Part shown: positions 1-64,000 of the stretch, piece by piece | Position numbering within the stretch: the first letter of the stretch is position 1 | Layout of the letters: each line of letters starts with the position of its first letter | Assembly (NCBI GenBank): GCA_030605835.1 | Contig: JAUWHO010000023.1 | Coordinates: 124,001-188,000, forward strand | DNA: 64,000 bases | Origin: Candidatus Zixiibacteriota bacterium | GTDB lineage: Bacteria; Zixibacteria; MSB-5A5; DG-27 | Direction: 5' to 3' | Program-made: the position numbers and the translations under genes | The notes under the pieces: model-generated | Seen by the model: only the letters and a program-made list of their open reading frames with translations | Told to the model about the DNA's origin: nothing | Databases searched by the model: none

Positions 1-392
1 GCGAGGACAAAATCGATGGTCAGGATAACGACGGTGACGGTTTAGTCGACGAAGACCCCGAGGAGGCCACCTTACCCCTGCCCTTATCCTTCAGGGTTGG
101 GCTGGCCATGGACGTCCTCGATCTGGAGGCCAACCGGGTTACCCTGTTAGCGGAGCTGATGCATCCTTCTGATAACGAGGAGAGGTATTTGTTTGGAGCC
201 GAGTACTGGTACAGCGATATGCTGGCTCTGCGAACCGGTTACAAGGTCAACGCCGACGAGGGCGGCCTTACTGCCGGGGCCGGCATAAAGCTTGTCTCCG
301 AGACATTGGGGTCGGTGAGTTTTGATTACGCCTTCACCGACTTCGGCAGGTTGGACCAGGTTCACCGTGGCTCCTTTAGTATCTCGTTCTGA
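1..392 (+). CDS. PorV/PorQ-like outer-membrane protein, C-terminal part (partial)
   Basis: The reading frame is open from base 3 and has no start in the window, so only the last ~129 residues are present. They look like the end of a PorV/PorQ-family outer-membrane beta-barrel: the run FGAEYWYSDMLALRTGYKVN followed by Gly-rich and aromatic alternating strands, and a terminal strand ending in Phe (SFSISF), the usual end of outer-membrane barrels. An unusual Asp-rich stretch near the left edge (DGQDNDGDGLVDEDP) resembles a calcium-binding thrombospondin type-3-like loop and may be an insertion in an extracellular loop. PorV-like proteins work with type IX secretion in the FCB group; a gene with a type-IX-like sorting tail lies at 59.4 kb, but this protein could equally be another PorV-family member. 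The family call comes from pattern memory. Confidence 0.6.
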   Translation, partial: EDKIDGQDNDGDGLVDEDPEEATLPLPLSFRVGLAMDVLDLEANRVTLLAELMHPSDNEERYLFGAEYWYSDMLALRTGYKVNADEGGLTAGAGIKLVSETLGSVSFDYAFTDFGRLDQVHRGSFSISF

Positions 393-428
393 AGGTAGGA
401 ATCTGAATTGTAGATAGGAGGCAAAAGG

Positions 429-2198
429 ATGAATTTTGCTAAGGCTCATTTGAAACTTATCTTTCTGGGGCTCGTATCCGTGGGGTTGCTTCTCGCGGGT
501 TGTACCCACGAGACCACCGCCCCTCCAGGGAACCTGGCTCCGGAGACTTACGTCACCAGCTACCGGATCAACACCGATGCGGATTCCGGCAGCTACTATG
601 GGGTGACGGTGTACTGGAAAGGTTCCGATCCCGACGGGGTGGTAGGCAGCTATCGTTTCCGGGTGACGGATCCGACTAACGCCGACACTGCCAACATCGA
701 TCCCGATATCATGGATTGGCAGACGACGGGCGTCTCTGAGGTAACCTTCACTCTGCTTTTCTACGCGGAGAGGCAGGGACCGTATCTCTTCGAGGTGGCC
801 GGCCAGGATAACTGGGGGAATTGGGACACCACCCCGGCATCGGTCAACATCGACCGCGGAAGCTACCAGGAGGGTAATTATCTTCCCACCACCTCTTTCC
901 TCGCCAGACCTCCGGATGGAGCCCAGACGGGGCAGGGGGTCAGGTTTGTGCTGAAGGGAAGCGACATAGATGGCTCCGTGACGGCCTTCGAATACAGGAT
1001 GGACTACGACACCACCTGGCATTCGGTGGCGGCGGATATGGCCTCCGAGACCGCGGAGATAATCGTCACCGGTGTAACTGCCGGAGGACGCACCTTCGCC
1101 GTCAGGGCCAAGGATAATTTTGGCGGTGTCGATGCAAGTCCGCTGTCGGCCAGCTTCGAGGCACTGACCACCTTTACCCCGGAGTTCGCCTTCCCCTTTG
1201 TGGATGGCTTCTCCTATGTCGCCCCGGAGGATAATCCGGTCCTGGATACTGCCGCCATCGACTTGACCGTCGACGTGGAGTTCTACTACAGCGCCGTCGA
1301 GGAGATCTCCTACATCTTCACCGATACGACCGTGAACGACACCACCACCTGGGTCTCCAACGGCACCAACACCACCATTACGCTCACGAACGTGACCGCC
1401 AAAGATGGCTATCGCTTGTGGGTCAAGATTGAAGACGCGGCCTCAGTGGTCACCAGGCAGAGCGTGGACTTTAACCAGAAGGTTGTGAATTACGACCAGG
1501 GTATCCTCCTGGTGAACGGCGTCGATTGGGCTACATACGGGAGCGAGATTGTCAACATGTACAATGCCGAATCGACAGTCGGCGATCACAATGTTACCTG
1601 GTGGGATGTGTTCACGGTACCACCGGGAGCTGGCTATCCAGATAGCCTTGGCTCACCCTTAGGGATTGGCTCAATTCCGAGCTGGATATTCGACCCGCAG
1701 TATTTCAGCAGCATCGTTTGGATCGGCAACAATTACGCTGGTGATTTCCCGTTCTACGAGGAATCGGCTCCCTATCTGTTAGCGTACGTTGAGAACGGTG
1801 GCAATGTCATCTTAGGTTGCCGCTACGGAGCAAGCTTCTTCGATGAGGACAGCGATGACATCGCGGGGTTGGCGGAGTACTGTGGCACCAGCGATTGGTC
1901 TGGAACTGTTACCATCACCGACGCAAACCCCCTGGTTTCCACTACTTATGCCCCTGACATAGTCGATATAGGGGGCGCCGCCTCTCTAGCACAGATGTGC
2001 CAGATCAGTGGCGCTGGGATCACAGAGGTCTTCAGCTTCGACGTCAGCGGAACCGCGATGGTAGGTGGATTCAGGACCAACAAAGGAGGAGGTCACGGTC
2101 AATTTGTCTGGATCTCCGGACGTTCCTACAGACTGGACGCCACCGCCTCCCACCACAATTACGATTACATCTTGACCACCTGGTTCGGTGAGGAGTAA
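429..2198 (+). CDS. Secreted lipoprotein with Ig/FN3-like repeats, function unknown
   Basis: The 589-residue product begins with a lipoprotein signal peptide: Lys-containing n-region, hydrophobic core and lipobox LLAGC around residue 25, so it is expected to be lipid-anchored after export. The start is supported by AGGAGG about 9 bases upstream. Residues ~40-350 are Asp/Thr/Gly-rich and contain repeated segments typical of Ig or fibronectin-III-like beta domains (DPDGVVGSYRFRV, GSDIDGSVTAFEYRMDYD). The last ~230 residues start with ILLVNGVDW and include a Gly-rich stretch (YVENGGNVILGCRYG) that resembles a ThuA/glutamine-amidotransferase-like fold. The next gene has the same arrangement and is probably a paralogue. 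Function is unknown; a role in cell-surface binding or in assembling the upstream outer-membrane protein is only a guess. Confidence 0.75.
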   Translation: MNFAKAHLKLIFLGLVSVGLLLAGCTHETTAPPGNLAPETYVTSYRINTDADSGSYYGVTVYWKGSDPDGVVGSYRFRVTDPTNADTANIDPDIMDWQTTGVSEVTFTLLFYAERQGPYLFEVAGQDNWGNWDTTPASVNIDRGSYQEGNYLPTTSFLARPPDGAQTGQGVRFVLKGSDIDGSVTAFEYRMDYDTTWHSVAADMASETAEIIVTGVTAGGRTFAVRAKDNFGGVDASPLSASFEALTTFTPEFAFPFVDGFSYVAPEDNPVLDTAAIDLTVDVEFYYSAVEEISYIFTDTTVNDTTTWVSNGTNTTITLTNVTAKDGYRLWVKIEDAASVVTRQSVDFNQKVVNYDQGILLVNGVDWATYGSEIVNMYNAESTVGDHNVTWWDVFTVPPGAGYPDSLGSPLGIGSIPSWIFDPQYFSSIVWIGNNYAGDFPFYEESAPYLLAYVENGGNVILGCRYGASFFDEDSDDIAGLAEYCGTSDWSGTVTITDANPLVSTTYAPDIVDIGGAASLAQMCQISGAGITEVFSFDVSGTAMVGGFRTNKGGGHGQFVWISGRSYRLDATASHHNYDYILTTWFGEE

Positions 2199-2212
2199 AG
2201 GAGGTGACGGAC

Positions 2213-3721
2213 ATGAAGGAAATGAAGAGTGAAATCTTTCAAATAAGGAGACCGGCAAAGATGTCAAACTTCTATAAACTGTTTGCGACCGGACTGGGGA
2301 TAGCGTTGATGGCTTTCCTGATTTTCGGTTGCAGCACCGAAACCCCCTGGGAGCCGCCAGCAACCCAGCCCTTGACGGTGAACATCATCACCGGACCGGA
2401 TTCGAACACCCCCGTCCCCCACACCTCCCATGCCACCTTCACCTGGTCTGCCCGGGGCGGTAGTGGAGTTATCGCCGGTTACCAATTCTATCTGCAAGGA
2501 GTGGAGACCACCTGGCGGAGCCTGACCGACACCACCGCGGTCACCTATAAGAACCTGGTCGGTCCCGACACCCTCACCTTCCACATTCGTGTGGTTGACA
2601 GCCAGAGCAGCACCGCGGAGGATAGCCGCTGGTTCCCAGTCGATTCTGCTGCTGCGGCGGTGCCCAATACTGACGCCCCGGTAATTGTTGGGGTAAGTGC
2701 CCCAGAGGAATCTTCATTCGTGGCGGTAGGCAAGTCGGTGACCTTCACTTGGACTGTGTCCGACAGTTTCCCGGCCAACGGTATCATCCAGTGTCGTCAC
2801 ATCCTGACCACCGGCGGAGATACCACCACCGGCACCTGGTCGGATTGGTCTGAGGCTACCTCAGCAAACTATGCCAACCTCGCCGCCCGTGACCCCGCGG
2901 TCGCCACGGTGCAGGCGAAGGATGAAGACGACAGTCTCTCCAGCATTTCCGCCCCCGTTTTCATCATCAAGGCAGCGAGCATACTGTGGATCGACGATTA
3001 TGTCTTCACCGACGCCTACGGGAACGTGGACAAAATCGCAGAACGGGCCGAAGCTGCCTTCTATCACAATCTGATGGAAGGTTTTGCCTTCGCCGACTGG
3101 GATGTGCTGGCACAAGGTGCAGCTGCTCCGACTAAAGCACAACTGGATTCGATGGGTATTAGGACGGTTATCTGGACGGTGGAAGACGATGGCGCATACT
3201 ATCACCTTTGGTATTGGGTTGGCGCTGACCCAGATTCCAATGTGCTGACACTCTTACTAGAGGACGGAGGCAACGTCATGATTTCCGGATACATGGCGCT
3301 GAACGCTATGTATAACACCAACCCGCCGGCTGCGGGCGACTTTGATTTCGAATATCTTGGCGTCGATTCAACCGGTGCGTGGGGAGAGGACTATTTCACC
3401 TGGGCGGTTCGAGACACCGCTCTTGGTGCTGGCTGGGCGTTGGTTCCAGATTCGTCCAAGATCGATGTCGCCAAATACGGTGACCAGGAACGTTTCTGCT
3501 GTTACACACCGTATCTGAGGACCGGCGCCGTCCCGATATTCGTCAACGGGCTCTTGGTTGACGGATCGGTGCCTCCCCTTGGCAGTTATCAGGAACCGAT
3601 TGGACACTTCTACGACAGTGGCACCTTCAAGACCGCATTCATCTTGTTCGACACCTACTATATGCCTGAGCCGGATATGAAGCCCACCTTCCGTGACATC
3701 CTCGAACATTTCGGCGAATAG
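2213..3721 (+). CDS. Secreted lipoprotein, paralogue-like partner of the preceding gene
   Basis: This product repeats the architecture of its upstream neighbour: lipoprotein signal, two Ig/FN3-like modules (phrases ending in TTWRSLTDTTAVTYKNL and GTWSDWSEATSANYANL), then a C-terminal region starting ILWIDDYVF and containing LLLEDGGNVMISGYMALNAM. Start choice is unclear. ATG 2213 has a perfect GGAGG 8 bases upstream, but ATG 2261 has AAGGAG 10 bases upstream and gives a textbook short signal peptide with Cys at LIFGC; the longer form adds 16 charged residues. GTG 2204 is a third option. The gene starts 14 bases after the previous stop, so the two are co-transcribed, and a strong terminator follows. 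Function unknown. Confidence 0.7.
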   Translation: MKEMKSEIFQIRRPAKMSNFYKLFATGLGIALMAFLIFGCSTETPWEPPATQPLTVNIITGPDSNTPVPHTSHATFTWSARGGSGVIAGYQFYLQGVETTWRSLTDTTAVTYKNLVGPDTLTFHIRVVDSQSSTAEDSRWFPVDSAAAAVPNTDAPVIVGVSAPEESSFVAVGKSVTFTWTVSDSFPANGIIQCRHILTTGGDTTTGTWSDWSEATSANYANLAARDPAVATVQAKDEDDSLSSISAPVFIIKAASILWIDDYVFTDAYGNVDKIAERAEAAFYHNLMEGFAFADWDVLAQGAAAPTKAQLDSMGIRTVIWTVEDDGAYYHLWYWVGADPDSNVLTLLLEDGGNVMISGYMALNAMYNTNPPAAGDFDFEYLGVDSTGAWGEDYFTWAVRDTALGAGWALVPDSSKIDVAKYGDQERFCCYTPYLRTGAVPIFVNGLLVDGSVPPLGSYQEPIGHFYDSGTFKTAFILFDTYYMPEPDMKPTFRDILEHFGE

Positions 3722-3745
3722 GATAGCACGCACCTGAGAATAAGA

Positions 3746-3784
3746 CCCACCTGTCCATTTTGGGCAGGTGGGTTTGTTTTTCTT
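3746..3784 (+). terminator. Rho-independent terminator after the lipoprotein pair
   Basis: An 11-bp stem (CCCACCTGTCC at 3746-3756 pairing with GGGCAGGTGGG at 3762-3772, one G-T pair) closes a 5-base loop and is followed by TTTGTTTTTCTT. It ends the transcript of the left-edge surface-protein genes. Confidence 0.9.
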
Positions 3785-3801
3785 AGGTGAGCTGAATCTA
3801 C

Positions 3802-3830
3802 TTGCCTGCAATGCTACCAATCTCTATTTT
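3802..3830 (+). promoter_or_regulatory. Possible sigma-70 promoter for the lysA-alr cluster
   Basis: TTGCCT (3802-3807) and TATTTT (3825-3830) are separated by 17 bases and lie ~40 bases upstream of the lysA start, just after the terminator. Each hexamer matches consensus at four of six positions, so the call rests mainly on spacing and position. Confidence 0.35.
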
Positions 3831-3871
3831 TCTTCTCCGTCTTGGGAAAGAGATCGAGAGGATACGTCGAA

Positions 3872-5101
3872 TTGCACTACTTTCACTACCTCGACAATAG
3901 ACTGTTCTGTGAGAAGATTCCGCTGAGCGAAATCGCCGCCGAATTTGGCACCCCTCTTTACGTTTACAGCAAGAGGACAATTCTGCGCCATCTCGATAGG
4001 ATGGAGAGTGCCTTCAAAGATGTTTCCCACCTTATTTGTTATGCCCTCAAGGCCAACTCTAATTTGGAAATTCTGAAGATTGTAGAGGCTCAGGGATGTG
4101 GGGCTGATGTCGTCTCCGGCGGAGAGCTTTTCCTGGCGCTTAAAGCCGGCATTGAGCCGAAGAAGATCGTCTTTGCCGGAGTTGGAAAAACCGATAAGGA
4201 GATAAGGTATGCCTTAGAATCCGATATCCTGATGCTAAACGTGGAATCGGAGCCGGAGTTAAGACTGATAGAGACAATAGCAAAGCAGCTCAATAGAGTT
4301 GCTCCCATCTCCTTCCGCATAAACCCCGGAATCGATCCTGTTTCTCACCCCCATCTGGCAACCAGCCTCAAAAGCACCAAATTCGGTTTGGAGGAGAAGG
4401 AGGCACAGAGACTTTATCACCAAGCCAGCAGTAGTAAGTATCTGGAAGTGGTGGGAATTCACATGCACCTTGGTTCTCAGATCATAACTCTATCTCCCTT
4501 TTACCAGGGCGCAAAAAAGCTTGTCGCAATTTACAACGAACTGATGTCTTCGGGAATAGAGTTAAGATATATCGATTTGGGAGGAGGTCTGGGAGTTCCC
4601 CTGGGTGAGTCGGATGATGTCCCCACTCCGGACGAATATGTCAGCCACCTGATACCGCTGTTCGAAAACATCCACGCCACCATAATTGCAGAGCCGGGCC
4701 GGTGCATAATGGGGAACGCGGGAATCCTGCTCACCAGGATTCTATACCTCAAAAGCACTTCGAGTAAGAACTTCCTGATTGTGGATGCCGGAATGAACGA
4801 CTTCGTGCGCCCAGCCTTCTACAGTGCCAAGCACCAGGCCTGGCCGGTGGAAACGCCAACCGGGGAGGAAGGGCGATTCGATGTCGTCGGTCCCGTCTGT
4901 GAGGCCAGCGATTATTTGGCCAAAGACGTCCCCTTGACATCACCATCAGCAGGTGATTACTTGGCAGTGATGACCGCGGGCGCATACGGCTATTCCATGG
5001 CCTCCAACTACAACTCCAGATTGAGGCCTGCGGAGGTCTTGGTAGATAGGGATAACGTAACTTTGATTCGAAAAAGAGAGACACCAGAGGATCTGTTTTG
5101 A
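3872..5101 (+). CDS. lysA: Diaminopimelate decarboxylase
   Basis: LysA decarboxylates meso-diaminopimelate to L-lysine with PLP, the last step of lysine synthesis. The fold-type III barrel carries the PLP lysine in CYALKANSN and the phosphate-binding and dimer motifs HMHLGSQI, DLGGGLGVPLG, EPGRCIMGNAGILLT and CEASDYLA; AGAYGYSMASNYNSRLRPAEV is the usual C-terminal signature. Length (409 residues) is normal. I start it at TTG 3872, giving MHYFHYLDNRLFCEKIPLSE, which matches the usual LysA N-terminus and has AGAGGA 9 bases upstream; an upstream TTG at 3842 would add ten unlikely residues. The stop overlaps the alr start (TTGA), implying translational coupling. Its place at the head of murein-peptide genes suggests it may also draw on meso-DAP released from recycled wall peptides. 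Confidence 0.95.
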   Translation: MHYFHYLDNRLFCEKIPLSEIAAEFGTPLYVYSKRTILRHLDRMESAFKDVSHLICYALKANSNLEILKIVEAQGCGADVVSGGELFLALKAGIEPKKIVFAGVGKTDKEIRYALESDILMLNVESEPELRLIETIAKQLNRVAPISFRINPGIDPVSHPHLATSLKSTKFGLEEKEAQRLYHQASSSKYLEVVGIHMHLGSQIITLSPFYQGAKKLVAIYNELMSSGIELRYIDLGGGLGVPLGESDDVPTPDEYVSHLIPLFENIHATIIAEPGRCIMGNAGILLTRILYLKSTSSKNFLIVDAGMNDFVRPAFYSAKHQAWPVETPTGEEGRFDVVGPVCEASDYLAKDVPLTSPSAGDYLAVMTAGAYGYSMASNYNSRLRPAEVLVDRDNVTLIRKRETPEDLF

Positions 5102-6306
5102 CGGAGGACAAATTAGCCTACTCACGTCCCTCTTTCATAGAGGTTGATCTAGATGCCATCCGCTTCAACGTTAAGAGCATCAAGCAGAGGTTAGGAGACG
5201 GTGTCAAGCTGCTTGCGGTGGTCAAAGCCAATGCCTACGGTCTGGGCGCTGTCGAGGTTTCGCGAACAGTTTCGGAAGCGGGTGCAAAATACTTGGGGGT
5301 GGCTATCGTTGAAGAGGGGATCGAGCTGCGCAAGGCCGGAATCACCACGCCCATATTGGTTTTGTATCCCGAGCCTCCAGAAAGGGCCGAGCTCTTTCTG
5401 GAATACGACCTGATCCCCACAGTGTCAGACCAACTCTTTCTGGAGAGACTCAACCATCTGTGCTCACAGTCAAATAGAATCGGAGACGTCTTTCTAAAGC
5501 TGGACAGCGGCATGGGCCGCTACGGTCTTTCTCCCGGGAGCCTCCTCTCTTTAGCAGAGAAACTACTGCGGATGAGCAAGACGCGTCTCGCGGGACTTTC
5601 AACAAACCTCTCCGACCCTGAGAATGGCAGGGAGGGATATTCACTGGAGCAAATAGAGACATTTCGAAAGGTCGATCGCAAGTTACGAGGCTTGGGTTTC
5701 AGGGACTATCTGCGTTCGGTCGCCAATTCTACGGCCTTTCTGGACCTCCCCGAATCTAATTTCGATCTGGTTCGCATAGGTCACCTGCTTTACGGATCTT
5801 ATCCCTCCGAGCAAGAGGCTTCGACGGTGCCTTTGAAGTCGGTTTTCGCTCTGAAGAGCAGGGTGTTGCTGCTGAAGGAGGTTGATTGTGGACGACCTTT
5901 AGGTTACGGTAACAGCTACACAACTACAAGGTTGACCAAAATCGCAACTCTCCCGATCGGCTACGCCGATGGGGTACCCCGCCAACTCTCGAACTGCGGA
6001 CAGGTTCTAATCCGGGGTCAAAGAGCCAATATCATCGGTCGGGTCTGCATGGACGCCTTGATGGTGGACGTAACCGACATAGCTGATGTCCAGCTAGGCG
6101 ACGAGGTGGTGTTGATTGGCAAACAGGGGGATGAAACCATAACCGTGCACGAGATAGCGAAAACCAGCGGAACCATCAGCTACGAAATCATCAGCCGGCT
6201 GTCTTTGAGATTGCCTCGGATATGCAAAGACCTACATAAGACCCCGGAAACGATGATCAAGGCTGAGGCGCTGAGGGAGCCAAGCCTGACGAAAAAGGTT
6301 GATTGA
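5098..6306 (+). CDS. alr: Alanine racemase
   Basis: Alr interconverts L- and D-alanine with PLP, supplying D-Ala for peptidoglycan. The N-terminal motif VVKANAYGLGA carries the PLP lysine, and the C-terminal domain has the catalytic Tyr region LGYGNSYTT and the conserved IGYADGVPR and GRVCMDALMVDVTD segments. The length (402 residues) fits the family, with a slightly long C-terminal tail. Translation starts at TTG 5098, overlapping the lysA stop by four bases. In this cluster the enzyme could work in either direction: making D-Ala for the wall, or returning D-Ala freed by the downstream LD-carboxypeptidase to the L-Ala pool. Confidence 0.95.
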   Translation: MTEDKLAYSRPSFIEVDLDAIRFNVKSIKQRLGDGVKLLAVVKANAYGLGAVEVSRTVSEAGAKYLGVAIVEEGIELRKAGITTPILVLYPEPPERAELFLEYDLIPTVSDQLFLERLNHLCSQSNRIGDVFLKLDSGMGRYGLSPGSLLSLAEKLLRMSKTRLAGLSTNLSDPENGREGYSLEQIETFRKVDRKLRGLGFRDYLRSVANSTAFLDLPESNFDLVRIGHLLYGSYPSEQEASTVPLKSVFALKSRVLLLKEVDCGRPLGYGNSYTTTRLTKIATLPIGYADGVPRQLSNCGQVLIRGQRANIIGRVCMDALMVDVTDIADVQLGDEVVLIGKQGDETITVHEIAKTSGTISYEIISRLSLRLPRICKDLHKTPETMIKAEALREPSLTKKVD

Positions 6307-6315
6307 GCCGGATTC

Positions 6316-7419
6316 GTGATCAAAGCCGTCATAATCGTTCTGGGATTCGTAGTCATAATGTCTGGGTTGGTAGCCTTGAAGCTTGAGACCTCCAGAGACT
6401 TCATCATTCACGGACGCATAGCGATCAGTGGGGAGGAGGGTTGGAGAGAGGGCCAATTTGAGAATATGCATTTTGACTCAAGCAGCAAGGTAGTGACAGT
6501 TCTCTCCGGGAGCAAAGGCGCATACATATCCAAACCCTTCAAGACAGAGTTTCCCTTCAATGAGGTGGTTCTCACCTGGAACTGCCAGCTTTCCAAGGCA
6601 GGATATCTGACCGCCTCCGTCAGGGCCAGTAAGGACAATCAGGCCTGGACCAGCTGGTATGAGATTGCCAGGTGGCCGGGATTAAAATCAGGCAGGGAAG
6701 TCGGGGTGAAGCGGGATCAGGATGGATACATTAACGAAGACTACTTGGTGTTGAGTCAGAAACACAACCATATTCAGTTCAGGTTTGAGTTAGAATCATC
6801 TGACGGTGAGGGAGGACTCCACCTTGAGAGCACATATCTTGTTTATACTGACACGCGTGCCAACTATTTTGCTTTCAGGAGGCACTCCCCTTCGGCAGAT
6901 TTGAGGCTCCCGGAGGTAAATCTGGAGGTTCCCTATCTCTCTCAACAGAGATTGCCAGATTCGATTTCCGGGAAGACATGCAGCCCTACTTCCTTGACCA
7001 TGGTCATGAATTTCCACGGGGTGAAGGTTTCCCCACTAGAGGTCGCAGGGAAATGCTATGATGCCCCTAACGACATATATGGCAATTGGCCCTTCAATAT
7101 AACCGTGGCGCGCAGCTATGGGCTCACTTCCTGGGTAGACAGGCACAACAGTTTCGGTGAGATCGCGAAGGAGCTCCAGGAGGGTTTCCCGGTTGTTCTC
7201 AGCATCGCCTTTCGTGAGGGGGAGCTCAAAGGTTCTCCGGTAAGCCAGACCGATGGGCATCTCATCGTAGTCCGGGGCTTCACATCTGACGGGAACGTGA
7301 TCTGTAACGACCCCGCCTTTCACAATTCGGCTGAGGGTGTCATCATCTATGATCGAAACGAATTGGAGAAAGCCTGGACGGGTCACCACGGGGTGGCATA
7401 TCATCTGCGTCCTTTCTAA
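6316..7419 (+). CDS. Exported C39-like cysteine peptidase
   Basis: The 367-residue product starts at GTG 6316, ten bases after alr, with an N-terminal hydrophobic segment (residues ~4-20) that is a signal peptide or anchor. Residues ~25-190 form a beta-rich region of unknown type. Residues ~195-365 look like a Peptidase_C39_2/papain-like domain: EVPYLSQQ, then the likely nucleophile Cys in GKTCSPTSLTMVMNFHG, the likely catalytic His in DGHLIVVRGF and the Asp in VICNDPAF. All genes around it act on murein peptides, so a role cutting wall peptides outside the cytoplasm is plausible, filling a place often taken by NlpC/P60 enzymes. That role is inference; the C39-like fold is recognised with fair confidence. 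Confidence 0.75.
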   Translation: MIKAVIIVLGFVVIMSGLVALKLETSRDFIIHGRIAISGEEGWREGQFENMHFDSSSKVVTVLSGSKGAYISKPFKTEFPFNEVVLTWNCQLSKAGYLTASVRASKDNQAWTSWYEIARWPGLKSGREVGVKRDQDGYINEDYLVLSQKHNHIQFRFELESSDGEGGLHLESTYLVYTDTRANYFAFRRHSPSADLRLPEVNLEVPYLSQQRLPDSISGKTCSPTSLTMVMNFHGVKVSPLEVAGKCYDAPNDIYGNWPFNITVARSYGLTSWVDRHNSFGEIAKELQEGFPVVLSIAFREGELKGSPVSQTDGHLIVVRGFTSDGNVICNDPAFHNSAEGVIIYDRNELEKAWTGHHGVAYHLRPF

Positions 7420-7434
7420 GCTACAAACAGTGAT

Positions 7435-8370
7435 ATGATCAAGCCTAAGAGACTGAAAAAGGGGGATACAGTCGGGGTAGTGACGCCGGCAAGTCCAATA
7501 GATTCCTCTCGTCTGCGCCGTGGGATCGAGCGATTACAGGGCTGGGGATACAAAGTCAAGATCCATCCCTCCGCATATAGTCGGAGAGGCTATCTGGCCG
7601 GCGAGGATTATGCACGTGCTCAGGCATTGAATGAAGTCTTCGCCGACGAAGAGGTCGATGCCATCTTCTGCGCCCGAGGCGGTTACGGATCTGTGAGGAT
7701 TCTGCCTCAGATAGATTACGATAACATCAAAAGAAACCCAAAGATATTTCTCGGTTATAGCGACATCACCAGTCTGCATCTGGCGATATACAGGAAAACC
7801 AGATTGGTGAGTTTTCTCGGCCCCATGGTGCAGACCGAGCTCAGCAAGAGAATGCCAATTTACAACAGAGATTCCCTGCTTGGCACCTTAAGCGACAAAA
7901 CACCGAGAGTTCCGTTAAGAAATCCGAAAGGCATGCGAAGTTGGCGGATTCTGAGAGGAGGTGTTGCCGAGGGGATACTCTTGGGCGGCAACCTGACCCT
8001 CATAGCGATGTTAGCGGGGACACCTTACATGCCAGAGTTAAAGGGGAAGATCCTTTTCATCGAGGATACCGATGAAGAGCCCTCCAGCATTGACGGTATG
8101 CTTTTTCAATTGAAGTTAGCGGGTCTGCTGGACAAAATATCAGGATTGGTAATCGGACAGTTCACGAACTGCAAACCGACCAAAAGCGGTCGGCCGAGTT
8201 TGTCTATAACCCAAATCCTGAAAGATGTCCTTGCGGGAACAGATTATCCAGTCATATATAATTTTGCGTGCGGGCATGGCAGATATATCTGCACTCTTCC
8301 CTTGGGTGTACGAGCAAGAATCGACACAGATAAAAGGATGTTCACACTCTTAGAATCGGGAGTTATCTAA
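7435..8370 (+). CDS. ldcA: LD-carboxypeptidase (peptidase S66, LdcA family)
   Basis: This family removes the terminal D-Ala from L-Ala-D-Glu-meso-DAP-D-Ala tetrapeptides, a cytoplasmic step of murein recycling. Visible signatures are GVVTPASP at the N-terminus, ARGGYGSVRILPQIDY, the nucleophile Ser in GYSDIT, GGNLTLIAML, the acidic segment EDTDEEPSSIDGMLFQL, and the catalytic His region FACGHGRYICTLPLG. The Ser-Glu-His triad therefore looks intact. Length (311 residues) is normal and there is no signal peptide. It lies 15 bases after the C39-like gene and 3 bases before the epimerase; the ATG has only a weak Shine-Dalgarno, consistent with coupling to upstream translation. Confidence 0.92.
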   Translation: MIKPKRLKKGDTVGVVTPASPIDSSRLRRGIERLQGWGYKVKIHPSAYSRRGYLAGEDYARAQALNEVFADEEVDAIFCARGGYGSVRILPQIDYDNIKRNPKIFLGYSDITSLHLAIYRKTRLVSFLGPMVQTELSKRMPIYNRDSLLGTLSDKTPRVPLRNPKGMRSWRILRGGVAEGILLGGNLTLIAMLAGTPYMPELKGKILFIEDTDEEPSSIDGMLFQLKLAGLLDKISGLVIGQFTNCKPTKSGRPSLSITQILKDVLAGTDYPVIYNFACGHGRYICTLPLGVRARIDTDKRMFTLLESGVI

Positions 8371-8373
8371 GCT

Positions 8374-9381
8374 GTGAAATTGACGTACGAAAGGTCCGAT
8401 CTGAAAGTTATCGACCCCTTCCGGATCGCGAGGGGCACCACTACCGTTAGTCCCAGCATCATTCTCAAGATCGATGGCGGCTTCGGTGAGGCCGCTCCCA
8501 GCAGCTTCTACGGCGAAGACGTCGAGACTGTAACCTCTTTCATTGAAAGGGCCAAGAGCCTTATCGGTGAAGATCCCTTCAAGTTGGAGGAAATCCTCCG
8601 GAATATCGATTCCATTATGGAGGGGAACGGCTCCGCCAAGGCGGCCATCGATATCGCTCTATATGACAACCTGGGGAAGCTTCTGGGCCTGCCGGTCTAT
8701 AAGCTATTGGGGCTCTCCCGACCCGACAGCGCTTATACTTCCTTCACTATCGCTATCGACGCACCCGAGACCATGAAGAGGAAAACCGAGAAGGCCCCCG
8801 GGTTCTCCGTATATAAAGTCAAGGTCGGCGTTCCCGGAGACGAGGAGATGATCGCTGCCGTCAGAGAGACCACGAAGGCGAAAATAAGAGTAGATGCCAA
8901 CTGCGGCTGGAAACCGAAAGAGGCGGTGGAGAAGATCAAATCGCTCCACAAATATGATATTGAGTTTGTGGAGCAACCGGTGGAGAGAGACGATCTCGAG
9001 GGATTGCGATACGTCCGTGAGCGTGTGGATATACCCATCATCGCCGACGAGGGAGTGATGACCTCCAGGGATGTAGCGAGACATTACCGCGCGGTCGACG
9101 GTATAAACATAAAACTCTCCAAGTGTGGGGGCATTCGTGAGGGGTTGCGGATGATACATACGGCACGCGCCCTGGGAATGAAGGTGATGTTGGGATGTAT
9201 GATTGAGACCAGCGTCGGCATTGCCGCTGCCGTGCAGCTGTCTTCATTAGCAGACTATTTGGATTTGGATGGTCACCTTCTGATTGAGAATGACCCTTTC
9301 GAGGGGTTGGGACTCGAAGATGGCAAGGTGGTTCTCTCTGATGCACCCGGTTTAGGAATAAAGAAAAGGGATGATTCGTAA
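8374..9381 (+). CDS. Dipeptide (L-Ala-D/L-Glu) epimerase, enolase superfamily
   Basis: The product is a muconate-lactonising-enzyme subgroup member. The catalytic KxK motif is in YKVKVG, the metal ligands in RVDANCGW, EFVEQPVERDD and IIADEGV, the second catalytic Lys in INIKLSKCGGI, and the C-terminal GCMIETSVGIAA segment is typical of L-Ala-D/L-Glu epimerases (YcjG/YkfB type). These convert L-Ala-D-Glu from murein tripeptides to L-Ala-L-Glu, which ordinary peptidases can then split. Start is GTG 8374, three bases after ldcA. The next gene overlaps its end by 11 bases. Substrate is inferred from motif pattern and from the murein-peptide neighbours, a context that agrees well. Confidence 0.9.
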   Translation: MKLTYERSDLKVIDPFRIARGTTTVSPSIILKIDGGFGEAAPSSFYGEDVETVTSFIERAKSLIGEDPFKLEEILRNIDSIMEGNGSAKAAIDIALYDNLGKLLGLPVYKLLGLSRPDSAYTSFTIAIDAPETMKRKTEKAPGFSVYKVKVGVPGDEEMIAAVRETTKAKIRVDANCGWKPKEAVEKIKSLHKYDIEFVEQPVERDDLEGLRYVRERVDIPIIADEGVMTSRDVARHYRAVDGINIKLSKCGGIREGLRMIHTARALGMKVMLGCMIETSVGIAAAVQLSSLADYLDLDGHLLIENDPFEGLGLEDGKVVLSDAPGLGIKKRDDS

Positions 9382-11200
9382 TACCCTCCTATTTGCAGCA
9401 AGCATCATATTGCTGCTCTTCACAGGTCTGGGCGGGGAGGTTGTGGCTGGAGACAAGGTGGCAGAGCATGGACCTTTTGTGAAGGTGGTGTATCCTAACG
9501 AAGGTGCGAGAATCGGGGCGCGCGATTCTACGTTCATATTCGGACAGGTCACTCCAGGGTCAAAACTGACAATCAATGGACATCACGTTAAAGTTCACGA
9601 AAATGGTGGCTACTTAGCCTTTCTGCCGATACAACCAGGGGATTTCGTTTTTCATCTGGAAGCCCGAAATCAATTGGGAGTAACGACCAAGGATTTGAAT
9701 GTAAGAGTCCCAGAAGAGCTTATCATCCCCGAGGACAGTCTGCTGATCACAAATATGTGGCCATCCAGTGATATGACGTTGACCGCCGGCGATGTCTTAG
9801 AGGTTCGTTTCCGCGGAACCCCCGGTTGCAGTTCACTTTTCTCCATTCCCGGGGTGAGGGATGATATACCGATGGTGGAGCTTCCAACAGGAGAGGTGCC
9901 CTCCTGGGGAGAGGTTTTCAGAAGAAGAGAAGAAGGCACAGAAGGAGAACCCAGCGGGATCTATTCGGGAGTTTACCGCATCGACAAAGATGACAGTCTT
10001 AAGGAGGCTCCGATCGAGTTCAAGCTGGCTCGCGGGGACTCAATAACGGATTCAACCAGGGCCCTCATCTGCATAGAGCAATATGATGTTCCTCGGGTGG
10101 TTGAGTTTACCGGAGAACAACAGGTCGTCCGCACCGGTCCCAGAAGGGGATATCTGCTTCTGTATCAACCTCCGGGAGTGAGGACAGAAGCCACCGGACA
10201 GATCGGCGACTGGGTGAGGTTGGCTTTGGCCCCAGGGGTGGAAGCCTGGGCGCATAGGGACAGCATTCAGTTTCTGCCGGAGGGGACCTCGATTCCTGAG
10301 AGTCAAATAACATACATACGCACCCGAAAAACCGAGAGGGGTGTCCAGGTGAGAGTTCCTTTGCGGCAGAGGTTACCATACAACGTGGAGCAAAGCGTGA
10401 ACCCCCGAATGCTGACGTTGAACATCTTCGGCGGAATCTCCGACACCGATTGGATACGATACGATTCTGATGACAACATAATTGATCAGATTCGCTGGCG
10501 GCAATCTCAAAAAAGGGTGTATCAGATCAAAGTCAATCTCAGACAGAGAAAGCAGTGGGGATATGATATATTCTACGAAGAGAAGACCCTGGTCTTAGAG
10601 ATAAAAAAGGAACCGACATTCGGGGGAGCTTTGAAATCATCGGTTTCCGGGCTGACTTTTATGATAGACCCCGGTCACTCTCACGACAGCGGCGCCGTCG
10701 GCCCCACCGGCTTAAAGGAGAAGGACGTTAATCTCTGGATTGCTCACAAACTGAGGAAGATCTTAGAGAAGCACGGCGCTACTGTATATATGACCCGCTA
10801 TGGTCACGAGCACGTCGAACTGTACGATCGGCCTGAAAAGGCGATGGACTGTAATGCCGACATACTGATTTCAGTACACAATAACGCTCTGCCCGATGGT
10901 GTCAATCCTTTCGTCAACAACGGCACCTCCACCTATTACTATCATCCCCAGAGCTATCCGTTGGCACACGCTATACATAAAAGGATGGTCAAGAATTTAG
11001 GCCTTCCGGACCACGGTCTGTATTACGGCAATCTGGTTTTGACTCGTCCCACGCAGATGCTGGCAGTTTTGGTGGAGTGCGCCTTCATGATGATCCCCGA
11101 ACAGGAGGCGATGCTCCGCACAAAGGGATTTCAAAAGAGATGTGCTGAGTCTATCTATCAGGGGATTTGCGATTTCTTGAAAAACGAAAGCGACCATTAG
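9371..11200 (+). CDS. N-acetylmuramoyl-L-alanine amidase (Amidase_3), exported
   Basis: This enzyme cuts the bond between N-acetylmuramic acid and the stem peptide. Residues ~1-25 are a signal peptide. Residues ~30-420 form a long N-terminal region with Ig-like and SH3-like stretches (TGQIGDWVRLALAPGVEAWA) and an AMIN-like beta region probably used for wall binding. The catalytic domain occupies residues ~430-605: zinc ligands are expected at His of MIDPGHSHDSGA, Glu of GLKEKDVNL and His of ISVHNNA, and the catalytic Glu lies in VLVECAFMM. The length (609 residues) is larger than minimal AmiC because of the N-terminal modules. It overlaps the epimerase gene by 11 bases, so it is the last member of the murein-peptide operon. 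Confidence 0.92.
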   Translation: MIRNTLLFAASIILLLFTGLGGEVVAGDKVAEHGPFVKVVYPNEGARIGARDSTFIFGQVTPGSKLTINGHHVKVHENGGYLAFLPIQPGDFVFHLEARNQLGVTTKDLNVRVPEELIIPEDSLLITNMWPSSDMTLTAGDVLEVRFRGTPGCSSLFSIPGVRDDIPMVELPTGEVPSWGEVFRRREEGTEGEPSGIYSGVYRIDKDDSLKEAPIEFKLARGDSITDSTRALICIEQYDVPRVVEFTGEQQVVRTGPRRGYLLLYQPPGVRTEATGQIGDWVRLALAPGVEAWAHRDSIQFLPEGTSIPESQITYIRTRKTERGVQVRVPLRQRLPYNVEQSVNPRMLTLNIFGGISDTDWIRYDSDDNIIDQIRWRQSQKRVYQIKVNLRQRKQWGYDIFYEEKTLVLEIKKEPTFGGALKSSVSGLTFMIDPGHSHDSGAVGPTGLKEKDVNLWIAHKLRKILEKHGATVYMTRYGHEHVELYDRPEKAMDCNADILISVHNNALPDGVNPFVNNGTSTYYYHPQSYPLAHAIHKRMVKNLGLPDHGLYYGNLVLTRPTQMLAVLVECAFMMIPEQEAMLRTKGFQKRCAESIYQGICDFLKNESDH

Positions 11201-11309
11201 TCTTTGAGAGATAACCATAGATGCTCCCTTTTCTTGGAGCGGGAGTGGTGGCTTCCGTTAAGCTCAAGCGTATAACCTTTCGCAGAAGACTTCCTAGAAA
11301 AGGTAGAAG

Positions 11310-12602
11310 ATGAGTTTTAGGATCGTTAAAGGAATTATCCGGTTATCTGCTTCAGTCTGCTTATTCCTCCTTTTCATCTCGAGTGCTTCGGCTCAGAGGC
11401 TTCTTATCTTTATGGATTTTGATCAGACCGACCACCTGAAAGCTTACGGTGTTGCCTACTGGTGCTTGGAGCAGGGATACGATGTCGAGTGGCTCTTGAA
11501 TTATCGGGGAGGTTCCTTCATGAGCGATTACGCTGACGAAGTCGCTCAGCTCTGCAAGCTTCGGGGAGTAACTCATTCAGTGGTGTCCCCTGCGGAGGAG
11601 GCCTCTATCAGAAAGACTATCGAGGACAACAACATGGAATCGGTGCTTTTAGAGAAGGCTCCGAAGGTCGCCATTTATGCTCCCCCGATTAGCGAAAATG
11701 AACCCTGGGATGACGCTGTTAATTTGGCCCTGACTTATGCTGAAATCCCCTTCGAGGTCATCTGGGACGAGGAGCTCCTGGCCGGCAAACTTCACGACTA
11801 CGACTGGGTCCACCTTCACCACGAAGATTTCACCGGTCAATACGGAAAATTCTACGGCTCCTATCGAAATGCCCTGTGGTATAAACAGAACAAAGCTCTC
11901 AATGAGGCCACCGCCAAGAAATTAGGATTTAAAAAGGTGTCCCGGTTGAAATTGGCAGTGGCCAGGGCCATCAAGGAATATGTAGCTGGGGGTGGGTTCC
12001 TCTTTGCCATGTGTTCGGCCACCGACACCTACGACATCGCTCTCTCCGCCGAGGGGGTGGACATCGTCCCCACCGAACTGGACGGTGACCCCGCCGACCC
12101 CGATTGTCAGGAGAGACTGGACTACTCTAAAACTTTCGCCTTCGAGAATTTCGCAGTGGAGTTGAATCCCATGGTCTACGAACATTCGGATATCGATACC
12201 TCCCCCACCCGGGGGATGAGGATTCCCGGACCGGAGGCGGACTATTTCACCCTCTTCGATTTCTCGGCCAAATATGACCCGGTGCCGACGATGCTGATTC
12301 AAAATCACGTTCCGGTGGTGAACGGTTTTTTAGGGCAATGCACCGGTTACCACAAAGATAAAGTGAAGAGATATATCACCATCTTGGGAGAGACCGAGGG
12401 AAAAGGGGAGGTGAAATATCTTCACGGAAACTTCGGCAGGGGTACCTTCACTTTTCTGGGAGGTCATGACCCCGAGGATTACCGGCATATGATTGGCGAT
12501 CCCCCAACACAACTGGAGCTGCACAAGAATTCCCCCGGATATCGGCTGATACTGAACAACGTTCTCTTTCCGGCGGCGAGGAAAAAGGAGAGGAAAACTT
12601 AA
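11310..12602 (+). CDS. Secreted protein of unknown function, amidotransferase-like fold
   Basis: The 430-residue product has a clear signal peptide ending near SSASAQ (residue ~28). The mature part opens with LLIFMDFDQTDHLKAYGVAY and has a GATase-like nucleophile-elbow segment (YVAGGGFLFAMCSATDTYDI, residues ~225-245) and a late FLGGHDPEDYRH motif, so a class-I-glutamine-amidotransferase or ThuA-like fold is possible. I recall close relatives in FCB genomes labelled asparagine synthetase B, but no AsnB domains are visible here. It sits 109 bases after the amidase gene, and that gap shows no strong promoter or terminator, so it may belong to the same transcript. Function should be treated as unknown. 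Confidence 0.7.
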   Translation: MSFRIVKGIIRLSASVCLFLLFISSASAQRLLIFMDFDQTDHLKAYGVAYWCLEQGYDVEWLLNYRGGSFMSDYADEVAQLCKLRGVTHSVVSPAEEASIRKTIEDNNMESVLLEKAPKVAIYAPPISENEPWDDAVNLALTYAEIPFEVIWDEELLAGKLHDYDWVHLHHEDFTGQYGKFYGSYRNALWYKQNKALNEATAKKLGFKKVSRLKLAVARAIKEYVAGGGFLFAMCSATDTYDIALSAEGVDIVPTELDGDPADPDCQERLDYSKTFAFENFAVELNPMVYEHSDIDTSPTRGMRIPGPEADYFTLFDFSAKYDPVPTMLIQNHVPVVNGFLGQCTGYHKDKVKRYITILGETEGKGEVKYLHGNFGRGTFTFLGGHDPEDYRHMIGDPPTQLELHKNSPGYRLILNNVLFPAARKKERKT

Positions 12603-12607
12603 TCAAG

Positions 12608-12686
12608 GAAACAGGGAACAGGAGATAGGAGATAGGAAATAGGGGTTAGGGGTGGACTATCCACTGTTTACCATTCACTACTTTAC
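12608..12686 (+). repeat. Dispersed intergenic repeat, copy A
   Basis: Block 1 (12608-12652) is a degenerate purine-rich tandem built from ACAGG, AGATAGG and AATAGG words. Block 2 (12664-12686) reads CTGTTTACCATTCACTAC and continues a few bases. The same two blocks in the same relative order occur in inverse orientation at 16871-16996, and block 1 alone at 54906-54938. This looks like a non-coding dispersed element, not a gene remnant. Confidence 0.65.
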
Positions 12687-12690
12687 GTTG

Positions 12691-12721
12691 CGTCAGGACC
12701 GAAGCGGAGCGTGTCCTGACG
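12691..12721. repeat. Intergenic hairpin
   Basis: CGTCAGGAC (12691-12699) pairs exactly with GTCCTGACG (12713-12721) around a 13-base loop. It could act as a bidirectional transcription stop between the convergent genes, but there is no T-run. Confidence 0.5.
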
Positions 12722-12832
12722 TTAAAAGTTGTCGGGACTGACTTCGCTCCGGTCCTAAGACGACCTCAAAAAGAGAGGAACACTCAGCCGAAAGGTTTCC
12801 TGTTCAGTTGACCTCCCTGTTCACCAGGGTAG

Positions 12833-12854
12833 CCCCCTGGCCTCTGCCAGGGGG
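12833..12854. repeat. CTCT-loop hairpin element, copy 1
   Basis: A perfect 9-bp stem, CCCCCTGGC with GCCAGGGGG, closes a CTCT tetraloop. A second copy at 54985-55006 has the same loop and the same stem length, with stem bases changed on both arms so that pairing is kept. Confidence 0.65.
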
Positions 12855-12936
12855 TTATTCTGAACTCGTAGAGGGGTGAATTTATTACCGCTCACTTCGG
12901 GCGGACAAATTCCGCCGGCTACAGATTCTCCTGCTT

Positions 12937-14118
12937 TCATTCCTCCGCCGCTGTATTATAGCGATATTTGGGGGTGGGGTATGCGGGCCGGAAGCTGCTC
13001 AGTTGTGCCATGCTGTAATTGATTCCCAGCTTACGAGTGACCGCATCCACGCCGCCAGCGACTGCCTGGCGCAGCAACTCCGGGGATATGTGGACGCGTC
13101 CATTGATCGTTAAGGTAGCCTCATGAATTGTGTCCTCTCCCTCTTCGCTGAGCTCCGGTTCAGCCTCATTTCGGACTAAACTGACCGAGACACCTCTCCC
13201 CCCAGAGCCGAGAAACATTTTCAGGTGGGCAATCTCAGCTTTCTGGAGGGAGAAACGCTCTCGAAGATCAAGGGCCAGCTCTTGTAAGAGGACGCCGGCC
13301 TCGAATCCATCCTTTTGTGATACCTTGAAGGTGGCATTGAGCCAACCAAGTTCTGCCTCCGCCTCGGCATAGCGATCGTAATCAATCTCCAGAGGCTCTC
13401 TCCCTGCAGAGAGGTCTTGCTTCAGAACAGCCAGCCAACGGTCTAAACCCTCACCGGTGCGGGCAGAGACTAAAACGACTACGGCATCGGCAAATCGCTC
13501 CTTCAAAAACCCCAGCATCCGTCTTCTGTCTGTCTCCGAGAGAAGGTCGACCTTGTTCAGAACGATGATGTCCGCCTCCTCCAGCTGTTTGGCGAAGAGG
13601 TAGGCGATGGAGGCTGGGAATCTTGGTTTTTTTCTTTTCAGGATGAATATTTCGGTCAGGTAGGTGAGCAGCGTTCGAAATTTCCCTCGCCCTTCCTTCA
13701 TCAGTAGCTCTTCCAAACGGAAGGGATCAACGGCCACCGAGAAAGGGGCGAGCTCGAAGAGGTCCTTATACTTCCTCCTGAGCGGTTGGATAACCGTCGC
13801 CGCAAGGTCTGCACAGCTCCCCACTGGCTCACCCAATAGAATCTCGAGTTGGGTCTCTCTTACGAACTCCTCCGCAGCAATAATCAACTCATCGAAACGG
13901 CAACAGAAACAGCCGCCCGGAATCTCTTTGGCTTGAAAGCCGCGCAGTTCGACTAGCTTGGTGTCGACCAAATTGTCGGCCTGGTCGTTGGTGATGAAAC
14001 CCACCTTTCCCCCAAGCTCAACGTAACGCTCCGCCAACCGGCACAGCAAGGTGGTCTTGCCGGCGCCCAGAAATCCTCCGACTATGACGAATCTCACCGC
14101 TCTCATAACCATACTCAA
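12937..14118 (-). CDS. CobW/P47K-family GTPase
   Basis: The N-terminal half is a G3E-family GTPase of the CobW/YjiA/ZigA type, whose members deliver metals to target proteins or handle cobalamin. Walker A is GGFLGAGKTTLL (residues ~13-24), the metal-binding CxCC signature is in GGCFCCRF (~69-76), and NKVD gives base specificity near residue 187. The C-terminal ~150 residues lack an obvious CobW_C domain and contain a long helical segment. TTG 14118 has GGAGG 7 bases upstream; ATG 14112 and ATG 14106 follow in frame and are alternatives. The metal and partner are not evident; its neighbours (mnmE downstream) give no clue. Confidence 0.85.
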   Translation of the reverse strand: MSMVMRAVRFVIVGGFLGAGKTTLLCRLAERYVELGGKVGFITNDQADNLVDTKLVELRGFQAKEIPGGCFCCRFDELIIAAEEFVRETQLEILLGEPVGSCADLAATVIQPLRRKYKDLFELAPFSVAVDPFRLEELLMKEGRGKFRTLLTYLTEIFILKRKKPRFPASIAYLFAKQLEEADIIVLNKVDLLSETDRRRMLGFLKERFADAVVVLVSARTGEGLDRWLAVLKQDLSAGREPLEIDYDRYAEAEAELGWLNATFKVSQKDGFEAGVLLQELALDLRERFSLQKAEIAHLKMFLGSGGRGVSVSLVRNEAEPELSEEGEDTIHEATLTINGRVHISPELLRQAVAGGVDAVTRKLGINYSMAQLSSFRPAYPTPKYRYNTAAEE

Positions 14119-14195
14119 GATAATGCCTCCGACCTGAAATGACTGCCCAGGTGAGCCAATGGAGTCAAGTCAATCCACGCACAATTGTCAGAGGC

Positions 14196-15590
14196 TTATT
14201 TGCCGATGCAAAATTTCTCGAAGATTCTGTTTAGTATCTCCTCATCAACGGTCTCCCCCACGATCTCTCCCAGATGCCTGAGAGTGGAGCGGACCTCGGC
14301 GGCGATGAACTCCGAAGACAACCGCCCAGCTAACCCCCTTTCTGCACAGAGGAGGCTCTCTTTCGCTCTCAGGAGAGCCTCCCGATGACGACTATTAATC
14401 GAGACTAGCCGCTGCTGATGCCACTCCTCCAAGAAAGTCGCCGATTTTCTAATCGCCTTCTTGAGGGTGTCTAAATTAGTGCCATAGAGGGCAGAGATCT
14501 TTATGCTGCTTTGGTTGCCGAACTCCCTCTCGAGGGCTTCGACATTCTCCCGGGAGGCGATGTCGATTTTGTTTATGACCGGGAGGAAGCGGTATTGAGA
14601 GATGGTTCTGAAGGCCTCCTTATCCTCTTCGTTAGGTTTCTCGGAAGCGTCAAATAAGAGGAGAACCAGATCTGCCTTCTTGATCTCCTCCTCGGTTTTG
14701 AGAATCCCGAGATTCTCTATCTCCCCGGAGGCGGGACGAAGTCCCGCAGTATCGATTAGCTTGACCGGAAGCCCGGAGAGGTCCAGGTACTCGCTGATGA
14801 CGTCCCTGGTGGTTCCCGGGAGGGAGGTGACAATGGCCCGCTCACTCTCCAGGAGTTTATTCAGAAGGGAGGATTTGCCCACATTCGTCCTTCCGGCGAT
14901 CACAACCGAGAAACCGTGCCTCAGCGTCTCTCCCACTTCATAACTGTCTAAGAGTCGCTCGCATTCCCCCTCCAGGGCCTCAATTGCCGATAGGGATAGA
15001 CCCGCATCCATCTTCTCGATCTCCTCTTCAGGAAAATCTATCTCCGCCTCCAGTTGCGCCAAAAAGTCTATGAGCTTCCCACGCATCTCTCCGATTCTTG
15101 AGGAGAGCCCCCCCGCCAATTGCTCTAAAGCAGCCTTCAGGGCAAGATCGCTTTTGGCCTGGATAATCTCGACGACGGCCTCCGCCTGAGAGAGGTCTAG
15201 CCTCCCGTTCACGAAAGCCCGCAAGGTGAACTCCCCGGGATGAGCAAGCCTGGCTCCGGCAGAGATGGTTGCCTCCAGAACCTTTCGAGAGACTAAAAAT
15301 CCTCCGTGGCAGTTGACCTCGACTACCTCCTCGCCAGTGTAAGTTTTGGGGGAGCGCATCACCGTGAGCAGGACCTCATCGATCTTTTCTCCACTGTCGG
15401 GGTGGACGATTTTTCCAAGGTGAACGGTGTGGGATTCTGCTTTCGCCGGGGAGACCTTCCCTCTGAAGACCCTGGCGGCGACCTTCAAGGCCTCCTTCCC
15501 GCTTATGCGGACGATGGCTATTCCCCCCTCACCGGGCGGAGTCGAAATCGCGGCGATTGTATCTTCGGGGCAATAGTCCAAATTCAACAT
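14196..15590 (-). CDS. mnmE: tRNA uridine-5-carboxymethylaminomethyl modification GTPase MnmE
   Basis: MnmE with MnmG installs the 5-carboxymethylaminomethyl group at the wobble uridine of certain tRNAs. The N-terminal folate-binding domain begins DTIAAISTPPGEGGIAIVRI, the helical domain follows, and the inserted G domain shows GRTNVGKSSLLNKLL (P-loop), the G2/G3 region with TTRDV and DTAGLR, and NKID. The protein ends CIGK, the invariant C-terminal motif with the catalytic Cys. Length (464 residues) is standard. mnmG is not in the window. Confidence 0.97.
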   Translation of the reverse strand: MLNLDYCPEDTIAAISTPPGEGGIAIVRISGKEALKVAARVFRGKVSPAKAESHTVHLGKIVHPDSGEKIDEVLLTVMRSPKTYTGEEVVEVNCHGGFLVSRKVLEATISAGARLAHPGEFTLRAFVNGRLDLSQAEAVVEIIQAKSDLALKAALEQLAGGLSSRIGEMRGKLIDFLAQLEAEIDFPEEEIEKMDAGLSLSAIEALEGECERLLDSYEVGETLRHGFSVVIAGRTNVGKSSLLNKLLESERAIVTSLPGTTRDVISEYLDLSGLPVKLIDTAGLRPASGEIENLGILKTEEEIKKADLVLLLFDASEKPNEEDKEAFRTISQYRFLPVINKIDIASRENVEALEREFGNQSSIKISALYGTNLDTLKKAIRKSATFLEEWHQQRLVSINSRHREALLRAKESLLCAERGLAGRLSSEFIAAEVRSTLRHLGEIVGETVDEEILNRIFEKFCIGK

Positions 15591-15628
15591 CTGAGGAAAT
15601 TGATCTAACCGGGGTGGTCGGCAAAAAG

Positions 15629-15844
15629 CTATTCGAGGATGAATTGCTCTATCAATCTCTTGAAACGGTTTCCGTAAATAAGATCGTAGAGCTCCATATC
15701 GTGAGGAATAATCCTCTCTGCCTTTTCCCTGGTCGCCTCCACCAGCTTCAGCGCCGTCGATTTAGGTATCACCCCGGAGATGAGTTGCTCGCTCACGAAG
15801 TCGACCAACTTCTTCAGGCGGGCGATCTTTTCTGTCTCTTCCAT
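15629..15844 (-). CDS. Small helical protein of unknown function
   Basis: This 71-residue product is predicted to be almost entirely helical, begins MEETEKIARLKKLVDFVSEQ and has no Cys clusters, signal peptide or membrane segment. It fills the gap between dprA and mnmE in the same direction with short spacers on both sides (18 and 38 bases), which supports it being a real gene. I do not recognise the family. Confidence 0.6.
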   Translation of the reverse strand: MEETEKIARLKKLVDFVSEQLISGVIPKSTALKLVEATREKAERIIPHDMELYDLIYGNRFKRLIEQFILE

Positions 15845-15862
15845 CGCTTTATGGCCTCTTTT

Positions 15863-16747
15863 CTACACTAGATATCGCACAATGGTGTCTATGTCTCCCA
15901 CTCCGTCTATCGCCTGAGCGTTCAATTGCCGTCGATCTTCAGGGGTCAGCTTCCCCTCCAGGTCTAAGATGTAAACCGGCTTCCCCTGTTGGTGAGCTCT
16001 GTTTACGGCGTCGATGCTGCCGCTCTTGTCTCTATTTTCATCTTTTATTTCCACCACAATTACCGCCTGAGAGAGCCCCACCACGATCCGATTTCTGGAC
16101 ATAAGACCGCCGACGGAGACCGGAGTATCCGGCAAAAACTCGGTCAGTAGCGCTCCACTTTCTGCAACCAGCTCGGAGAGCCGGATGTTCTCCGGAGGAT
16201 AGATTCTGTCAAATCCCGATCCTAAGACAGCATAGGTCTTCCCGTTGGAGTTTAAGCTCCCCAGATGGGCGGCGGTGTCAATTCCCCGGGCCAGCCCGGA
16301 GACGACCGTAACCCCTAATTCGGAGAGTCTTTGGGCGATATCCACTGCACAGCGCAAACCCTCCTGAGAGGCTTCGGTAGTCCCCACCACCGCCACCCGA
16401 GGCCTCGCCTGCCGTTCAAATCCGCCCTTGAAATAGAAAAGGGGAGGGGGGTCAGCCAGCTGCCGGAGGCAACCAGGATAGCCTTCGTCCAGAACCGTGG
16501 TGACGTTGATTCCCTGGCCTGCCATTTCCTCGAGGATTTCTTCCGCCTCCTCCAGGCGGTTTCGAACCTCCAGGATCCTCTGAGCTCTCTTTTGGCCTAT
16601 CCTGGGGAGAGAGGTGAGCTCCTCGATCTCGGCCTCCAGAATGTTCTCGGTGGCACCGAAGCGCAGGGTCAACATCTGGAAGGTTTTAGGACCAACTCCG
16701 GCATAATGCCTCAAGGCTAAAACATATTTGGCACGATTCGTTTCCAT
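15863..16747 (-). CDS. dprA: DNA-processing protein DprA/Smf
   Basis: DprA binds incoming single-stranded DNA and loads RecA during transformation. An N-terminal helix-hairpin-helix/SAM-like part (HYAGVGPKTFQMLTLRFGAT) precedes the Rossmann domain with the family signatures ARPRVAVVGTTEAS, VSGLARGIDTAAH, YAVLGSGFDRIYPPEN and LMSRNRIVVGLSQAVIVVE. The usual C-terminal winged helix seems to be missing, giving ~294 residues. I begin at ATG 16747, which has no good Shine-Dalgarno; an in-frame TTG at 16783 follows GGGAGG by 9 bases and is a serious alternative, and a TTG at 16837 is less likely. The pattern GTTEAS replaces the more common GSRxAS, a minor deviation. Confidence 0.92.
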   Translation of the reverse strand: METNRAKYVLALRHYAGVGPKTFQMLTLRFGATENILEAEIEELTSLPRIGQKRAQRILEVRNRLEEAEEILEEMAGQGINVTTVLDEGYPGCLRQLADPPPLFYFKGGFERQARPRVAVVGTTEASQEGLRCAVDIAQRLSELGVTVVSGLARGIDTAAHLGSLNSNGKTYAVLGSGFDRIYPPENIRLSELVAESGALLTEFLPDTPVSVGGLMSRNRIVVGLSQAVIVVEIKDENRDKSGSIDAVNRAHQQGKPVYILDLEGKLTPEDRRQLNAQAIDGVGDIDTIVRYLV

Positions 16748-16870
16748 ATTAGGAGCTCTCGAAGAATCCCCGGTGCCCAACCAGTTAACCCTCCCTTTTA
16801 ATATAACTCCCAGATGGGTAAGGTCAATCCCCTGCAAGCTTATTTGGGGTGAGTGGCGAGTACTGAGCAG

Positions 16871-16996
16871 TTAATGGTTAATGGTGAATAGTAAAGAGTA
16901 AATAGCCTGCCCCCACTCACTTTGTGCCTGGAATTTGCTTATTGCACTGTTCCCTATAACCTATTTCGTATCTTCTATTTCCTATTCCCTTCCCCC
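16871..16996 (-). repeat. Dispersed intergenic repeat, copy B
   Basis: Read on the minus strand, a purine-rich block (bases 16996-16948, words AATAGG, AAATAG, GATACG, GGGAACAG) is followed, after a ~45-base insert, by TTTACTCTTTACTATTCACC and CATTAACCATTAA (16902-16871). It matches copy A at 12608-12686 in composition and order. It fills most of the 198-288 base gap between rnhB and dprA. Confidence 0.65.
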
Positions 16997-17035
16997 TCTT
17001 TCTCGGTCAAACGGGCACTAATCTGAAAGAAGCTC

Positions 17036-17677
17036 TCAGGGCCAGTCGGTCAATCTGGTATGATGAAATTTGAAGGACTTGCGGTGGATGGGGCAGGGAC
17101 CAAACCTCCTTAAACCCTCCGCGTGGGCGGGGGTGGGATAGCCTTTGTTGTTGAAGAAATCATACTGCGGATAGAAGCGGTGCAATTCCATCATGAGGAG
17201 GTCTCTGGTTACTTTGGCAACGATGGAGGCAGAGGCGATGGCATGACACTTGCGGTCTCCAGAGATGATTGTCCTCTGGGCCAGATCCGTGTCGGGAATG
17301 GACCGATTACCGTCTACCAGAATCAGCTTGGGATTGACTGTCAAGCTCTCCACAGCCAACCTCATGGCTTCAAGGGAAGCTCGAAGAATATTGTGTTGGT
17401 CGATGTAGTCCGGACCGATAATGCCGACTCCGACCTCCAAAGAGCTTCCCAGGATGCGCCTGTAAAGGAGATTCCTCTTGGAAGGGGACAGCCTCTTGGA
17501 ATCATCCACACCGCTTATGAACATTGCCGGGGGGAAAATCACCGCCGCAGCCACCACCGGTCCGGCCAAGGGACCCCGCCCGGCCTCGTCCACCCCACAG
17601 ATGAGGTTCACCCCCGAGCGATACAGACCTCTCTCCAGCCCCCACCGAGGCGGAGATTTTGACTTCGACTTCTGCAA
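17036..17677 (-). CDS. rnhB: Ribonuclease HII
   Basis: RNase HII cuts RNA in RNA-DNA hybrids, including single ribonucleotides in DNA. The catalytic acidic residues are seen in CGVDEAGRGPLAGPVV (Asp-Glu), in KLILVDGN and in ASIVAKVTRD, and the conserved KGYPTPAH and DFFNNKGY segments follow. Length (~213 residues) is normal. The only upstream start before the conserved core is TTG 17677, which lacks a clear Shine-Dalgarno, 10 bases after rplS; GTG at residue 23 is possible but would cut close to the active site. A type HIII enzyme is encoded at 46.1 kb as well. Confidence 0.95.
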   Translation of the reverse strand: MQKSKSKSPPRWGLERGLYRSGVNLICGVDEAGRGPLAGPVVAAAVIFPPAMFISGVDDSKRLSPSKRNLLYRRILGSSLEVGVGIIGPDYIDQHNILRASLEAMRLAVESLTVNPKLILVDGNRSIPDTDLAQRTIISGDRKCHAIASASIVAKVTRDLLMMELHRFYPQYDFFNNKGYPTPAHAEGLRRFGPCPIHRKSFKFHHTRLTDWP

Positions 17678-17687
17678 ACCGGAACGT

Positions 17688-18044
17688 CTACTTTTTAGTG
17701 ACCTTTCTCTTTTCTGCGATGCGAGCCGATTTGCCGGTCAATCCTCGCAGGTAGTAAAGCTTGGCGCGTCGCACCCGACCCTCCCGCACCCGCTCTATCT
17801 TGGACAGATTGGGGGAGTGTAGCGGGAAGATCCTCTCCACGCCGATGCCGGAGGTCACCTTTCTGACGGTGAAGGTTTCTCCCACACCGGAACCGGAGCG
17901 AGCAATGACGGTGCCAGTGAAAATCTGGGTGCGAGTTTTGTCCCCCTCCCGAATCTTCACGTGCACCTTGACGGTGTCACCCGGTCCAAAGTTGGGGATT
18001 TTTTTCTTCAGATATTTGCTCTCGACTTGTGCTATTATCGACAT
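17688..18044 (-). CDS. rplS: 50S ribosomal protein L19
   Basis: L19 lies at the 30S-50S interface. The sequence carries the family signature [20 protein letters not shown] and [12 protein letters not shown], and ends with the basic Lys-rich tail. Starting at ATG 18044 ([19 protein letters not shown]) gives 118 residues, the normal size, with GGAGG 10 bases upstream; a frame-open extension to 18095 is not supported. It follows trmD in the conserved rpsP-rimM-trmD-rplS order. Confidence 0.97.
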
Positions 18045-18113
18045 CTTCGTTCTTCCTCCAGCGCTCAAGAAATGGGAACCTCCGTAGTTTGTCAATAGGG
18101 AACCGAAAGGGTC

Positions 18114-18803
18114 TTACTCGAACTCTCCCCCCTTCAGAAGGTCGGGGCGATGCTTTTTCGTTCTTTGAAGCGAGATCTCTTTTCTCCACCTCTCGATCTC
18201 TTGATGATGCCCGGAAAGGAGCACCTCCGGGACTTTCAACCCCTTGTATTCGGCGGGACGGGTATATTGGGGATAGCTCAGAAGCCCGCTGTGGAAGGAA
18301 TCGGTCTCCGCGGACTCAAGTTTGCCCATGACCCCGGGGATGAGCCGCACCACCGCATCGATCATCACCAGGGCGGCAAACTCTCCTCCGGCGAGGACAA
18401 AATCACCCAGTGAGATCTCTTGAATTTCGTAGAGCTCTTTGATCCGTTCGTCGACGCCCTTGTATCGGCCACAGATGATCACCAGATGTTTTTTCCCAGA
18501 GAGCTCCTTCACCAGCTCTTGGTCAAACCGTCTCCCGGAGGCCTCCGTCAAGATTATGTGAGGACTTGCGTCTTTCTCGGTTATAGAGCCCAAAGCCCGG
18601 TCGAGCGGTTCCACCTGAAGCACCATCCCCGCTCCCCCCCCGAAAGGGCGGTCGTCTACGGTCTTGTGTTTATCCCCGGCGAAGTCCCGAAGGTCGATAA
18701 TGTTGATCTTCACCACTCCCCGCTCTTGAGCCTTGCCCAGAAGGCCCTCATTTAGCGGATCCTCGAAGATCCTGGGAAAGATTGTCAGGACATCGATTTG
18801 CAT
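18114..18803 (-). CDS. trmD: tRNA (guanine-37-N1)-methyltransferase
   Basis: TrmD uses SAM to methylate G37 next to the anticodon, preventing +1 frameshifts. The SPOUT trefoil knot is visible as VIICGRYKGVDERIKE, EISLGDFVLAGGEFAALVMI and DAVVRLIPGVMG, with MQIDVLTIFP at the N-terminus and the substrate segment DDRPFGGGAGMVL. The C-terminal VLLSGHHQEIERWR is also conserved. Length (229 residues) is standard. It is 10 bases from rimM. Confidence 0.97.
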   Translation of the reverse strand: MQIDVLTIFPRIFEDPLNEGLLGKAQERGVVKINIIDLRDFAGDKHKTVDDRPFGGGAGMVLQVEPLDRALGSITEKDASPHIILTEASGRRFDQELVKELSGKKHLVIICGRYKGVDERIKELYEIQEISLGDFVLAGGEFAALVMIDAVVRLIPGVMGKLESAETDSFHSGLLSYPQYTRPAEYKGLKVPEVLLSGHHQEIERWRKEISLQRTKKHRPDLLKGGEFE

Positions 18804-18813
18804 GTCGTAAGGC

Positions 18814-19326
18814 TCAGTCCAAAAGGCCCGGGATGAGTTTTATTTCAATAAGGCCCTTCTCTAAGTCGATCTTTCTGACCACTCCTTTTGTTGCCGGAAT
18901 CAGTATCTCCTCTTTCTGCGGGGATTTGACAACGAAGATGTCGTTGGCGGGATTCTCGAGGATTTCGACTATCTCCCCGATAACCTCCCCGTCGGTGTCG
19001 ACCACCTTCAGTCCCATCAGCTCATAACAGTAGAAATGCTCCCCCGGCAGAACCGGAAGGTCTTTTTCTTCTATCGCCAACTCACGCCCTACAAGTTGGG
19101 AGGCTTCCTCGGCAGTGTCGATCCCCTCGAACTTCAGAGCCATCCGGTTCTTCAACGTTACCTTTCTTTCGATTCTCAACGTCTGTTCGACCTTGCCTCC
19201 CGAGATCCTCACCTCGGCCATTTTTTCAAAAATGGAATACTCTCCCGTCGAGGAGGTCACCACCACTTCCCCCTTTAGCCCCCGAAGGCGGGTTATTCTA
19301 CCGATGGTTATGAGCTTACCTTCCAG
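18814..19326 (-). CDS. rimM: Ribosome maturation factor RimM, probable CTG start
   Basis: RimM helps mature the 30S head by binding S19. The C-terminal PRC-barrel shows YCYELMGLKVVDTDGEVIG and NDIFVV. The conserved RimM N-terminus (ITIGRITRLRGLKGEVVV) is encoded upstream of the first ATG/GTG/TTG in frame, which is GTG 19266 and falls after this block. The frame is open back to a TGA at 19336-19338, so the real start must be an unusual codon: CTG 19324-19326 gives MEGKLITIGRI with AAGGG 5 bases upstream, the best fit; ATA 19311 after GGAAGG is the alternative. Length from CTG is 170 residues, normal for RimM. Confidence 0.9.
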   Translation of the reverse strand: MEGKLITIGRITRLRGLKGEVVVTSSTGEYSIFEKMAEVRISGGKVEQTLRIERKVTLKNRMALKFEGIDTAEEASQLVGRELAIEEKDLPVLPGEHFYCYELMGLKVVDTDGEVIGEIVEILENPANDIFVVKSPQKEEILIPATKGVVRKIDLEKGLIEIKLIPGLLD

Positions 19327-19343
19327 AGCTACCCTTCAATGTC

Positions 19344-19757
19344 TCACTTCTCTGGGGGTTTCTCTTCGGTCGCTTCGGCTTCCGCAGGCTCTTGGGCCTC
19401 TGCTTTGACTTCCGGGGCCTTTTTGCCTTTCTTCTTTTTCTTGGGCCGCTCTTTAATCTGGGTGGTGATTGTCAGGTCGGAGACATCCCCTCCCTTCTTC
19501 ATCAACTCCCACTTCTTCCACAGTCCCACCTGCTTGAATAAAGAGGCGACGGTCTCGGTCGGTAGCGCTCCCTCTTTGAGCCACTCATAGATTCTCTCCT
19601 CCTTGAGGTGCACCTCCGCGGGCTTCAATATGGGGTTATACCAGCCCAGGTTTTCAAGGAAGCGTCCGTCTCGGGGGCTTCTGGAATCGGCGGCCACAAA
19701 GCGGTAGAATGGCCTTTTCTTAGCTCCCATTCTGCGAAGTCTGATCCTAACTGCCAA
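19344..19757 (-). CDS. rpsP: 30S ribosomal protein S16
   Basis: S16 is an early-assembling 30S protein. [18 protein letters not shown] and [18 protein letters not shown] are the family signature. The start is TTG 19757 with GGAGG 5 bases upstream, giving an LAVRIRL start equivalent to the usual MAVRIRL; the frame-open extension to 19781 is not supported. The protein is longer than typical S16 (137 versus ~80-90 residues) because of a charged Lys/Glu/Ala-rich tail after residue ~105, a kind of low-complexity extension seen in several phyla. Confidence 0.96.
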
Positions 19758-19793
19758 ACTTACCTCCAAAATCTGTTTCAATTAAATTCTTCT

Positions 19794-21116
19794 CTAAAAT
19801 GGCAACATCCCTTTTGGAATCCCCTTCAACTTCCCCTTGGTCAGGTTTTTTATCATTTTTTGCATCGCGAAGAACTGTTTCAGAAGGCCGTTGACCTCCT
19901 GAATGCTGGAGCCACTTCCTCGGGCGATCCGCCGACGGCGACTGCCATCGACGAGGTGAGGGTGTCGCCTCTCCTCGATAGTCATGGAGTTTATTATGGC
20001 TTCGATTTTGACCATGGCGCCATCGTCGACCTTCAACCCTCGTAGAGCCTTGGTGCCTACGCCGGGAAGCATCTCCAGCAGGGACTCCAGCGGCCCCATC
20101 TTTTTCAGTTGCTGCAGCTGTTCGTAGAAATCCTCCAGGGTGAATTCCTCTTTCCTGAGCTTTTTTTCTAACTTCTCAGCCTGCTTCAAGTCCACAGCTT
20201 GCTGGGCTTTTTCCACCAGAGTGACCACATCCCCCAGGCCCAGGATTCGAGAGGCCATCCTATCGGGATGGAAAAACTCTAAAGCCTCCAGTTTCTCACC
20301 GACGCCGACAACCTTGATCGGCTTCCCCACGGTCGCACGTATGGATAGAGCCGCTCCCCCGCGGGCATCTCCGTCCAGCTTGGTCAAGGCCACCCCGTCT
20401 ATGCCGACGCGATTGTTGAACTCCACCGCGACATTCACGGCCTCCTGGCCGGTCATGGCGTCGGCGACCAGGAGAGTTTCGTTGGCGGAGATTGCAGATT
20501 TGATGTCGGTCAGCTCCTGCATCAGGCCCTCATCGATCTGCAAACGCCCGGCGGTGTCGATGATCACCCACTCGAAGAACTCTGCAGTGGCCTTTTCGAC
20601 CGCGTTGGAACAGATTCTGACGGGATTTTTCTCTTCCCAATAGACGGGGACATCTATTGACTTCCCTAAGATCTTCAGCTGCTCGATGGCGGCGGGACGA
20701 TAGGTGTCGGCGGCAACCAGAAGCGGTTTCTTCCCTTTCCCTTGACCGAATCTCGCTAACTTGCCGGCCATGGTGGTCTTTCCCGAGCCCTGAAGCCCTA
20801 TCAGCATGAGGGTAATGGGGGGACTGCCGGAGAGGTTCAGCGGAGCCGCCTTGCCTCCTAAAAGTTCGATCAGCTGGTCGTGGACGATCTTTATTACCTG
20901 TTGTCCGGGGGTGATGCTCTTTAGAACCTCTTCTCCAACGGCTTTGACCTGGATCTCGTCGATGAACTCCCTGGCGACCTTGTAGTTGACATCCGCCTCC
21001 AGGAGGGCTCGCCGCACCTCCTTTAAGGCCTCTTTGATGTTCTTTTCCGTCAGCTTTCCGCGGCCGCGGAGCTTCTTAAAGACGATCTCTAATCTTTCTG
21101 TAAGTTCTTCGAACAT
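19794..21116 (-). CDS. ffh: Signal recognition particle protein Ffh
   Basis: Ffh binds 4.5S RNA and signal sequences and delivers ribosomes to FtsY. The N domain is followed by the G domain with GLQGSGKTTMAGKLA (P-loop), DTYRPAA, DTAGRLQID and TKLDGDARGG, then a Met-rich M domain ending in the SRP-RNA-binding RIARGSGSSIQEVN and a Met/Gly tail (KGIPKGMLPF). Length (440 residues) is normal. It is first in the ffh-rpsP-rimM-trmD-rplS-rnhB string and has a promoter about 90 bases upstream. No 4.5S RNA gene was found next to it. Confidence 0.97.
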   Translation of the reverse strand: MFEELTERLEIVFKKLRGRGKLTEKNIKEALKEVRRALLEADVNYKVAREFIDEIQVKAVGEEVLKSITPGQQVIKIVHDQLIELLGGKAAPLNLSGSPPITLMLIGLQGSGKTTMAGKLARFGQGKGKKPLLVAADTYRPAAIEQLKILGKSIDVPVYWEEKNPVRICSNAVEKATAEFFEWVIIDTAGRLQIDEGLMQELTDIKSAISANETLLVADAMTGQEAVNVAVEFNNRVGIDGVALTKLDGDARGGAALSIRATVGKPIKVVGVGEKLEALEFFHPDRMASRILGLGDVVTLVEKAQQAVDLKQAEKLEKKLRKEEFTLEDFYEQLQQLKKMGPLESLLEMLPGVGTKALRGLKVDDGAMVKIEAIINSMTIEERRHPHLVDGSRRRRIARGSGSSIQEVNGLLKQFFAMQKMIKNLTKGKLKGIPKGMLPF

Positions 21117-21426
21117 CTCAGTGCTATCTTGACGCCAAACTCCTTATCGGAAAAGTCCATCCTGAAGCTTAACCGACACCAGTCCTGTCGTTGAACGGTA
21201 GATAATATAAATCTTCCCGGCAAATTGGCAAGCTTTGATTTAGTGCCGCTCTCGAAGTAGAACGGAGGGGGACAAGCCCCCTCCCCACGGTGTAAGACTG
21301 CTCTTTCCTGTTCGCTGACATCTTCTCCCCTTCAATCGCTCCGCGGGGAGGTATATGGCTAAACCTCCCGTCCATCAAATCGGCGAGACCATGAATCAAA
21401 GGATGTTACTGAAAATAGTCGGCAAT
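21117..21426. other. Gap between nuoN and ffh
   Basis: These 310 bases hold the ffh promoter (21204-21231) and an 8-bp hairpin (GGAGGGGG at 21264-21271 with CCCCCTCC at 21277-21284, 5-base loop) that may help end the nuo transcript, though no T-run follows on the minus strand. A 76-codon open frame here on the minus strand has no Shine-Dalgarno and no recognisable sequence, so I do not call it. Confidence 0.5.
21204..21231 (-). promoter_or_regulatory. Sigma-70-type promoter for the ffh-rpsP-rimM-trmD-rplS operon
   Basis: On the minus strand TTGCCA (21231-21226) is followed 16 bases later by TATATT (21209-21204). Transcription would begin near 21197, leaving a leader of ~80 bases before ffh. 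Confidence 0.5.
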
Positions 21427-22881
21427 TTACAGGAGAAAGGAAAAGATGGAGTCCTTTGCGAGCGACAGCCACCGCTCCGGCAGTATCCCCAATTGGAGGG
21501 TGCCCCAGGCGGCGATAATCAGAGCTATGATAGCGGGGACGGAATAAGTGAAGTAGAACTTCTCGGCCGGCTTGGCGCTCATGTACATCACCACCACAAC
21601 GCGGATATAGTAGTAAACCGAAATCAGGCTGTTCAAAACCCCTATCACCGCCAGGGTGACATAACCTTGCGAGACCGCCGCGGAGAAGACATAGAACTTC
21701 CCCACGAAACCGGCGGTGGGTGGGATCCCCGCCAGTGACAGCATAAACAGCGTCATCGCTAAAGCTCCCAGCGGATATTTGCTGGCCAGCCCGGCATAAT
21801 CGGAGAAATTGAGGTTGTCCTCACCTCTTTTCCCGAAGACTATGAGGATACTGAAGGCGCCGACGTTCATCAAGGTATAGACCAGAAGGTAGAACATCGC
21901 CGCCGAGGTTCCCACGGGACCACCGGCAACCACCGCCACTAAGACATACCCGGCATGGGCGATACTGGAGTAGGCCAACATCCTTTTGAGGTTGTTCTGA
22001 GCGATGGCTACGATGTTGCCGACCGACATAGTGACGACCGCGACAATCCAGAGTAGATTCGTGAATTCCGGCGAGCTAGTATTGAAAGCATATATGACGA
22101 TACGCAACAGCACCGCAAATCCCGCAGCTTTGGGACCCGCCGACATGAAGGCGGTGACGGAGGTGGGCGCGCCCTGGTATACATCCGGCACCCACATGTG
22201 AAACGGAACAAAGGCGACCTTGAAAAAGAATCCTATCAAGACCAGGACTATGCCTATTAGACCGATAATCGATAAGGACTCCTGACCTGAAAGAAGGGCG
22301 AATATCTCCCCGAGGTTGGTGGTGTGGAAATTCCCATACAATAGGGCGATGCCATAAAGGAGAAATCCGCTGGCGAAGGCTCCTATAAGGAAATATTTTA
22401 AAGAAGCCTCGTTGGAACGGGGGTCGGTCCGGTTGAAGCCCGCCAGAACGTAAAGTGCTATCGACATCACCTCCAGACCCAGGAAGATCGAGATCAAATC
22501 CAGGCTGGAGGCCATAATCATCATCCCCACGGTGGAGAGCAGAATCAAGAAGAAATACTCCGCGTGATAGATTCCCTCCCTTTTGAGGTAATCGACTGAG
22601 ATCAAAGTCACCAACAGAGCGCCCAAAAGGAAGATGAATTTGAAGAACAGGGCGAAGTTGTCGGAGGTGACACTCTCGCCGAAGGCAAAGATCGTTTCTC
22701 CCCAGAGGCTGCCGACGGCATAGAATCCAGCCAGGAGGCCGGCAAAGCATATGATCGGAATGCCGAGGCGCCATCTCTTCGGCGCAAACAGCTCTACAAA
22801 GATGATAACAAAAGCCGTGGCTATCAGTATTATCTCCGGCAGGATGGCGCCTATGTTAATCGAAGGTATCGGTATTGACAT
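21427..22881 (-). CDS. nuoN: NADH-quinone oxidoreductase subunit N
   Basis: NuoN is one of the three large antiporter-like subunits of the complex I membrane arm. The 484-residue protein has ~14 hydrophobic helices. The conserved Glu region (GLEVMSIALYVLAGFNR), the Lys in FFFKVAFVPFHMWVPDVYQG and the segment AYSSIAHAGY are typical. It is the last gene of the nuo operon, after the small glutaredoxin-like gene that separates it from nuoM, an unusual insertion. Confidence 0.96.
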   Translation of the reverse strand: MSIPIPSINIGAILPEIILIATAFVIIFVELFAPKRWRLGIPIICFAGLLAGFYAVGSLWGETIFAFGESVTSDNFALFFKFIFLLGALLVTLISVDYLKREGIYHAEYFFLILLSTVGMMIMASSLDLISIFLGLEVMSIALYVLAGFNRTDPRSNEASLKYFLIGAFASGFLLYGIALLYGNFHTTNLGEIFALLSGQESLSIIGLIGIVLVLIGFFFKVAFVPFHMWVPDVYQGAPTSVTAFMSAGPKAAGFAVLLRIVIYAFNTSSPEFTNLLWIVAVVTMSVGNIVAIAQNNLKRMLAYSSIAHAGYVLVAVVAGGPVGTSAAMFYLLVYTLMNVGAFSILIVFGKRGEDNLNFSDYAGLASKYPLGALAMTLFMLSLAGIPPTAGFVGKFYVFSAAVSQGYVTLAVIGVLNSLISVYYYIRVVVVMYMSAKPAEKFYFTYSVPAIIALIIAAWGTLQLGILPERWLSLAKDSIFSFLL

Positions 22882-22912
22882 GCTACACCTGTGGGGAAGC
22901 TAGATCCTCAGT

Positions 22913-22937
22913 GACGGCGACCGCTGTCTCAAAAATC
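22913..22937 (-). promoter_or_regulatory. Possible bacterial SECIS hairpin
   Basis: Right after the second TGA of the glutaredoxin-like gene, the transcript GACAGC-GGUC-GCCGUC (22928-22913) can fold: GC/GC and GAC/GUC pairs with one A-C mismatch and a GGUC loop, the same loop as E. coli fdhF. Fifteen bases separate the in-frame UGA from the loop. Weak G-U and A-U pairs can extend the base. The stem is short, so this is only suggestive. Confidence 0.4.
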
Positions 22938-23153
22938 TCAACCTCCGCCTTGAAATCCGACCGCGATACTGTTACCATCCACGATCACCGGGACCAGACG
23001 TTTCCCGGTCAACTCCACCACTTTCTTCTTGGCCTCTGGTTTCTCGTAAACGTTGATCTCCTCGAAACAGACATTCCATTTCTTCAGATCCTCCTTGGCG
23101 GCCACGCAGTAAGGACAGCCGGTCTTTGTGTATATGGTGACCTTCTTATCCAT
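22929..23153 (-). CDS. Glutaredoxin-like protein, candidate C-terminal selenoprotein (Uxx-star type)
   Basis: This small thioredoxin-fold protein has the redox motif CPYC (TKTGCPYCVAAKEDLKKW), the cis-Pro segment VPVIVDGN and the GF-glycine end VGFQGGG. A plain reading stops at TGA 22940-22938 (71 residues). The frame, however, continues GAT-TTT-TGA, so reading the first UGA as selenocysteine would give a tail Gly-Gly-Gly-Sec-Asp-Phe-stop. I recall a glutaredoxin-like (seleno)protein family named for exactly such a Sec-x-x-stop end. A small hairpin follows. The start is ATG 23153 (GAGG 9 bases upstream); GTG 23159, overlapping the nuoM stop, is an alternative. It lies between nuoM and nuoN, suggesting a redox link to respiration. 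Gene certain; Sec recoding tentative. Confidence 0.75.
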
Positions 23154-23155
23154 TG

Positions 23156-24769
23156 TCACTGCCCTCGGTGTATTTCCCCACCCCCAAAACTGTGGGTTGA
23201 AACCTCCAATTGAGATTCGTCAATCTGAAAATCTCTTCTCGGTTGCACTTGTGGCATTACCTCTTCGACCCGGTATTTCTCATTGACGGTCTCCATCAAT
23301 TTGGCGACGGAGGCCTCCATTCTGCTTGTAAAAGCGGAGGGGTATATTCCGATCAGGAAAATGACTATGACTATCGGAACCAGGATCAGTTTTTCTCTGA
23401 GCGACAGATCCTTCAACTTCTGATTTTCCGGTTTGTCCACTTTCCCGAACATCACCCGCTGATACATCCATAACATATATACCGCTGCCAAAATTATGCC
23501 GGTGGCCCCGAAGGCAGCATATAGCCAGTTCTCGCGGAAGGTCCCCAGGAGGATTAAAAACTCTCCCACGAAGCCGTTGGTCCCCGGAAGTCCGATCGAG
23601 GATAAAGTCACAATCATGAAGAAGGCGGCAAAGACCGGCATCACCTTGCTTATGCCTCCGAAGTCGCTTATCAGGCGGGTGTGGCGACGCTCGTATAGCA
23701 TACCCACGAGTAAGAACAACGCTCCGGTCGATATGCCGTGACTCAGCATCTGAAGGATAGAACCCTCTAAGCTCTGCATGTTCAGAGCAAAAAGCCCCAA
23801 CATCACGAAGCCGAGATGCGATACCGAAGAATACGCCACCAGGCTTTTGACATCCTTCTGCACCAGGGCCACGAAGGCCCCATATATTATGCCTATTATG
23901 GCCAGGATCGAGAACAGCGGGATGAAGTGAATGGTCGCTTCCGGGAAGAGGGGGAAACAGAATCTCAGGAAACCGTAAGCGCCCATTTTCAACAAAACCG
24001 CCGCCAGAAGAACGCTCCCGGCGGTGGGAGCCTCGACGTGGGCGTCGGGGAGCCAGGTATGCAGTGGCCACATCGGGACTTTGATGGCGAAGGCCAAAGC
24101 GAAAGCCAAAAACATCCAGATCTGATAATTGAAAGGTATCTGTATGCCCTGATAATCTAATAGGTTAAATGTCGCCACCCCGGTATAGGATTGATTGACG
24201 AAATAGAGCGCCAGAATGGCCACTAACATCAAGAGACTACCGGTCATCGTAAAGAGAATGAATTTCACGGCGGCATATATCCTCCGGGGTCCGCCCCAGA
24301 CGCCGATGATGAAATACATCGGTATGAGCATCGCCTCCCAGAAGACGTAGAACAGAAATAGGTCTAACGAGACGAAAACCCCTATCATCCCGGTCTCCAG
24401 CGCCAGGATCGATATCATGAATCCCTTCACTTTTTCGGTGACGGCGTTGTAGCTGGACCATATAGCGATTGGCGTTAAGAACGTCGTCAAGAGCACCAGA
24501 AAGAGGCTTATGCCGTCGATCCCCATGTGGTATCCCATTCCCAGACTGGGGATCCAGGAATAGAGCTCCACAAACTGCATATCGCCGGTGCCGGGATCGA
24601 ATTTGAAATACAAGAAAAGCGACACCAGGAAGGTGACCAGGGAGGTGAACAGCGCCACGTTTCTTACAAGGAGTTGGCGATTCTTATCGACCAACAGGAG
24701 TAGAACAATCCCCAGAGCCGGGAGGAAGGTCACTACTGTCAGGATCGGAAAACTCTCACCCATATTCAT
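23156..24769 (-). CDS. nuoM: NADH-quinone oxidoreductase subunit M
   Basis: NuoM is the second antiporter-like proton-pumping subunit. The 537-residue protein has ~14 transmembrane helices, the conserved Glu in [17 protein letters not shown], and the Lys/His regions [20 protein letters not shown] and [14 protein letters not shown]. It is normal in length with a hydrophilic C-terminal tail of ~50 residues. The stop overlaps or touches the start of the glutaredoxin-like gene, so the two are translationally linked. Confidence 0.97.
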
Positions 24770-24776
24770 TCAGGTC

Positions 24777-26696
24777 CTATCTGAGCATGAAGTATCCCAG
24801 GATGATGACCACCCCGACTACGAATCCCAGGGCGTAGTTGCGAACATAACCGGTCTCGAACCTCCTTATCAGATTCCCGATCAGACCCACCAGCTTGGCA
24901 AGCCCATTGGCGCTACCATCAATCACTATTACGTCGAAGAACCTCCAGCAGATTATTGCGAAGAATTTGAGAGGTTGAACGATCACGGCGTTATATATTT
25001 CATCCACATAGTATTTGTTGTAAATGAGGGTGTAGATGGAGCGATATCTCTCAGCCAGCTTCTTGGGAAGCTCGGTCTTCTTGATGTAGAAGGTATAAGC
25101 TAAATAGACCCCTCCCAGGGCGATCAGAACTGAGATTATCATCATCAACAGCTCCACTCCTCCGGAGTGGTGAGTTTCGACCGCTTTCGACACCTGTCCA
25201 AAAGATGGTTCCAAGAACTTCTCTATGCGGTTGCCGCCGCCCAACAGATGCGGAATGCCGACGTAACCTCCTATGACTGCGAGAACTGCCAGTATGATCA
25301 GAGGTACGGTCATTTTATTCGGGGACTCGTGGGCACGCTTCTCAAGCTCCGGAGTCAGACGCGACTTCCCATGGAAGGTCAAAAACAGGAGTCGGAACAT
25401 ATAGAAGGCGGTCATGAGGGCTCCCGCCGCTCCCAGAAACCAGAGGAGAAAATGCCCCTGCGCACTGGAGAATGCCTTCCAGATGATCTCGTCCTTACTG
25501 AAAAATCCCGAGAAACCGGGGATGCCCGCGATGGCCAGAGTTCCCATCAGGAAAGTCCAGTAAGTGACCGGCATATGTTTCTTGAGGCCGCCCATCTTCT
25601 GGATATTGAGCTCGCCGGCTAGGGCGTGCATCACCGAGCCAGCACACAAAAAGAGCAGCGCCTTGAAGAAGGCATGGGTCATCAGGTGGAAGATGCCGGC
25701 ACCGAAGGCTCCCACTCCGCAGGCCAAAAACATATAGCCGAGCTGGCTTATGGTGGAATAAGCTAAGACTCTCTTGATATCATTCTGCATCAAGCCGATG
25801 GAGGCCGCATACAGGGCGGTGACGCCACCGACGATGGCCACCACCAGCATGGAGACCGGTGCCATCAGAAACAGAGCCGACAGACGTGCCACCATATATA
25901 TGCCCGCAGTCACCATGGTGGCGGCGTGAATCAGTGCCGACACCGGCGTGGGTCCCTCCATAGCATCGGGCAACCAGACGTAAAGTGGGATTTGTGCTGA
26001 TTTCCCTACCGCTCCGAGAAATAACAACAAGGTAATGGCGGTGGCGGCGGCGCCTCCGTATTGTAACACCTCAGGTGCTCTTTCCAAGATCGGGGTGAAA
26101 TAAACGGTGCCGAAGATGACGAAAGTCAACATTATCCCCAGTGCAAAACCGAAATCCCCGATTCTGTTGACGATGAAGGCCTTTTTGCCGGCATCGGCGG
26201 CGCTCTTCTTCTCATACCAGAAGCCGATCAAAAGGTAGGAACATAAGCCCACCGCCTCCCAGCCGATGTACATTAGAAGGAGGTTGTCAGCCAGGACTAA
26301 CAGTAACATTGAGAAGGTGAACAGATTCAGGTAGCTGAAGTAGCGCACATATCCGGGGTCATCGTGCATGTATCCGGTCGAATATATATGTATGAGGAAG
26401 GCCACCCCGGAGACTACCAGAATCATCAAAGCCGAGAGGGGGTCAACTAAGAAGCTGAACGCAGTCTTGAAACTGCCGGAGACCACCCAGGGGAAGAGAA
26501 CTTTCTCGAAATGCCTCGCTTCGGGAGCCAGTTTCAAGAGGTCAAGGAAGACTCCCAGCGAGACCAGAAATGATAGCCCCACGCTCCCGCAGGCAATCAG
26601 ATTGATCAAACCCCTTTTGAACTTCCAGCCAAAAAGCCCGTTTAAGAGGAACCCCAGAAGTGGAAAAAGCAGAACTAACCAGACTTTATCGAGCAT
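24777..26696 (-). CDS. nuoL: NADH-quinone oxidoreductase subunit L
   Basis: NuoL is the distal antiporter-like subunit with the long lateral helix. The 639-residue product has ~16 hydrophobic helices, with the signature segments LLMYIGWEAVGLCSYLLIGF, KSAQIPLYVWLPDAMEGPTP, HAATMVTAGIYMVAR and AYSTISQLGYMFLA, and the amphipathic C-terminal part. It is separated from nuoK by 96 bases that include a repeated motif. Confidence 0.97.
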   Translation of the reverse strand: MLDKVWLVLLFPLLGFLLNGLFGWKFKRGLINLIACGSVGLSFLVSLGVFLDLLKLAPEARHFEKVLFPWVVSGSFKTAFSFLVDPLSALMILVVSGVAFLIHIYSTGYMHDDPGYVRYFSYLNLFTFSMLLLVLADNLLLMYIGWEAVGLCSYLLIGFWYEKKSAADAGKKAFIVNRIGDFGFALGIMLTFVIFGTVYFTPILERAPEVLQYGGAAATAITLLLFLGAVGKSAQIPLYVWLPDAMEGPTPVSALIHAATMVTAGIYMVARLSALFLMAPVSMLVVAIVGGVTALYAASIGLMQNDIKRVLAYSTISQLGYMFLACGVGAFGAGIFHLMTHAFFKALLFLCAGSVMHALAGELNIQKMGGLKKHMPVTYWTFLMGTLAIAGIPGFSGFFSKDEIIWKAFSSAQGHFLLWFLGAAGALMTAFYMFRLLFLTFHGKSRLTPELEKRAHESPNKMTVPLIILAVLAVIGGYVGIPHLLGGGNRIEKFLEPSFGQVSKAVETHHSGGVELLMMIISVLIALGGVYLAYTFYIKKTELPKKLAERYRSIYTLIYNKYYVDEIYNAVIVQPLKFFAIICWRFFDVIVIDGSANGLAKLVGLIGNLIRRFETGYVRNYALGFVVGVVIILGYFMLR

Positions 26697-26754
26697 CCTT
26701 CACTCTGACTGCGACTACCTCCAAGCCTTCATAATCGATGAGTAGCTGGAATTG

Positions 26755-26786
26755 AATCCGTTTAATCTGCTTAATCCGCTGTGAAT
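26755..26786 (+). repeat. Small intergenic repeat motif, copy 1
   Basis: GTTTAATCTGCTTAATCC (26760-26777) followed directly by GCTGTGAAT lies between nuoK and nuoL. A copy at 49908-49953 has GTTTCATCTGCTTAATCC, then a hairpin insertion, then GCTGTGAAT. Confidence 0.55.
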
Positions 26787-26792
26787 GAACTT

Positions 26793-27098
26793 CTACCATT
26801 TCATTATGTTCAAATTATCCACGTTGACCGATTCCCTGTTTCTGAATATCATGACTATGATCGCCAGCCCAACGGCGGCCTCGGCGGCGGCGACGGTCAT
26901 CACCAAAAAGACAAAGACCTGTCCGGACAGCTCCTGCAAATGGACAGAAAAGGCGACCAAAGTGAGATTGGCGCCATTCAGCATGAGCTCGATCGACATG
27001 AGTATAATTATGGCGTTGCGCCGTACCAGGACGCCTATGACCCCAACCGTGAAAATGATTGCCGCCAAGCCTAAGTAATATCCTAACGGTACAGGCAT
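26793..27098 (-). CDS. nuoK: NADH-quinone oxidoreductase subunit K
   Basis: NuoK is a 101-residue membrane subunit of three helices. The conserved glutamates for proton transfer are in [17 protein letters not shown] (Glu ~36) and [13 protein letters not shown] (Glu ~72). Length and motif pattern match the family closely. It lies between nuoJ and nuoL as usual. Confidence 0.97.
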
Positions 27099-27157
27099 AT
27101 TCAGTATCCGGTGTTCAGCAGTTAGTGACTTCTCTTTAAGAACATAAACATCAGTGT

Positions 27158-27661
27158 CTAAAGCTTCTTCTTCGCCAGAATTACCGCTCCCACTATGGCG
27201 ACCAGCAGGAGCAATGAGGTGACCTCAAACGCAAACAGATACTTCGTGAAGAGCAGGCTCGACAGTTCGGTTATGCTGGTGAAACTGCCTTTATCTCCAG
27301 CAGGGCTGGGCCCGAAATCACCTAAGCCCGCCTGTATGAATATGCCGACCTCCAGGACTAACAGCAGCCCCAGAATTATCCCCAGCGTTCTCTGTATCTT
27401 CCTTTTCTCCGGTCCGAACTCGTCTCGTTTCAGATTCAAAAGCATGATGACGAACAAAAACAGCACCATTATGGCGCCGGCATAGACGATCACCTGCAGT
27501 GCGGCCACAAAGGTTGCCCCCATTATCGCAAATAAACCCGCAATAGAGCACAGCGTGACGATGAGGGCGATGGCGGAGGCCATGGGGTTACGAAAGGATA
27601 TCACCATTATCGCCGAGACGATCGCTGCCAGACCAAATATTATGAATGCCGCCGTAACCAT
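27158..27661 (-). CDS. nuoJ: NADH-quinone oxidoreductase subunit J
   Basis: NuoJ is a membrane subunit of five helices, here 167 residues. The conserved third helix contains [20 protein letters not shown], where the pi-bulge Gly and Tyr lie. The protein is normal in length. It is 14 bases downstream of nuoI and 59 bases upstream of nuoK. Confidence 0.95.
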
Positions 27662-27675
27662 GCTCGAAACCGCTA

Positions 27676-28188
27676 CTAGAAATACGTTTCAGGCTCCGCC
27701 CGGAACTGAAACTTCTTTTCTCTGATGAAGCCCTTAGCTCTCCCTTTCTCCAGCTTGTCGAAGTTCTCCAAAAGCATCTCCTTAGTCCACACGAAGTTCT
27801 TGCGATCGTATTGCGAGAACTCGAACTCCCAGCCCAGCCTTATGGCCTCCTCCGGACAGGCCTCTTCGCAATAGCCGCAGAATATACACCGGATTTCGTC
27901 TATTTCGTACAGTTTGGCAACTCTTTCCCCTCGCTCGTTTTCCTCCGGCTCCAAATATATACAGTCCGAGGGGCAGGCGATGGCGCACAAACCGCAGGCG
28001 ACGCACCTTTCTTCTCCGTCAGGATAGCGAGTCAGGTAGTGCAATCCCCGGTAACGCGGCGCGAATTTCGCCGGCTTGCGAGGATAATCGATGGTGATCG
28101 TTTTCCTGAAGAGGTGTTTGAAGGTGGTCGCCAGACCCTTCGGGATCGCTAAAAAGATGCTCGCAAGAATTCTAATCAAATCTGCCAC
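27676..28188 (-). CDS. nuoI: NADH-quinone oxidoreductase subunit I (2x[4Fe-4S])
   Basis: NuoI carries clusters N6a and N6b that pass electrons toward N2. Two ferredoxin motifs are intact: CVACGLCAIACPSDCI and CIFCGYCEEACPEEAI. An N-terminal amphipathic helix (RILASIFLAIPKGLATTFKH) anchors it to the membrane. The start is uncertain: GTG 28188 is just past the nuoH stop, while TTG 28209 would overlap nuoH by 14 bases; neither has a good Shine-Dalgarno. Length (~170 residues) is normal. Confidence 0.95.
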   Translation of the reverse strand: MADLIRILASIFLAIPKGLATTFKHLFRKTITIDYPRKPAKFAPRYRGLHYLTRYPDGEERCVACGLCAIACPSDCIYLEPEENERGERVAKLYEIDEIRCIFCGYCEEACPEEAIRLGWEFEFSQYDRKNFVWTKEMLLENFDKLEKGRAKGFIREKKFQFRAEPETYF

Positions 28189-28195
28189 CGCAAAA

Positions 28196-29182
28196 TCACA
28201 GGATTGCAATCAAAGCCGTCACCATGGTGTTCAAGAGCGCCAGGGGAAACAGCACCAACCACCCGAACCTCATCAGCTGGTCATATCTGAAACGGGGCAA
28301 GGTCCCCCGAATCCATATGTAGCTGAACAAAAAGAATGACATCTTCAGGAGAAACCAGACCACCGGCGGCAGAATTGGCCCACTCCAACCCCCTAAAAAC
28401 AGTGTCGCCGCCAGAGCCGAAACCGTGATCATGCTGGCGTACTCCCCCATGAAGAACATTGCGAACTTCATCCCTGCGTACTCAGTGTGATAGCCGCCAA
28501 CCAACTCCGCCTCCGCCTCCGGCAAGTCGAAGGGGATACGGTTGGTCTCAGCTATGGCGGCGGTCACAAACAAGAGAAACCCAATCGGCTGGCGGAAGAT
28601 GAACCAGTCGAGAATTCCACCACTCTGGGCTTTGACAATTTCGTTCAAAGATAGGGTGCCTGCGAGCAGCAAAACACCGATGACCGAGAGCCCCAGGGAG
28701 ACCTCATAGCTTATCATCTGGGCGGAACTGCGCAGCGCCCCCAAAAGGGAGTATTTACTGTTGGCGGACCATCCCCCCAGAACTAACCCATATATGCCCA
28801 GGGAGCTCACCGCAAAGATGAACAGAATTCCGACGTTGAGGTCCGATATCATCAAGTTGGTGGTTTCGCCCGCAACCGTTATCTGGTCTCCCACCGGGAT
28901 TACCGCGATTGCCAGAAGAGCCGGGATGAACGTCACCAGTGGTGCCAGATTATAAATGATCTTGTTGCAGCCGGCGAGAGTGAAATCCTCCTTGAAGAGA
29001 AGCTTGACGGCGTCAGCTATCGGCTGCAGCAGGCCATGATAGCCCACGAAGAGCGGTCCCTTCCTCACCTGTATGTGAGCCACCACCTTCCTCTCCGCAT
29101 AGGTCATATAGGCGACGCAGGTCATAAGCCCGGCAAATATGACCAGGACCTTGACGACCATTATGATGATCGGGATCAGCAT
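28196..29182 (-). CDS. nuoH: NADH-quinone oxidoreductase subunit H
   Basis: NuoH forms much of the quinone chamber. The 328-residue protein has eight or nine helices and the conserved AERKVVAHIQVRKGP, the Glu-rich loop IPFDLPEAEAELVGGYHTEY and GMKFAMFFMGEY. These match the family closely and no truncation is seen. It starts 3 bases after nuoG ends. Confidence 0.97.
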   Translation of the reverse strand: MLIPIIIMVVKVLVIFAGLMTCVAYMTYAERKVVAHIQVRKGPLFVGYHGLLQPIADAVKLLFKEDFTLAGCNKIIYNLAPLVTFIPALLAIAVIPVGDQITVAGETTNLMISDLNVGILFIFAVSSLGIYGLVLGGWSANSKYSLLGALRSSAQMISYEVSLGLSVIGVLLLAGTLSLNEIVKAQSGGILDWFIFRQPIGFLLFVTAAIAETNRIPFDLPEAEAELVGGYHTEYAGMKFAMFFMGEYASMITVSALAATLFLGGWSGPILPPVVWFLLKMSFFLFSYIWIRGTLPRFRYDQLMRFGWLVLFPLALLNTMVTALIAIL

Positions 29183-29185
29183 CTG

Positions 29186-31816
29186 CTAAGCCTTCGCTAT
29201 TCTCACGTAGTCCAAGGTCTTCTCTCTATCTCTCAACTTATTAACATTCTTATCCGAGTAGTTGCGAGGCAGAAACACCACCCCGGGGGGAGATTTCTTC
29301 GAGATTGCGACTTTCACCTCTAAGGCCCCTCTCGCCGATTCCACCCTGACGGTGTCGTCCTCTTTCAGCTCCAAGGACTTGGCATCTTCGGGACTGATCT
29401 CCAGATGAGCTTCCGGCGCCACCAGCATCATGTCCTCATTGTAATTAGTCAGGTGACGGAGGTGATACACCAGATCGCCGGTCAGCAATGGGTAAGGATA
29501 ATCGCTGTCACCTGAGGTGTAACTATCAAACTCGACCTCGTAAAGCGCAGGCTCGAACACCCTCTCAGCCAAGGCAACGATTCTTCCCCTGGCTCCCAAT
29601 TTGTCATAATCGAGTCCGGCAGCGTCGGAGGAAAGAGTGACCATCTCCCGGAAGATCTCCGGTGGGTTTTCGTAGACAAATTCGGCACCGAGTTTCTGGG
29701 CCAAACGTGACAGCGTTTGCCAACTCTCCCTCACACCCTTCGACGGTGCCGCCCCTCTCTGGAAGCGCTGAATCCGCCCTTCAGTGTTCGTAAATGTCCC
29801 CTCGGTTTCGACGAAGCTTGTGGCCGGCAATATCACTGTCGCCATCTTCGCGGTCTCGGTCAAGAAGAGCTCGTGGACTATAAGTAAGTCAAGCTTGCTC
29901 AGACAATCGTGAATATATTCCCAATCGGGGAAATCACAGAGGAGGTCGGATTGATAGAGGTAAAGGCCTTTGATGTTGCCCTTGCGGATTTGCTCTAACA
30001 TCTTTATGGTGTCAAAACCCTCTGCCTCCGGGAGACGGCAGTTCCACAGCGACTCGATTTTCTCCCGACCCACCTTATCCTCACGGTGCCTCCTTGCGGG
30101 CAGATAATCGGGAGTGAGCCCCCAGTTTAACGCTCCCAGATAGTTGCCGGAATCAAAGAGCAGGTTCACGCCTCCCCTGGGGTTGCCGTTGTTTTCGGTC
30201 AAAACCGCAAGATCGTTTATTGCCAGAAGACAACTGCTCCCCAGAGGCCCCTCCCACAGATCTTGACCGACAACGAACAGACAATTCTCGGATTCGGCGA
30301 GGGCTCTCGCCAGGATGCTGATCCTCTCCTCAGAGAGACCACAGCTCGCAGCTATAGTGTCGTAATTCGTCTTCTGCAGGGAGTTTGCCCAGCGCGAGAA
30401 CTGCCCCCCGCGGAACGGCCCGGCATCGCTGTAAAGCTTCTCCTTCACGATGACCTTCAGCAATCCGAGAAGCAAAGCCAACTCCCCCCCAGGCCTGTAA
30501 GTGAAATTCTGCACCGAGTAGATTCCGAAGTCCAGCTTGCGTGAATTCGCCGCCAGGACTCTGAGGCCGGCTTTGCGTATACCCCTCTTCAACCACATGG
30601 TGTAAATCGGATGGGTAGAGGCGATATCGGTTCCGATCACAAATACGGTGTCGAAGCTCGCCACCTTTTCTAAGGGAACCGACATCTTCTGCATCTCGAA
30701 GAGGATTTTCAACGCTCCCGCACCCAGGAGGCTTTTTCTGTCCCCACGGAAATCGAGGTTATTGGTGCCGACTCCCTGTCGCATCAATCTGCTGAAGAGA
30801 TAGGCCTCTTCGTTGGAGACCAGATCGGAGGCAATCCCACCCAGAGCCTCCGGCCCGCTCTCAGATTTTATCTTCTTGATCCCCTCCGCAATGAAACCCA
30901 GAGCCTCCTCCCACTGGACCTCGCGGAAAGTGTCACCTTCCTTTATCATCGGAGATTTGATGCGGTCGGGATGGTTTGAAAATACAGAGCCGAATCGACC
31001 GCGGTCACAGAGCATCCCCTCGTCGATGGAGTCATTCCTCCTGCTGGTATTTCGTATATGTCCCTTCCGCTGGTGTGACCAGGCGGTCATATTACAACCA
31101 TCGCCACACATAGGACAGACCGTGGGGGTCTGTTCACACAACCAGGGACGGATCTTATAACGGAAGTTCCGGGCCGTCAAGGCTCCCACCGGGCAGTACT
31201 CGACGGTGTTGCCGGAAAACTCGTTAAGGAACTTCTCACCTCCCGGAGCAGATATATGCGTCTTCGAGCCCCGCCCGAAAACACCTAAATCGGAGTAACC
31301 GAAAATCTCCCTGGTGATGCGAACGCAGCGGAAACAGGTGATACAGCGATTCTGATTTCGGTAGATCAACGGTCCCAGCTGAAGGTCGTCGAAGCGATAA
31401 TGGGTATCGACGATCCACCTGACTTTATCCTCACGGTAGCGGGTCATCATCGGTCCGTGATCGTAAGTCAGATCCTGGAGGTCGCATTCCCCTCCTTTGT
31501 CGCAGGTGGGGCAATCTAAGGGATGATTGGTGAGGACAAACTCCAAAACCTTTTCCCGAGCTTTTATCACCTTTTCTGTGTTGGTGTGAACCACCATCCC
31601 TTCTGCCACCGGATTCACGCAGGAGGCCACCAGCTTGGGCATCTTTTCGACCTCCACCAGACACATCCGGCAGGCGCCGACAGACTCCAAATTGGGATGC
31701 CAGCAGAAGTAGGGAATATCTATGCCGACGCTTAAGGCCGCCTCCAAGATGGTGCTATCCTTCGGGACTTCGACCTCCCGATCATCTATAGTCAATTTTA
31801 CCTTACTGTTGTCCAT
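29186..31816 (-). CDS. nuoG: NADH-quinone oxidoreductase subunit G
   Basis: NuoG is the large iron-sulfur subunit of the NADH arm. The N-terminal [2Fe-2S] domain shows CWHPNLESVGACRMC, the His-Cys cluster region is CPTCDKGGECDLQDLTYDHG, and the next ferredoxin motifs are CITCFRC and EYCPVGAL. CPMCGDGCN at residues ~237-245 is the motif for the off-path N7 cluster, which only some bacteria keep. A molybdopterin-type domain without cofactor follows to residue ~770, then a formate-dehydrogenase-like beta domain. The length is 876 residues, within the bacterial range. Confidence 0.96.
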   Translation of the reverse strand: MDNSKVKLTIDDREVEVPKDSTILEAALSVGIDIPYFCWHPNLESVGACRMCLVEVEKMPKLVASCVNPVAEGMVVHTNTEKVIKAREKVLEFVLTNHPLDCPTCDKGGECDLQDLTYDHGPMMTRYREDKVRWIVDTHYRFDDLQLGPLIYRNQNRCITCFRCVRITREIFGYSDLGVFGRGSKTHISAPGGEKFLNEFSGNTVEYCPVGALTARNFRYKIRPWLCEQTPTVCPMCGDGCNMTAWSHQRKGHIRNTSRRNDSIDEGMLCDRGRFGSVFSNHPDRIKSPMIKEGDTFREVQWEEALGFIAEGIKKIKSESGPEALGGIASDLVSNEEAYLFSRLMRQGVGTNNLDFRGDRKSLLGAGALKILFEMQKMSVPLEKVASFDTVFVIGTDIASTHPIYTMWLKRGIRKAGLRVLAANSRKLDFGIYSVQNFTYRPGGELALLLGLLKVIVKEKLYSDAGPFRGGQFSRWANSLQKTNYDTIAASCGLSEERISILARALAESENCLFVVGQDLWEGPLGSSCLLAINDLAVLTENNGNPRGGVNLLFDSGNYLGALNWGLTPDYLPARRHREDKVGREKIESLWNCRLPEAEGFDTIKMLEQIRKGNIKGLYLYQSDLLCDFPDWEYIHDCLSKLDLLIVHELFLTETAKMATVILPATSFVETEGTFTNTEGRIQRFQRGAAPSKGVRESWQTLSRLAQKLGAEFVYENPPEIFREMVTLSSDAAGLDYDKLGARGRIVALAERVFEPALYEVEFDSYTSGDSDYPYPLLTGDLVYHLRHLTNYNEDMMLVAPEAHLEISPEDAKSLELKEDDTVRVESARGALEVKVAISKKSPPGVVFLPRNYSDKNVNKLRDREKTLDYVRIAKA

Positions 31817-31823
31817 CTTCGGC

Positions 31824-33107
31824 TTACTTGAACACCGGCTTCCCCTTTACCATACAGGTTTTATTCCTTATGTGATAGTCGTATTCCTCCTGGAAATGCT
31901 CGATTGTGGAGCGCACCGCCGGCACCGCTGCATCTCCCAGAGGGCAGACAGTGTATCCCTCGATGTAATTGCATATATCCAGCAGCAACTCTACATCCCC
32001 CGACTCTCCTTTGCCGTTCTCTATCCGTTCTAAGATTTTCAGCATCCAGTAGGTCCCCTCCCGGCAGGGGGTGCACTTCCCACAGGATTCGTGCTGATAA
32101 AATCTAGTCAGCCTCCAGGCGACATTCACCATGCAGGTGGTCTCGTCCATGACGATCACTCCCGCAGAGCCGAGCATGCTGCCGGCCTCGACAACAGACT
32201 CGAAGTCGAGCTTGACATCAAGCTTGTCCGGGGTCAATATCGGGGTGGAGGAGCCACCCGGTATGACCGCTTTCAGCTCCCGGTCCTCGAAGATCCCGCC
32301 TCCGTATTCGTATATCAGCTCCCGCAGAGAGATCCCCATCGGCAGCTCGTAGTTGCCGGGACGTTTGACCTGTCCCGACAAAGAGAATATCTTCGTCCCG
32401 GTTGACTTCCGCGTCCCCATGGAGGCGAACCATTCCGCACCCTTATTGATTATGTGAGGGACGTTCGACAGGGTCTCGACGTTGTTTATCACCGTGGGGC
32501 AACCGTACAATCCCACAATTGCAGGATAAGGAGGTCTCACCCGGGAGAGTCCCCTCCTCCCCTCGATTGACTCCATCAACGCCGTCTCCTCTCCGCAGAT
32601 GTAAGCGCCGCCGCCTCGATGGAGGTGGATTGTCAAATCGTATCCGGAACCGAGGATATTCTTACCCAGGAAATTCTTCTCCTCCGCCTCGCTTAGAGCT
32701 CTCAGTAGCTGTTTTGCCCCGTAGCCGAACTCCCCGCGTATATAGATGAAGCCGGTGTGGGCCTGAACGGCGTAAGCAGCAATGATCGATCCCTCTATCA
32801 GCTGATGGGGGTCTCTTTCGAGCAGTTGCCGATCCTTAAAGGTGCCGGGCTCAGATTCGTCGGCATTTATTAAGAGATACTTGGGCTTGGGCGAATCTTT
32901 GGGGACAAAGCTCCACTTCACCCCGGCCGGGAAACCTGCTCCGCCTCGGCCTCGAAGCCCGGATTCCTTGACGATGTCGGTGACTTGATCCGGAGTATAC
33001 TCCTTGAGAACCTTGGGCAGGGCGGTATACCCACCGTTTTTCATATAAACCTTGATGGTGTCCTGACCGGGCTCGTCGATATATTTGAAGAGAATCTTCT
33101 CAGGCAT
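31824..33107 (-). CDS. nuoF: NADH-quinone oxidoreductase subunit F (FMN, NADH-binding)
   Basis: NuoF oxidises NADH with FMN and carries cluster N3. The nucleotide sites are GLRGRGGAGFPAGVKW and GGGAYICGEETALMESIEG, and N3 is bound by CGKCTPCREG with a later Cys in YTVCPLGDA. The length (427 residues) is normal. Its partner nuoE is not immediately upstream: a TPR protein gene lies between them. Confidence 0.97.
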   Translation of the reverse strand: MPEKILFKYIDEPGQDTIKVYMKNGGYTALPKVLKEYTPDQVTDIVKESGLRGRGGAGFPAGVKWSFVPKDSPKPKYLLINADESEPGTFKDRQLLERDPHQLIEGSIIAAYAVQAHTGFIYIRGEFGYGAKQLLRALSEAEEKNFLGKNILGSGYDLTIHLHRGGGAYICGEETALMESIEGRRGLSRVRPPYPAIVGLYGCPTVINNVETLSNVPHIINKGAEWFASMGTRKSTGTKIFSLSGQVKRPGNYELPMGISLRELIYEYGGGIFEDRELKAVIPGGSSTPILTPDKLDVKLDFESVVEAGSMLGSAGVIVMDETTCMVNVAWRLTRFYQHESCGKCTPCREGTYWMLKILERIENGKGESGDVELLLDICNYIEGYTVCPLGDAAVPAVRSTIEHFQEEYDYHIRNKTCMVKGKPVFK

Positions 33108-33118
33108 AAATCTGAGTT

Positions 33119-34090
33119 CTACTTAAGTTTCTTCAGAGCCTTCTTCGCCTCTTTATAATCCGGCTCCAATTCCAGACATATCCGGTACTCAACCCGGGCG
33201 GAATCGGGCTTTTCCATCTTCTCGTAGATCATCCCCATCCGCCAGCGAGCCGCGGCCCAAGAGGGGCTGTTGGGTAAGCGTTCCCGCTCAAGGTATTTCT
33301 TAAAACAGTCCAGCCCCTTCTTCAGATCTTTCCCGCTGAAGAGATGTAGCTTGCCTCGCTGATAGAGTATGTTGGAATCGTCAGGGTCAGTCTGTTCGAT
33401 CTCTTCGAGGACCACCTCCGCCCTGGAGAAATCCTCACGATCGAGCAAAAAATAGAAATACCTGAACGCAAACTCGGTGTTGGTGCTGTCGTAAGCGGTT
33501 GCGGCTCGAAATTCCCAGTCGGCCTTGGCGTATTCTTCCCGGACTTGATGACAGAGGGCCTTGGCGAAATGTCCCAGCGCCGGTTTCATCTCCTTCAAGG
33601 CTTCGGCAAGCTTCAAAGCTTCATCCTTATTCCCTCCGACAATCCCCGGGGCTTGGAGGAGATACTGCATCAGATTGAACTTGGCCTCATAGTTTGTGGG
33701 ATCGAGCTCAATCGCCCTCTGAAATTCTCCCTTGACCTTCTTCGCCCTGAAAAGGCCACCCAGCCCGCTCCCCTGGGATAGCTTCATCCCCAAAGCCATC
33801 CCATACCAGAGGTGATAGTAAGAACTGTCAGGCGCAAGCTTCACCGCCCTCTCTCCGTAGAATACGGAGCTATCGTAGTCGCTCAGGCCTATATAGGCTT
33901 TGCACATCCAGTAGGTGGCAGCGGGACTTCTTTCCTCCTCCTGCGACCCCTCGTTCACTAATTTGACGATGGCCCGGAATTCCCCCTCATTCCAGAGGCT
34001 GTCGGCGGCGAGGTAAAGCACCTCGGGGGAGAAAGCCACGACGTCCACCGGAAAGACGATCAGAATCACTACAAACAGCGCCTTTCTCAA
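33119..34090 (-). CDS. Exported TPR-repeat protein inside the nuo operon
   Basis: The 323-residue protein has an N-terminal signal peptide (hydrophobic residues 4-20, then FSPEVLYLAADSLW) and several tetratricopeptide repeats, seen as spaced patterns such as AATYWMCKAYIGLSDYDSSV, AIELDPTNYEAKFNL and CLELEPDYKEAKKALKKL. TPRs bind partner proteins. Its ATG overlaps the nuoE stop (ATGA) and nuoF follows after 11 bases, so it is fully embedded in the operon. I know of no complex I subunit like this; a periplasmic assembly role is possible but a chance insertion cannot be excluded. Confidence 0.85.
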   Translation of the reverse strand: MRKALFVVILIVFPVDVVAFSPEVLYLAADSLWNEGEFRAIVKLVNEGSQEEERSPAATYWMCKAYIGLSDYDSSVFYGERAVKLAPDSSYYHLWYGMALGMKLSQGSGLGGLFRAKKVKGEFQRAIELDPTNYEAKFNLMQYLLQAPGIVGGNKDEALKLAEALKEMKPALGHFAKALCHQVREEYAKADWEFRAATAYDSTNTEFAFRYFYFLLDREDFSRAEVVLEEIEQTDPDDSNILYQRGKLHLFSGKDLKKGLDCFKKYLERERLPNSPSWAAARWRMGMIYEKMEKPDSARVEYRICLELEPDYKEAKKALKKLK

Positions 34091-34596
34091 GATGGGGGAC
34101 CTCCCTTTTTTGTTCCCTCTCGCCTGAATTCCTCTAAGAGCTCATCCACCCTCTCCCGGGTTAGGTTCTCGTGATACTCGTCGTTGACCTGCATCATCGG
34201 GGCACTACCACAGGAGCCCAGACACTCCACCGTTACCACCGTGAAAAGACCATCCGGAGTGATCTCTCCCAACTTCACGTTCAATTTCTCCAACAGATAA
34301 TCGACCAGACTATCTGCCCCCAACAAGGCACACGAAAGGTTAGTGCAGACTTGGATAAAGTATTTCCCCACCGGCTTTTTGGGAAACATGGTGTAAAAGG
34401 AGGCGTTCTCAGCCAGCTCCACATAAGGCAGCTCAACGACCTCAGCAGCCTCTTTCAACTGCTCGTCGCCGACATAGCCGAACTGATCGTAAACCACGTG
34501 TAACGCTGGAAGTATAGCGGTTCTTCGGTCCGGGAACTTGTCCTTCAATTCCTGGAGTTTCTCTATCGATTCCTTGGAAAGTGACATTGTATTCAT
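34087..34596 (-). CDS. nuoE: NADH-quinone oxidoreductase subunit E ([2Fe-2S])
   Basis: NuoE is the thioredoxin-fold subunit carrying cluster N1a next to NuoF. Four cysteines are in place: VCTNLSCALLG and VECLGSCGSAPMM. The N-terminal helical part with RRTAILPALHVVYDQFGYV is typical. Length is 169 residues. ATG 34596 has only a weak upstream signal; ATG 34587 is an alternative. Confidence 0.96.
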   Translation of the reverse strand: MNTMSLSKESIEKLQELKDKFPDRRTAILPALHVVYDQFGYVGDEQLKEAAEVVELPYVELAENASFYTMFPKKPVGKYFIQVCTNLSCALLGADSLVDYLLEKLNVKLGEITPDGLFTVVTVECLGSCGSAPMMQVNDEYHENLTRERVDELLEEFRREGTKKGGPPS

Positions 34597-34606
34597 TCAG
34601 CTTCTC

Positions 34607-34651
34607 GGTTTCGGATGAGGGTTTAGCCGCCGCTGGCGGTCATCCGAAACC
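34607..34651. repeat. Long intra-operon hairpin between nuoD and nuoE
   Basis: GGTTTCGGATGA (34607-34618) pairs perfectly with TCATCCGAAACC (34640-34651); inside it CCGCC and GGCGG (34627-34631, 34635-34639) pair around a GCT loop. There is no T-run on either strand, so it is not a simple terminator. It fills most of the 72-base spacer. Confidence 0.6.
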
Positions 34652-34668
34652 AACAGGAGGGAGAACCA

Positions 34669-35901
34669 TCACCTATCTATCTCCCCCAGGACGATGTCTA
34701 TAGAGCCGATATTCGCAACCACGTCTGCGAAGAGCCTCCCCTCTACCAGCTTGGGAAGTGCCGAGACATTCACGAAGGAGGGAGCTCTGACCCTCCAGCG
34801 ATACGGTTTTTCGCTCCCGTCGGAGACTAAATAGAAGCCCAGTTCTCCCTTTCCGGTCTCGATGCTCTGAAAAACCTCTCCCACCGGCGGTCGAAAACCA
34901 TCCACCACCACCTTGAAGTGATGGATCAAGGCCTCCATGCTTGTGAAAATCTCTTCCCTTGGAGGCAGAAGGTACTTGCTGTTCTGGTTAATAAACGGTC
35001 CCTCGGGCATCCCCTCCAGGGCCTGCCTTATGATCTTTAGGCTCTGATGCATCTCCTCCAGACGGACCAGGTAGCGATCGTAAACGTCACCGTTTTTTCC
35101 GACCGGGACCACGAAATCGAACTTCTCATAAGAGGAATATGGATTTGCTTTGCGCACGTCCCACTTCACTCCGCTCCCACGTAAGTTGGGACCGGAAATC
35201 CCACAGGCGATGGCATCTTCAGCCGAAATCACTCCCACTCCTTTGGTGCGATTGAGCCAGATGCGGTTGGTGGTCAAAAGATTCTCATAATCGTTGATCT
35301 TATCCGGGAAGGTGTCGAGGATTTCCTTCACCATTCTGTCCAACTCTAAAGGCAGGTCCTCATACAGACCTCCGAAGCGGATGTAGGAGGACATCATGCG
35401 CTGTCCCCCGCAGGTTTCGTATATCTCTAAAATCTTCTCCCGCTCCCGGAAGCAATAGAAAAACATGGTCATAGCGCCGATGTCCATGGCGTGGGTGCCC
35501 AGCCAGACCAGATGGCTTGCCAGCCGCGTCAACTCCGCCAGCATCACCCGAGCCCACTGAGCCTTGGGGGGGACTTCAAGGTCTAGAAGCTTCTCCACCG
35601 CCAGACAGTAGCACAGATTGTACATCATCGGGGCTAAGTAGTCCATCCTGTCGGTCAGCGGCAGAGCTTTGTAATAGGTTTTATTCTCGGCGGTCTTCTC
35701 TATACCGGTGTGAAGGTAGCCGACATCCGGGGTGCATTTGACCACGGTCTCACCGTCTAACTCCATGATCAACCGCAACACCCCATGGGTAGCAGGGTGC
35801 TGGGGCCCCATGTTCAGGATCATGGTTTTGGTCTTTATATCCTTGACCTTGCTCGGTGCTTCCAGGCCTTTCTCTCCTGATAGATCCAACTCCGTGCTCA
35901 T
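34669..35901 (-). CDS. nuoD: NADH-quinone oxidoreductase subunit D
   Basis: NuoD forms the quinone-binding pocket with NuoB. NMGPQHPATHGVLRL is the family signature with the quinone-site His, followed by DVGYLHTGIEK, GTHAMDIGAMT and the GSGVKWDVRKANPYSSY segment. The C-terminus ends DIVLGEIDR as usual. Length is 410 residues. The gene abuts nuoC, with no gap. Confidence 0.97.
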   Translation of the reverse strand: MSTELDLSGEKGLEAPSKVKDIKTKTMILNMGPQHPATHGVLRLIMELDGETVVKCTPDVGYLHTGIEKTAENKTYYKALPLTDRMDYLAPMMYNLCYCLAVEKLLDLEVPPKAQWARVMLAELTRLASHLVWLGTHAMDIGAMTMFFYCFREREKILEIYETCGGQRMMSSYIRFGGLYEDLPLELDRMVKEILDTFPDKINDYENLLTTNRIWLNRTKGVGVISAEDAIACGISGPNLRGSGVKWDVRKANPYSSYEKFDFVVPVGKNGDVYDRYLVRLEEMHQSLKIIRQALEGMPEGPFINQNSKYLLPPREEIFTSMEALIHHFKVVVDGFRPPVGEVFQSIETGKGELGFYLVSDGSEKPYRWRVRAPSFVNVSALPKLVEGRLFADVVANIGSIDIVLGEIDR

Positions 35902-36366
35902 TTACAGATCCGATTCCTCAAACAGGGGGAAATCCTTCCTCAAGGGGTGCTTCTCGAAATCCTCCGGCATGAGAATTCTCCTCAAATCCGGGTGGCCGGA
36001 GAATCTCACCCCGAACATGTCGTAAACCTCCCTCTCGTGCCAGTTGGCGGTTGGCCAGACCGAGGTGACGGAGGGGACCGGCTTCTCTTCGTCAGTCTGG
36101 ACCTTCAGGCGCAGGCGCTTATAGGTTTTGAGGGAGTATAAATGGTAGACGACCTCGAACCTCGCTTCCCTTTCCGGAAAATCGACCCCGCAAACCTCGG
36201 TGAGATAGTTGAACTGAAGCTCCGGATGATCGCGCAAAAAGAGGCAGACCTCGGCGATCTCCTCTCTCTTAACCAGGATGGTCTCCTCGCCTCGGAAATA
36301 ATTGAGCTCCAGAATGGAGTCGGGGAATTTACCTTTTAAGATCCCGGCCGCTATCTCTTCTGCCAT
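35902..36366 (-). CDS. nuoC: NADH-quinone oxidoreductase subunit C
   Basis: NuoC is a peripheral-arm subunit homologous to the 30-kDa subunit. The signature WPTANWHEREVYDMFGVRFSG is present, followed by LRRILMPEDFEKHPLRKDFP. The length is 154 residues, so it is a separate subunit, not a NuoCD fusion. Confidence 0.97.
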   Translation of the reverse strand: MAEEIAAGILKGKFPDSILELNYFRGEETILVKREEIAEVCLFLRDHPELQFNYLTEVCGVDFPEREARFEVVYHLYSLKTYKRLRLKVQTDEEKPVPSVTSVWPTANWHEREVYDMFGVRFSGHPDLRRILMPEDFEKHPLRKDFPLFEESDL

Positions 36367-36402
36367 CCTCTAATTCTCAGCTAAGCTCTCTCCGGTCATC
36401 AA

Positions 36403-36933
36403 TTAGAGTTGAACTTTGTCAATCGGGTTCCGTCTGAGGTTGTATCCAAAATCCCTCTCTCCCTTCAAGGAACCGCCCTTTTTTATCTTTTCCTGGAGGG
36501 CCATGAAGCCGTCTAAGAGCTGCTCCGGTCGTGGGGGACAACCCGGAATATAAACGTCCACGGGGACGATCTTATCAACCCCCTGGACGATGGCGTAATT
36601 CTTGAAAATCCCGCCGCTGGAGGCGCAGGCTCCCATGGAGATGACATATTTGGGATTCGCCATCTGATCGTATAGCTGCCGCAGGGCCGGCGCCATCTTC
36701 TTGGAGAGGCGACCGGCGACTATCATGAGATCGGCTTGCCTCGGGGAGGGGCGCATCACCTCCGCCCCGAAGCGAGCCAAATCAAAGCGAGAGGCCAGGG
36801 TGCTCATCATCTCGATGGCGCAGCAGGCCAAGCCGAAGCCCAGAGGCCACAGCGAGGATCTCCTCGCCCAGTTGACGGCAGCATCAACGGTGGTGAGCAG
36901 AATCCCATTCCCCAGCAGCTTCTCTACTCCCAC
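36403..36933 (-). CDS. nuoB: NADH-quinone oxidoreductase subunit B (cluster N2)
   Basis: NuoB holds the terminal cluster N2, which reduces quinone. All four Cys ligands are visible: the adjacent pair in [10 protein letters not shown], then [10 protein letters not shown] and [11 protein letters not shown]. The length (176 residues) is normal. Its start overlaps the end of nuoA by 10 bases. Confidence 0.98.
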
Positions 36934-37280
36934 TCCAACACTCCCTTCTTAACGACATAAAGATACGCGACCAGGAGTATGAACACGAACACCATCATTT
37001 CGATGAAGCCGAAAAGCCCTAAATGTTTGTAGATTATCGCCCAGGGGTAGAAGAAGACCACCTCCAAGTCGAAGATTATAAAGACTAAAGCGATGAGGAA
37101 GAATTTGACCGGGAACCTCTCCCGTGCATCTCCCACCGGAATCATTCCGCACTCGTAAGGGGTCTGCTTCGGTTGCGTAATCTCCTTCTTCCCCAGGAAT
37201 CGGGGTAGGACAACCATAATCACTGCAATTGCGGTGGCAAAGAATACCAGAACCAAAAGGGGGAAATAGACTTCAAACAT
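36924..37280 (-). CDS. nuoA: NADH-quinone oxidoreductase subunit A
   Basis: NuoA is a three-helix membrane subunit. The family loop [20 protein letters not shown] and the helix [12 protein letters not shown] with the conserved acidic residues are present. The length is 118 residues. It is the first gene of the operon; its ATG lies six bases from a near-consensus Rex operator, and a sigma-70 promoter is ~60 bases upstream. Confidence 0.97.
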
Positions 37281-37286
37281 CCTACA

Positions 37287-37304
37287 TAGTGAATATATTC
37301 ACAA
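37287..37304 (-). promoter_or_regulatory. Rex operator in the nuo leader
   Basis: On the minus strand TTGTGAATATATTCACTA matches the Rex box TTGTGAA-N4-TTCACAA at all but one position and has a 14-bp perfect palindrome at its core. Rex senses NADH/NAD+ and represses respiratory genes in several bacteria. The site lies between the predicted transcription start (~37333) and nuoA, where it could block elongating polymerase or hide the ribosome site. No rex gene is in the window. Confidence 0.65.
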
Positions 37305-37339
37305 AGCTTCTCAAAAAAATATCCCTTTCTTAGCTGGCG

Positions 37340-37368
37340 AATATAACAAAGCCTCTTCCAACTGTCAA
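37340..37368 (-). promoter_or_regulatory. Sigma-70-type promoter of the nuo operon
   Basis: Minus strand TTGACA (37368-37363, perfect) and TATATT (37345-37340) are separated by exactly 17 bases. The expected start near 37333 gives a leader of about 53 bases that includes the Rex site. Confidence 0.75.
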
Positions 37369-37529
37369 TAGCAATTCCCCGGCTTTGGGGAGAATTTGAT
37401 TCCGGCGTCTAGAGTGCGCAAGGTGCCCAAAGTCGGCCTCAAAAGCCTCCCGGCAAGGTAAATTGTCTACCTGTCTTACCGACTATTAGAAAGGTGCAAG
37501 GGGGTAAACTTCAATTCCTGGGGGGCGAA

Positions 37530-39710
37530 ATGTCTCTTCAAAACAAACCTCATCCTCTCAAATCCATTCTCGGTGCAGCTCTCTTTGTTAGTCTACTGCT
37601 TCTACCTCTGACGCTCCGGGGACAGTTGCCCTCGGAGTTCAAGGACTTCGACGAGCTCTCCTTAGAAAGCTTCACCGATATGGTGGTTGTGACCGTCTCC
37701 AAACGCCAAGAGAGGCTTTCCGAGGCTCCAGCGTTTGTGACTGTCATAACCTCGGAGATGATAGAGGACTATGGCTTTGAGAGTGTTGCCGAGGCCCTGC
37801 AGATTGTGCCTGGTATGTATGTCACCTATGATAGGAACATTCACCGTCTGGGTGTCAGAGGTATGGCCTTGCAGGGGGATTGGAACAACCGGATTTTACT
37901 GCTCTTAAACGGGCATCTCCTCAAGGACCAATGGTACGGCGCCTCCATTCTCGGAGCCGTGGCTGGATCAAATATAAACAGCATCGAGAGGATTGAGGTC
38001 GTCCGGGGACCAACCTCATCACTTTACGGGAGCTGCGCCTTTTTCGCCACCATAAACATAATCACAAAGAAGCCCAAGACCCGAGGAAGACTCGACTTCA
38101 CTGGGAGATACACTCATCACACCAAAGATAGAGAGGCTGAACTTCTGTTTTCCAAGGTTTTCAGTAGCGGTTTGCAGGTCTTCGTCTCAGGTTCCATGAA
38201 GGATATGAAGGGGGCCAGACTCTTTTTCCCAGAGTACAGCAATTTCGACCTCTCCCTGTTCGTGCCCGACGAAAATGGTCTTAATCAATATTACCTGAGC
38301 GCTGATGACTTCACCGGTGGTTTGACCTCCGGAACCGACTTCATGAAATCGGGACATCTTCTGGGGTGGCTGGAATGGAGGGGGTGGACTCTACAAGCAA
38401 TGTTGGCCAGCAGCAAGAAGGGAACCCCAACCGGTTCTTTCGGTTCCCTCTTCGACGATAAGAACAATTACTTGAAGGGAGACTATAACTTCGTGGAGTT
38501 GAAGTTCCAGCACCAACTGACGGGGAACTTAGATTTCATGACCAGGGTCCATTATGACGACTACTATCTGGCCAGGCAGATGGCTTACAACTATTATTCC
38601 CTCTATCCTTTGCTTGGGTATGAGGCTCCCTATCTTCCCGGGCCGGTCCTGGCAACTTCTGGGTTCGATGACTTCTGGGGAGGGGAGACCAAATTCGATT
38701 GGGAGGTCACTCCCTGGGAGAGGTTGACTGTCGGTGCTGTTTATCAGAGCCACCACATAGGTCAGCGCGAAGGGGAGCTGGATTCCACTCTTACCTACAT
38801 AGAGAAGGAAAGGGTAGCAGAGGGAATTCGGCGTATCCATTTGAATTTCTGCGACCTCTACTTTCAGAACGAAATCAAACTTGGCAAAAATCTTAACATC
38901 GTTGGAGCCGGCAATTACAGTGCGAGAGATTACTCGAAATCCTTCTTTGCCCCCAAGATGGCAGTGATCTTTACAGACAGGAAATTTGGGATCTTAAAGG
39001 GTATCCTGGGACAAGCTTTTCGCGCTCCCTCCATCCTCGAGCTCACTCTTGACAACGGCATCTCCCAGATCGGAAATCCCGAATTGGTTCAGGAGAAGGT
39101 AAACACCGCGGAGATAATCTACGAGAGGTTTTTTCGGGGAGGCGTCAGAGTTTCTATCTCCGGCTACGAAGGTATAGCCGAAAACCTTATCAGCGCTCGG
39201 GAAGTCCACGCCGGAGACCCCGACCACCCCGGTGCTCCCTATCTGGACATCGTCAATCAGTATTACAACCTTGACAGGATCGAGTTTAGAGGGCTGGAAT
39301 TTGGCCTGGAAAAGCAGACCAGAGGTGGTTGCTCCGGTTTTCTGAATTTCGGCATTCAATCGGTGAAGGACAAAAAGACTAAGCAAAAGCCTCCAAATTC
39401 GCCAAGATTTCTCGCCAACTTCGGATTGTCAGCGCCTTTGTGGAAGAACAAAGTCCGGAGCTCAGTTCTAGCTCGATACGTCGGAGAGCGCGATGCCTAC
39501 GATGGTCAGGTCGCAAAGTCCTACTTTACCTGTGACCTGTGGCTGCATCTAAACAATATGTTTCCGGGGTTGTCAATTCATGCCGGCGTGAAGAATCTCT
39601 TGGACACCGACATAATCGACCCCATCTTCGAGGATTACTATCCGGTGGTGCTTCTGAAGCACGAGGGCCGTAGAGTGGTCCTCAATATCAATTATAAGTT
39701 GGGGATTTGA
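37530..39710 (+). CDS. TonB-dependent receptor
   Basis: This outer-membrane receptor has a signal peptide, then a plug domain (APAFVTVITSEMIEDYGFES, IVPGMYVTYDRN, RIEVVRGPTSSLYG, INIITKKP) and a beta-barrel of the expected size, ending VVLNINYKLGI. The TonB box may lie near MVVVTVSKRQE. The 726-residue product begins at ATG 37530; the frame opens at GTG 37494, which lacks support. The ligand is not evident. The next gene, 34 bases on, encodes a YfiR-like periplasmic protein, a pairing I recall from other FCB and proteobacterial loci, where it links to signalling through cyclic di-GMP. Confidence 0.9.
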   Translation: MSLQNKPHPLKSILGAALFVSLLLLPLTLRGQLPSEFKDFDELSLESFTDMVVVTVSKRQERLSEAPAFVTVITSEMIEDYGFESVAEALQIVPGMYVTYDRNIHRLGVRGMALQGDWNNRILLLLNGHLLKDQWYGASILGAVAGSNINSIERIEVVRGPTSSLYGSCAFFATINIITKKPKTRGRLDFTGRYTHHTKDREAELLFSKVFSSGLQVFVSGSMKDMKGARLFFPEYSNFDLSLFVPDENGLNQYYLSADDFTGGLTSGTDFMKSGHLLGWLEWRGWTLQAMLASSKKGTPTGSFGSLFDDKNNYLKGDYNFVELKFQHQLTGNLDFMTRVHYDDYYLARQMAYNYYSLYPLLGYEAPYLPGPVLATSGFDDFWGGETKFDWEVTPWERLTVGAVYQSHHIGQREGELDSTLTYIEKERVAEGIRRIHLNFCDLYFQNEIKLGKNLNIVGAGNYSARDYSKSFFAPKMAVIFTDRKFGILKGILGQAFRAPSILELTLDNGISQIGNPELVQEKVNTAEIIYERFFRGGVRVSISGYEGIAENLISAREVHAGDPDHPGAPYLDIVNQYYNLDRIEFRGLEFGLEKQTRGGCSGFLNFGIQSVKDKKTKQKPPNSPRFLANFGLSAPLWKNKVRSSVLARYVGERDAYDGQVAKSYFTCDLWLHLNNMFPGLSIHAGVKNLLDTDIIDPIFEDYYPVVLLKHEGRRVVLNINYKLGI

Positions 39711-39744
39711 GGCTAGATCAAATCTGAGCTAAAGATAAGGCGGC

Positions 39745-40335
39745 ATGAAAACTCATAGGGGCAAGCTGGTTTTTGGACTGGTAATCTCCTTTCTGATCCT
39801 GGGGGAGTGCCAATCGTTGGGACAGGAGATCAAAGTCCCTCAAGAGGCGCAGTTCCCCTTCCTTCTGAAGATTCTTACCTACGACCGGGCTCTAAAAGAA
39901 AACGCCCAAGATACTCTCAATATAGGCTTGCTTTACAACCCGGAAGATGACTCTTCAGTTGAGGACAAAGATAGAGTTCTGGAGGCTTTCAAACAGTACC
40001 GGGACAAAAAGGTCAGCGGTTTATCACTCGAAATTCTCCCTTTTGATTACTCTACCTTTCAAAACCTCCCTGAACTACTTCCGGGAAAGCGAATCCATGT
40101 TCTAATCATTACAACTGGCAACGGTGATTTGCACCACGAAATCATTGGCCTCACCAGGGACAGGAGAATCTTGAGCTTTTCCACCTCCCCAGAACTTGTG
40201 GAGAGGGGGGTGTCAGTTGGCATAGATTTAGTTGAGGAGAAAATGAAGATCGTTATAAACTACGAAGCCACGAAAATGGAGGGCTCAAACTTCAGCGCCA
40301 GACTACTCAAGATCAGTCGAATCGTACGGGAGTGA
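39745..40335 (+). CDS. YfiR-like periplasmic protein (DUF4154)
   Basis: The 196-residue product has a signal peptide (residues ~8-27) and the YfiR/DUF4154 pattern: FPFLLKILTYDRALKENA near the N-terminus, INIGLLY-type strand (LNIGLLYNPE), IHVLIITTGN, and the C-terminal VINYEATKMEGSNFSARLLK. In Pseudomonas YfiR restrains a membrane diguanylate cyclase from the periplasm; no such partner lies here, where the partner is probably the TonB receptor. Domain assignment is good, function inferred. Confidence 0.8.
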   Translation: MKTHRGKLVFGLVISFLILGECQSLGQEIKVPQEAQFPFLLKILTYDRALKENAQDTLNIGLLYNPEDDSSVEDKDRVLEAFKQYRDKKVSGLSLEILPFDYSTFQNLPELLPGKRIHVLIITTGNGDLHHEIIGLTRDRRILSFSTSPELVERGVSVGIDLVEEKMKIVINYEATKMEGSNFSARLLKISRIVRE

Positions 40336-40337
40336 GA

Positions 40338-42623
40338 TCAGAAGCCATCGAGGCTCCAGCCGAGCAAGCTCAAGGCTCCCGATTTTCCGCTCTCTCCTAC
40401 CTCCAGCGGTGGTCCGACGCAGGAGGGGCAACCGGCCTCGCACCCGCAAGAGCTGACCGAATCCCGAGCGGCAGAGAAGATCTCCCGATACTGATTAAAG
40501 ATTTTCTCTGAAAACCCGACCCCGCCGGGATAGTTGTCGTAGAGATAGACCGTCGGTCTCTCCGAGAAAGGTGAGCGGATCATGGAGAGAGCTCGGATGT
40601 CCGCGGGATCGCACATCACCCACACCGGAACAATATTCTTTAGGATGTTGGCCAGCGCTCTGAGACCGCCTCCCAGATCTCCGGGTTTAATCCTCAAGAT
40701 CTCCGCGATCTTCTCCGGGAATTGATACCAGAAGCTGGTAGTGTGCATCTCGATCTCGGGAAGGTTCAATTTCCCCCAGCCGACGTTCTCGTGGGTGTGA
40801 AATTTGATCTTTTTGAACTGAACTGTGGTCTTGGTGACGGAAACCTCTCCCCAGCCAACTTTTGCTTCTTCCTCCTCAGCTCTGCGGGCTGCAACCTCTT
40901 CAGTGAGGTCTAAGACTTTTATGTCAGCTTTGGTTTGAGCGTCGGTGTAGTAATCGACCCCCACCTCCTTGGCGTAAGCTTTCTTCCCTTCCCAGTCGAG
41001 CTCCGTGATTTGAAACTGCTGCGACTGATGCATATAGATGGCATCGGGGTGAATCAGCTCCGGCGCGGAGTAGTAATCGACCTCCCCGATGACGGCATCA
41101 TCCTTGTCCCGATTGAGGATGACGAAGTTCTGAGGGCTGGCGGTCCTGAGTGAGATCTCTTCTGCAGGGTAAATCTCTGAGGTCCAGTAGAACTTGTCCC
41201 CGGAGCGGTGGAGGACCTTGCGATCTTCAAGGTATCTCAGGAATTCGATGGTCTCGCCCCTCCCGAAGCCCTCCGACTCCCCGAACGGCAACTCGAAGAC
41301 CGCACATTTGATGTGACTGCTCAGGATATAGAGGTTATCAGGGTCGATTATCCCCGTCTCCGGTGGGGCCCCGAAGAAATACTCGGGGTGATTGACGATG
41401 AACTGGTCCAAGGGGGAACTGGTGGCGATCAGGATTGCCAGTGAGAGCCCCGCCTTCCTGCCGGCTCTGCCGGCCTGTTGCCAGGTGGAGGCGATGTTTC
41501 CGGGATAACCGGCCATTATCGAAGCCGAAAGCTGACCGATGTCGATCCCCAATTCCAGAGCGTTGGTGGAAACCACCCCCATCACCCGGCCTTCCCGCAG
41601 GCCCTTCTCAATCCTCCGCCTCTCGTTCGGGAGATAACCTCCCCGGTAACCGCTGATGAACTCCGGATTCTTTCGAGCTCCCACGATTGCCTCCTTCAGG
41701 TAGGTGGTGAGAATCTCCACCCTCAAGCGGGAACGGGCAAAGAGGATGGTTTGGATCCGGTTGGAGATCAAATTGGCGGCGATTCTCTGGGCTTCCTTTA
41801 TGGAGGATTTCCTGATGCCCAGTTGCCTGTTCACCACCGGCGGATTGTAGAGTATGAAATGCTTCTGCGAGCAAGGTGCACCGCTGTTATCGACCAGTTC
41901 GACCTCCTCCTCGATGATCCTCTCTGCCAGCTCCTTGGGGTTGGCAATGGTGGCCGAACAGCATATGAACTGGGGTTTGCTCCCGTAAAAGTCGCAGAGA
42001 CGTTTGAGCCTCCTTATGACGTTGGTGAGGTGGCTCCCGAAAACGCCTCGATAGTGGTGAACCTCGTCGATCACCACGTATTTCAAAGTCTCGAAGAGCT
42101 TCACCCAGCGGGTGTGGTGGGGCAGGATGCCGGTGTGAAGCATATCCGGGTTGGTCACCACGATCTGCCCTGCGGTGCGGATGGCTCTCCTGGCGGAGGC
42201 CGGGGTGTCGCCGTCGAAGGTGTGAGTCTTTATATCCACTCCCAAAGCCTCGATCAAATCCAGGAGCTCCGCAACCTGATCCTGAGACAAAGCCTTGGTG
42301 GGAAAAAGGTACAGAGCCCGGAGGTCCGGGTCTTTGAGGATAGAATCCAGGACCGGCAGATTGTAGCAGAGGCTCTTGCCGGAGGCGGTGGGAGTCACCA
42401 CCACCGCGTTCTTGCCCTTCGACACCAGATCGACCGCGGTTCCCTGATGAGAATAGAGTTTGTCTATCCCTTGATTCTTTAATACTTCGACCAGTCTCGC
42501 CTCTATATGCGGGGGGAAGTCACAGTAAACCCCCTCCTTGGCGGGGAGAATCTCCCAGTGGGTTACCCCCTTCATAAATTCGGGAGAGTTTTTGAGGTGA
42601 TCTAGAAGTTGCGGCAGATTCAA
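40338..42623 (-). CDS. DEAD/DEAH-box helicase with DUF1998 zinc domain (MrfA/YprA family)
   Basis: This superfamily 2 helicase has TPTASGKSLCYNLP (Walker A), DEVHHYRG (box II), the SATIANP motif, and the C-terminal helicase motifs ALELGIDIGQLSAS and QQAGRAGRKAG. The C-terminal ~250 residues fit DUF1998, with four clustered Cys (SSCGCEAGCPSCVG) that should bind zinc. B. subtilis MrfA (YprA) repairs mitomycin C damage, so a DNA-repair role is likely. The start is TTG 42623; an ATG at residue 17 is an alternative. It ends two bases from the convergent yfiR-like gene. Confidence 0.9.
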   Translation of the reverse strand: MNLPQLLDHLKNSPEFMKGVTHWEILPAKEGVYCDFPPHIEARLVEVLKNQGIDKLYSHQGTAVDLVSKGKNAVVVTPTASGKSLCYNLPVLDSILKDPDLRALYLFPTKALSQDQVAELLDLIEALGVDIKTHTFDGDTPASARRAIRTAGQIVVTNPDMLHTGILPHHTRWVKLFETLKYVVIDEVHHYRGVFGSHLTNVIRRLKRLCDFYGSKPQFICCSATIANPKELAERIIEEEVELVDNSGAPCSQKHFILYNPPVVNRQLGIRKSSIKEAQRIAANLISNRIQTILFARSRLRVEILTTYLKEAIVGARKNPEFISGYRGGYLPNERRRIEKGLREGRVMGVVSTNALELGIDIGQLSASIMAGYPGNIASTWQQAGRAGRKAGLSLAILIATSSPLDQFIVNHPEYFFGAPPETGIIDPDNLYILSSHIKCAVFELPFGESEGFGRGETIEFLRYLEDRKVLHRSGDKFYWTSEIYPAEEISLRTASPQNFVILNRDKDDAVIGEVDYYSAPELIHPDAIYMHQSQQFQITELDWEGKKAYAKEVGVDYYTDAQTKADIKVLDLTEEVAARRAEEEEAKVGWGEVSVTKTTVQFKKIKFHTHENVGWGKLNLPEIEMHTTSFWYQFPEKIAEILRIKPGDLGGGLRALANILKNIVPVWVMCDPADIRALSMIRSPFSERPTVYLYDNYPGGVGFSEKIFNQYREIFSAARDSVSSCGCEAGCPSCVGPPLEVGESGKSGALSLLGWSLDGF

Positions 42624-42702
42624 AGCTTAAAAGAGAGCTTATGATTCGCTCGTGAAAGCTCTGCGATCGGGGAGAGGGTGCGTATCAACCGGCGAAAAAT
42701 CG

Positions 42703-43368
42703 CTACAATTTCCCCACCTTGCTGGGGATCGCCAGCTCCATCAAGCATCTGGGGCAGAAACCATCCTGGCGGTCGTCCATCTCAGTTATGCTGGTGGCCT
42801 TGAACATGACACAGTCCGGGTTGTCGCAATTCGAAAGCCCGTTTATGTGTCCTAACTGGTGGATGGCAACCTTCACCAACCTCTCTTTTAAGATTCTGTT
42901 GCTCTGAGGTAGACCATAGAACTCCGGGTGCAGACGGTGGGAGGATACCACCGCCACCCGTCCCAAAGAATCGGCATGTCCAAAGACGAAGCTGTCGGTG
43001 GTCAGGAAAAGGTCCTCGTCGGTCACGGCCAGGATGATCTCAGCATCGTTCCCCTTCAGGAGCTGAAGCTTATTCAAGATCACGGAGCAGAAAAACTGTC
43101 CCCGGGTGGGACTGAAGGCCTCCTCCGGAAGCCTGGCGACCAGCCCCGACTGGAACTTATAATCGAATTTGGAGGTGAGCTTCGCCATCAAATAGTCCAC
43201 CAGAAAGCGACTCGGTTCATCCAGGGGAACTATGTAGAGCTTGTTTCTCATGACCGTTACCTTTTTCTCATCTACTCTCCTCTTGGGTGGCCTCAGAAAC
43301 TGCAAGACCAGCACCACCAGAACTATCAAAAGAAAGGTTACCAGAAGTTGCCAGACGAGGGTGAACAT
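42703..43368 (-). CDS. Membrane-anchored archaemetzincin homologue with degenerate active site
   Basis: A 20-residue hydrophobic N-terminal segment (residues ~5-25) precedes a domain that matches archaemetzincin (M54). Family enzymes have HExxHxxGxxHCxNxxCVM followed by a later CxxC. Here the stretch reads HQLGHINGLSNCDNPDCVMF and then GFCPRC, so the catalytic Glu is Gln and the third zinc-binding His is Asn, while the four structural Cys are kept. Each change is one base away. A proteolytically inactive member that keeps its zinc-Cys site is likely. A membrane anchor is also uncommon. It is upstream of the helicase gene, 79 bases away. Confidence 0.85.
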   Translation of the reverse strand: MFTLVWQLLVTFLLIVLVVLVLQFLRPPKRRVDEKKVTVMRNKLYIVPLDEPSRFLVDYLMAKLTSKFDYKFQSGLVARLPEEAFSPTRGQFFCSVILNKLQLLKGNDAEIILAVTDEDLFLTTDSFVFGHADSLGRVAVVSSHRLHPEFYGLPQSNRILKERLVKVAIHQLGHINGLSNCDNPDCVMFKATSITEMDDRQDGFCPRCLMELAIPSKVGKL

Positions 43369-43505
43369 CTTCGACTCTCATCGCTTCAGACTTTTAGATC
43401 CTCACCGCGGACCTCCCGGTCGTTTAAGCTTTCCATCTCCCCCTCACTCATTAAGATATATCGTCTCTCGAATATTGCAAGGCTAAAAAGGAGCACCTCG
43501 CTTCC

Positions 43506-46142
43506 TTACCTCATTTGCTCAGCCTCGACCCTCTTGCGCCTTCCCGCACGGAACACGACCTCACCACCCCGCAGGGAGAGCTCCACCACCTGGCCCTCTT
43601 TGACGCTGCCGCTCAAGATCTGCTTCGCCAGCGGATGTGCCACATATCTATCGATTGTCCTCTTCAGGGGGCGAGCTCCTAAGGAGGGGTCATAACCCTC
43701 TTCGGCCAAGAAATCCTTAACCTCGTCAGCAACCTCGAGCTTGATCTCCCGGTCGCTCAATCTCGTCTCCAAGTCTCGGAGTTGGACCTCCACTATCTTC
43801 CGGATGTCCTCTCCGGAGAGAGCCCGGAAGACGACGAATTCGTCGATGCGGTTCAGAAACTCCGGGCGGAGGTTTCGCCTCAGAAGCTCCAGCACCCTCC
43901 CCTTCATATTCTTGTGCATCTCCTCCCGGTTTTCCGGGGTGATCCGGGAGGAGAGCTCCATGATCATCTCCGCCCCGATGTTGGAGGTCATAATCAGAAT
44001 GGTATTGCGGAAGTTGACGGTTCTGCCCTGGCTATCGGTCAGGCGACCCTCGTCTAAGACTTGAAGCAGGATATTGAAAACCTCCAGGTGGGCTTTCTCG
44101 ATCTCATCCAAAAGCACCACGGTATATGGCCTGCGCCTCACCGCCTCCGTCAACTGCCCCCCCTCCTCGTAACCGACATATCCCGGGGGAGCGCCGATCA
44201 AACGTGAAACCGAAAATCGCTCCATATATTCGGACATGTCGATTCTGACCAGGGCGTTTTCGTCACCGTACAGAGCCACCGCCAGGGTCTTGGCAAGCTC
44301 GGTCTTCCCCACTCCGGTCGGTCCCAAAAAGATGAAAGAGCCGGAGGGTCGGCGAGGGTCTGTCAAACCCGCCCGGGAGCTTCTCACAACCTGGGATACG
44401 GCCTCCACCGCCTGCGTTTGTCCGACGACTCGCTTGGACAGTTCCTCTTCCAAGTGCAATAGGCGGTCTGATTCCTCCTGGGTCAGCCGCGTCACCGGAA
44501 CGCCAGTCCATTTGCTCACCACCTCGGCGATGTCCTCTTCGTCCACCTCCTCCTTCAACATCTTCTTACGGGATTGGATTTCCGCCAACCTCCGGTTCTC
44601 CTCCTCCAACTCCTTCTGATATTCAGATATGTCTCCGTATCGGAGTTTGGCAGCCTTCTCGTAGTCCTGGGAGCGGATCGCCTCCTCTACCCGGGCTTTG
44701 GCAGTCTCAATTTTCTCCTTCAACTTCTGAATCTTGGTGACGGCCTCTTTTTCTCTCTCCCACTGACCTTTGAGTTCATCCCGCTCCCGATATAGTTCCT
44801 CCAACTCCCCCTGGATCGGCTTGAGCCGCTCCTCGGCGTCCTTCTCCCTTTTAACGCCCTCCCTCTCGATCTCCAATTGCCGGATTCTTTTCTCCAGTGA
44901 ATCCAATTCTGCCGGCATGCTATCGATTTCGATTCTCAGGTTGGCGGAGGCCTCGTCCATTAAGTCGATGGCCTTGTCGGGGAGAAAACGATCGGTGATA
45001 TAGCGATCGGACAGTTTTGCCGCCGCCATCAGGGCGCCATCCTGGATCCTCACGCCGTGGTGAACTTCATATCTTTCCTTGAGGCCCCGCAGAATCGAGA
45101 CCGTCTCCTCCACCGTCGGAGGATTCACCATAACCACGGCAAAGCGTCTCTCTAAGGCGGTATCCTTTTCGATGTTCCGCCGGTATTCGTCCAGGGTGGT
45201 GGCGCCGATACAGCGCAGCTCCCCGCGAGACAAGGCCGGCTTGAGCATGTTGGAGGCGTCCATCGCCCCCCCGACGGCCCCGGCGCCGACGATGGTGTGA
45301 AGCTCATCGATGAAAAGAACGATTTTCCCCTCGGATTTCTCCACCTCTTTGATGATGGCCTTCAGCCTCTCCTCGAACTCGCCCCGGAACTTGGAGCCGG
45401 CTAAAAGGGCGCCGAGATCTAAGACCACGATCTTGCGATCTTTCAGAGATTCGGGGACTTCCCCGGAGATGATCTTTTGTGCCAGACCTTCGACAATAGC
45501 GGTCTTGCCCACTCCCGCCTCCCCAACTAAGACGGGATTGTTTTTGGTCCTTCGAGAGAGAATCTTTATGACCCGGCGAATCTCATCGTCCCTGCCGATG
45601 ATGGGATCGAGTTTCCCTTTGGAAGCTAAGTCGGTCAGGTCGCGGCTGTATCTCTCTAAAACCTTGTATTTCGATTCCGGGGATTGGTCCGTCACTCTCT
45701 GGTGACCTCTGACACAGGTCAAAGTCTGCAGGATTTTGTCCCTGGTGATCCCGGCGGCCGATAGGGTTTGCGCCGATTTGGAATTACCCACCTCCAAAAT
45801 CGCCAGAAGCAGATGTTCGACGGAGATAAACTCGTCCTTGAAATTCTGTGCCTCGGTCCAGGATTGGTCTAAGACCTCTCGAAGTGGACCGGACATATAA
45901 ATCTGTACCCCGGCACCGTAAGCACGAGGCAGACTGTCCAACTCCGTCTCTATCTTCCTTCTGATATCCTCGACGTTTGCCTCGACACGGCTCAAAATGT
46001 CTGCGACCAGGCTGTCGTCCTGAGAGAGAAGCGCCGAGAGGAGATGTTCGATCTCTATCTGACTATGATTCTTTGACTGCGCTAACTCCTGCGCGTATTG
46101 TAAAGCGTCCTGAGACCTTTCGGTTAATTTATCCAAACGCAT
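43506..46142 (-). CDS. clpB: ATP-dependent chaperone ClpB
   Basis: ClpB is the Hsp100 disaggregase that works with DnaK. The N domain (residues 1-145) is present, then NBD1 with [13 protein letters not shown], the coiled-coil middle domain (~410-530), and NBD2 with [15 protein letters not shown], ending in the C-terminal small domain. No ClpP-binding loop is visible. The length, 878 residues, is typical. It lies just downstream of rnhC and near the J-protein and dnaK, and is probably co-transcribed with the J-protein gene. Confidence 0.96.
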
Positions 46143-46146
46143 TTTT

Positions 46147-46791
46147 TCACCCCGCTAAAATCTGCTTAGTAGTTTTGAAATGATATTTTGCAGTTTTTCT
46201 CAAAATCTCTGCCCCGAATTTTTCGGTGAGTTCTTTTCCAACTCCGACAATGTCACTACTGCAGCCTTTCGGCAAGTCAACTCCCCAGCTCTCTGATAGA
46301 TTCTTTAGCCTTTTAAGAAACTCCCCTCTCGCTAAAATCGAGGCCGCCGCCACCGCCATATCCTCCTCCGCCTTGGGCCTTTGGACAAGCTCGATCTCTC
46401 TGCCTTTTTCCAATAGAGCGTTCTTCACGAATTTCTCGTCGCCGAATTGATCCGTGAGAGCACAGTGACATTCGTTTTTCTCTAGAATATTCTCGATCGC
46501 TCTGGCGTGTCCCCAGGCCAAAAGCCGATTCAGATTTCTTATCTTTTCATAGAGCTCGTTATATCTCTCCGGGCCGATTACCACAATCGAGTTCGGGAAC
46601 TGTCTTCTAATAATTGTCCCCAGCTCTCTTACTCTATTGTCCGTCATCCTCTTGCTGTCCCGAACACCGATTTCCTCCAGTCTCGTTAGAGACTTCGTGG
46701 TGACCAAAACCCCGGCAATAACCAGAGGTCCAAAAAAATCCCCCTTGCCGGACTCATCGGTGCCGATATAAGTGTGAGATTCAGCTTTCAT
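46147..46791 (-). CDS. rnhC: Ribonuclease HIII, compact form
   Basis: The catalytic core has [18 protein letters not shown], the RNase HIII form of the first acidic motif, then [17 protein letters not shown] and [13 protein letters not shown]. The start is ATG 46791, which overlaps the upstream stop (ATGA). This gives 214 residues, against ~300 for typical RNase HIII, so the usual N-terminal TBP-like substrate-binding domain is absent. The open frame does extend upstream, but it overlaps the J-protein gene and shows no family sequence. RNase HII is also encoded at 17 kb. Confidence 0.88.
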
Positions 46792-47378
46792 CGAACCGTG
46801 ATGTATAACTTGACGTAGGCTGAGCCCAGGTTCAATTCGTAGAGCTGTCCGGTGAAGGCACCGGGTCGAATTTTCACCCGGATGTATTTCTTGACTGTGA
46901 TTCTTCCCTCGCCTCCACAGAAGGGGCAGTCGCTGAAAAACCGGCTGCCGAATCCGAAACAGGCCGGGCAGGTTCTCTTGACCGGTATGGCAAGAGGAAA
47001 TATGCAACCCTCCTGCGCCTCTCTCTGACTCAACACCACCTCTGCCTCAAGAGTCCTTTGACGAGAAAAGCCAAAGCTGTCGCGCACCGCATCGACAATA
47101 TCATCGAAGAGGTCCTGAACCGGCTCCGGCCTGGTACGCATCGGTCTGACCTCGTAAGCGGGGGGCACCATTCCATATTTCATTCGCAGGTCGTATTCCC
47201 GTCTTCTTCTCCTGTCGCTGAGAGTATCGTAAGCCTCCCTGATCCGAAGGAACTGCTCCGGGATTGCGCCACCTCCGACGTCGGGGTGATACTTCTTCGC
47301 CAGACGGCGAAACGCACGTTTCAACTCTTCCAAATCGCAGGAGGGGTTAAGCCCCAGAATTCTATAGTAGTTCTTCAC
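46788..47378 (-). CDS. Short J-domain protein with partial DnaJ zinc finger
   Basis: Residues 1-70 are a J domain with the HPD motif (KKYHPDVGGG), which stimulates Hsp70 ATPase. After a linker, two of the four zinc-finger repeats of DnaJ are seen, CPACFGFG and CPFCGGEG, followed by a short beta segment. At 196 residues it is much shorter than DnaJ (~375), so it is not the canonical DnaJ but a truncated relative. It is close to dnaK and clpB, which suggests a dedicated co-chaperone; the order within one transcript is J-protein, rnhC, clpB. Confidence 0.85.
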   Translation of the reverse strand: MKNYYRILGLNPSCDLEELKRAFRRLAKKYHPDVGGGAIPEQFLRIREAYDTLSDRRRRREYDLRMKYGMVPPAYEVRPMRTRPEPVQDLFDDIVDAVRDSFGFSRQRTLEAEVVLSQREAQEGCIFPLAIPVKRTCPACFGFGSRFFSDCPFCGGEGRITVKKYIRVKIRPGAFTGQLYELNLGSAYVKLYITVR

Positions 47379-47420
47379 CGTCCCAACACCGTATCCGAAT
47401 CATCGGTGGTGCCATTTGAA

Positions 47421-47447
47421 TAAAAAAGCGAGTCAGCCGAGGCTGAC
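47421..47447 (-). terminator. Rho-independent terminator after fmdB
   Basis: On the minus strand GTCAGC-CTCG-GCTGAC forms a six-to-seven-base-pair GC-rich stem at 47447-47432, followed shortly by TTTTTTA. It separates fmdB from the J-protein gene. Confidence 0.75.
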
Positions 47448-47510
47448 CCGCCTCGAGCGGGCACTTAGAGCATTCGCTTTGTCAGAATCCATCACGAAGC
47501 CTTTCACGGA

Positions 47511-47786
47511 TCAAGTTGATACCTTCTTTTCCTTCTTCTTCGCCCGTTTGGGTGCAGATGGATCCGTACTGGACTTTTCGGCCTCAGCCTTTTTCTTGTA
47601 TTCGGAACTGCGATGATCGGTTATGTAAAAGCCTTTACCTTTGAAGAGGAAGCCTGCCCCCGAAGAGATCAGCCTCTCCACTTCACCCTCACAGTAGGGA
47701 CACCGATCTACTGGTGGTTCAGTGATTCTTTGAAATCTCTCGAACAGCTTTCCACACTCTTTGCAGCGATATTCATAGGTGGGCAT
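47511..47786 (-). CDS. FmdB-family zinc-ribbon protein
   Basis: The N-terminal MPTYEYRCKECGKLFERFQ is the FmdB putative regulatory zinc-ribbon, completed by DRCPYCEGEVERLIS, giving CxxC...CxxC. The second half is a Lys/Glu/Ala-rich tail without structure. Its role is not established for the family. It has its own promoter (47832-47860) and its own terminator, so it is a separate transcription unit between dnaK and the J-protein gene. Confidence 0.85.
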   Translation of the reverse strand: MPTYEYRCKECGKLFERFQRITEPPVDRCPYCEGEVERLISSGAGFLFKGKGFYITDHRSSEYKKKAEAEKSSTDPSAPKRAKKKEKKVST

Positions 47787-47831
47787 CGTCTGTTCTCTCC
47801 TCTCGTTGTCTCATACAAAAACTGTCCGACC

Positions 47832-47860
47832 AAGATATATCTTGAGGTGACTTCTGTCAA
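47832..47860 (-). promoter_or_regulatory. Promoter and palindrome upstream of fmdB
   Basis: Minus strand TTGACA (47860-47855) and TATCTT (47837-47832) are spaced 17 bases. The -10 region lies within a perfect 14-bp palindrome, CAAGATATATCTTG (47831-47844), which could be an operator. Start is expected near 47825. Confidence 0.55.
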
Positions 47861-47886
47861 TCGGTATCCGCACCAGGTTGTGCGGA

Positions 47887-47913
47887 GGCGTCGGGAGCTA
47901 TCCTCCCGACGCC
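47887..47913 (-). terminator. Strong hairpin after dnaK
   Basis: A perfect 11-bp stem (GGCGTCGGGAG with CTCCCGACGCC, 5-base loop) starts six bases past the dnaK stop. No U-run follows, so it may protect the mRNA 3' end or be a weak terminator. Confidence 0.5.
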
Positions 47914-47918
47914 CAATC

Positions 47919-49829
47919 TTAGTTCACCACCTCATAATCGGCATCCACGGCCTTCTCGTCCTTTCTGCCTGCCTCAGTTTTCGCTTCGGCAGAAGGTCCC
48001 TGGGTTGTTTGCGACTCTTGAGCGTCGGCGGTGGCGCCCTGATACATCTTGCCGGTGGCCTCATGCCAGACGGTGTTCAAAGCCTCCACGGAGGAGCGGA
48101 TTTCAGCATTATCGTTGCTTTTGATCGCGACCTTGACCCTCTCGGTGGCGGCTTCGACCTTGGCTTTGCTGTCCGCCTCCAGGCGGTCACCGAACTCCTT
48201 TAAGTTCTTCTCAGTCTGCCAGACAAGCTGGTCGGCCTGATTTCGAAGGTCAACCTCCTCCTTCTTTTTCTTGTCTTCGGCTTCGTGCTGTTTGGCGTCG
48301 TTTACCATCTTCTGGATTTCCTGTTCGGAGAGGCCACTGGAGGCCTCGATCCGGATCGATTGCGACCTCCCGGTGGCCTTATCGTTGGCGGAGACGTTCA
48401 GAATCCCGTTGGCATCGATGTCGAAGCTGACCTCGATTTGAGGCACTCCCCGTGGCGCCGGGGGAATTCCGTCCAGATGGAATCGTCCGATGGTGCGGTT
48501 GTCGATCGCCATCTGGCGCTCTCCCTGGAGGACGTGAACCTCCACCGTGGTCTGGTTATTCTCGGCGGTGGTGAAGACTTCGCTTTTCTTGGTGGGAATG
48601 GTCGTATTCCTCTCGATCAGCTTGGTGGAGACCCCACCCAGAGTCTCGATTCCCAGCGACAAGGGAGTGACATCCAGGAGGATCACGTCCTTAACATCAC
48701 CGGAGAGGACTCCAGCCTGAATGGCTGCGCCGAGAGCGACCACCTCGTCGGGGTTGACGCCCTTATGTGGTTCCTTTCCGAAGAGCTCATTTACTACTTC
48801 CTGAACTTTCGGCATCCGCGTCATACCTCCGACCAGGATGACCTCATCGATGTCGCTTGCGGAAAGCTTGGCATCCGCCAGAGCCTGCTTGCAAGGCCCA
48901 GCGGTGCGCTCGATCAAATCATCCACCAGTTGCTCCAGCTTGGCGCGAGTCAAAGTCAAGTTCAGATGTTTTGGCCCGGAAGCATCCGCAGTGACAAAGG
49001 GCAGATTGACGTTGGTCTCCATGGTGGTGGAGAGCTCCATTTTGGCCTTCTCGGCGGCTTCTTTCAGGCGCTGCAAGGCCATGGGATCTTTGGACAGGTC
49101 GATCCCCTCCTGCTTCTTGAACTCCGCCACCATCCAGTCGATGATTCTCTTGTCGAAATCATCGCCACCCAGGTGGGTATCGCCGTTGGTGGAGCGAACC
49201 TCGAAAACCCCTTCACCCAACTCCAATATGGAGATGTCGAAGGTACCTCCCCCGAGGTCGTAGACCGCTATTTTTCTGTCGCCTCTCTTGTCGAGTCCGT
49301 ATGCTAAAGATGCAGCCGTCGGCTCGTTTATAATCCTCTCCACCTGTAAGCCGGCGATTCGACCGGCGTCCTTGGTGGCCTGCCTCTGGGAGTCGTTGAA
49401 ATAAGCCGGCACGGTAATCACCGCCTTGTTTACTTTCTCCCCGAGATAGTCCTCCGCGGTCTTTCTCATCTTCTGGAGAATCAGAGCGGAGATCTCCGGG
49501 GGGGAATACTCCCTGTCCTCGATCTTCACTCTGGCATCGCCGTTGGGGCCTTCGACGACTTTGTACGGGAAATTCTTGATCTCCTCTTTTACCTCCGAGA
49601 ATTTCCTCCCCATGAAGCGCTTGATGGAAAAGATGGTGTTAAGGGGATTGGTGATGGCCTGCCTTTTGGCGACCTGCCCTACCAACTTCTCACCGGTCTT
49701 GGAAAATCCTACAACTGAGGGAGTGGTGCGCGACCCTTCCGCATTAGTGATGACAACGGGGTCGCCGCCTTCCATCACCGAGACGCAAGAGTTAGTAGTC
49801 CCTAAATCTATTCCTATGGTTTTGGACAT
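47919..49829 (-). CDS. dnaK: Chaperone protein DnaK (Hsp70)
   Basis: DnaK folds and holds client proteins with DnaJ-type and GrpE partners. The ATPase domain has [28 protein letters not shown] and [13 protein letters not shown]; the substrate-binding domain shows [14 protein letters not shown]. The C-terminal tail is rich in Gln/Ala/Glu and ends DADYEVVN. The length is 636 residues. No grpE or canonical dnaJ lies next to it. I could not see a CIRCE element or a convincing heat-shock promoter upstream. Confidence 0.98.
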
Positions 49830-49907
49830 CGTTATCTACCTCCTTTTTCATTGAACATTGTCATTCGTGGTATCAGATATAGGCATCGTCCGGGACTTAC
49901 CATATCT

Positions 49908-49953
49908 GTTTCATCTGCTTAATCCCGCCTGAGGCGGGCAAGCTGCTGTGAAT
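49908..49953 (+). repeat. Small intergenic repeat motif, copy 2 with hairpin insertion
   Basis: GTTTCATCTGCTTAATCC (49908-49925) and GCTGTGAAT (49945-49953) match copy 1 at 26760-26786, but here ~19 bases are inserted that form the hairpin CCCGCC-TGA-GGCGGG (49924-49938). It lies between hsp20 and dnaK. Confidence 0.5.
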
Positions 49954-50030
49954 AGGCTCCGTTTAAGAGAAGGCACAAGTGCCGGACTCTCCGCCCGGCA
50001 CCCGTGCTCCAGGAGGTTCCCTTCTCCTGC

Positions 50031-50501
50031 CTAGGCGACGCCAATGGTGATTTCCTTCGGCTTGGCTTCCTCGACCTTTGGTAGAGAGATCGAGAGGATA
50101 CCATCCTTGTAGTTGGCCTTGATCTTGTCACCCTGCACCATAGTGGGAAGAGTAAAGCTCCGGCAGAAGGAACCGTAAGAGCGCTCCATCCGATGGAAGT
50201 TTAAGTCCTGCTCCTCCTTCTCCTGTTTGCGCTCACCCTTGATGGTGAGTATTCCGTCCTGGAAGGTGACTTTGACGTCCTCTTTCTTCATCCCCGGGAC
50301 CTCGACGTTGAACTTGAGTTCGTCGTTGGCCTCGGCGATGTCAACCGCGGGAGCCCAGTAGCCGTCGGTGAGTTCCTCCCGATCGGTTCTGCCAAAGAAG
50401 CTACCGAAAGCGCGGTTGATTTCCTCTTGGATGTTCCAATGGTCTCTCATCCCCGCCTGCCAAATCCTGTCGGGCAGGGGTCGCCATCTTACTAGTGTCA
50501 T
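50031..50501 (-). CDS. Small heat-shock protein, Hsp20/alpha-crystallin family
   Basis: The alpha-crystallin domain runs from residue ~45 to ~140 (PAVDIAEANDELKFNVEVPG through FTLPTMVQGDKIKANYKDGI) with the family GILSISLPK strand near its end. It is an ATP-independent holdase. ATG 50501 is chosen because AGGAGG lies 8 bases upstream; an upstream in-frame GTG overlaps that site. The gene has a consensus sigma-54 promoter ~60 bases upstream, unusual for this family. Confidence 0.94.
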   Translation of the reverse strand: MTLVRWRPLPDRIWQAGMRDHWNIQEEINRAFGSFFGRTDREELTDGYWAPAVDIAEANDELKFNVEVPGMKKEDVKVTFQDGILTIKGERKQEKEEQDLNFHRMERSYGSFCRSFTLPTMVQGDKIKANYKDGILSISLPKVEEAKPKEITIGVA

Positions 50502-50558
50502 TTTCAACACCTCCTGTTTCAGTTTTCTTGTTTGTTCTCATTTCCACAGAACTGTTAA

Positions 50559-50575
50559 AGCAACCACCGTGCCAA
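50559..50575 (-). promoter_or_regulatory. Sigma-54 (RpoN) promoter of hsp20
   Basis: Minus strand TTGGCACGGTGGTTGCT matches YTGGCACG-N4-TTGCW at every defined position, with correct -24/-12 spacing. Transcription would start near 50548 and give a ~47-base leader. An inverted repeat CGGAC-AG-GTCCG at 50590-50601 lies just upstream. An enhancer-binding activator would be required; none is in the window. Confidence 0.75.
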
Positions 50576-50745
50576 GTTTGTGCGATTAGCGGACAGGTCC
50601 GATTAAGTTAATACTGTATAAAGGATTAGAAAGATTTCAGGAAGAAAAGATCTCAACTACAAAATCAAAAGAGTGTGTCATATTGACATCAACTGAGCCA
50701 CAGCGACAGGCAGGCCGTCAATTTGGCGTAGCAATGGCAGATTAC

Positions 50746-50774
50746 TTGACAGTGCCTCATCGTAATCATATAGG
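50746..50774 (+). promoter_or_regulatory. Possible sigma-70 promoter of the DUF5916 gene
   Basis: TTGACA (50746-50751) and TATAGG (50769-50774), 17-base spacer, in the 455-base divergent gap 50502-50956. It would leave a ~175-base leader. Apart from this and the hsp20 promoter I see nothing in the gap. Confidence 0.5.
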
Positions 50775-50956
50775 ATGCCACGCCCGATCCAGATTGCGCA
50801 GACTCTCTGTTTCAGCTCGATGGCTCAGTGGCGGCCAAACATTCTCTGACGCCACCGGAAAAAATGCAACTAACCTTGAAGCCAAACCGTAGAAAAAAAC
50901 GAGTAGTCGGCACACACCTCAAACTCCGCGAAAGCGAGCTCGCTGTTGGAGATCAA

Positions 50957-53389
50957 ATGATAGGAAAGAAAGCAGTGGTTCTGTTGTGCTGGTCCGCTTT
51001 CTTTCTGGCCGCTGTTGTCTCCTGGGGAGAAGAGGAAGAAGTCAAATCCATTACCGCCGTCCGATGTAATCCCTCCGCGCCGGTGATTGACGGCTTCATG
51101 AACGACCCGGTCTGGGAGCTGGCCCCAAGGTTCGGGGGATTCACCCAGGAGGAGCCGGAGGAGGGTGTCGCCCCGACGGAATCGACAACTGTCCAGGTCG
51201 CATACGACGATGAGGCCGTCTATTTCGGCCTCACCATGTACGACTCCGAGCCCAACAAGATCATTGCCAGGCTGACTCGCCGTGACCGCTGGGTAGAGTC
51301 TGATTTCGTCAGGTTCGGTATCGATAGCTACCACGACCACCTCACCGGTTTTTACTTCCAGACCAACGCCGCTGGAGTCCAGAGAGACGGCTGCATTTAC
51401 AAGGACACCTGGACAGATGGTTCCTGGGACGGGGTCTGGCAATCCGAGGTCCAGATTGTGAAGGATGGCTGGACTGCAGAGTTCAAGATTCCTTACAGTT
51501 GCCTGAGATTTGCGAAATCGGACTCCTTGGTCTGGGGCATCAATTTCGGGCGCTGGATCAGCCGCAAGAGTGAATACGATATCTGGGTCTACGTTCCCGA
51601 GGAGGAGGGGGGATTCGTTTCCCGCTTCGGGCATCTGGATGGTCTGAAAAACATCAAACCTCCGAGGAGGTTCGAGTTTCTCCCCTATGCGGTTTCTTCG
51701 GAGAATACAGAGCCAAAACGCCCCGGCAACGCCGACGGCAGAGATTTCTTCTCCAATATCGGGATGGATCTTAAATACGGCATATCCTCAGACCTGACAT
51801 TGGATGCCGCCATCAATCCAGATTTCGGTCAGGTAGAGTCGGATGCCACCGTCTTGAACCTCTCGACCATAGAGACTTACTACGAGGAGAAAAGGCCCTT
51901 CTTCCTGGAGGGGAATACCATCTTTGATACCCCGTTTGACCTCTTCTACTCCCGGCGGATCGGGAAGAAACCGTCCACGGATTTAGACGATGAAGCCGAC
52001 TATATCATCGACCAACCTACCACAACCACCATCTTGTCGGCGTTGAAACTCAGCGGCCGCACCAGGGGCGGAACTTCTATTGGGGTGATGAACGCCGTCA
52101 CCCAGGAGGAGAGGGCCAGCTATATGGACACCCTCGGCGTCAAGCGTGAGATTGTAATCGAGCCCTCCGCCAACTACAACGTCATAAGACTGAAACAGGA
52201 CATTTTCACAAACTCCAGCGTCGGTATTATGACTACTGCCGTGAACCAGAAGCAGGAAACCCCGGCTTACACCGGCGGCATTGACTGGGATCTGCACTTC
52301 CCCAAGGGGATCTGGGTTGCCAGAGGTCAGGTTGTCGGCAGCCGGACAGGCAGAGATGAACACGGCGGTGGTTTCTGGGCTGGCATCAACAAGGATGCCG
52401 GTGAACACGTTCGCGGCTCCGTCTGGTGGGAGTACGAATCCCGGAACCTGAATATAAACAGGCTGGGATTCATAGGGAGGGGCAACTACAATGGTGGGGG
52501 TACCTGGTGGCAGTATCGGACCTACAAAGACTGGCACTTCATTCGTGAGACCTACCATAACCTAAGCTACTGGAACGCCTGGAACCTGGATGGGTACAAG
52601 ATCTCCCACGGTGGAAACTACAACAACAGCATCCGGACTACGGGCAACTGGTGCTTTGGAGGTGGTTACGGCTTCCAGATTCCGTACTACGACGATCGCG
52701 AGACCAGAGATGGCCCCCCTTACAAGCGGCCCCGCGGATGGGACATCTGGATGTGGCTGGATTCGGACACCCGCAAGGGGTGGGTAGTCCACCTCCACCA
52801 CTCCTTCGGCACAAATTGGGACGGCATCTACGAATCCTACTCCGCTCAACTCGAGATCCAGCCGCGCTCCAATCTGGAATTCAGCATCGGACCCTCCTAC
52901 AACGCAAACTACCACGTCAGTCGCTGGGTAGAGACGGTTGAAGACAGCCTCGGGGATGAGCATTATGTCTTCGGCGAGCTCTCAAGCAGGGAATTTGATA
53001 TCAACTTCCGCTCCACTTTGACCTTCACCAAAAACCTTTCACTGCAACTCTGGGTACAGGCCTTTATGGCCATCGGAGATTATGAGAATTTTAAGCTACT
53101 GGACAGCCCCGGCAGCTTCAAGCCTCTCGGTGATGTTGAATATTCCGGCAATCTCGCTTACAACACCTACGAAGATGACCCTGACTTCAACTGGAAATCC
53201 CTCAACGCCAATCTGGTACTGAGATGGGAGTATCGCCCCGGCAGCACCATTTATCTGGTCTGGACTCAGTTTCGCGACGAGGATGAAAACTACGGCCACC
53301 TCCCCTTTGACGAAGGCCTGAAAGATATCTGGAATTTAAGCGCCAACAACACCTTCTTGATCAAAGCCAACTATTGGTGGAGCCTCTGA
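50957..53389 (+). CDS. DUF5916 outer-membrane protein with carbohydrate-binding-like N-terminus
   Basis: After a signal peptide (residues 1-24) comes a CBM9-like beta domain (APVIDGFMNDPVWELAPRF, VQVAYDDEAVYFGLTMYDSE, AEFKIPYSCLRF). The rest (to 810 residues) fits DUF5916, with LDAAINPDFGQVESDATVLN and EKRPFFLEGNTIFDTP, the most conserved stretch, and a run of aromatic amphipathic strands that look like an outer-membrane barrel. ATG 50957 follows GGAG and begins the signal peptide; open frame before it is not supported. The family is common in FCB genomes, with a surface role assumed but substrate unknown. Confidence 0.88.
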   Translation: MIGKKAVVLLCWSAFFLAAVVSWGEEEEVKSITAVRCNPSAPVIDGFMNDPVWELAPRFGGFTQEEPEEGVAPTESTTVQVAYDDEAVYFGLTMYDSEPNKIIARLTRRDRWVESDFVRFGIDSYHDHLTGFYFQTNAAGVQRDGCIYKDTWTDGSWDGVWQSEVQIVKDGWTAEFKIPYSCLRFAKSDSLVWGINFGRWISRKSEYDIWVYVPEEEGGFVSRFGHLDGLKNIKPPRRFEFLPYAVSSENTEPKRPGNADGRDFFSNIGMDLKYGISSDLTLDAAINPDFGQVESDATVLNLSTIETYYEEKRPFFLEGNTIFDTPFDLFYSRRIGKKPSTDLDDEADYIIDQPTTTTILSALKLSGRTRGGTSIGVMNAVTQEERASYMDTLGVKREIVIEPSANYNVIRLKQDIFTNSSVGIMTTAVNQKQETPAYTGGIDWDLHFPKGIWVARGQVVGSRTGRDEHGGGFWAGINKDAGEHVRGSVWWEYESRNLNINRLGFIGRGNYNGGGTWWQYRTYKDWHFIRETYHNLSYWNAWNLDGYKISHGGNYNNSIRTTGNWCFGGGYGFQIPYYDDRETRDGPPYKRPRGWDIWMWLDSDTRKGWVVHLHHSFGTNWDGIYESYSAQLEIQPRSNLEFSIGPSYNANYHVSRWVETVEDSLGDEHYVFGELSSREFDINFRSTLTFTKNLSLQLWVQAFMAIGDYENFKLLDSPGSFKPLGDVEYSGNLAYNTYEDDPDFNWKSLNANLVLRWEYRPGSTIYLVWTQFRDEDENYGHLPFDEGLKDIWNLSANNTFLIKANYWWSL

Positions 53390-53516
53390 GGAAGTTGCAC
53401 ACCGAAGCATAGATCACGTCTTTCTTGCTCCTTCCACCGGTCACGGAGACCTTCTCCGCACCGCTTTGTTATTAGCGCTTGCCATTTTTCTCTCCCGAGG
53501 ATAAATTAATCCTGCA

Positions 53517-53681
53517 ATGATACTTAGAATCTGTCCTGAATGCGGTGCTCACGCCCTGGGGTATAAGAAATTGCCCAACGGAGATGGTCAATACACCTGC
53601 TACAACTGTGGTTGGTTCGACAGCTCTCCGGACTACGACGACCCCGAGAAAATAGAGGAAGACAAAAAAGAGGGGAACTGA
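53517..53681 (+). CDS. Small zinc-ribbon protein
   Basis: A 54-residue open frame begins MILRICPECGAHALGYKKLP and contains CPEC and CYNC, a two-pair zinc-ribbon, followed by an acidic/basic tail rich in Glu, Asp and Lys. Its TGA stop overlaps the ATG of the nuclease gene by one base (TGATG), so the two are coupled. It is short but has good codon structure, and the paired Cys motifs and the overlap argue for a real gene. No Shine-Dalgarno is closer than ~17 bases. Confidence 0.75.
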   Translation: MILRICPECGAHALGYKKLPNGDGQYTCYNCGWFDSSPDYDDPEKIEEDKKEGN

Positions 53682-54898
53682 TGCCCACTTACTCCCACTC
53701 GAAGCTCTCCGCATTCGAGTCCTGCCCCCGGAAATACAAATTCAAATATATCGACAAGATTAAGGTCGAAGGGTATGACACCATCGAGGCCTTTCTGGGG
53801 AGTCGGGTTCACGAAGCCTTAGAGAAACTCTACCGGGACGTCTTGATGACCAAGATTCCAGCGTTGGAGGAGATCCTGCAGTTCTTCGACACTGACTGGG
53901 AGAGAAACTGGCACTCTGGAGTGGAGATTGTCAGAAAGGAGTATTCGGCTGAGGATTACCGCAATCTGGGCCGCTCTTGTCTGCGTTCGTTTTATCAGCG
54001 TTATCATCCCTTCGACCAGGACAGGACTCTGGGTTTGGAGCAGTCCATCACGTTTCCGCTGATCGGACCTCCCGGCCGCGGTAAGAAGACCTCGCCGGTC
54101 TACATTCGGGGATATATCGATCGCCTGGCGATAACTCCGGAGGGAGCAATTGAAATCCAGGATTACAAAACCTCCCGCCATCTGCCCAGCCGAAGCGAAG
54201 TCGATGCCGATCGCCAGTTGGCGCTCTATCAGATTGCGGTCACGAAGAGGTTCCCGGAAGCCAAGAAGATACGTCTGGTCTGGCATTATCTTGTTTACGA
54301 CCAGAGGCTGGTCTCAACTCGCACTTCGGAAGACTTAGAGGTTCTCAAAGGAGAAACTCTGGAACTAATCAATGAGATTGAATCTCAAACCGAATTTGCT
54401 CCCACGGAAACCGCTCTGTGCAATTGGTGCGAATACATCGACATCTGCCCGGCGCACAGGCATCTCTTCGAGGTCGAGAAGCTACCTCCGGAGAAGTTCA
54501 AGCACAACGATGGAGTCAAGCTAGTCGATAGCTATGCTCAACTGACCGAGAAGAAAAGGGAGGTTGAAAGGGAACTGGAGGAGACCAGAGAGCAGATCAT
54601 CAAGCTCGCCAGGGAAAAGAACCTCACCAGGCTGGTGGGGAGCGACCGACAACTCAGGATCTCCCTCTTCGAGGACTATCATTTCCCCCCCGCCAATGAC
54701 CCTCAGTGGCAGGTGCTTGAAGAGATGATCCGCGGGGCGGGCAAGTGGGAGGAAATCACTTCCGTCAGCCACCCGAAGCTCAAGTCTATCATGAAAAAGA
54801 AGAGCTGGCCAGAGGAGCTGTGGAGTAAAGTCAAGGAATTCACCGGCATCAAAGAGGGCGCCCGTCTTTACCTCTCCAGGAAAAGGGGAGAGAAGTGA
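53681..54898 (+). CDS. PD-(D/E)XK nuclease, RecB/Cas4/AddB-like with Fe-S cysteines
   Basis: The product begins MPTYSHSKLSAFESCPRKYK, the RecB-family start with a first cluster Cys. The nuclease core has SRVHEALEKLY (His), IRGYIDRL (Asp) and IEIQDYKTSR (D-Glu/Gln-x-Lys core), and a late CNWCEYIDICP supplies three more Cys. This four-Cys arrangement is typical of AddB-, Cas4- and Dna2-like nucleases with a [4Fe-4S] cluster. The C-terminal ~130 residues contain a coiled-coil (TEKKREVERELEETREQII). There are no cas genes near, so it is more likely a repair nuclease. Start ATG 53681 overlaps the zinc-ribbon stop. Confidence 0.85.
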   Translation: MPTYSHSKLSAFESCPRKYKFKYIDKIKVEGYDTIEAFLGSRVHEALEKLYRDVLMTKIPALEEILQFFDTDWERNWHSGVEIVRKEYSAEDYRNLGRSCLRSFYQRYHPFDQDRTLGLEQSITFPLIGPPGRGKKTSPVYIRGYIDRLAITPEGAIEIQDYKTSRHLPSRSEVDADRQLALYQIAVTKRFPEAKKIRLVWHYLVYDQRLVSTRTSEDLEVLKGETLELINEIESQTEFAPTETALCNWCEYIDICPAHRHLFEVEKLPPEKFKHNDGVKLVDSYAQLTEKKREVERELEETREQIIKLAREKNLTRLVGSDRQLRISLFEDYHFPPANDPQWQVLEEMIRGAGKWEEITSVSHPKLKSIMKKKSWPEELWSKVKEFTGIKEGARLYLSRKRGEK

Positions 54899-54905
54899 AT
54901 GAATC

Positions 54906-55042
54906 AGGAAACAGGGGACAGTAGACAGGGAACAGGGGCTTGTCCACGAACGTGAGCGATGACCGAGAAGCCGACCATGGGTGGCCCAGTGGCCTCTGCC
55001 ACTGGGACTAAGAGTAATTGTAGCGGAAACCTTCAGGTTTCC
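54906..55042 (+). repeat. Dispersed repeat copy C and two hairpins in a gene-free gap
   Basis: The 342-base gap (54899-55240) opens with the ACAGGGGACAGTAGACAGG-type purine block (54906-54938, related to 12608-12652). It continues with a CTCT-loop hairpin, CCCAGTGGC/GCCACTGGG (54985-55006), and a 7-bp hairpin GGAAACC-TTCA-GGTTTCC (55025-55042). No ORF with support lies here. Confidence 0.6.
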
Positions 55043-55200
55043 ACGAAATCTGAGCTGCTCGCGTCTAATGTGGGCATCCCGTGCCGGTCTCACGATTCGC
55101 ACCACCCCACAGAAGATAGGGGACAAAAAAACAGCGGTTAGGATGTCAGAGAAGTTGATTGCCACAGCGCATCAGGCTTGGTTGGCACACAATATAGTTA

Positions 55201-55229
55201 TTGACATACTCTTTAGGGGCAGGTATTTT
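55201..55229 (+). promoter_or_regulatory. Possible sigma-70 promoter of the isoaspartyl-methyltransferase gene
   Basis: TTGACA (55201-55206), 17-base spacer, TATTTT (55224-55229). Start would be near 55236, only ~5 bases before the ATG, so the mRNA may be almost leaderless. Confidence 0.45.
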
Positions 55230-55240
55230 CGTGGAAACCA

Positions 55241-56005
55241 ATGATCATCTTCAAGGACATATCCATTTTCGCTTTTTCATTTATGCTAGTTGTGGGAGCT
55301 CTCTCGTTTTGCCAGTCCCACAGCGGAAAAGATACAGAATCTACTAAGGGAGGAGAAAAGACGGAAACCGATGTTTACACCACCAGACGCTTAGAAATGG
55401 TGGAGGAGCAGATAGTCACAAGGGGTGTCAAAGACAGCCTCACCCTGAAAAGTATGCGCAAGGTCGCCCGGCACCTTTTCACCCCGGAAAATCTGCACCG
55501 GTACGCATACTACGATGAACCTCTCCCCATTGGAGAAAACCAGACTATCTCCCAGCCATACATTGTTGCCATTATGACCGAGCTTCTGCAGTTGAAGGGG
55601 GGAGAGAAGGTGTTGGAGATCGGCACCGGCAGCGGTTACCAGGCGGCAGTTTTAGCCGAGATCGCGGCGGAGGTTTACACCATCGAGATAGTTGACCTTC
55701 TGTGTGACAGAGCCAGGGACCTGCTTGAGGAGATGGGCTACGAAAACATCCAGGTCCACTGCGCCGATGGTTACCAAGGCTGGCCGGAGGCGGCTCCCTT
55801 CGATGCTGTGATCGTGACCGCCGCCCCCGACCACATCCCCGAGCCGTTGCTGGAACAATTGAAGATTGGAGGCAGATTGGTCCTGCCAGTTGGTGACGGT
55901 TATCAGGAGCTGGTCCGTATCACCAGGACCAAATCGGGAATCAAAAGGGAGAATATCATTCCGGTGCGGTTCGTCCCCATGACCGGGGAAGCCGAGAGGC
56001 GATAG
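55241..56005 (+). CDS. Exported protein-L-isoaspartate O-methyltransferase homologue
   Basis: The mature part carries the complete PCMT/SAM domain: VYTTRRLEMVEEQIVTRGVK, the family segment ENQTISQPYIVAIMTELL, motif I VLEIGTGSGYQAAVLAEIA and DAVIVTAAPDHIPEPL. PCMT repairs isoaspartyl damage using SAM, normally in the cytoplasm. Here residues 1-24 are a convincing signal peptide with a Cys at position 24 (ALSFC), though Phe before the Cys is unusual for a lipobox. An exported form would need SAM outside the cytoplasm, or act otherwise. Related exported PCMT proteins occur in other FCB genomes as I recall. Confidence 0.85.
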   Translation: MIIFKDISIFAFSFMLVVGALSFCQSHSGKDTESTKGGEKTETDVYTTRRLEMVEEQIVTRGVKDSLTLKSMRKVARHLFTPENLHRYAYYDEPLPIGENQTISQPYIVAIMTELLQLKGGEKVLEIGTGSGYQAAVLAEIAAEVYTIEIVDLLCDRARDLLEEMGYENIQVHCADGYQGWPEAAPFDAVIVTAAPDHIPEPLLEQLKIGGRLVLPVGDGYQELVRITRTKSGIKRENIIPVRFVPMTGEAERR

Positions 56006-56034
56006 AGTATTTCAATTCTCAAGGAGAAACCACA

Positions 56035-57186
56035 ATGTTCCTTTCCAATAAGAACTGGACCATGAGGCTTGCTTTTCTCTTTCTCGGGTTCTCGTTACTC
56101 TGTTGCAGTTGTATTACCACCCGAGTGGACACGAACTTCCGCACCGAAATCGACAAAGAGGGGAATTTCCACAGGGTGATGGAGTTTGCGGTCTACCGCT
56201 TCGACACCGAAGCCGAGAAAGGCTCCACCACCCGGCTTGCCATCAGCTCCGAGGAAGCGTTGGACTACCTCTCCGAGAATTATCTTTTGCCCGACTCCAG
56301 AGAGTGGAACATCACCTTTGAGCTCATCGATTCTGTCTATTATTTCCGTGCCGACAGAGAGTTTTCGTATCCCGAAGGAGGGTTCTCGGACTACCTCAGG
56401 TATGCTCCCGACAATGGTGGGGAGTCAAAAAACCGGGTGGAGTTCTCACGTCGAACGGGGTTTTTCTCCACCACCTACACCTACCAGGAGGTCTTCACCG
56501 ATATCATCGACGCAGAAAAGGCCTTGGCGGAGGTAACAACCGGCATCGACAGCTTGAAGCAGGCTATCATCTCCGGCATGTCGAAGGAGCTTGGAGGAAA
56601 CGAAAAGACCGCACAGGAATTTGCCACTGCAGTTGAAGAACATTACTGTAAGCCCCTGCTTCAGCTTTTTGAGACCCTCTATTACAACCCCACAGAATTC
56701 GATTCTGCAGAGGCAATCTACAAGAGAGAAACTGAGAACCTGCAAGATAAGCTTGTCGAACTCTATCGCCAGGGGGGAGCCAGTCCGGTGGCGGTGCTGG
56801 CCTTTCGCAAGAAGCTCGATTCGCTCTTATCCGAGGAGCAAAAACAGTTCGAAGACTACTTAGAGCGAAGGGGAGTGGTCCTTTTCGGGGCTTACGGCTA
56901 CGATTTCGAAAACCCCTTCAACTTCAGATGCGAAGTCCTGATGCCCGCCGGGGTGGTTGCGACCAATGCCTCCACAAAAGAGGCAAACCGACTTGTGTGG
57001 GAATTCGATAACCTCGATCTCTGGGGGAAAGAGTTTTCCCTCTATGCCGAAAGCCGAGAATTGCATTGGTTCAGGATCATTATAGTGACCCTGGGAGCTG
57101 TAGTTATCATTGGACTGGTTGTTTTCATTATTTTGAGGAGACCGAAGAGGGGGAAGCTCCCCACACCCTCAGAGACCAGCGTTTAA
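56035..57186 (+). CDS. Lipoprotein with C-terminal membrane helix, unknown function
   Basis: The protein starts at ATG 56035 with AGGAG 8 bases upstream. It has a signal peptide ending in a Cys-rich region (LLCCSC), then ~330 residues with charged helices, and a C-terminal transmembrane helix near residues 343-367 followed by a basic tail. A lipid-modified N-terminus plus a C-terminal anchor is unusual; LppM of mycobacteria has such a layout, though I see no clear sequence relation. Middle segments such as DIIDAEKALAEVTTGIDSL suggest coiled coil. It lies between the PCMT homologue and two envelope-stress-like membrane proteins. Confidence 0.65.
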   Translation: MFLSNKNWTMRLAFLFLGFSLLCCSCITTRVDTNFRTEIDKEGNFHRVMEFAVYRFDTEAEKGSTTRLAISSEEALDYLSENYLLPDSREWNITFELIDSVYYFRADREFSYPEGGFSDYLRYAPDNGGESKNRVEFSRRTGFFSTTYTYQEVFTDIIDAEKALAEVTTGIDSLKQAIISGMSKELGGNEKTAQEFATAVEEHYCKPLLQLFETLYYNPTEFDSAEAIYKRETENLQDKLVELYRQGGASPVAVLAFRKKLDSLLSEEQKQFEDYLERRGVVLFGAYGYDFENPFNFRCEVLMPAGVVATNASTKEANRLVWEFDNLDLWGKEFSLYAESRELHWFRIIIVTLGAVVIIGLVVFIILRRPKRGKLPTPSETSV

Positions 57187-57263
57187 TTGCGTAACATTAT
57201 GACCGCGTTTTCGTAGGAATACCTGGAGATAGTGCTAAGTTATACTTGAAATAACGGGGAGGA

Positions 57264-57746
57264 ATGATGGCAAGAAAGCTACACCGTTCTCGCGCCGACT
57301 CCATGATCGGCGGGGTCTGTGGAGGTCTGGCGGAATACTTCGACATCGATCCTGCAATCGTCCGTCTGGCGGCGGTGCTTCTGGTCTTCGCCGGGGGGGC
57401 GGCAATTATCGCCTACATCATAGCCTGGATAATAATCCCTCAAAAACCTTTTGCCCTCGAAGAGGGAGCCCAAACCGAAGATGAAGAAGAGAGGGTTTCC
57501 TCACCGGCAGAGGAAAGGCTGGGGAAGGTCACCGAGAAGATTGACGAGAAATTAGAAGCTCTGCACCGGGATGAACCGGGGAAGGGGAAATTGTGGGTAG
57601 GCGTCGTCCTGCTGGTTTTGGGGATCATATTCCTGCTCAACAACATCTACATCTGGTCCTGGTTCAATTTCGACCGACTCTGGCCCATCGCCTTGATCAT
57701 TATCGGAATTGTAGTCTTATCGAAGAGCTTCTCTAAACAGGCCTGA
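57264..57746 (+). CDS. PspC-domain membrane protein
   Basis: The N-terminus is a PspC domain (RADSMIGGVCGGLAEYFDID, AAIIAYIIAWIIIPQKP) with one membrane helix, and the C-terminus has a two-helix DUF5668/LiaF-like element (VVLLVLGIIFLLNNIYIW). In other bacteria PspC senses envelope stress. A charged linker joins the parts. ATG follows GGGGAGGA; a second ATG is the next codon. The following gene starts one base after the stop. Confidence 0.85.
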   Translation: MMARKLHRSRADSMIGGVCGGLAEYFDIDPAIVRLAAVLLVFAGGAAIIAYIIAWIIIPQKPFALEEGAQTEDEEERVSSPAEERLGKVTEKIDEKLEALHRDEPGKGKLWVGVVLLVLGIIFLLNNIYIWSWFNFDRLWPIALIIIGIVVLSKSFSKQA

Positions 57747-57747
57747 G

Positions 57748-58662
57748 ATGAGCGCCAAAATCGTCCGCAGAGGTGTCTTTCTGATCGGCATCGGGTCGGT
57801 TCTGCTTTTAAATAACTTCGCTCTCTTGGACTGGGACATCTGGTATGATCTGCTTCGACTCTGGCCGGTCATCCTCATCTGCTTCGGGCTGGAAAGGCTC
57901 TTCCGCGACAGCAGACTTAGTGGTCTGACCTATATATCACCGATTCTTATGGCCCTGACTTTTGCTGGGGTCATCTATTACCAGGGGTTCTCGAAGGAGG
58001 AGTACTTCGCCGATTTCCAGGAGTATGACCGAGAGCTTCATCACTGGAGCGTGGAGGACGAAGGCGGCTATAGTGCAGTTAAGCTCGACATCGACTTCGG
58101 GGCGGGCTCGTTGTGGCTTAAGAGCGGTGAGGGGGCTCTGCTGTCGGCGAAGTTTGACTATGACCGGGATCTCCCTCGCTGTCGCTACGATGTCGACGAG
58201 GGAGTGGTGTCTATAAAGATTCGAAGTGAACAGAAAAGCTTCTCACTGTTCTCCCGGAAACATCACAACCACGCTAAGATCGAGGTTTCCAAGAAATACC
58301 CTCTGGATTTGAGCGTTGACGCCGGCGCCTGTGAGCTCAACTTGGACCTTTCCGATTTGGAGCTGACCGACTTCGAGTTAGACGGCGGAGTCTGTGACAT
58401 CAACTTGAAGTTCGGAGACGGCTCCGAGCATCTCCGTGCCACCATCGACGTTGGAGTCTCAGACCTCGACATTCAAATCCCCCGCGGTGTCGGTCTCAAG
58501 CTGGTTAAGGATGCAGCCCTGAGTTTCTTCAACCACAATGGTATCAAGCTGGACAAAGTCTCCGGCTCCACCTACCTTTCCGAGGATTACTCCACTGCAG
58601 AAAAGAAGATCGACATCTACATCGACGCTGGGCTTTCCAGCTTGGCAATCAGCAGCTACTAA
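57748..58662 (+). CDS. LiaF/DUF5668-type membrane protein with adhesin-like beta domain
   Basis: The first 85 residues contain two or three hydrophobic segments matching DUF5668 (GVFLIGIGSVLLLNNFALLDW and LLRLWPVILICFGLERLF). The C-terminal ~200 residues are a beta-helix-like repeat region with KLDIDFGAGSLWLKSGEG, DAGACELNLDLSDLELTD and TIDVGVSDLDIQIPRGVG, typical of toast-rack/DUF4097-like domains. It follows the PspC gene at once, so both probably work together in envelope stress sensing. Role inferred. Confidence 0.8.
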   Translation: MSAKIVRRGVFLIGIGSVLLLNNFALLDWDIWYDLLRLWPVILICFGLERLFRDSRLSGLTYISPILMALTFAGVIYYQGFSKEEYFADFQEYDRELHHWSVEDEGGYSAVKLDIDFGAGSLWLKSGEGALLSAKFDYDRDLPRCRYDVDEGVVSIKIRSEQKSFSLFSRKHHNHAKIEVSKKYPLDLSVDAGACELNLDLSDLELTDFELDGGVCDINLKFGDGSEHLRATIDVGVSDLDIQIPRGVGLKLVKDAALSFFNHNGIKLDKVSGSTYLSEDYSTAEKKIDIYIDAGLSSLAISSY

Positions 58663-58730
58663 TCGCTAAGAGCGAGAAACGGCAATATCTCTCGTAAATC
58701 CCTGAGCGCTTCCCGAGAGTAGAACTCTGA

Positions 58731-58818
58731 TTCCCCCAGGTCTCAAGCGGCGTCTACTTCTACAAGCTACAGGCTGGAGAGTTCTCCGAGATCAGAAGGA
58801 TGAACATGGTTAAGTAAA
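58731..58818 (+). pseudogene. Remnant of a C-terminal sorting tail
   Basis: After a stop at 58728-58730, a short frame encodes SSGVYFYKLQAGEFSEIRRM and ends NMVK-stop. This is the end of a FlgD-like/type-IX-like secretion tail, near-identical in form to the tail of the gene at 59421-61196. No start or upstream domain remains, so it is the last piece of a degraded or deleted secreted-protein gene. Confidence 0.7.
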
Positions 58819-58971
58819 ACTACGACTTGGTCGAATGAGGGCGGCGAGGTTCTATCACCCTGCCGCTCTTTCACATACGGGGAATTCAGAATTTGCGTTG
58901 ATTGGCGGCAGGACACCCTATCATATTCGTCCTGATAGAGCCTCAAATACTTGCATTGTTCAAGAAAGTGC

Positions 58972-59000
58972 TTGACAAACCATTGATGAAAAGTTATACT
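58972..59000 (+). promoter_or_regulatory. Strong sigma-70 promoter for the sorting-tail protein gene
   Basis: Perfect TTGACA (58972-58977), exactly 17 bases, then TATACT (58995-59000). Start is expected near 59007. It gives an unusually long leader (~330 to 415 bases). In the 515 bases 58819-59333 I see this promoter and a short ORF, nothing else that I can identify. Confidence 0.75.
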
Positions 59001-59112
59001 TCCAAAGCAGATTGATATAGATACTCTATTCACCATCGGGCTAAGGCCTTTTCGTTTCTGAGTATTCTCCTGGGGTAGACTTTGACTGTGAGCATCAAAG
59101 AGGAGGTTTGTT

Positions 59113-59223
59113 GTGTTTTTGCCATTTGGCCCTAATAGAGGCCTGCCAACTGGCATGATTTCCTGTCGGATGAGTAGAATTGGTTTTCCCGTGTGGGGTG
59201 TGAATTCAAACTTCCGCCTGTAA
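59113..59223 (+). CDS. Possible 36-residue leader peptide
   Basis: GTG 59113 has AGGAGG 6 bases upstream and opens a 36-codon frame beginning MFLPFGPNRGLPTGM and ending at TAA 59221-59223. It lies in the long leader between a strong promoter and the next gene. No recognisable motif, so the call rests on the ribosome site alone; it may be accidental. Confidence 0.25.
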   Translation: MFLPFGPNRGLPTGMISCRMSRIGFPVWGVNSNFRL

Positions 59224-59420
59224 TTGATTGGGGTGGAGGGTCTTAACCCCTGCCTCAGCAGTAGAGACTAAATGGGTGTCAAGAAGGTCGAAATCAAAGC
59301 TTTAAGAAAGCTTTTGACGAAAGGAGATTAAAGATGTGTGCAGTAAGAGATTCAAAGTCTGCTATTTTCGCTTTTTCCGTATCCATTTTCAACAAATCTT
59401 TTGATGAAAGGAAACTTAAA

Positions 59421-61196
59421 ATGAGACAGACAATTATCCTTACCGTTCTCTGCGGCCTTTTGGCGCTTTCGCTTTCCAGTGTGGTGTTCGCCACAGAAAT
59501 CAACTTCACAAGACACGTTATCGCAAGTGGTTATCCTTCCGATCCCTGTCAGATTAGGGCTATCGACATGGACCACGATTCCGATATGGATCTTGTAACA
59601 GCCTCGACCTGTTTCGGAGCGGGCCACCTTTCCTGGTGGCAAAATGACGGAAGCCAGAACTTTGTCGAACACGCGATCTCCGGTGACGATAATTTCTGGG
59701 AGGTAGAAGTTGCGGACATGGACAGTGATGGGGATTGGGACATACTAGTAATGCGGTCAGATGAGCCATACATCAATTACCGTGTAACTGTTTGGGTAAA
59801 CGACGGCTATCAGAATTTTACAGCTCATGACATTGCTACCCCTGCCGATTACCCCTACTTGTATGCGATTGACCTGGATGACGATGGAGATACAGACATC
59901 ATTGCCAGAAAAGCACCCCAGTCAATAGTATGGCTGGAAAATCAGGGCAACCTTAGTTTTGCTGAACATGTCATTGAAGGAAGCTTCGAAGGCGCGTTTG
60001 TCTACGCTGCCGACTTGGACAGCGACAGCGATGTAGATGTCATAGGGTGGTCCCGATCTCTTAGGGAAGTCCGTTGGTGGGAGAATGACGGAAATCAAAA
60101 CTTCACAGGGCACCTGATTGGTGGTTTTTCAGCAAATCCCCTTGATGTCCGTGCGTCAGACTTGGACAACGATGGAGATGTGGATCTGCTCGTGGGTTTT
60201 GAGGGTTATGTCTCCGCCTTGGAGAACGACGGTAGCCAAAGTTTTTCTGAGCACGTCATTTCCACCAATCCTATCAGCCACCCAAACTCCGTCTACATCG
60301 CCGACCTCGATGACGATGGTGATGGCGATGCTTTGGCCGCAAGCTATTGGGGTACCTATATCAGATGGTTTGAGAATGAGGGCAACTTCAGCTTCACCGA
60401 ACATACTCTTCCCGGTGCCGGATCTTTTTCCGTACGAGCCGTCGACCTCGATAGAGACGACGATCTGGATGTTATCGCGGTCGTCCGTTTTGGACGTGAA
60501 ATAGCTTGGTGGGAGAATATCTCGATGGAGGTTCGGGTCACACTCACCCCCCACAATCCGCCGATTCAGATACCACCGCAAGGGGGCCGCTTCAGTTACG
60601 ATGGAGTCGTCACCAACAGCACCAACGCCGGTGTGACTGTGGATGCCTGGACGATGGTGTTTCTGCCTACCGGCCACAGGCTTGGTCCCAAAAAGCTTTT
60701 CCAGGATCTAGACTTAGCACCATACGGCGATACTTCCCAGACGATTTCTCACCGGGTAAAGCGTTGGGCTCCGCCAGGAGAATACACTTATGTGGGGTAT
60801 GTCGGTTATTACCCGGATACGAAGTTGGACAGCTCTTATTTCAACTTCACCAAGCTTGAGAGCAAGGACTTCGCTTCTGGGGAGGCTTTTGCAGTGTTTG
60901 ACATCTTCGGAGAGGAGCTGGAGTTTGAGCTGCTGGGCACTGCTCTTTTGGGTGCCTATCCGAGCCCCTTCAACATTGAGACCAATATCACCTATGATCT
61001 GGCACAGGCCGGTCCAGTGCGCCTGGAAATCTTCAACATCCAGGGCGGCAAGGTGGGCACACTGGTGGATGCTGAACAGTCTGCAGGTAGGCACAGCGTC
61101 ACCTGGGACGCTTCAGAGTTCTCATCTGGTGTTTACTTCTACAAGCTCACCACTGCCGATTTCACCGAGGCCAAGAGAATGACGCTGCTGAAGTAG
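59421..61196 (+). CDS. Secreted FG-GAP/VCBS beta-propeller protein with type-IX-like sorting tail
   Basis: After a signal peptide (LTVLCGLLALSLSSVVFA) come seven repeats of a calcium-loop type, e.g. DLDDDGDTDIIARK, DLDSDSDVDVIGW and DLDNDGDVDLLVGF, each followed by a WWENDG segment; this builds a beta-propeller like FG-GAP/VCBS proteins. Residues ~365-500 are Ig-like. The last ~80 residues (AYPSPFNIETNITYDL to SSGVYFYKL and RMTLLK) form a FlgD-like/Por-type C-terminal secretion domain. I choose ATG 59421 with the clean signal peptide, but ATG 59334 has an even better Shine-Dalgarno and is in frame, adding 29 residues. Surface adhesion or binding is likely. Confidence 0.85.
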   Translation: MRQTIILTVLCGLLALSLSSVVFATEINFTRHVIASGYPSDPCQIRAIDMDHDSDMDLVTASTCFGAGHLSWWQNDGSQNFVEHAISGDDNFWEVEVADMDSDGDWDILVMRSDEPYINYRVTVWVNDGYQNFTAHDIATPADYPYLYAIDLDDDGDTDIIARKAPQSIVWLENQGNLSFAEHVIEGSFEGAFVYAADLDSDSDVDVIGWSRSLREVRWWENDGNQNFTGHLIGGFSANPLDVRASDLDNDGDVDLLVGFEGYVSALENDGSQSFSEHVISTNPISHPNSVYIADLDDDGDGDALAASYWGTYIRWFENEGNFSFTEHTLPGAGSFSVRAVDLDRDDDLDVIAVVRFGREIAWWENISMEVRVTLTPHNPPIQIPPQGGRFSYDGVVTNSTNAGVTVDAWTMVFLPTGHRLGPKKLFQDLDLAPYGDTSQTISHRVKRWAPPGEYTYVGYVGYYPDTKLDSSYFNFTKLESKDFASGEAFAVFDIFGEELEFELLGTALLGAYPSPFNIETNITYDLAQAGPVRLEIFNIQGGKVGTLVDAEQSAGRHSVTWDASEFSSGVYFYKLTTADFTEAKRMTLLK

Positions 61197-61219
61197 AATT
61201 CACACCATCTTGAACCGTA

Positions 61220-61251
61220 GGGAGGGGTCCTGTGCCCCTCCCTTGTCTTTT
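61220..61251 (+). terminator. Rho-independent terminator
   Basis: GGGAGGGG (61220-61227) pairs with CCCCTCCC (61235-61242) around a 7-base loop, then TTGTCTTTT. It ends the propeller-protein transcript. Confidence 0.8.
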
Positions 61252-61324
61252 CCCGTTTCCGCTTGACTGCGCATCACAGGCGGCTTATCATAGTCTTGAA
61301 TCTGAACAGCCCTGGAGGTCGGCG

Positions 61325-62851
61325 ATGTCGACACTGATAACAAGAAGATCATTGGCTTTTTTTATTTCCATACTGCTGCTGTTTGCGACCACGAATTGCA
61401 AGAAAGGGGGAGAGAGCTCTGCCCAGGCGGGGGAGTATCACCGCTCACCGGCGGTGGCAGGTCAGTTCTATCCCAACGATGGGCAGAAATTGGAAGAGAT
61501 GGTGCGGGGCTTTCTGGACAATGCCAAGGAGGTCGAAATCCCCTACGGGAAGTTGCAGGCAATTGTGGTTCCCCACGCCGGCCTGATTTACTCCGGACAG
61601 GTGGCCGCTTATGCATACTCTCTTTTGAGGAATAAACGGGTTGAGACCGTCATAATGGTCGGTCCCAGCCACTATGTCCGCCTCCCTGGAGCTTCAGTCT
61701 ATGCTAAGGGAGAATTCGAGACTCCGCTGGGAAATGTTCCTGTAGACTCAGAGCTGGCGCAGGCGATCATAAAACAGGACCGGGAGCTGTTCAGCTTCAA
61801 TCCGCGTGATCAGGCCCGGGAGCACTCTCTGGAGGTGCAGTTGCCCTTCCTGCAGGTGGTCCTGCCTGATTGCTCGATCGTCCCCATAATGATGGGACCG
61901 CAGGATTCGGCCACCGTGCGCCGGGTTGCGGACGCCATCACAAAGGTTTTACAGGAGAGCGACAAGAGGGTTTTGCTCTTAGCCAGCACTGACTGGTCTC
62001 ACCATCACCCGAGAGCGGAGGCCAGACGATTGGACGAGGAGGGAATCGCTACCATCACTATGCTGAACCCTGCCAAGCTCCTCTATAAACTGAGGTATAA
62101 GAAGACCGAGGCCTGCGGCGGCGGGCCGGTTGCCGCAGTGCTTATGACAGCCCTGAAACTGGGGACCGATTGGGCAAAGGTCGTAAGATACGGTGACTCC
62201 GGGGATGTCAGCGGTGATATCTCCGCGGTGGTGGGTTACGCCTCCATCGCCATCGGAACCACAAAAGAAATAGACGTGCCTCTAAACGTTGAAAAGCCAC
62301 AGAGTGAATTATCCACAAAAGAGAGGCGGAGACTATTAGAGATTGCTCGGACCTCCATCGACGGATTCCTGCGTCACGGAGAAGAGCCCAGTTTTGACGT
62401 AAGTGAACGCAAGCTGACTGAATTGGGGGCTGCCTTTGTCACTTTGGAGAAAAACGGTCGTTTGAGGGGTTGCATCGGTTACACCACTCCGGAGAGACCT
62501 CTCTATCAGACCGTTTCCGAATGCGCCATCATGGCCGCCACCCAGGATCGCCGCTTCCCGCGCCTGACTCAGGATGAACTGCAGGAAATCCAAATAGAGA
62601 TCTCAGTTCTGTCTCCCTTTAAGAAAGTCGACAGCATCGACGAGATCGTGGTCGGTCTGCACGGACTTTATCTCAAAAAGGGTGAACGCCGCGGTTTGCT
62701 CCTGCCTCAGGTGGCAACAGACTGGAAGTGGAATCGCCGGGAGTTTTTGGAAAACGTCTGCCGCAAATCTGGCCTCCCCATTGATGCCTGGAAGGAGGAT
62801 GCGGAGATATACGTTTTCAGTGCCGAGATCTTCAGAGAGGGGGAAGAATAA
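61325..62851 (+). CDS. MEMO-AMMECR1 fusion lipoprotein (AmmeMemoRadiSam B and A)
   Basis: Residues ~1-28 form a lipoprotein-type signal (Cys in ATTNCKKGG). Residues ~40-310 are a MEMO-like domain, a non-haem-dioxygenase-type fold, with AVAGQFYPND, VVPHAGLIYSGQVAAYAY, GPSHYVRLPG, LLASTDWSHHHP and ACGGGPVAAVL holding the His residues for metal. Residues ~330-505 are an AMMECR1 domain with GRLRGCIGYTTP. In many prokaryotes these two domains occur with a radical SAM enzyme as the AmmeMemoRadiSam system; here A and B are fused and exported, with no radical SAM partner in view. ATG 61325 follows GGAGG by 6 bases. Confidence 0.88.
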   Translation: MSTLITRRSLAFFISILLLFATTNCKKGGESSAQAGEYHRSPAVAGQFYPNDGQKLEEMVRGFLDNAKEVEIPYGKLQAIVVPHAGLIYSGQVAAYAYSLLRNKRVETVIMVGPSHYVRLPGASVYAKGEFETPLGNVPVDSELAQAIIKQDRELFSFNPRDQAREHSLEVQLPFLQVVLPDCSIVPIMMGPQDSATVRRVADAITKVLQESDKRVLLLASTDWSHHHPRAEARRLDEEGIATITMLNPAKLLYKLRYKKTEACGGGPVAAVLMTALKLGTDWAKVVRYGDSGDVSGDISAVVGYASIAIGTTKEIDVPLNVEKPQSELSTKERRRLLEIARTSIDGFLRHGEEPSFDVSERKLTELGAAFVTLEKNGRLRGCIGYTTPERPLYQTVSECAIMAATQDRRFPRLTQDELQEIQIEISVLSPFKKVDSIDEIVVGLHGLYLKKGERRGLLLPQVATDWKWNRREFLENVCRKSGLPIDAWKEDAEIYVFSAEIFREGEE

Positions 62852-62862
62852 CCTCCACTTCT

Positions 62863-63387
62863 ATGAGCTCACACAAATCATTCTTCTTGCCATTCATTCT
62901 GCTGTTCTCCATCTCATTCACATTCTGCTCTCCGGGTGAAAGGGAAGCAGGAGCACCCAAAAGCGATTGTGAAGCCATCCTGGGCGACCTTTCAAAACTC
63001 AAGGATTTCCAATCTCGTGACAGCATCTCGGTTTATTCGCCTGAGAATCTGCATTACTACCTCGACGGCGGTGCGGAGTTCTACTTGAAGAATGGCTTCG
63101 TCAAGTTAGCGACCACCCTTGTGGTTTCAAACGAAACCGGTCAAGAGATAAGTGTCGAGGTTTACCGGATGCAGAATCCCTCTCAGGCAGACTTCATCTA
63201 CAGGACAGAGAGTGGCGACTCCCCTGCCAATTTCGAGATTGGAGATAAAGGTTATAGAAGCGGCGGCTACGCGCAGTTTGTCAAAGGAGCGTTCTTGGTC
63301 AAACTTGTGGCATACGAGCCCACTGAGCGTGAGCTTGAAGCTTTAGTTGCGTTGGCGAAGTTTATAGAAGCCGGAATCCAACCCTAA
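62863..63387 (+). CDS. DUF6599-type lipoprotein
   Basis: A signal peptide with Cys at residue 22 (SISFTFC) precedes ~150 residues with the segment VYSPENLHYYLDGGAEFYLK, which I recall as typical of DUF6599 proteins, and later YRMQNPSQADFIY and GAFLVKLVAYE. It starts 11 bases after the MEMO-AMMECR1 gene, so the two are one operon. Function unknown; the pairing hints at a joint exported process. Confidence 0.7.
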   Translation: MSSHKSFFLPFILLFSISFTFCSPGEREAGAPKSDCEAILGDLSKLKDFQSRDSISVYSPENLHYYLDGGAEFYLKNGFVKLATTLVVSNETGQEISVEVYRMQNPSQADFIYRTESGDSPANFEIGDKGYRSGGYAQFVKGAFLVKLVAYEPTERELEALVALAKFIEAGIQP

Positions 63388-63398
63388 CTGAATCTACC

Positions 63399-63803
63399 TC
63401 AGGCAGGCTTATTGGAGGTCAGCATAATGGTCTTAACCATCTGAAGCAATCGCTGACAGCTGAAGGGCTTCTTGATATAAAAGTCGCCTCCCACCCCGAA
63501 TGCTTTCCCCTGGTCTTCCCGGGCATCTTTTCCAGTGAGGAAGAGCACCGGCGTCTCGGCGGTGTCGGGGTCGGCTCTCAACTGGGAACAGACCTCATAC
63601 CCATCCATGAAGGGCATTTGTATGTCTAATATGATGACGTTCGGTTTGAAGTTTTTGGCGTCTCCCAATCCGTTCTGAGGTTGGTTTTCGACCTCCACTT
63701 CGTAGCCGGCGTTGGACATATAGGCCTTGATTATCTCCGTTATTTCCGGCTCGTCATCGATGACTAGAATGCGCCCTAATTTAGCAATCTTATCCCCTAA
63801 CAT
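63399..63803 (-). CDS. Single-domain response regulator (receiver)
   Basis: The 134-residue protein is a lone CheY-like receiver: acidic pair in ILVIDDEPEITEI, the phosphorylation Asp in VIILDIQMPFMDGYEV, Thr in LFLTGKD and the invariant Lys in FYIKKPF. No output domain follows. ATG 63803 has AGGAG 6 bases upstream. Its kinase is not in the window. It may act by protein contact like CheY, or in a phosphorelay. Confidence 0.92.
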   Translation of the reverse strand: MLGDKIAKLGRILVIDDEPEITEIIKAYMSNAGYEVEVENQPQNGLGDAKNFKPNVIILDIQMPFMDGYEVCSQLRADPDTAETPVLFLTGKDAREDQGKAFGVGGDFYIKKPFSCQRLLQMVKTIMLTSNKPA

Positions 63804-64000
63804 TGGGTTCTCCTGAATCGTAGCTATGTTGAGGAATCTCCCTTCACAACCGGTAGAAGGTTCTCCTCCGATCCTTTATGAGATGATTAGCGGGCGTAAA
63901 AAACTTATCCCGCGCCTCTTTTACATTAATATCGGCGACCTCGAGGCTCTCTTTATTGCGGGGGGAGGAAACCACTAATTCTCCCTTTGGGGAGGTGATT
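63804..64000. other. Right edge, upstream of the receiver gene
   Basis: No gene is supported here. An inverted repeat (GCGGG near 63890 with CCCGC near 63913) is present, and a GGGGAGG near the end could be a Shine-Dalgarno for a gene lying beyond the window. Confidence 0.4.

Follow-up and report, generated by a model that had tools for sequence, protein, structure and literature searches.

A probable Uxx-star family selenoprotein gene held between nuoM and nuoN in the complex I operon of Zixibacteria

Introduction

Within the complex I operon of a Candidatus Zixiibacteriota bacterium (assembly GCA_030605835.1, contig JAUWHO010000023.1), a short glutaredoxin-like gene, here called uxx, runs into a TGA that is separated by two codons from a second in-frame stop. 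The locus raises two questions, namely whether the first TGA ends the protein or is read as selenocysteine (Sec), and what a glutaredoxin-like selenoprotein would be doing among the nuo genes. A sequence-only reading of the DNA had proposed a C-terminal selenoprotein encoded in a respiratory operon, and that proposal was followed up in the window (the whole stretch of 64,000 nucleotides that was analysed), in the remainder of its genome, and in related genomes.

Results

The gene, its product and its family

The uxx gene begins with an ATG at 23153 on the minus strand and continues for 71 sense codons, followed by TGA, GAT, TTT and TGA (Table 1). The in-frame TGA, the two codons after it and the second stop are thus found as the sequence-only reading had described them, with a 3' end of GGT-TGA-GAT-TTT-TGA at 22943-22929 (minus strand). 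Reading through the first TGA gives the product MDKKVTIYTKTGCPYCVAAKEDLKKWNVCFEEINVYEKPEAKKKVVELTGKRLVPVIVDGNSIAVGFQGGGUDF. The Uxx-star family, which the sequence-only reading had named, exists in NCBIfam as NF041212 (Uxx-star family glutaredoxin-like (seleno)protein); the product scores 101.2 bits against this profile (cut-off 66), of which the UDF tail adds 5.8 bits (95.4 bits without it), and 61.8 bits against the Pfam glutaredoxin profile PF00462 (gathering threshold 22.9). The architecture of NF041212, with Sec third from the C-terminus and then a stop, is present in the product. Judged from sequence, uxx very probably encodes a Uxx-star family selenoprotein whose UGA is read as Sec. The protein itself is nothing different, being an additional member of an already catalogued family.

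Table 1. Features of the uxx locus (window coordinates)
Feature	Position	Strand	Basis
nuoM, directly upstream of uxx	23156..24769	-	TIGR01972, 633.2 bits; stop codon ends 2 nt before uxx ATG
uxx, Uxx-star glutaredoxin-like selenoprotein gene (probable)	22929..23153	-	74 codons with UGA as Sec; NF041212, PF00462, homologues
CPYC active-site motif, Cys13 and Cys16	23106..23117	-	sequence, alignments
Extended SECIS helix enclosing UGA (predicted)	22895..22946	-	57-nt fold
UGA codon for selenocysteine (Sec72, probable)	22938..22940	-	TGA at aligned position in 63/63 genes
Two-residue tail Asp-Phe after Sec (probable)	22932..22937	-	conserved +1/+2 codons; second stop next in all genes
Second stop TGA of uxx	22931-22929	-	window sequence
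Apical hairpin of bSECIS, loop GGUC, stem with one A·C mismatch	22913..22928	-	past stop codon; folds and covariance model
nuoN, directly downstream of uxx	21427..22881	-	TIGR01770, 457.6 bits; 47 nt after second stop
Complex I operon stretch nuoF-G-H-I-J-K-L-M-uxx-N	21427..33107	-	NCBIfam scan, all nine nuo proteins

With the other members of NF041212 the product has in common its sequence, length, CPYC motif and Sec third from the end; specific to the Zixibacteria lineage, among the loci examined, is the nuoM-uxx-nuoN setting. UXX-star families 1, 2 and 3 and the HUGP/GUXX-star fusion (NF041114, NF041211, NF047338, NF045501) have equal architecture and an equal end, but uxx scores under each of their curated cut-offs (79.2 bits against 100 for family 2, NF041211) and so lies outside those subfamilies. 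The fold and the CPYC motif are common to the classical glutaredoxins Grx3 and NrdH (PF00462, TIGR02181, TIGR02194), from which the uxx product differs by the lack of the last helix, by its C-terminal Sec, and by scores below the equivalog cut-offs. Sec-containing glutaredoxins with a UxxC motif carry their Sec in the CxxC motif rather than at the C-terminus. A probable selenoprotein of that UxxC kind, nearest to the YruB family, is encoded elsewhere in the window's own genome by another glutaredoxin-like gene, whose active site contains an in-frame TGA (TAPN-U-ADC; G000:C48:7325-7516, loci L046 and L078), and similar UxxC genes occur in several relatives. In thioredoxin reductases ending in Gly-Cys-Sec-Gly, a Sec near a flexible C-terminus serves as a second redox centre. 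The likeness to uxx is one of analogy only, as those proteins are large flavoenzymes of unrelated fold and do not belong to the bacterial Uxx-star group.

Conservation across the UGA

A Uxx-star search of 98 genomes of the class gave matches over the cut-off in 61, and codons were compared in 63 uxx genes from the class, the window's included. All 63 have TGA at the aligned Sec codon, and all 63 have a second stop exactly three codons past it, which is TAA in 40 genes, TGA in 13 and TAG in 10. The codon at +1 is GGN (58) or GAY (5) and that at +2 is TTY (49), ATH (11) or GTN (3), with the third position free in both. Column entropy keeps the low-low-high pattern of coding sequence through the UGA, and stands at ~1.9 bits immediately past the second stop. 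This is the pattern predicted by translation to the second stop, and a plain first stop would not leave it. A second collection, of the 80 closest named loci, spans Zixibacteria, Actinobacteria, Chloroflexi, Firmicutes, Proteobacteria and others (named records belonging to the class are for the most part Candidatus Zixiibacteriota) and has TGA in 80/80, followed by two residues in 79 loci and by three in one. No Cys form at the Sec position was seen among the 63 class genes or the 80 named loci.

Because the genomes are related by descent and some loci are common to both sets, these counts are not independent events, and the argument rests on pattern, that is on the use of all three stops at the second site and on the free third positions, rather than on raw numbers. 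Homologues ending at the first TGA with other stop codons had been named beforehand as the sign that would speak against a selenoprotein; none was found, and all three stop codons occur two codons later. The UGA is almost certainly translated, to judge from these alignments, and the protein almost certainly ends two residues beyond it.

In 57 aligned proteins G12, C13, P14, V54, P55, G70 and Sec72 are invariant, and Cys16 is not. At two loci (L071 and L076, in genomes G036 and G023) CPYS replaces CPYC, with loss of the second Cys and retention of Sec. At a further locus (L082, G078:C14) uxx is split over two reading frames, through a frameshift or an assembly error, with the SECIS and the tail kept.

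The SECIS hairpin

The hairpin that the sequence-only reading had placed 15 bases from the UGA, with a GGUC loop and a short stem, is present at 22928-22913 (gacagc-GGTC-gccgtc; loop 15 nt after the UGA). Its stem is broken, with 3 bp, an A·C mismatch (at 22925) and 2 bp, giving -4.9 kcal/mol alone. Taken by itself this hairpin is no better than chance, since shuffled sequences fold as well in 120/200 cases; a 57-nt fold with a longer helix enclosing the UGA reaches -19.2 kcal/mol (z -1.9). Published bSECIS limits are a spacing of 16-37 nt, a stem of >=4 bp and an energy of <=-7.5 kcal/mol (PMC13188914), and the criteria tested also took in a G within the first two loop bases. The window's hairpin agrees with the loop rule, but its 15-nt spacing, its stem mismatch and its -4.9 kcal/mol lie outside these limits, by which it would therefore be missed if taken alone.

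The homologues present a different picture. Beyond the stop codon, at 15-26 nt from the UGA, 62/63 genes have a hairpin whose stem is 5 bp or longer and whose loop has G as its first or second base; in 59 of the 63 the stem is 6 bp or longer. Because the hairpin was picked as the best of each sequence, shuffled spacers served as the control, and they yielded a mean of 14.6 hairpins of at least 5 bp with a maximum of 23. Each of the five loop-proximal pairs occurs in several types (GC, CG, AU, UA and GU), as in compensated stems, and when the arms were redistributed among sequences 52% remained paired (maximum 61%). MAFFT misplaces some 5-base loops, so a pair count on that alignment (67%) understates pairing, and a separate count was made of hairpins aligned by their loops. 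Among the 63 genes the loop is most often GGUC (22) or CGUGU (8). The window's gene alone lacks a SECIS stem that runs uninterrupted for 5 bp or more; its congener has an unbroken stem (-7.8 kcal/mol) and also forms the outer helix enclosing the UGA (-26.3 kcal/mol).

A covariance model built from 46 relatives, the window excluded, places its best site in the 64 kb at the window's hairpin (20.7 bits, E 0.0012; next best 0.25), a modest degree of support because the score is partly a sequence match and the congener is among the 46 training sequences. The model and mismatch-tolerant folds replaced a strict search for unbroken stems, which misses the window's hairpin; the alternative fold of +0.2 kcal/mol that the strict search returned is meaningless. 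Rfam SECIS_1 (RF00031) gave no match in the window's genome and none in the control genomes either, which makes the null uninformative. The folding check upheld the SECIS for the family and failed to distinguish the window's own hairpin from chance: the evidence above chance for a SECIS in the window comes from sequences of homologues, and the window carries a flawed version of a well-conserved element.

Selenocysteine machinery

Absence of selA, selB or selC had been the other anticipated objection to a selenoprotein, and the window's genome encodes them all, with selA at 574 bits, selB at 368 bits and tRNA-Sec (selC) at 69.8 bits with anticodon TCA, together with selD at 370 bits. The selD gene, which selA adjoins, has an in-frame TGA of its own (SGAG-U-AAKF; G000:C52:34792-35715, locus L088), so selenophosphate synthetase is itself probably a selenoprotein. 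In four uxx-bearing relatives represented by draft genomes (G028, G045, G074 and G090; loci L060, L066, L063 and L023), selA, selB and tRNA-Sec were not found over the cut-offs. Each of the four has a UGA gene with an intact hairpin, so that gaps in the drafts, or loss of the machinery only very recently, make a likelier explanation than a different use of the codon. A glutaredoxin-like gene with an in-frame TGA (PD-U-MPC; G018:C31:13223-13411, L086) was also seen in a genome rated 100% complete in which selA, selB and tRNA-Sec were none of them over the cut-offs, pointing to a decayed gene, missing contigs or a diverged system.

Two alternatives to a functional Sec codon in the window can be weighed against this evidence. 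Were the TGA an ordinary stop, the protein would end ...GGG and the TGA two codons on would be there by chance; a plain ORF call does terminate at the first TGA and the window's hairpin is weak in isolation, but neither accounts for a TGA in 63/63 genes beside a second stop that varies, for conserved yet synonymously variable codons between the two stops, for conserved and compensated hairpins, for Sec machinery in the genome, or for a Sec that is invariant where even Cys16 varies, and such a coincidence is extremely improbable. A subtler suggestion is that the selenoprotein is decaying in this one genome, with the A·C mismatch lowering Sec insertion so that much of the product ends at Gly71. 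That the window alone among the 63 has no uninterrupted stem of at least 5 bp, next to a congener with a perfect stem, speaks for decay; the protein, however, is intact and 85% identical to the congener's, the enclosing helix is retained, loop and spacing are the same as in the congener, and a single base could be an assembly error, all of which make decay improbable. A C-terminal selenoprotein, as originally proposed, is the reading supported by the TGA in every class gene, by the coding pattern through it, and by SECIS-like hairpins in 62 of the 63.

Position in the complex I operon

The respiratory placement of the gene holds as well, and proves to be conserved in the lineage rather than an incident of one genome. 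At 60/64 uxx loci (the window is counted twice) nuoM, uxx and nuoN are direct neighbours on one strand, and the remaining 4/64 break off at contig ends or in runs of N, which leaves their flanks unreadable. The gene neighbourhood in candidate division Zixibacteria bacterium DG_27 is as in the congener G001. Spacing and strand suggest that uxx is co-transcribed with nuoM and nuoN. Some relatives have complex I without uxx; among the nuoM loci examined in relatives where uxx was not found, nuoM and nuoN are nearly adjacent in most, and no convincing uxx match lies between them. A second, distant NuoM paralogue was never accompanied by uxx in the loci examined. On the NuoM tree the presence of uxx needs at least 5 changes, versus 25 with shuffled labels, which is compatible with one old gain and few losses.

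Genes of the nuo operon are neighbours of uxx at 38 of the 80 named loci, all from Zixibacteria or from bins whose label says no more than bacterium, GN15, FCB group or Calditrichota; the other 42 have no nuo genes within the stretch fetched. Neighbours judged by eye are thioredoxin-like lipoproteins and triosephosphate isomerase in Thermoleophilia and, elsewhere, a metal P-type ATPase and a rhodanese-like protein (L136, L194). In Chloroflexi bacterium TumbabinsA95 (L157) a gene reading by eye as selB is directly upstream of the Uxx-star gene. Because homologues in other phyla are without nuo neighbours, the linkage is a feature of the lineage and not of the family, and the fixed position between nuoM and nuoN throughout the lineage is striking. 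In the papers searched there was no report of this linkage and none combined a selenoprotein with NuoM and NuoN; one (PMC8318568) has both Zixibacteria and selenoprotein. The linkage may already have been described, most likely in Haft and Tolstoy 2025 (PMC12013261), a paper on the neighbourhoods of selenoprotein genes, to judge by its title, which a review cites for the UXX-star families.

Predicted structure

The predicted structure of the product (pLDDT 91, Sec modelled as Cys) suggests a minimal glutaredoxin fold, beta-alpha-beta-alpha-beta-beta, from which the final helix is absent. The best Foldseek match is a GSSG-bound glutaredoxin, 4tr0 (TM 0.79), and the profile sets the Gly-Gly-Sec end on the GGC segment of the 4tr0 protein. 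In glutaredoxins the GGC segment is part of the glutathione-binding site. Given this alignment, the tail may reach the CPYC site, with Sec72 in place of glutathione or of the second Cys, a placement that gains support from the invariance of Sec72 and C13 and from the Ser at Cys16 in two relatives.

Discussion

If uxx follows the standard bacterial system, SelB with Sec-tRNA-Sec would read the UGA with help from the stem-loop that follows closely on the stop, between it and nuoN. The Gly-rich Sec tail may then substitute for the missing helix and glutathione site, and Cys13 and Sec72 may act as a selenenylsulfide/thiol-selenol pair towards a partner, reducing or exchanging its disulfides, persulfides or metals; for this part of the scheme the chances are about even. 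Co-transcription at one fixed place between nuoM and nuoN is the reason for supposing that uxx has a part in assembling, repairing or protecting complex I against redox damage, or at least in stress linked to respiration, a supposition with somewhat worse than even odds. The product is most likely a thiol oxidoreductase of the Cys/Sec type that is expressed together with complex I, a link drawn from position.

What such a protein does with its selenium, and whether its address matters, can be read in other ways. A genuine selenoprotein might use Cys13 and Sec72 as a ligand or carrier for a metal or metalloid and not as a thiol-disulfide enzyme, in line with the suggestion in PMC13188914 that UXX-star proteins may bind metal through their Sec, and with neighbours elsewhere among the phyla that resemble a metal P-type ATPase and a rhodanese; disulfide-active glutaredoxins nevertheless have this fold and the CPYC motif, and no metal genes adjoin uxx in the Zixibacteria setting, so a metal role, though to be taken seriously, is rather unlikely. 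The operon position may also have no functional meaning, an old insertion having been kept by descent for a useful level of expression. As few as five gains or losses on the NuoM tree leave room for one old gain, and in other phyla the gene lies elsewhere; set against this, all loci with readable flanks, from about ten groups of family level, have the gene in this position, and loss is tolerated, nuoM and nuoN then being nearly adjacent, with relocation not seen. An insertion kept in this way is a serious possibility, if a little short of an even one. The more specific proposal, that the Uxx protein of Zixibacteria, encoded between the genes of two proton-pumping subunits, works with selenium as an accessory factor for complex I, acting in assembly, redox repair or regulation, is offered tentatively, as possible but on balance unlikely.

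Standard ORF calling ends the uxx product at the UGA and so loses one invariant residue. In the material examined, the fixed nuoM-uxx-nuoN order provides a definite partner that can be tested for the uncharacterised Uxx-star family, and suggests that selenium and respiratory complex I are linked. A role as accessory factor, if true, would tie respiration in these bacteria to selenium supply.
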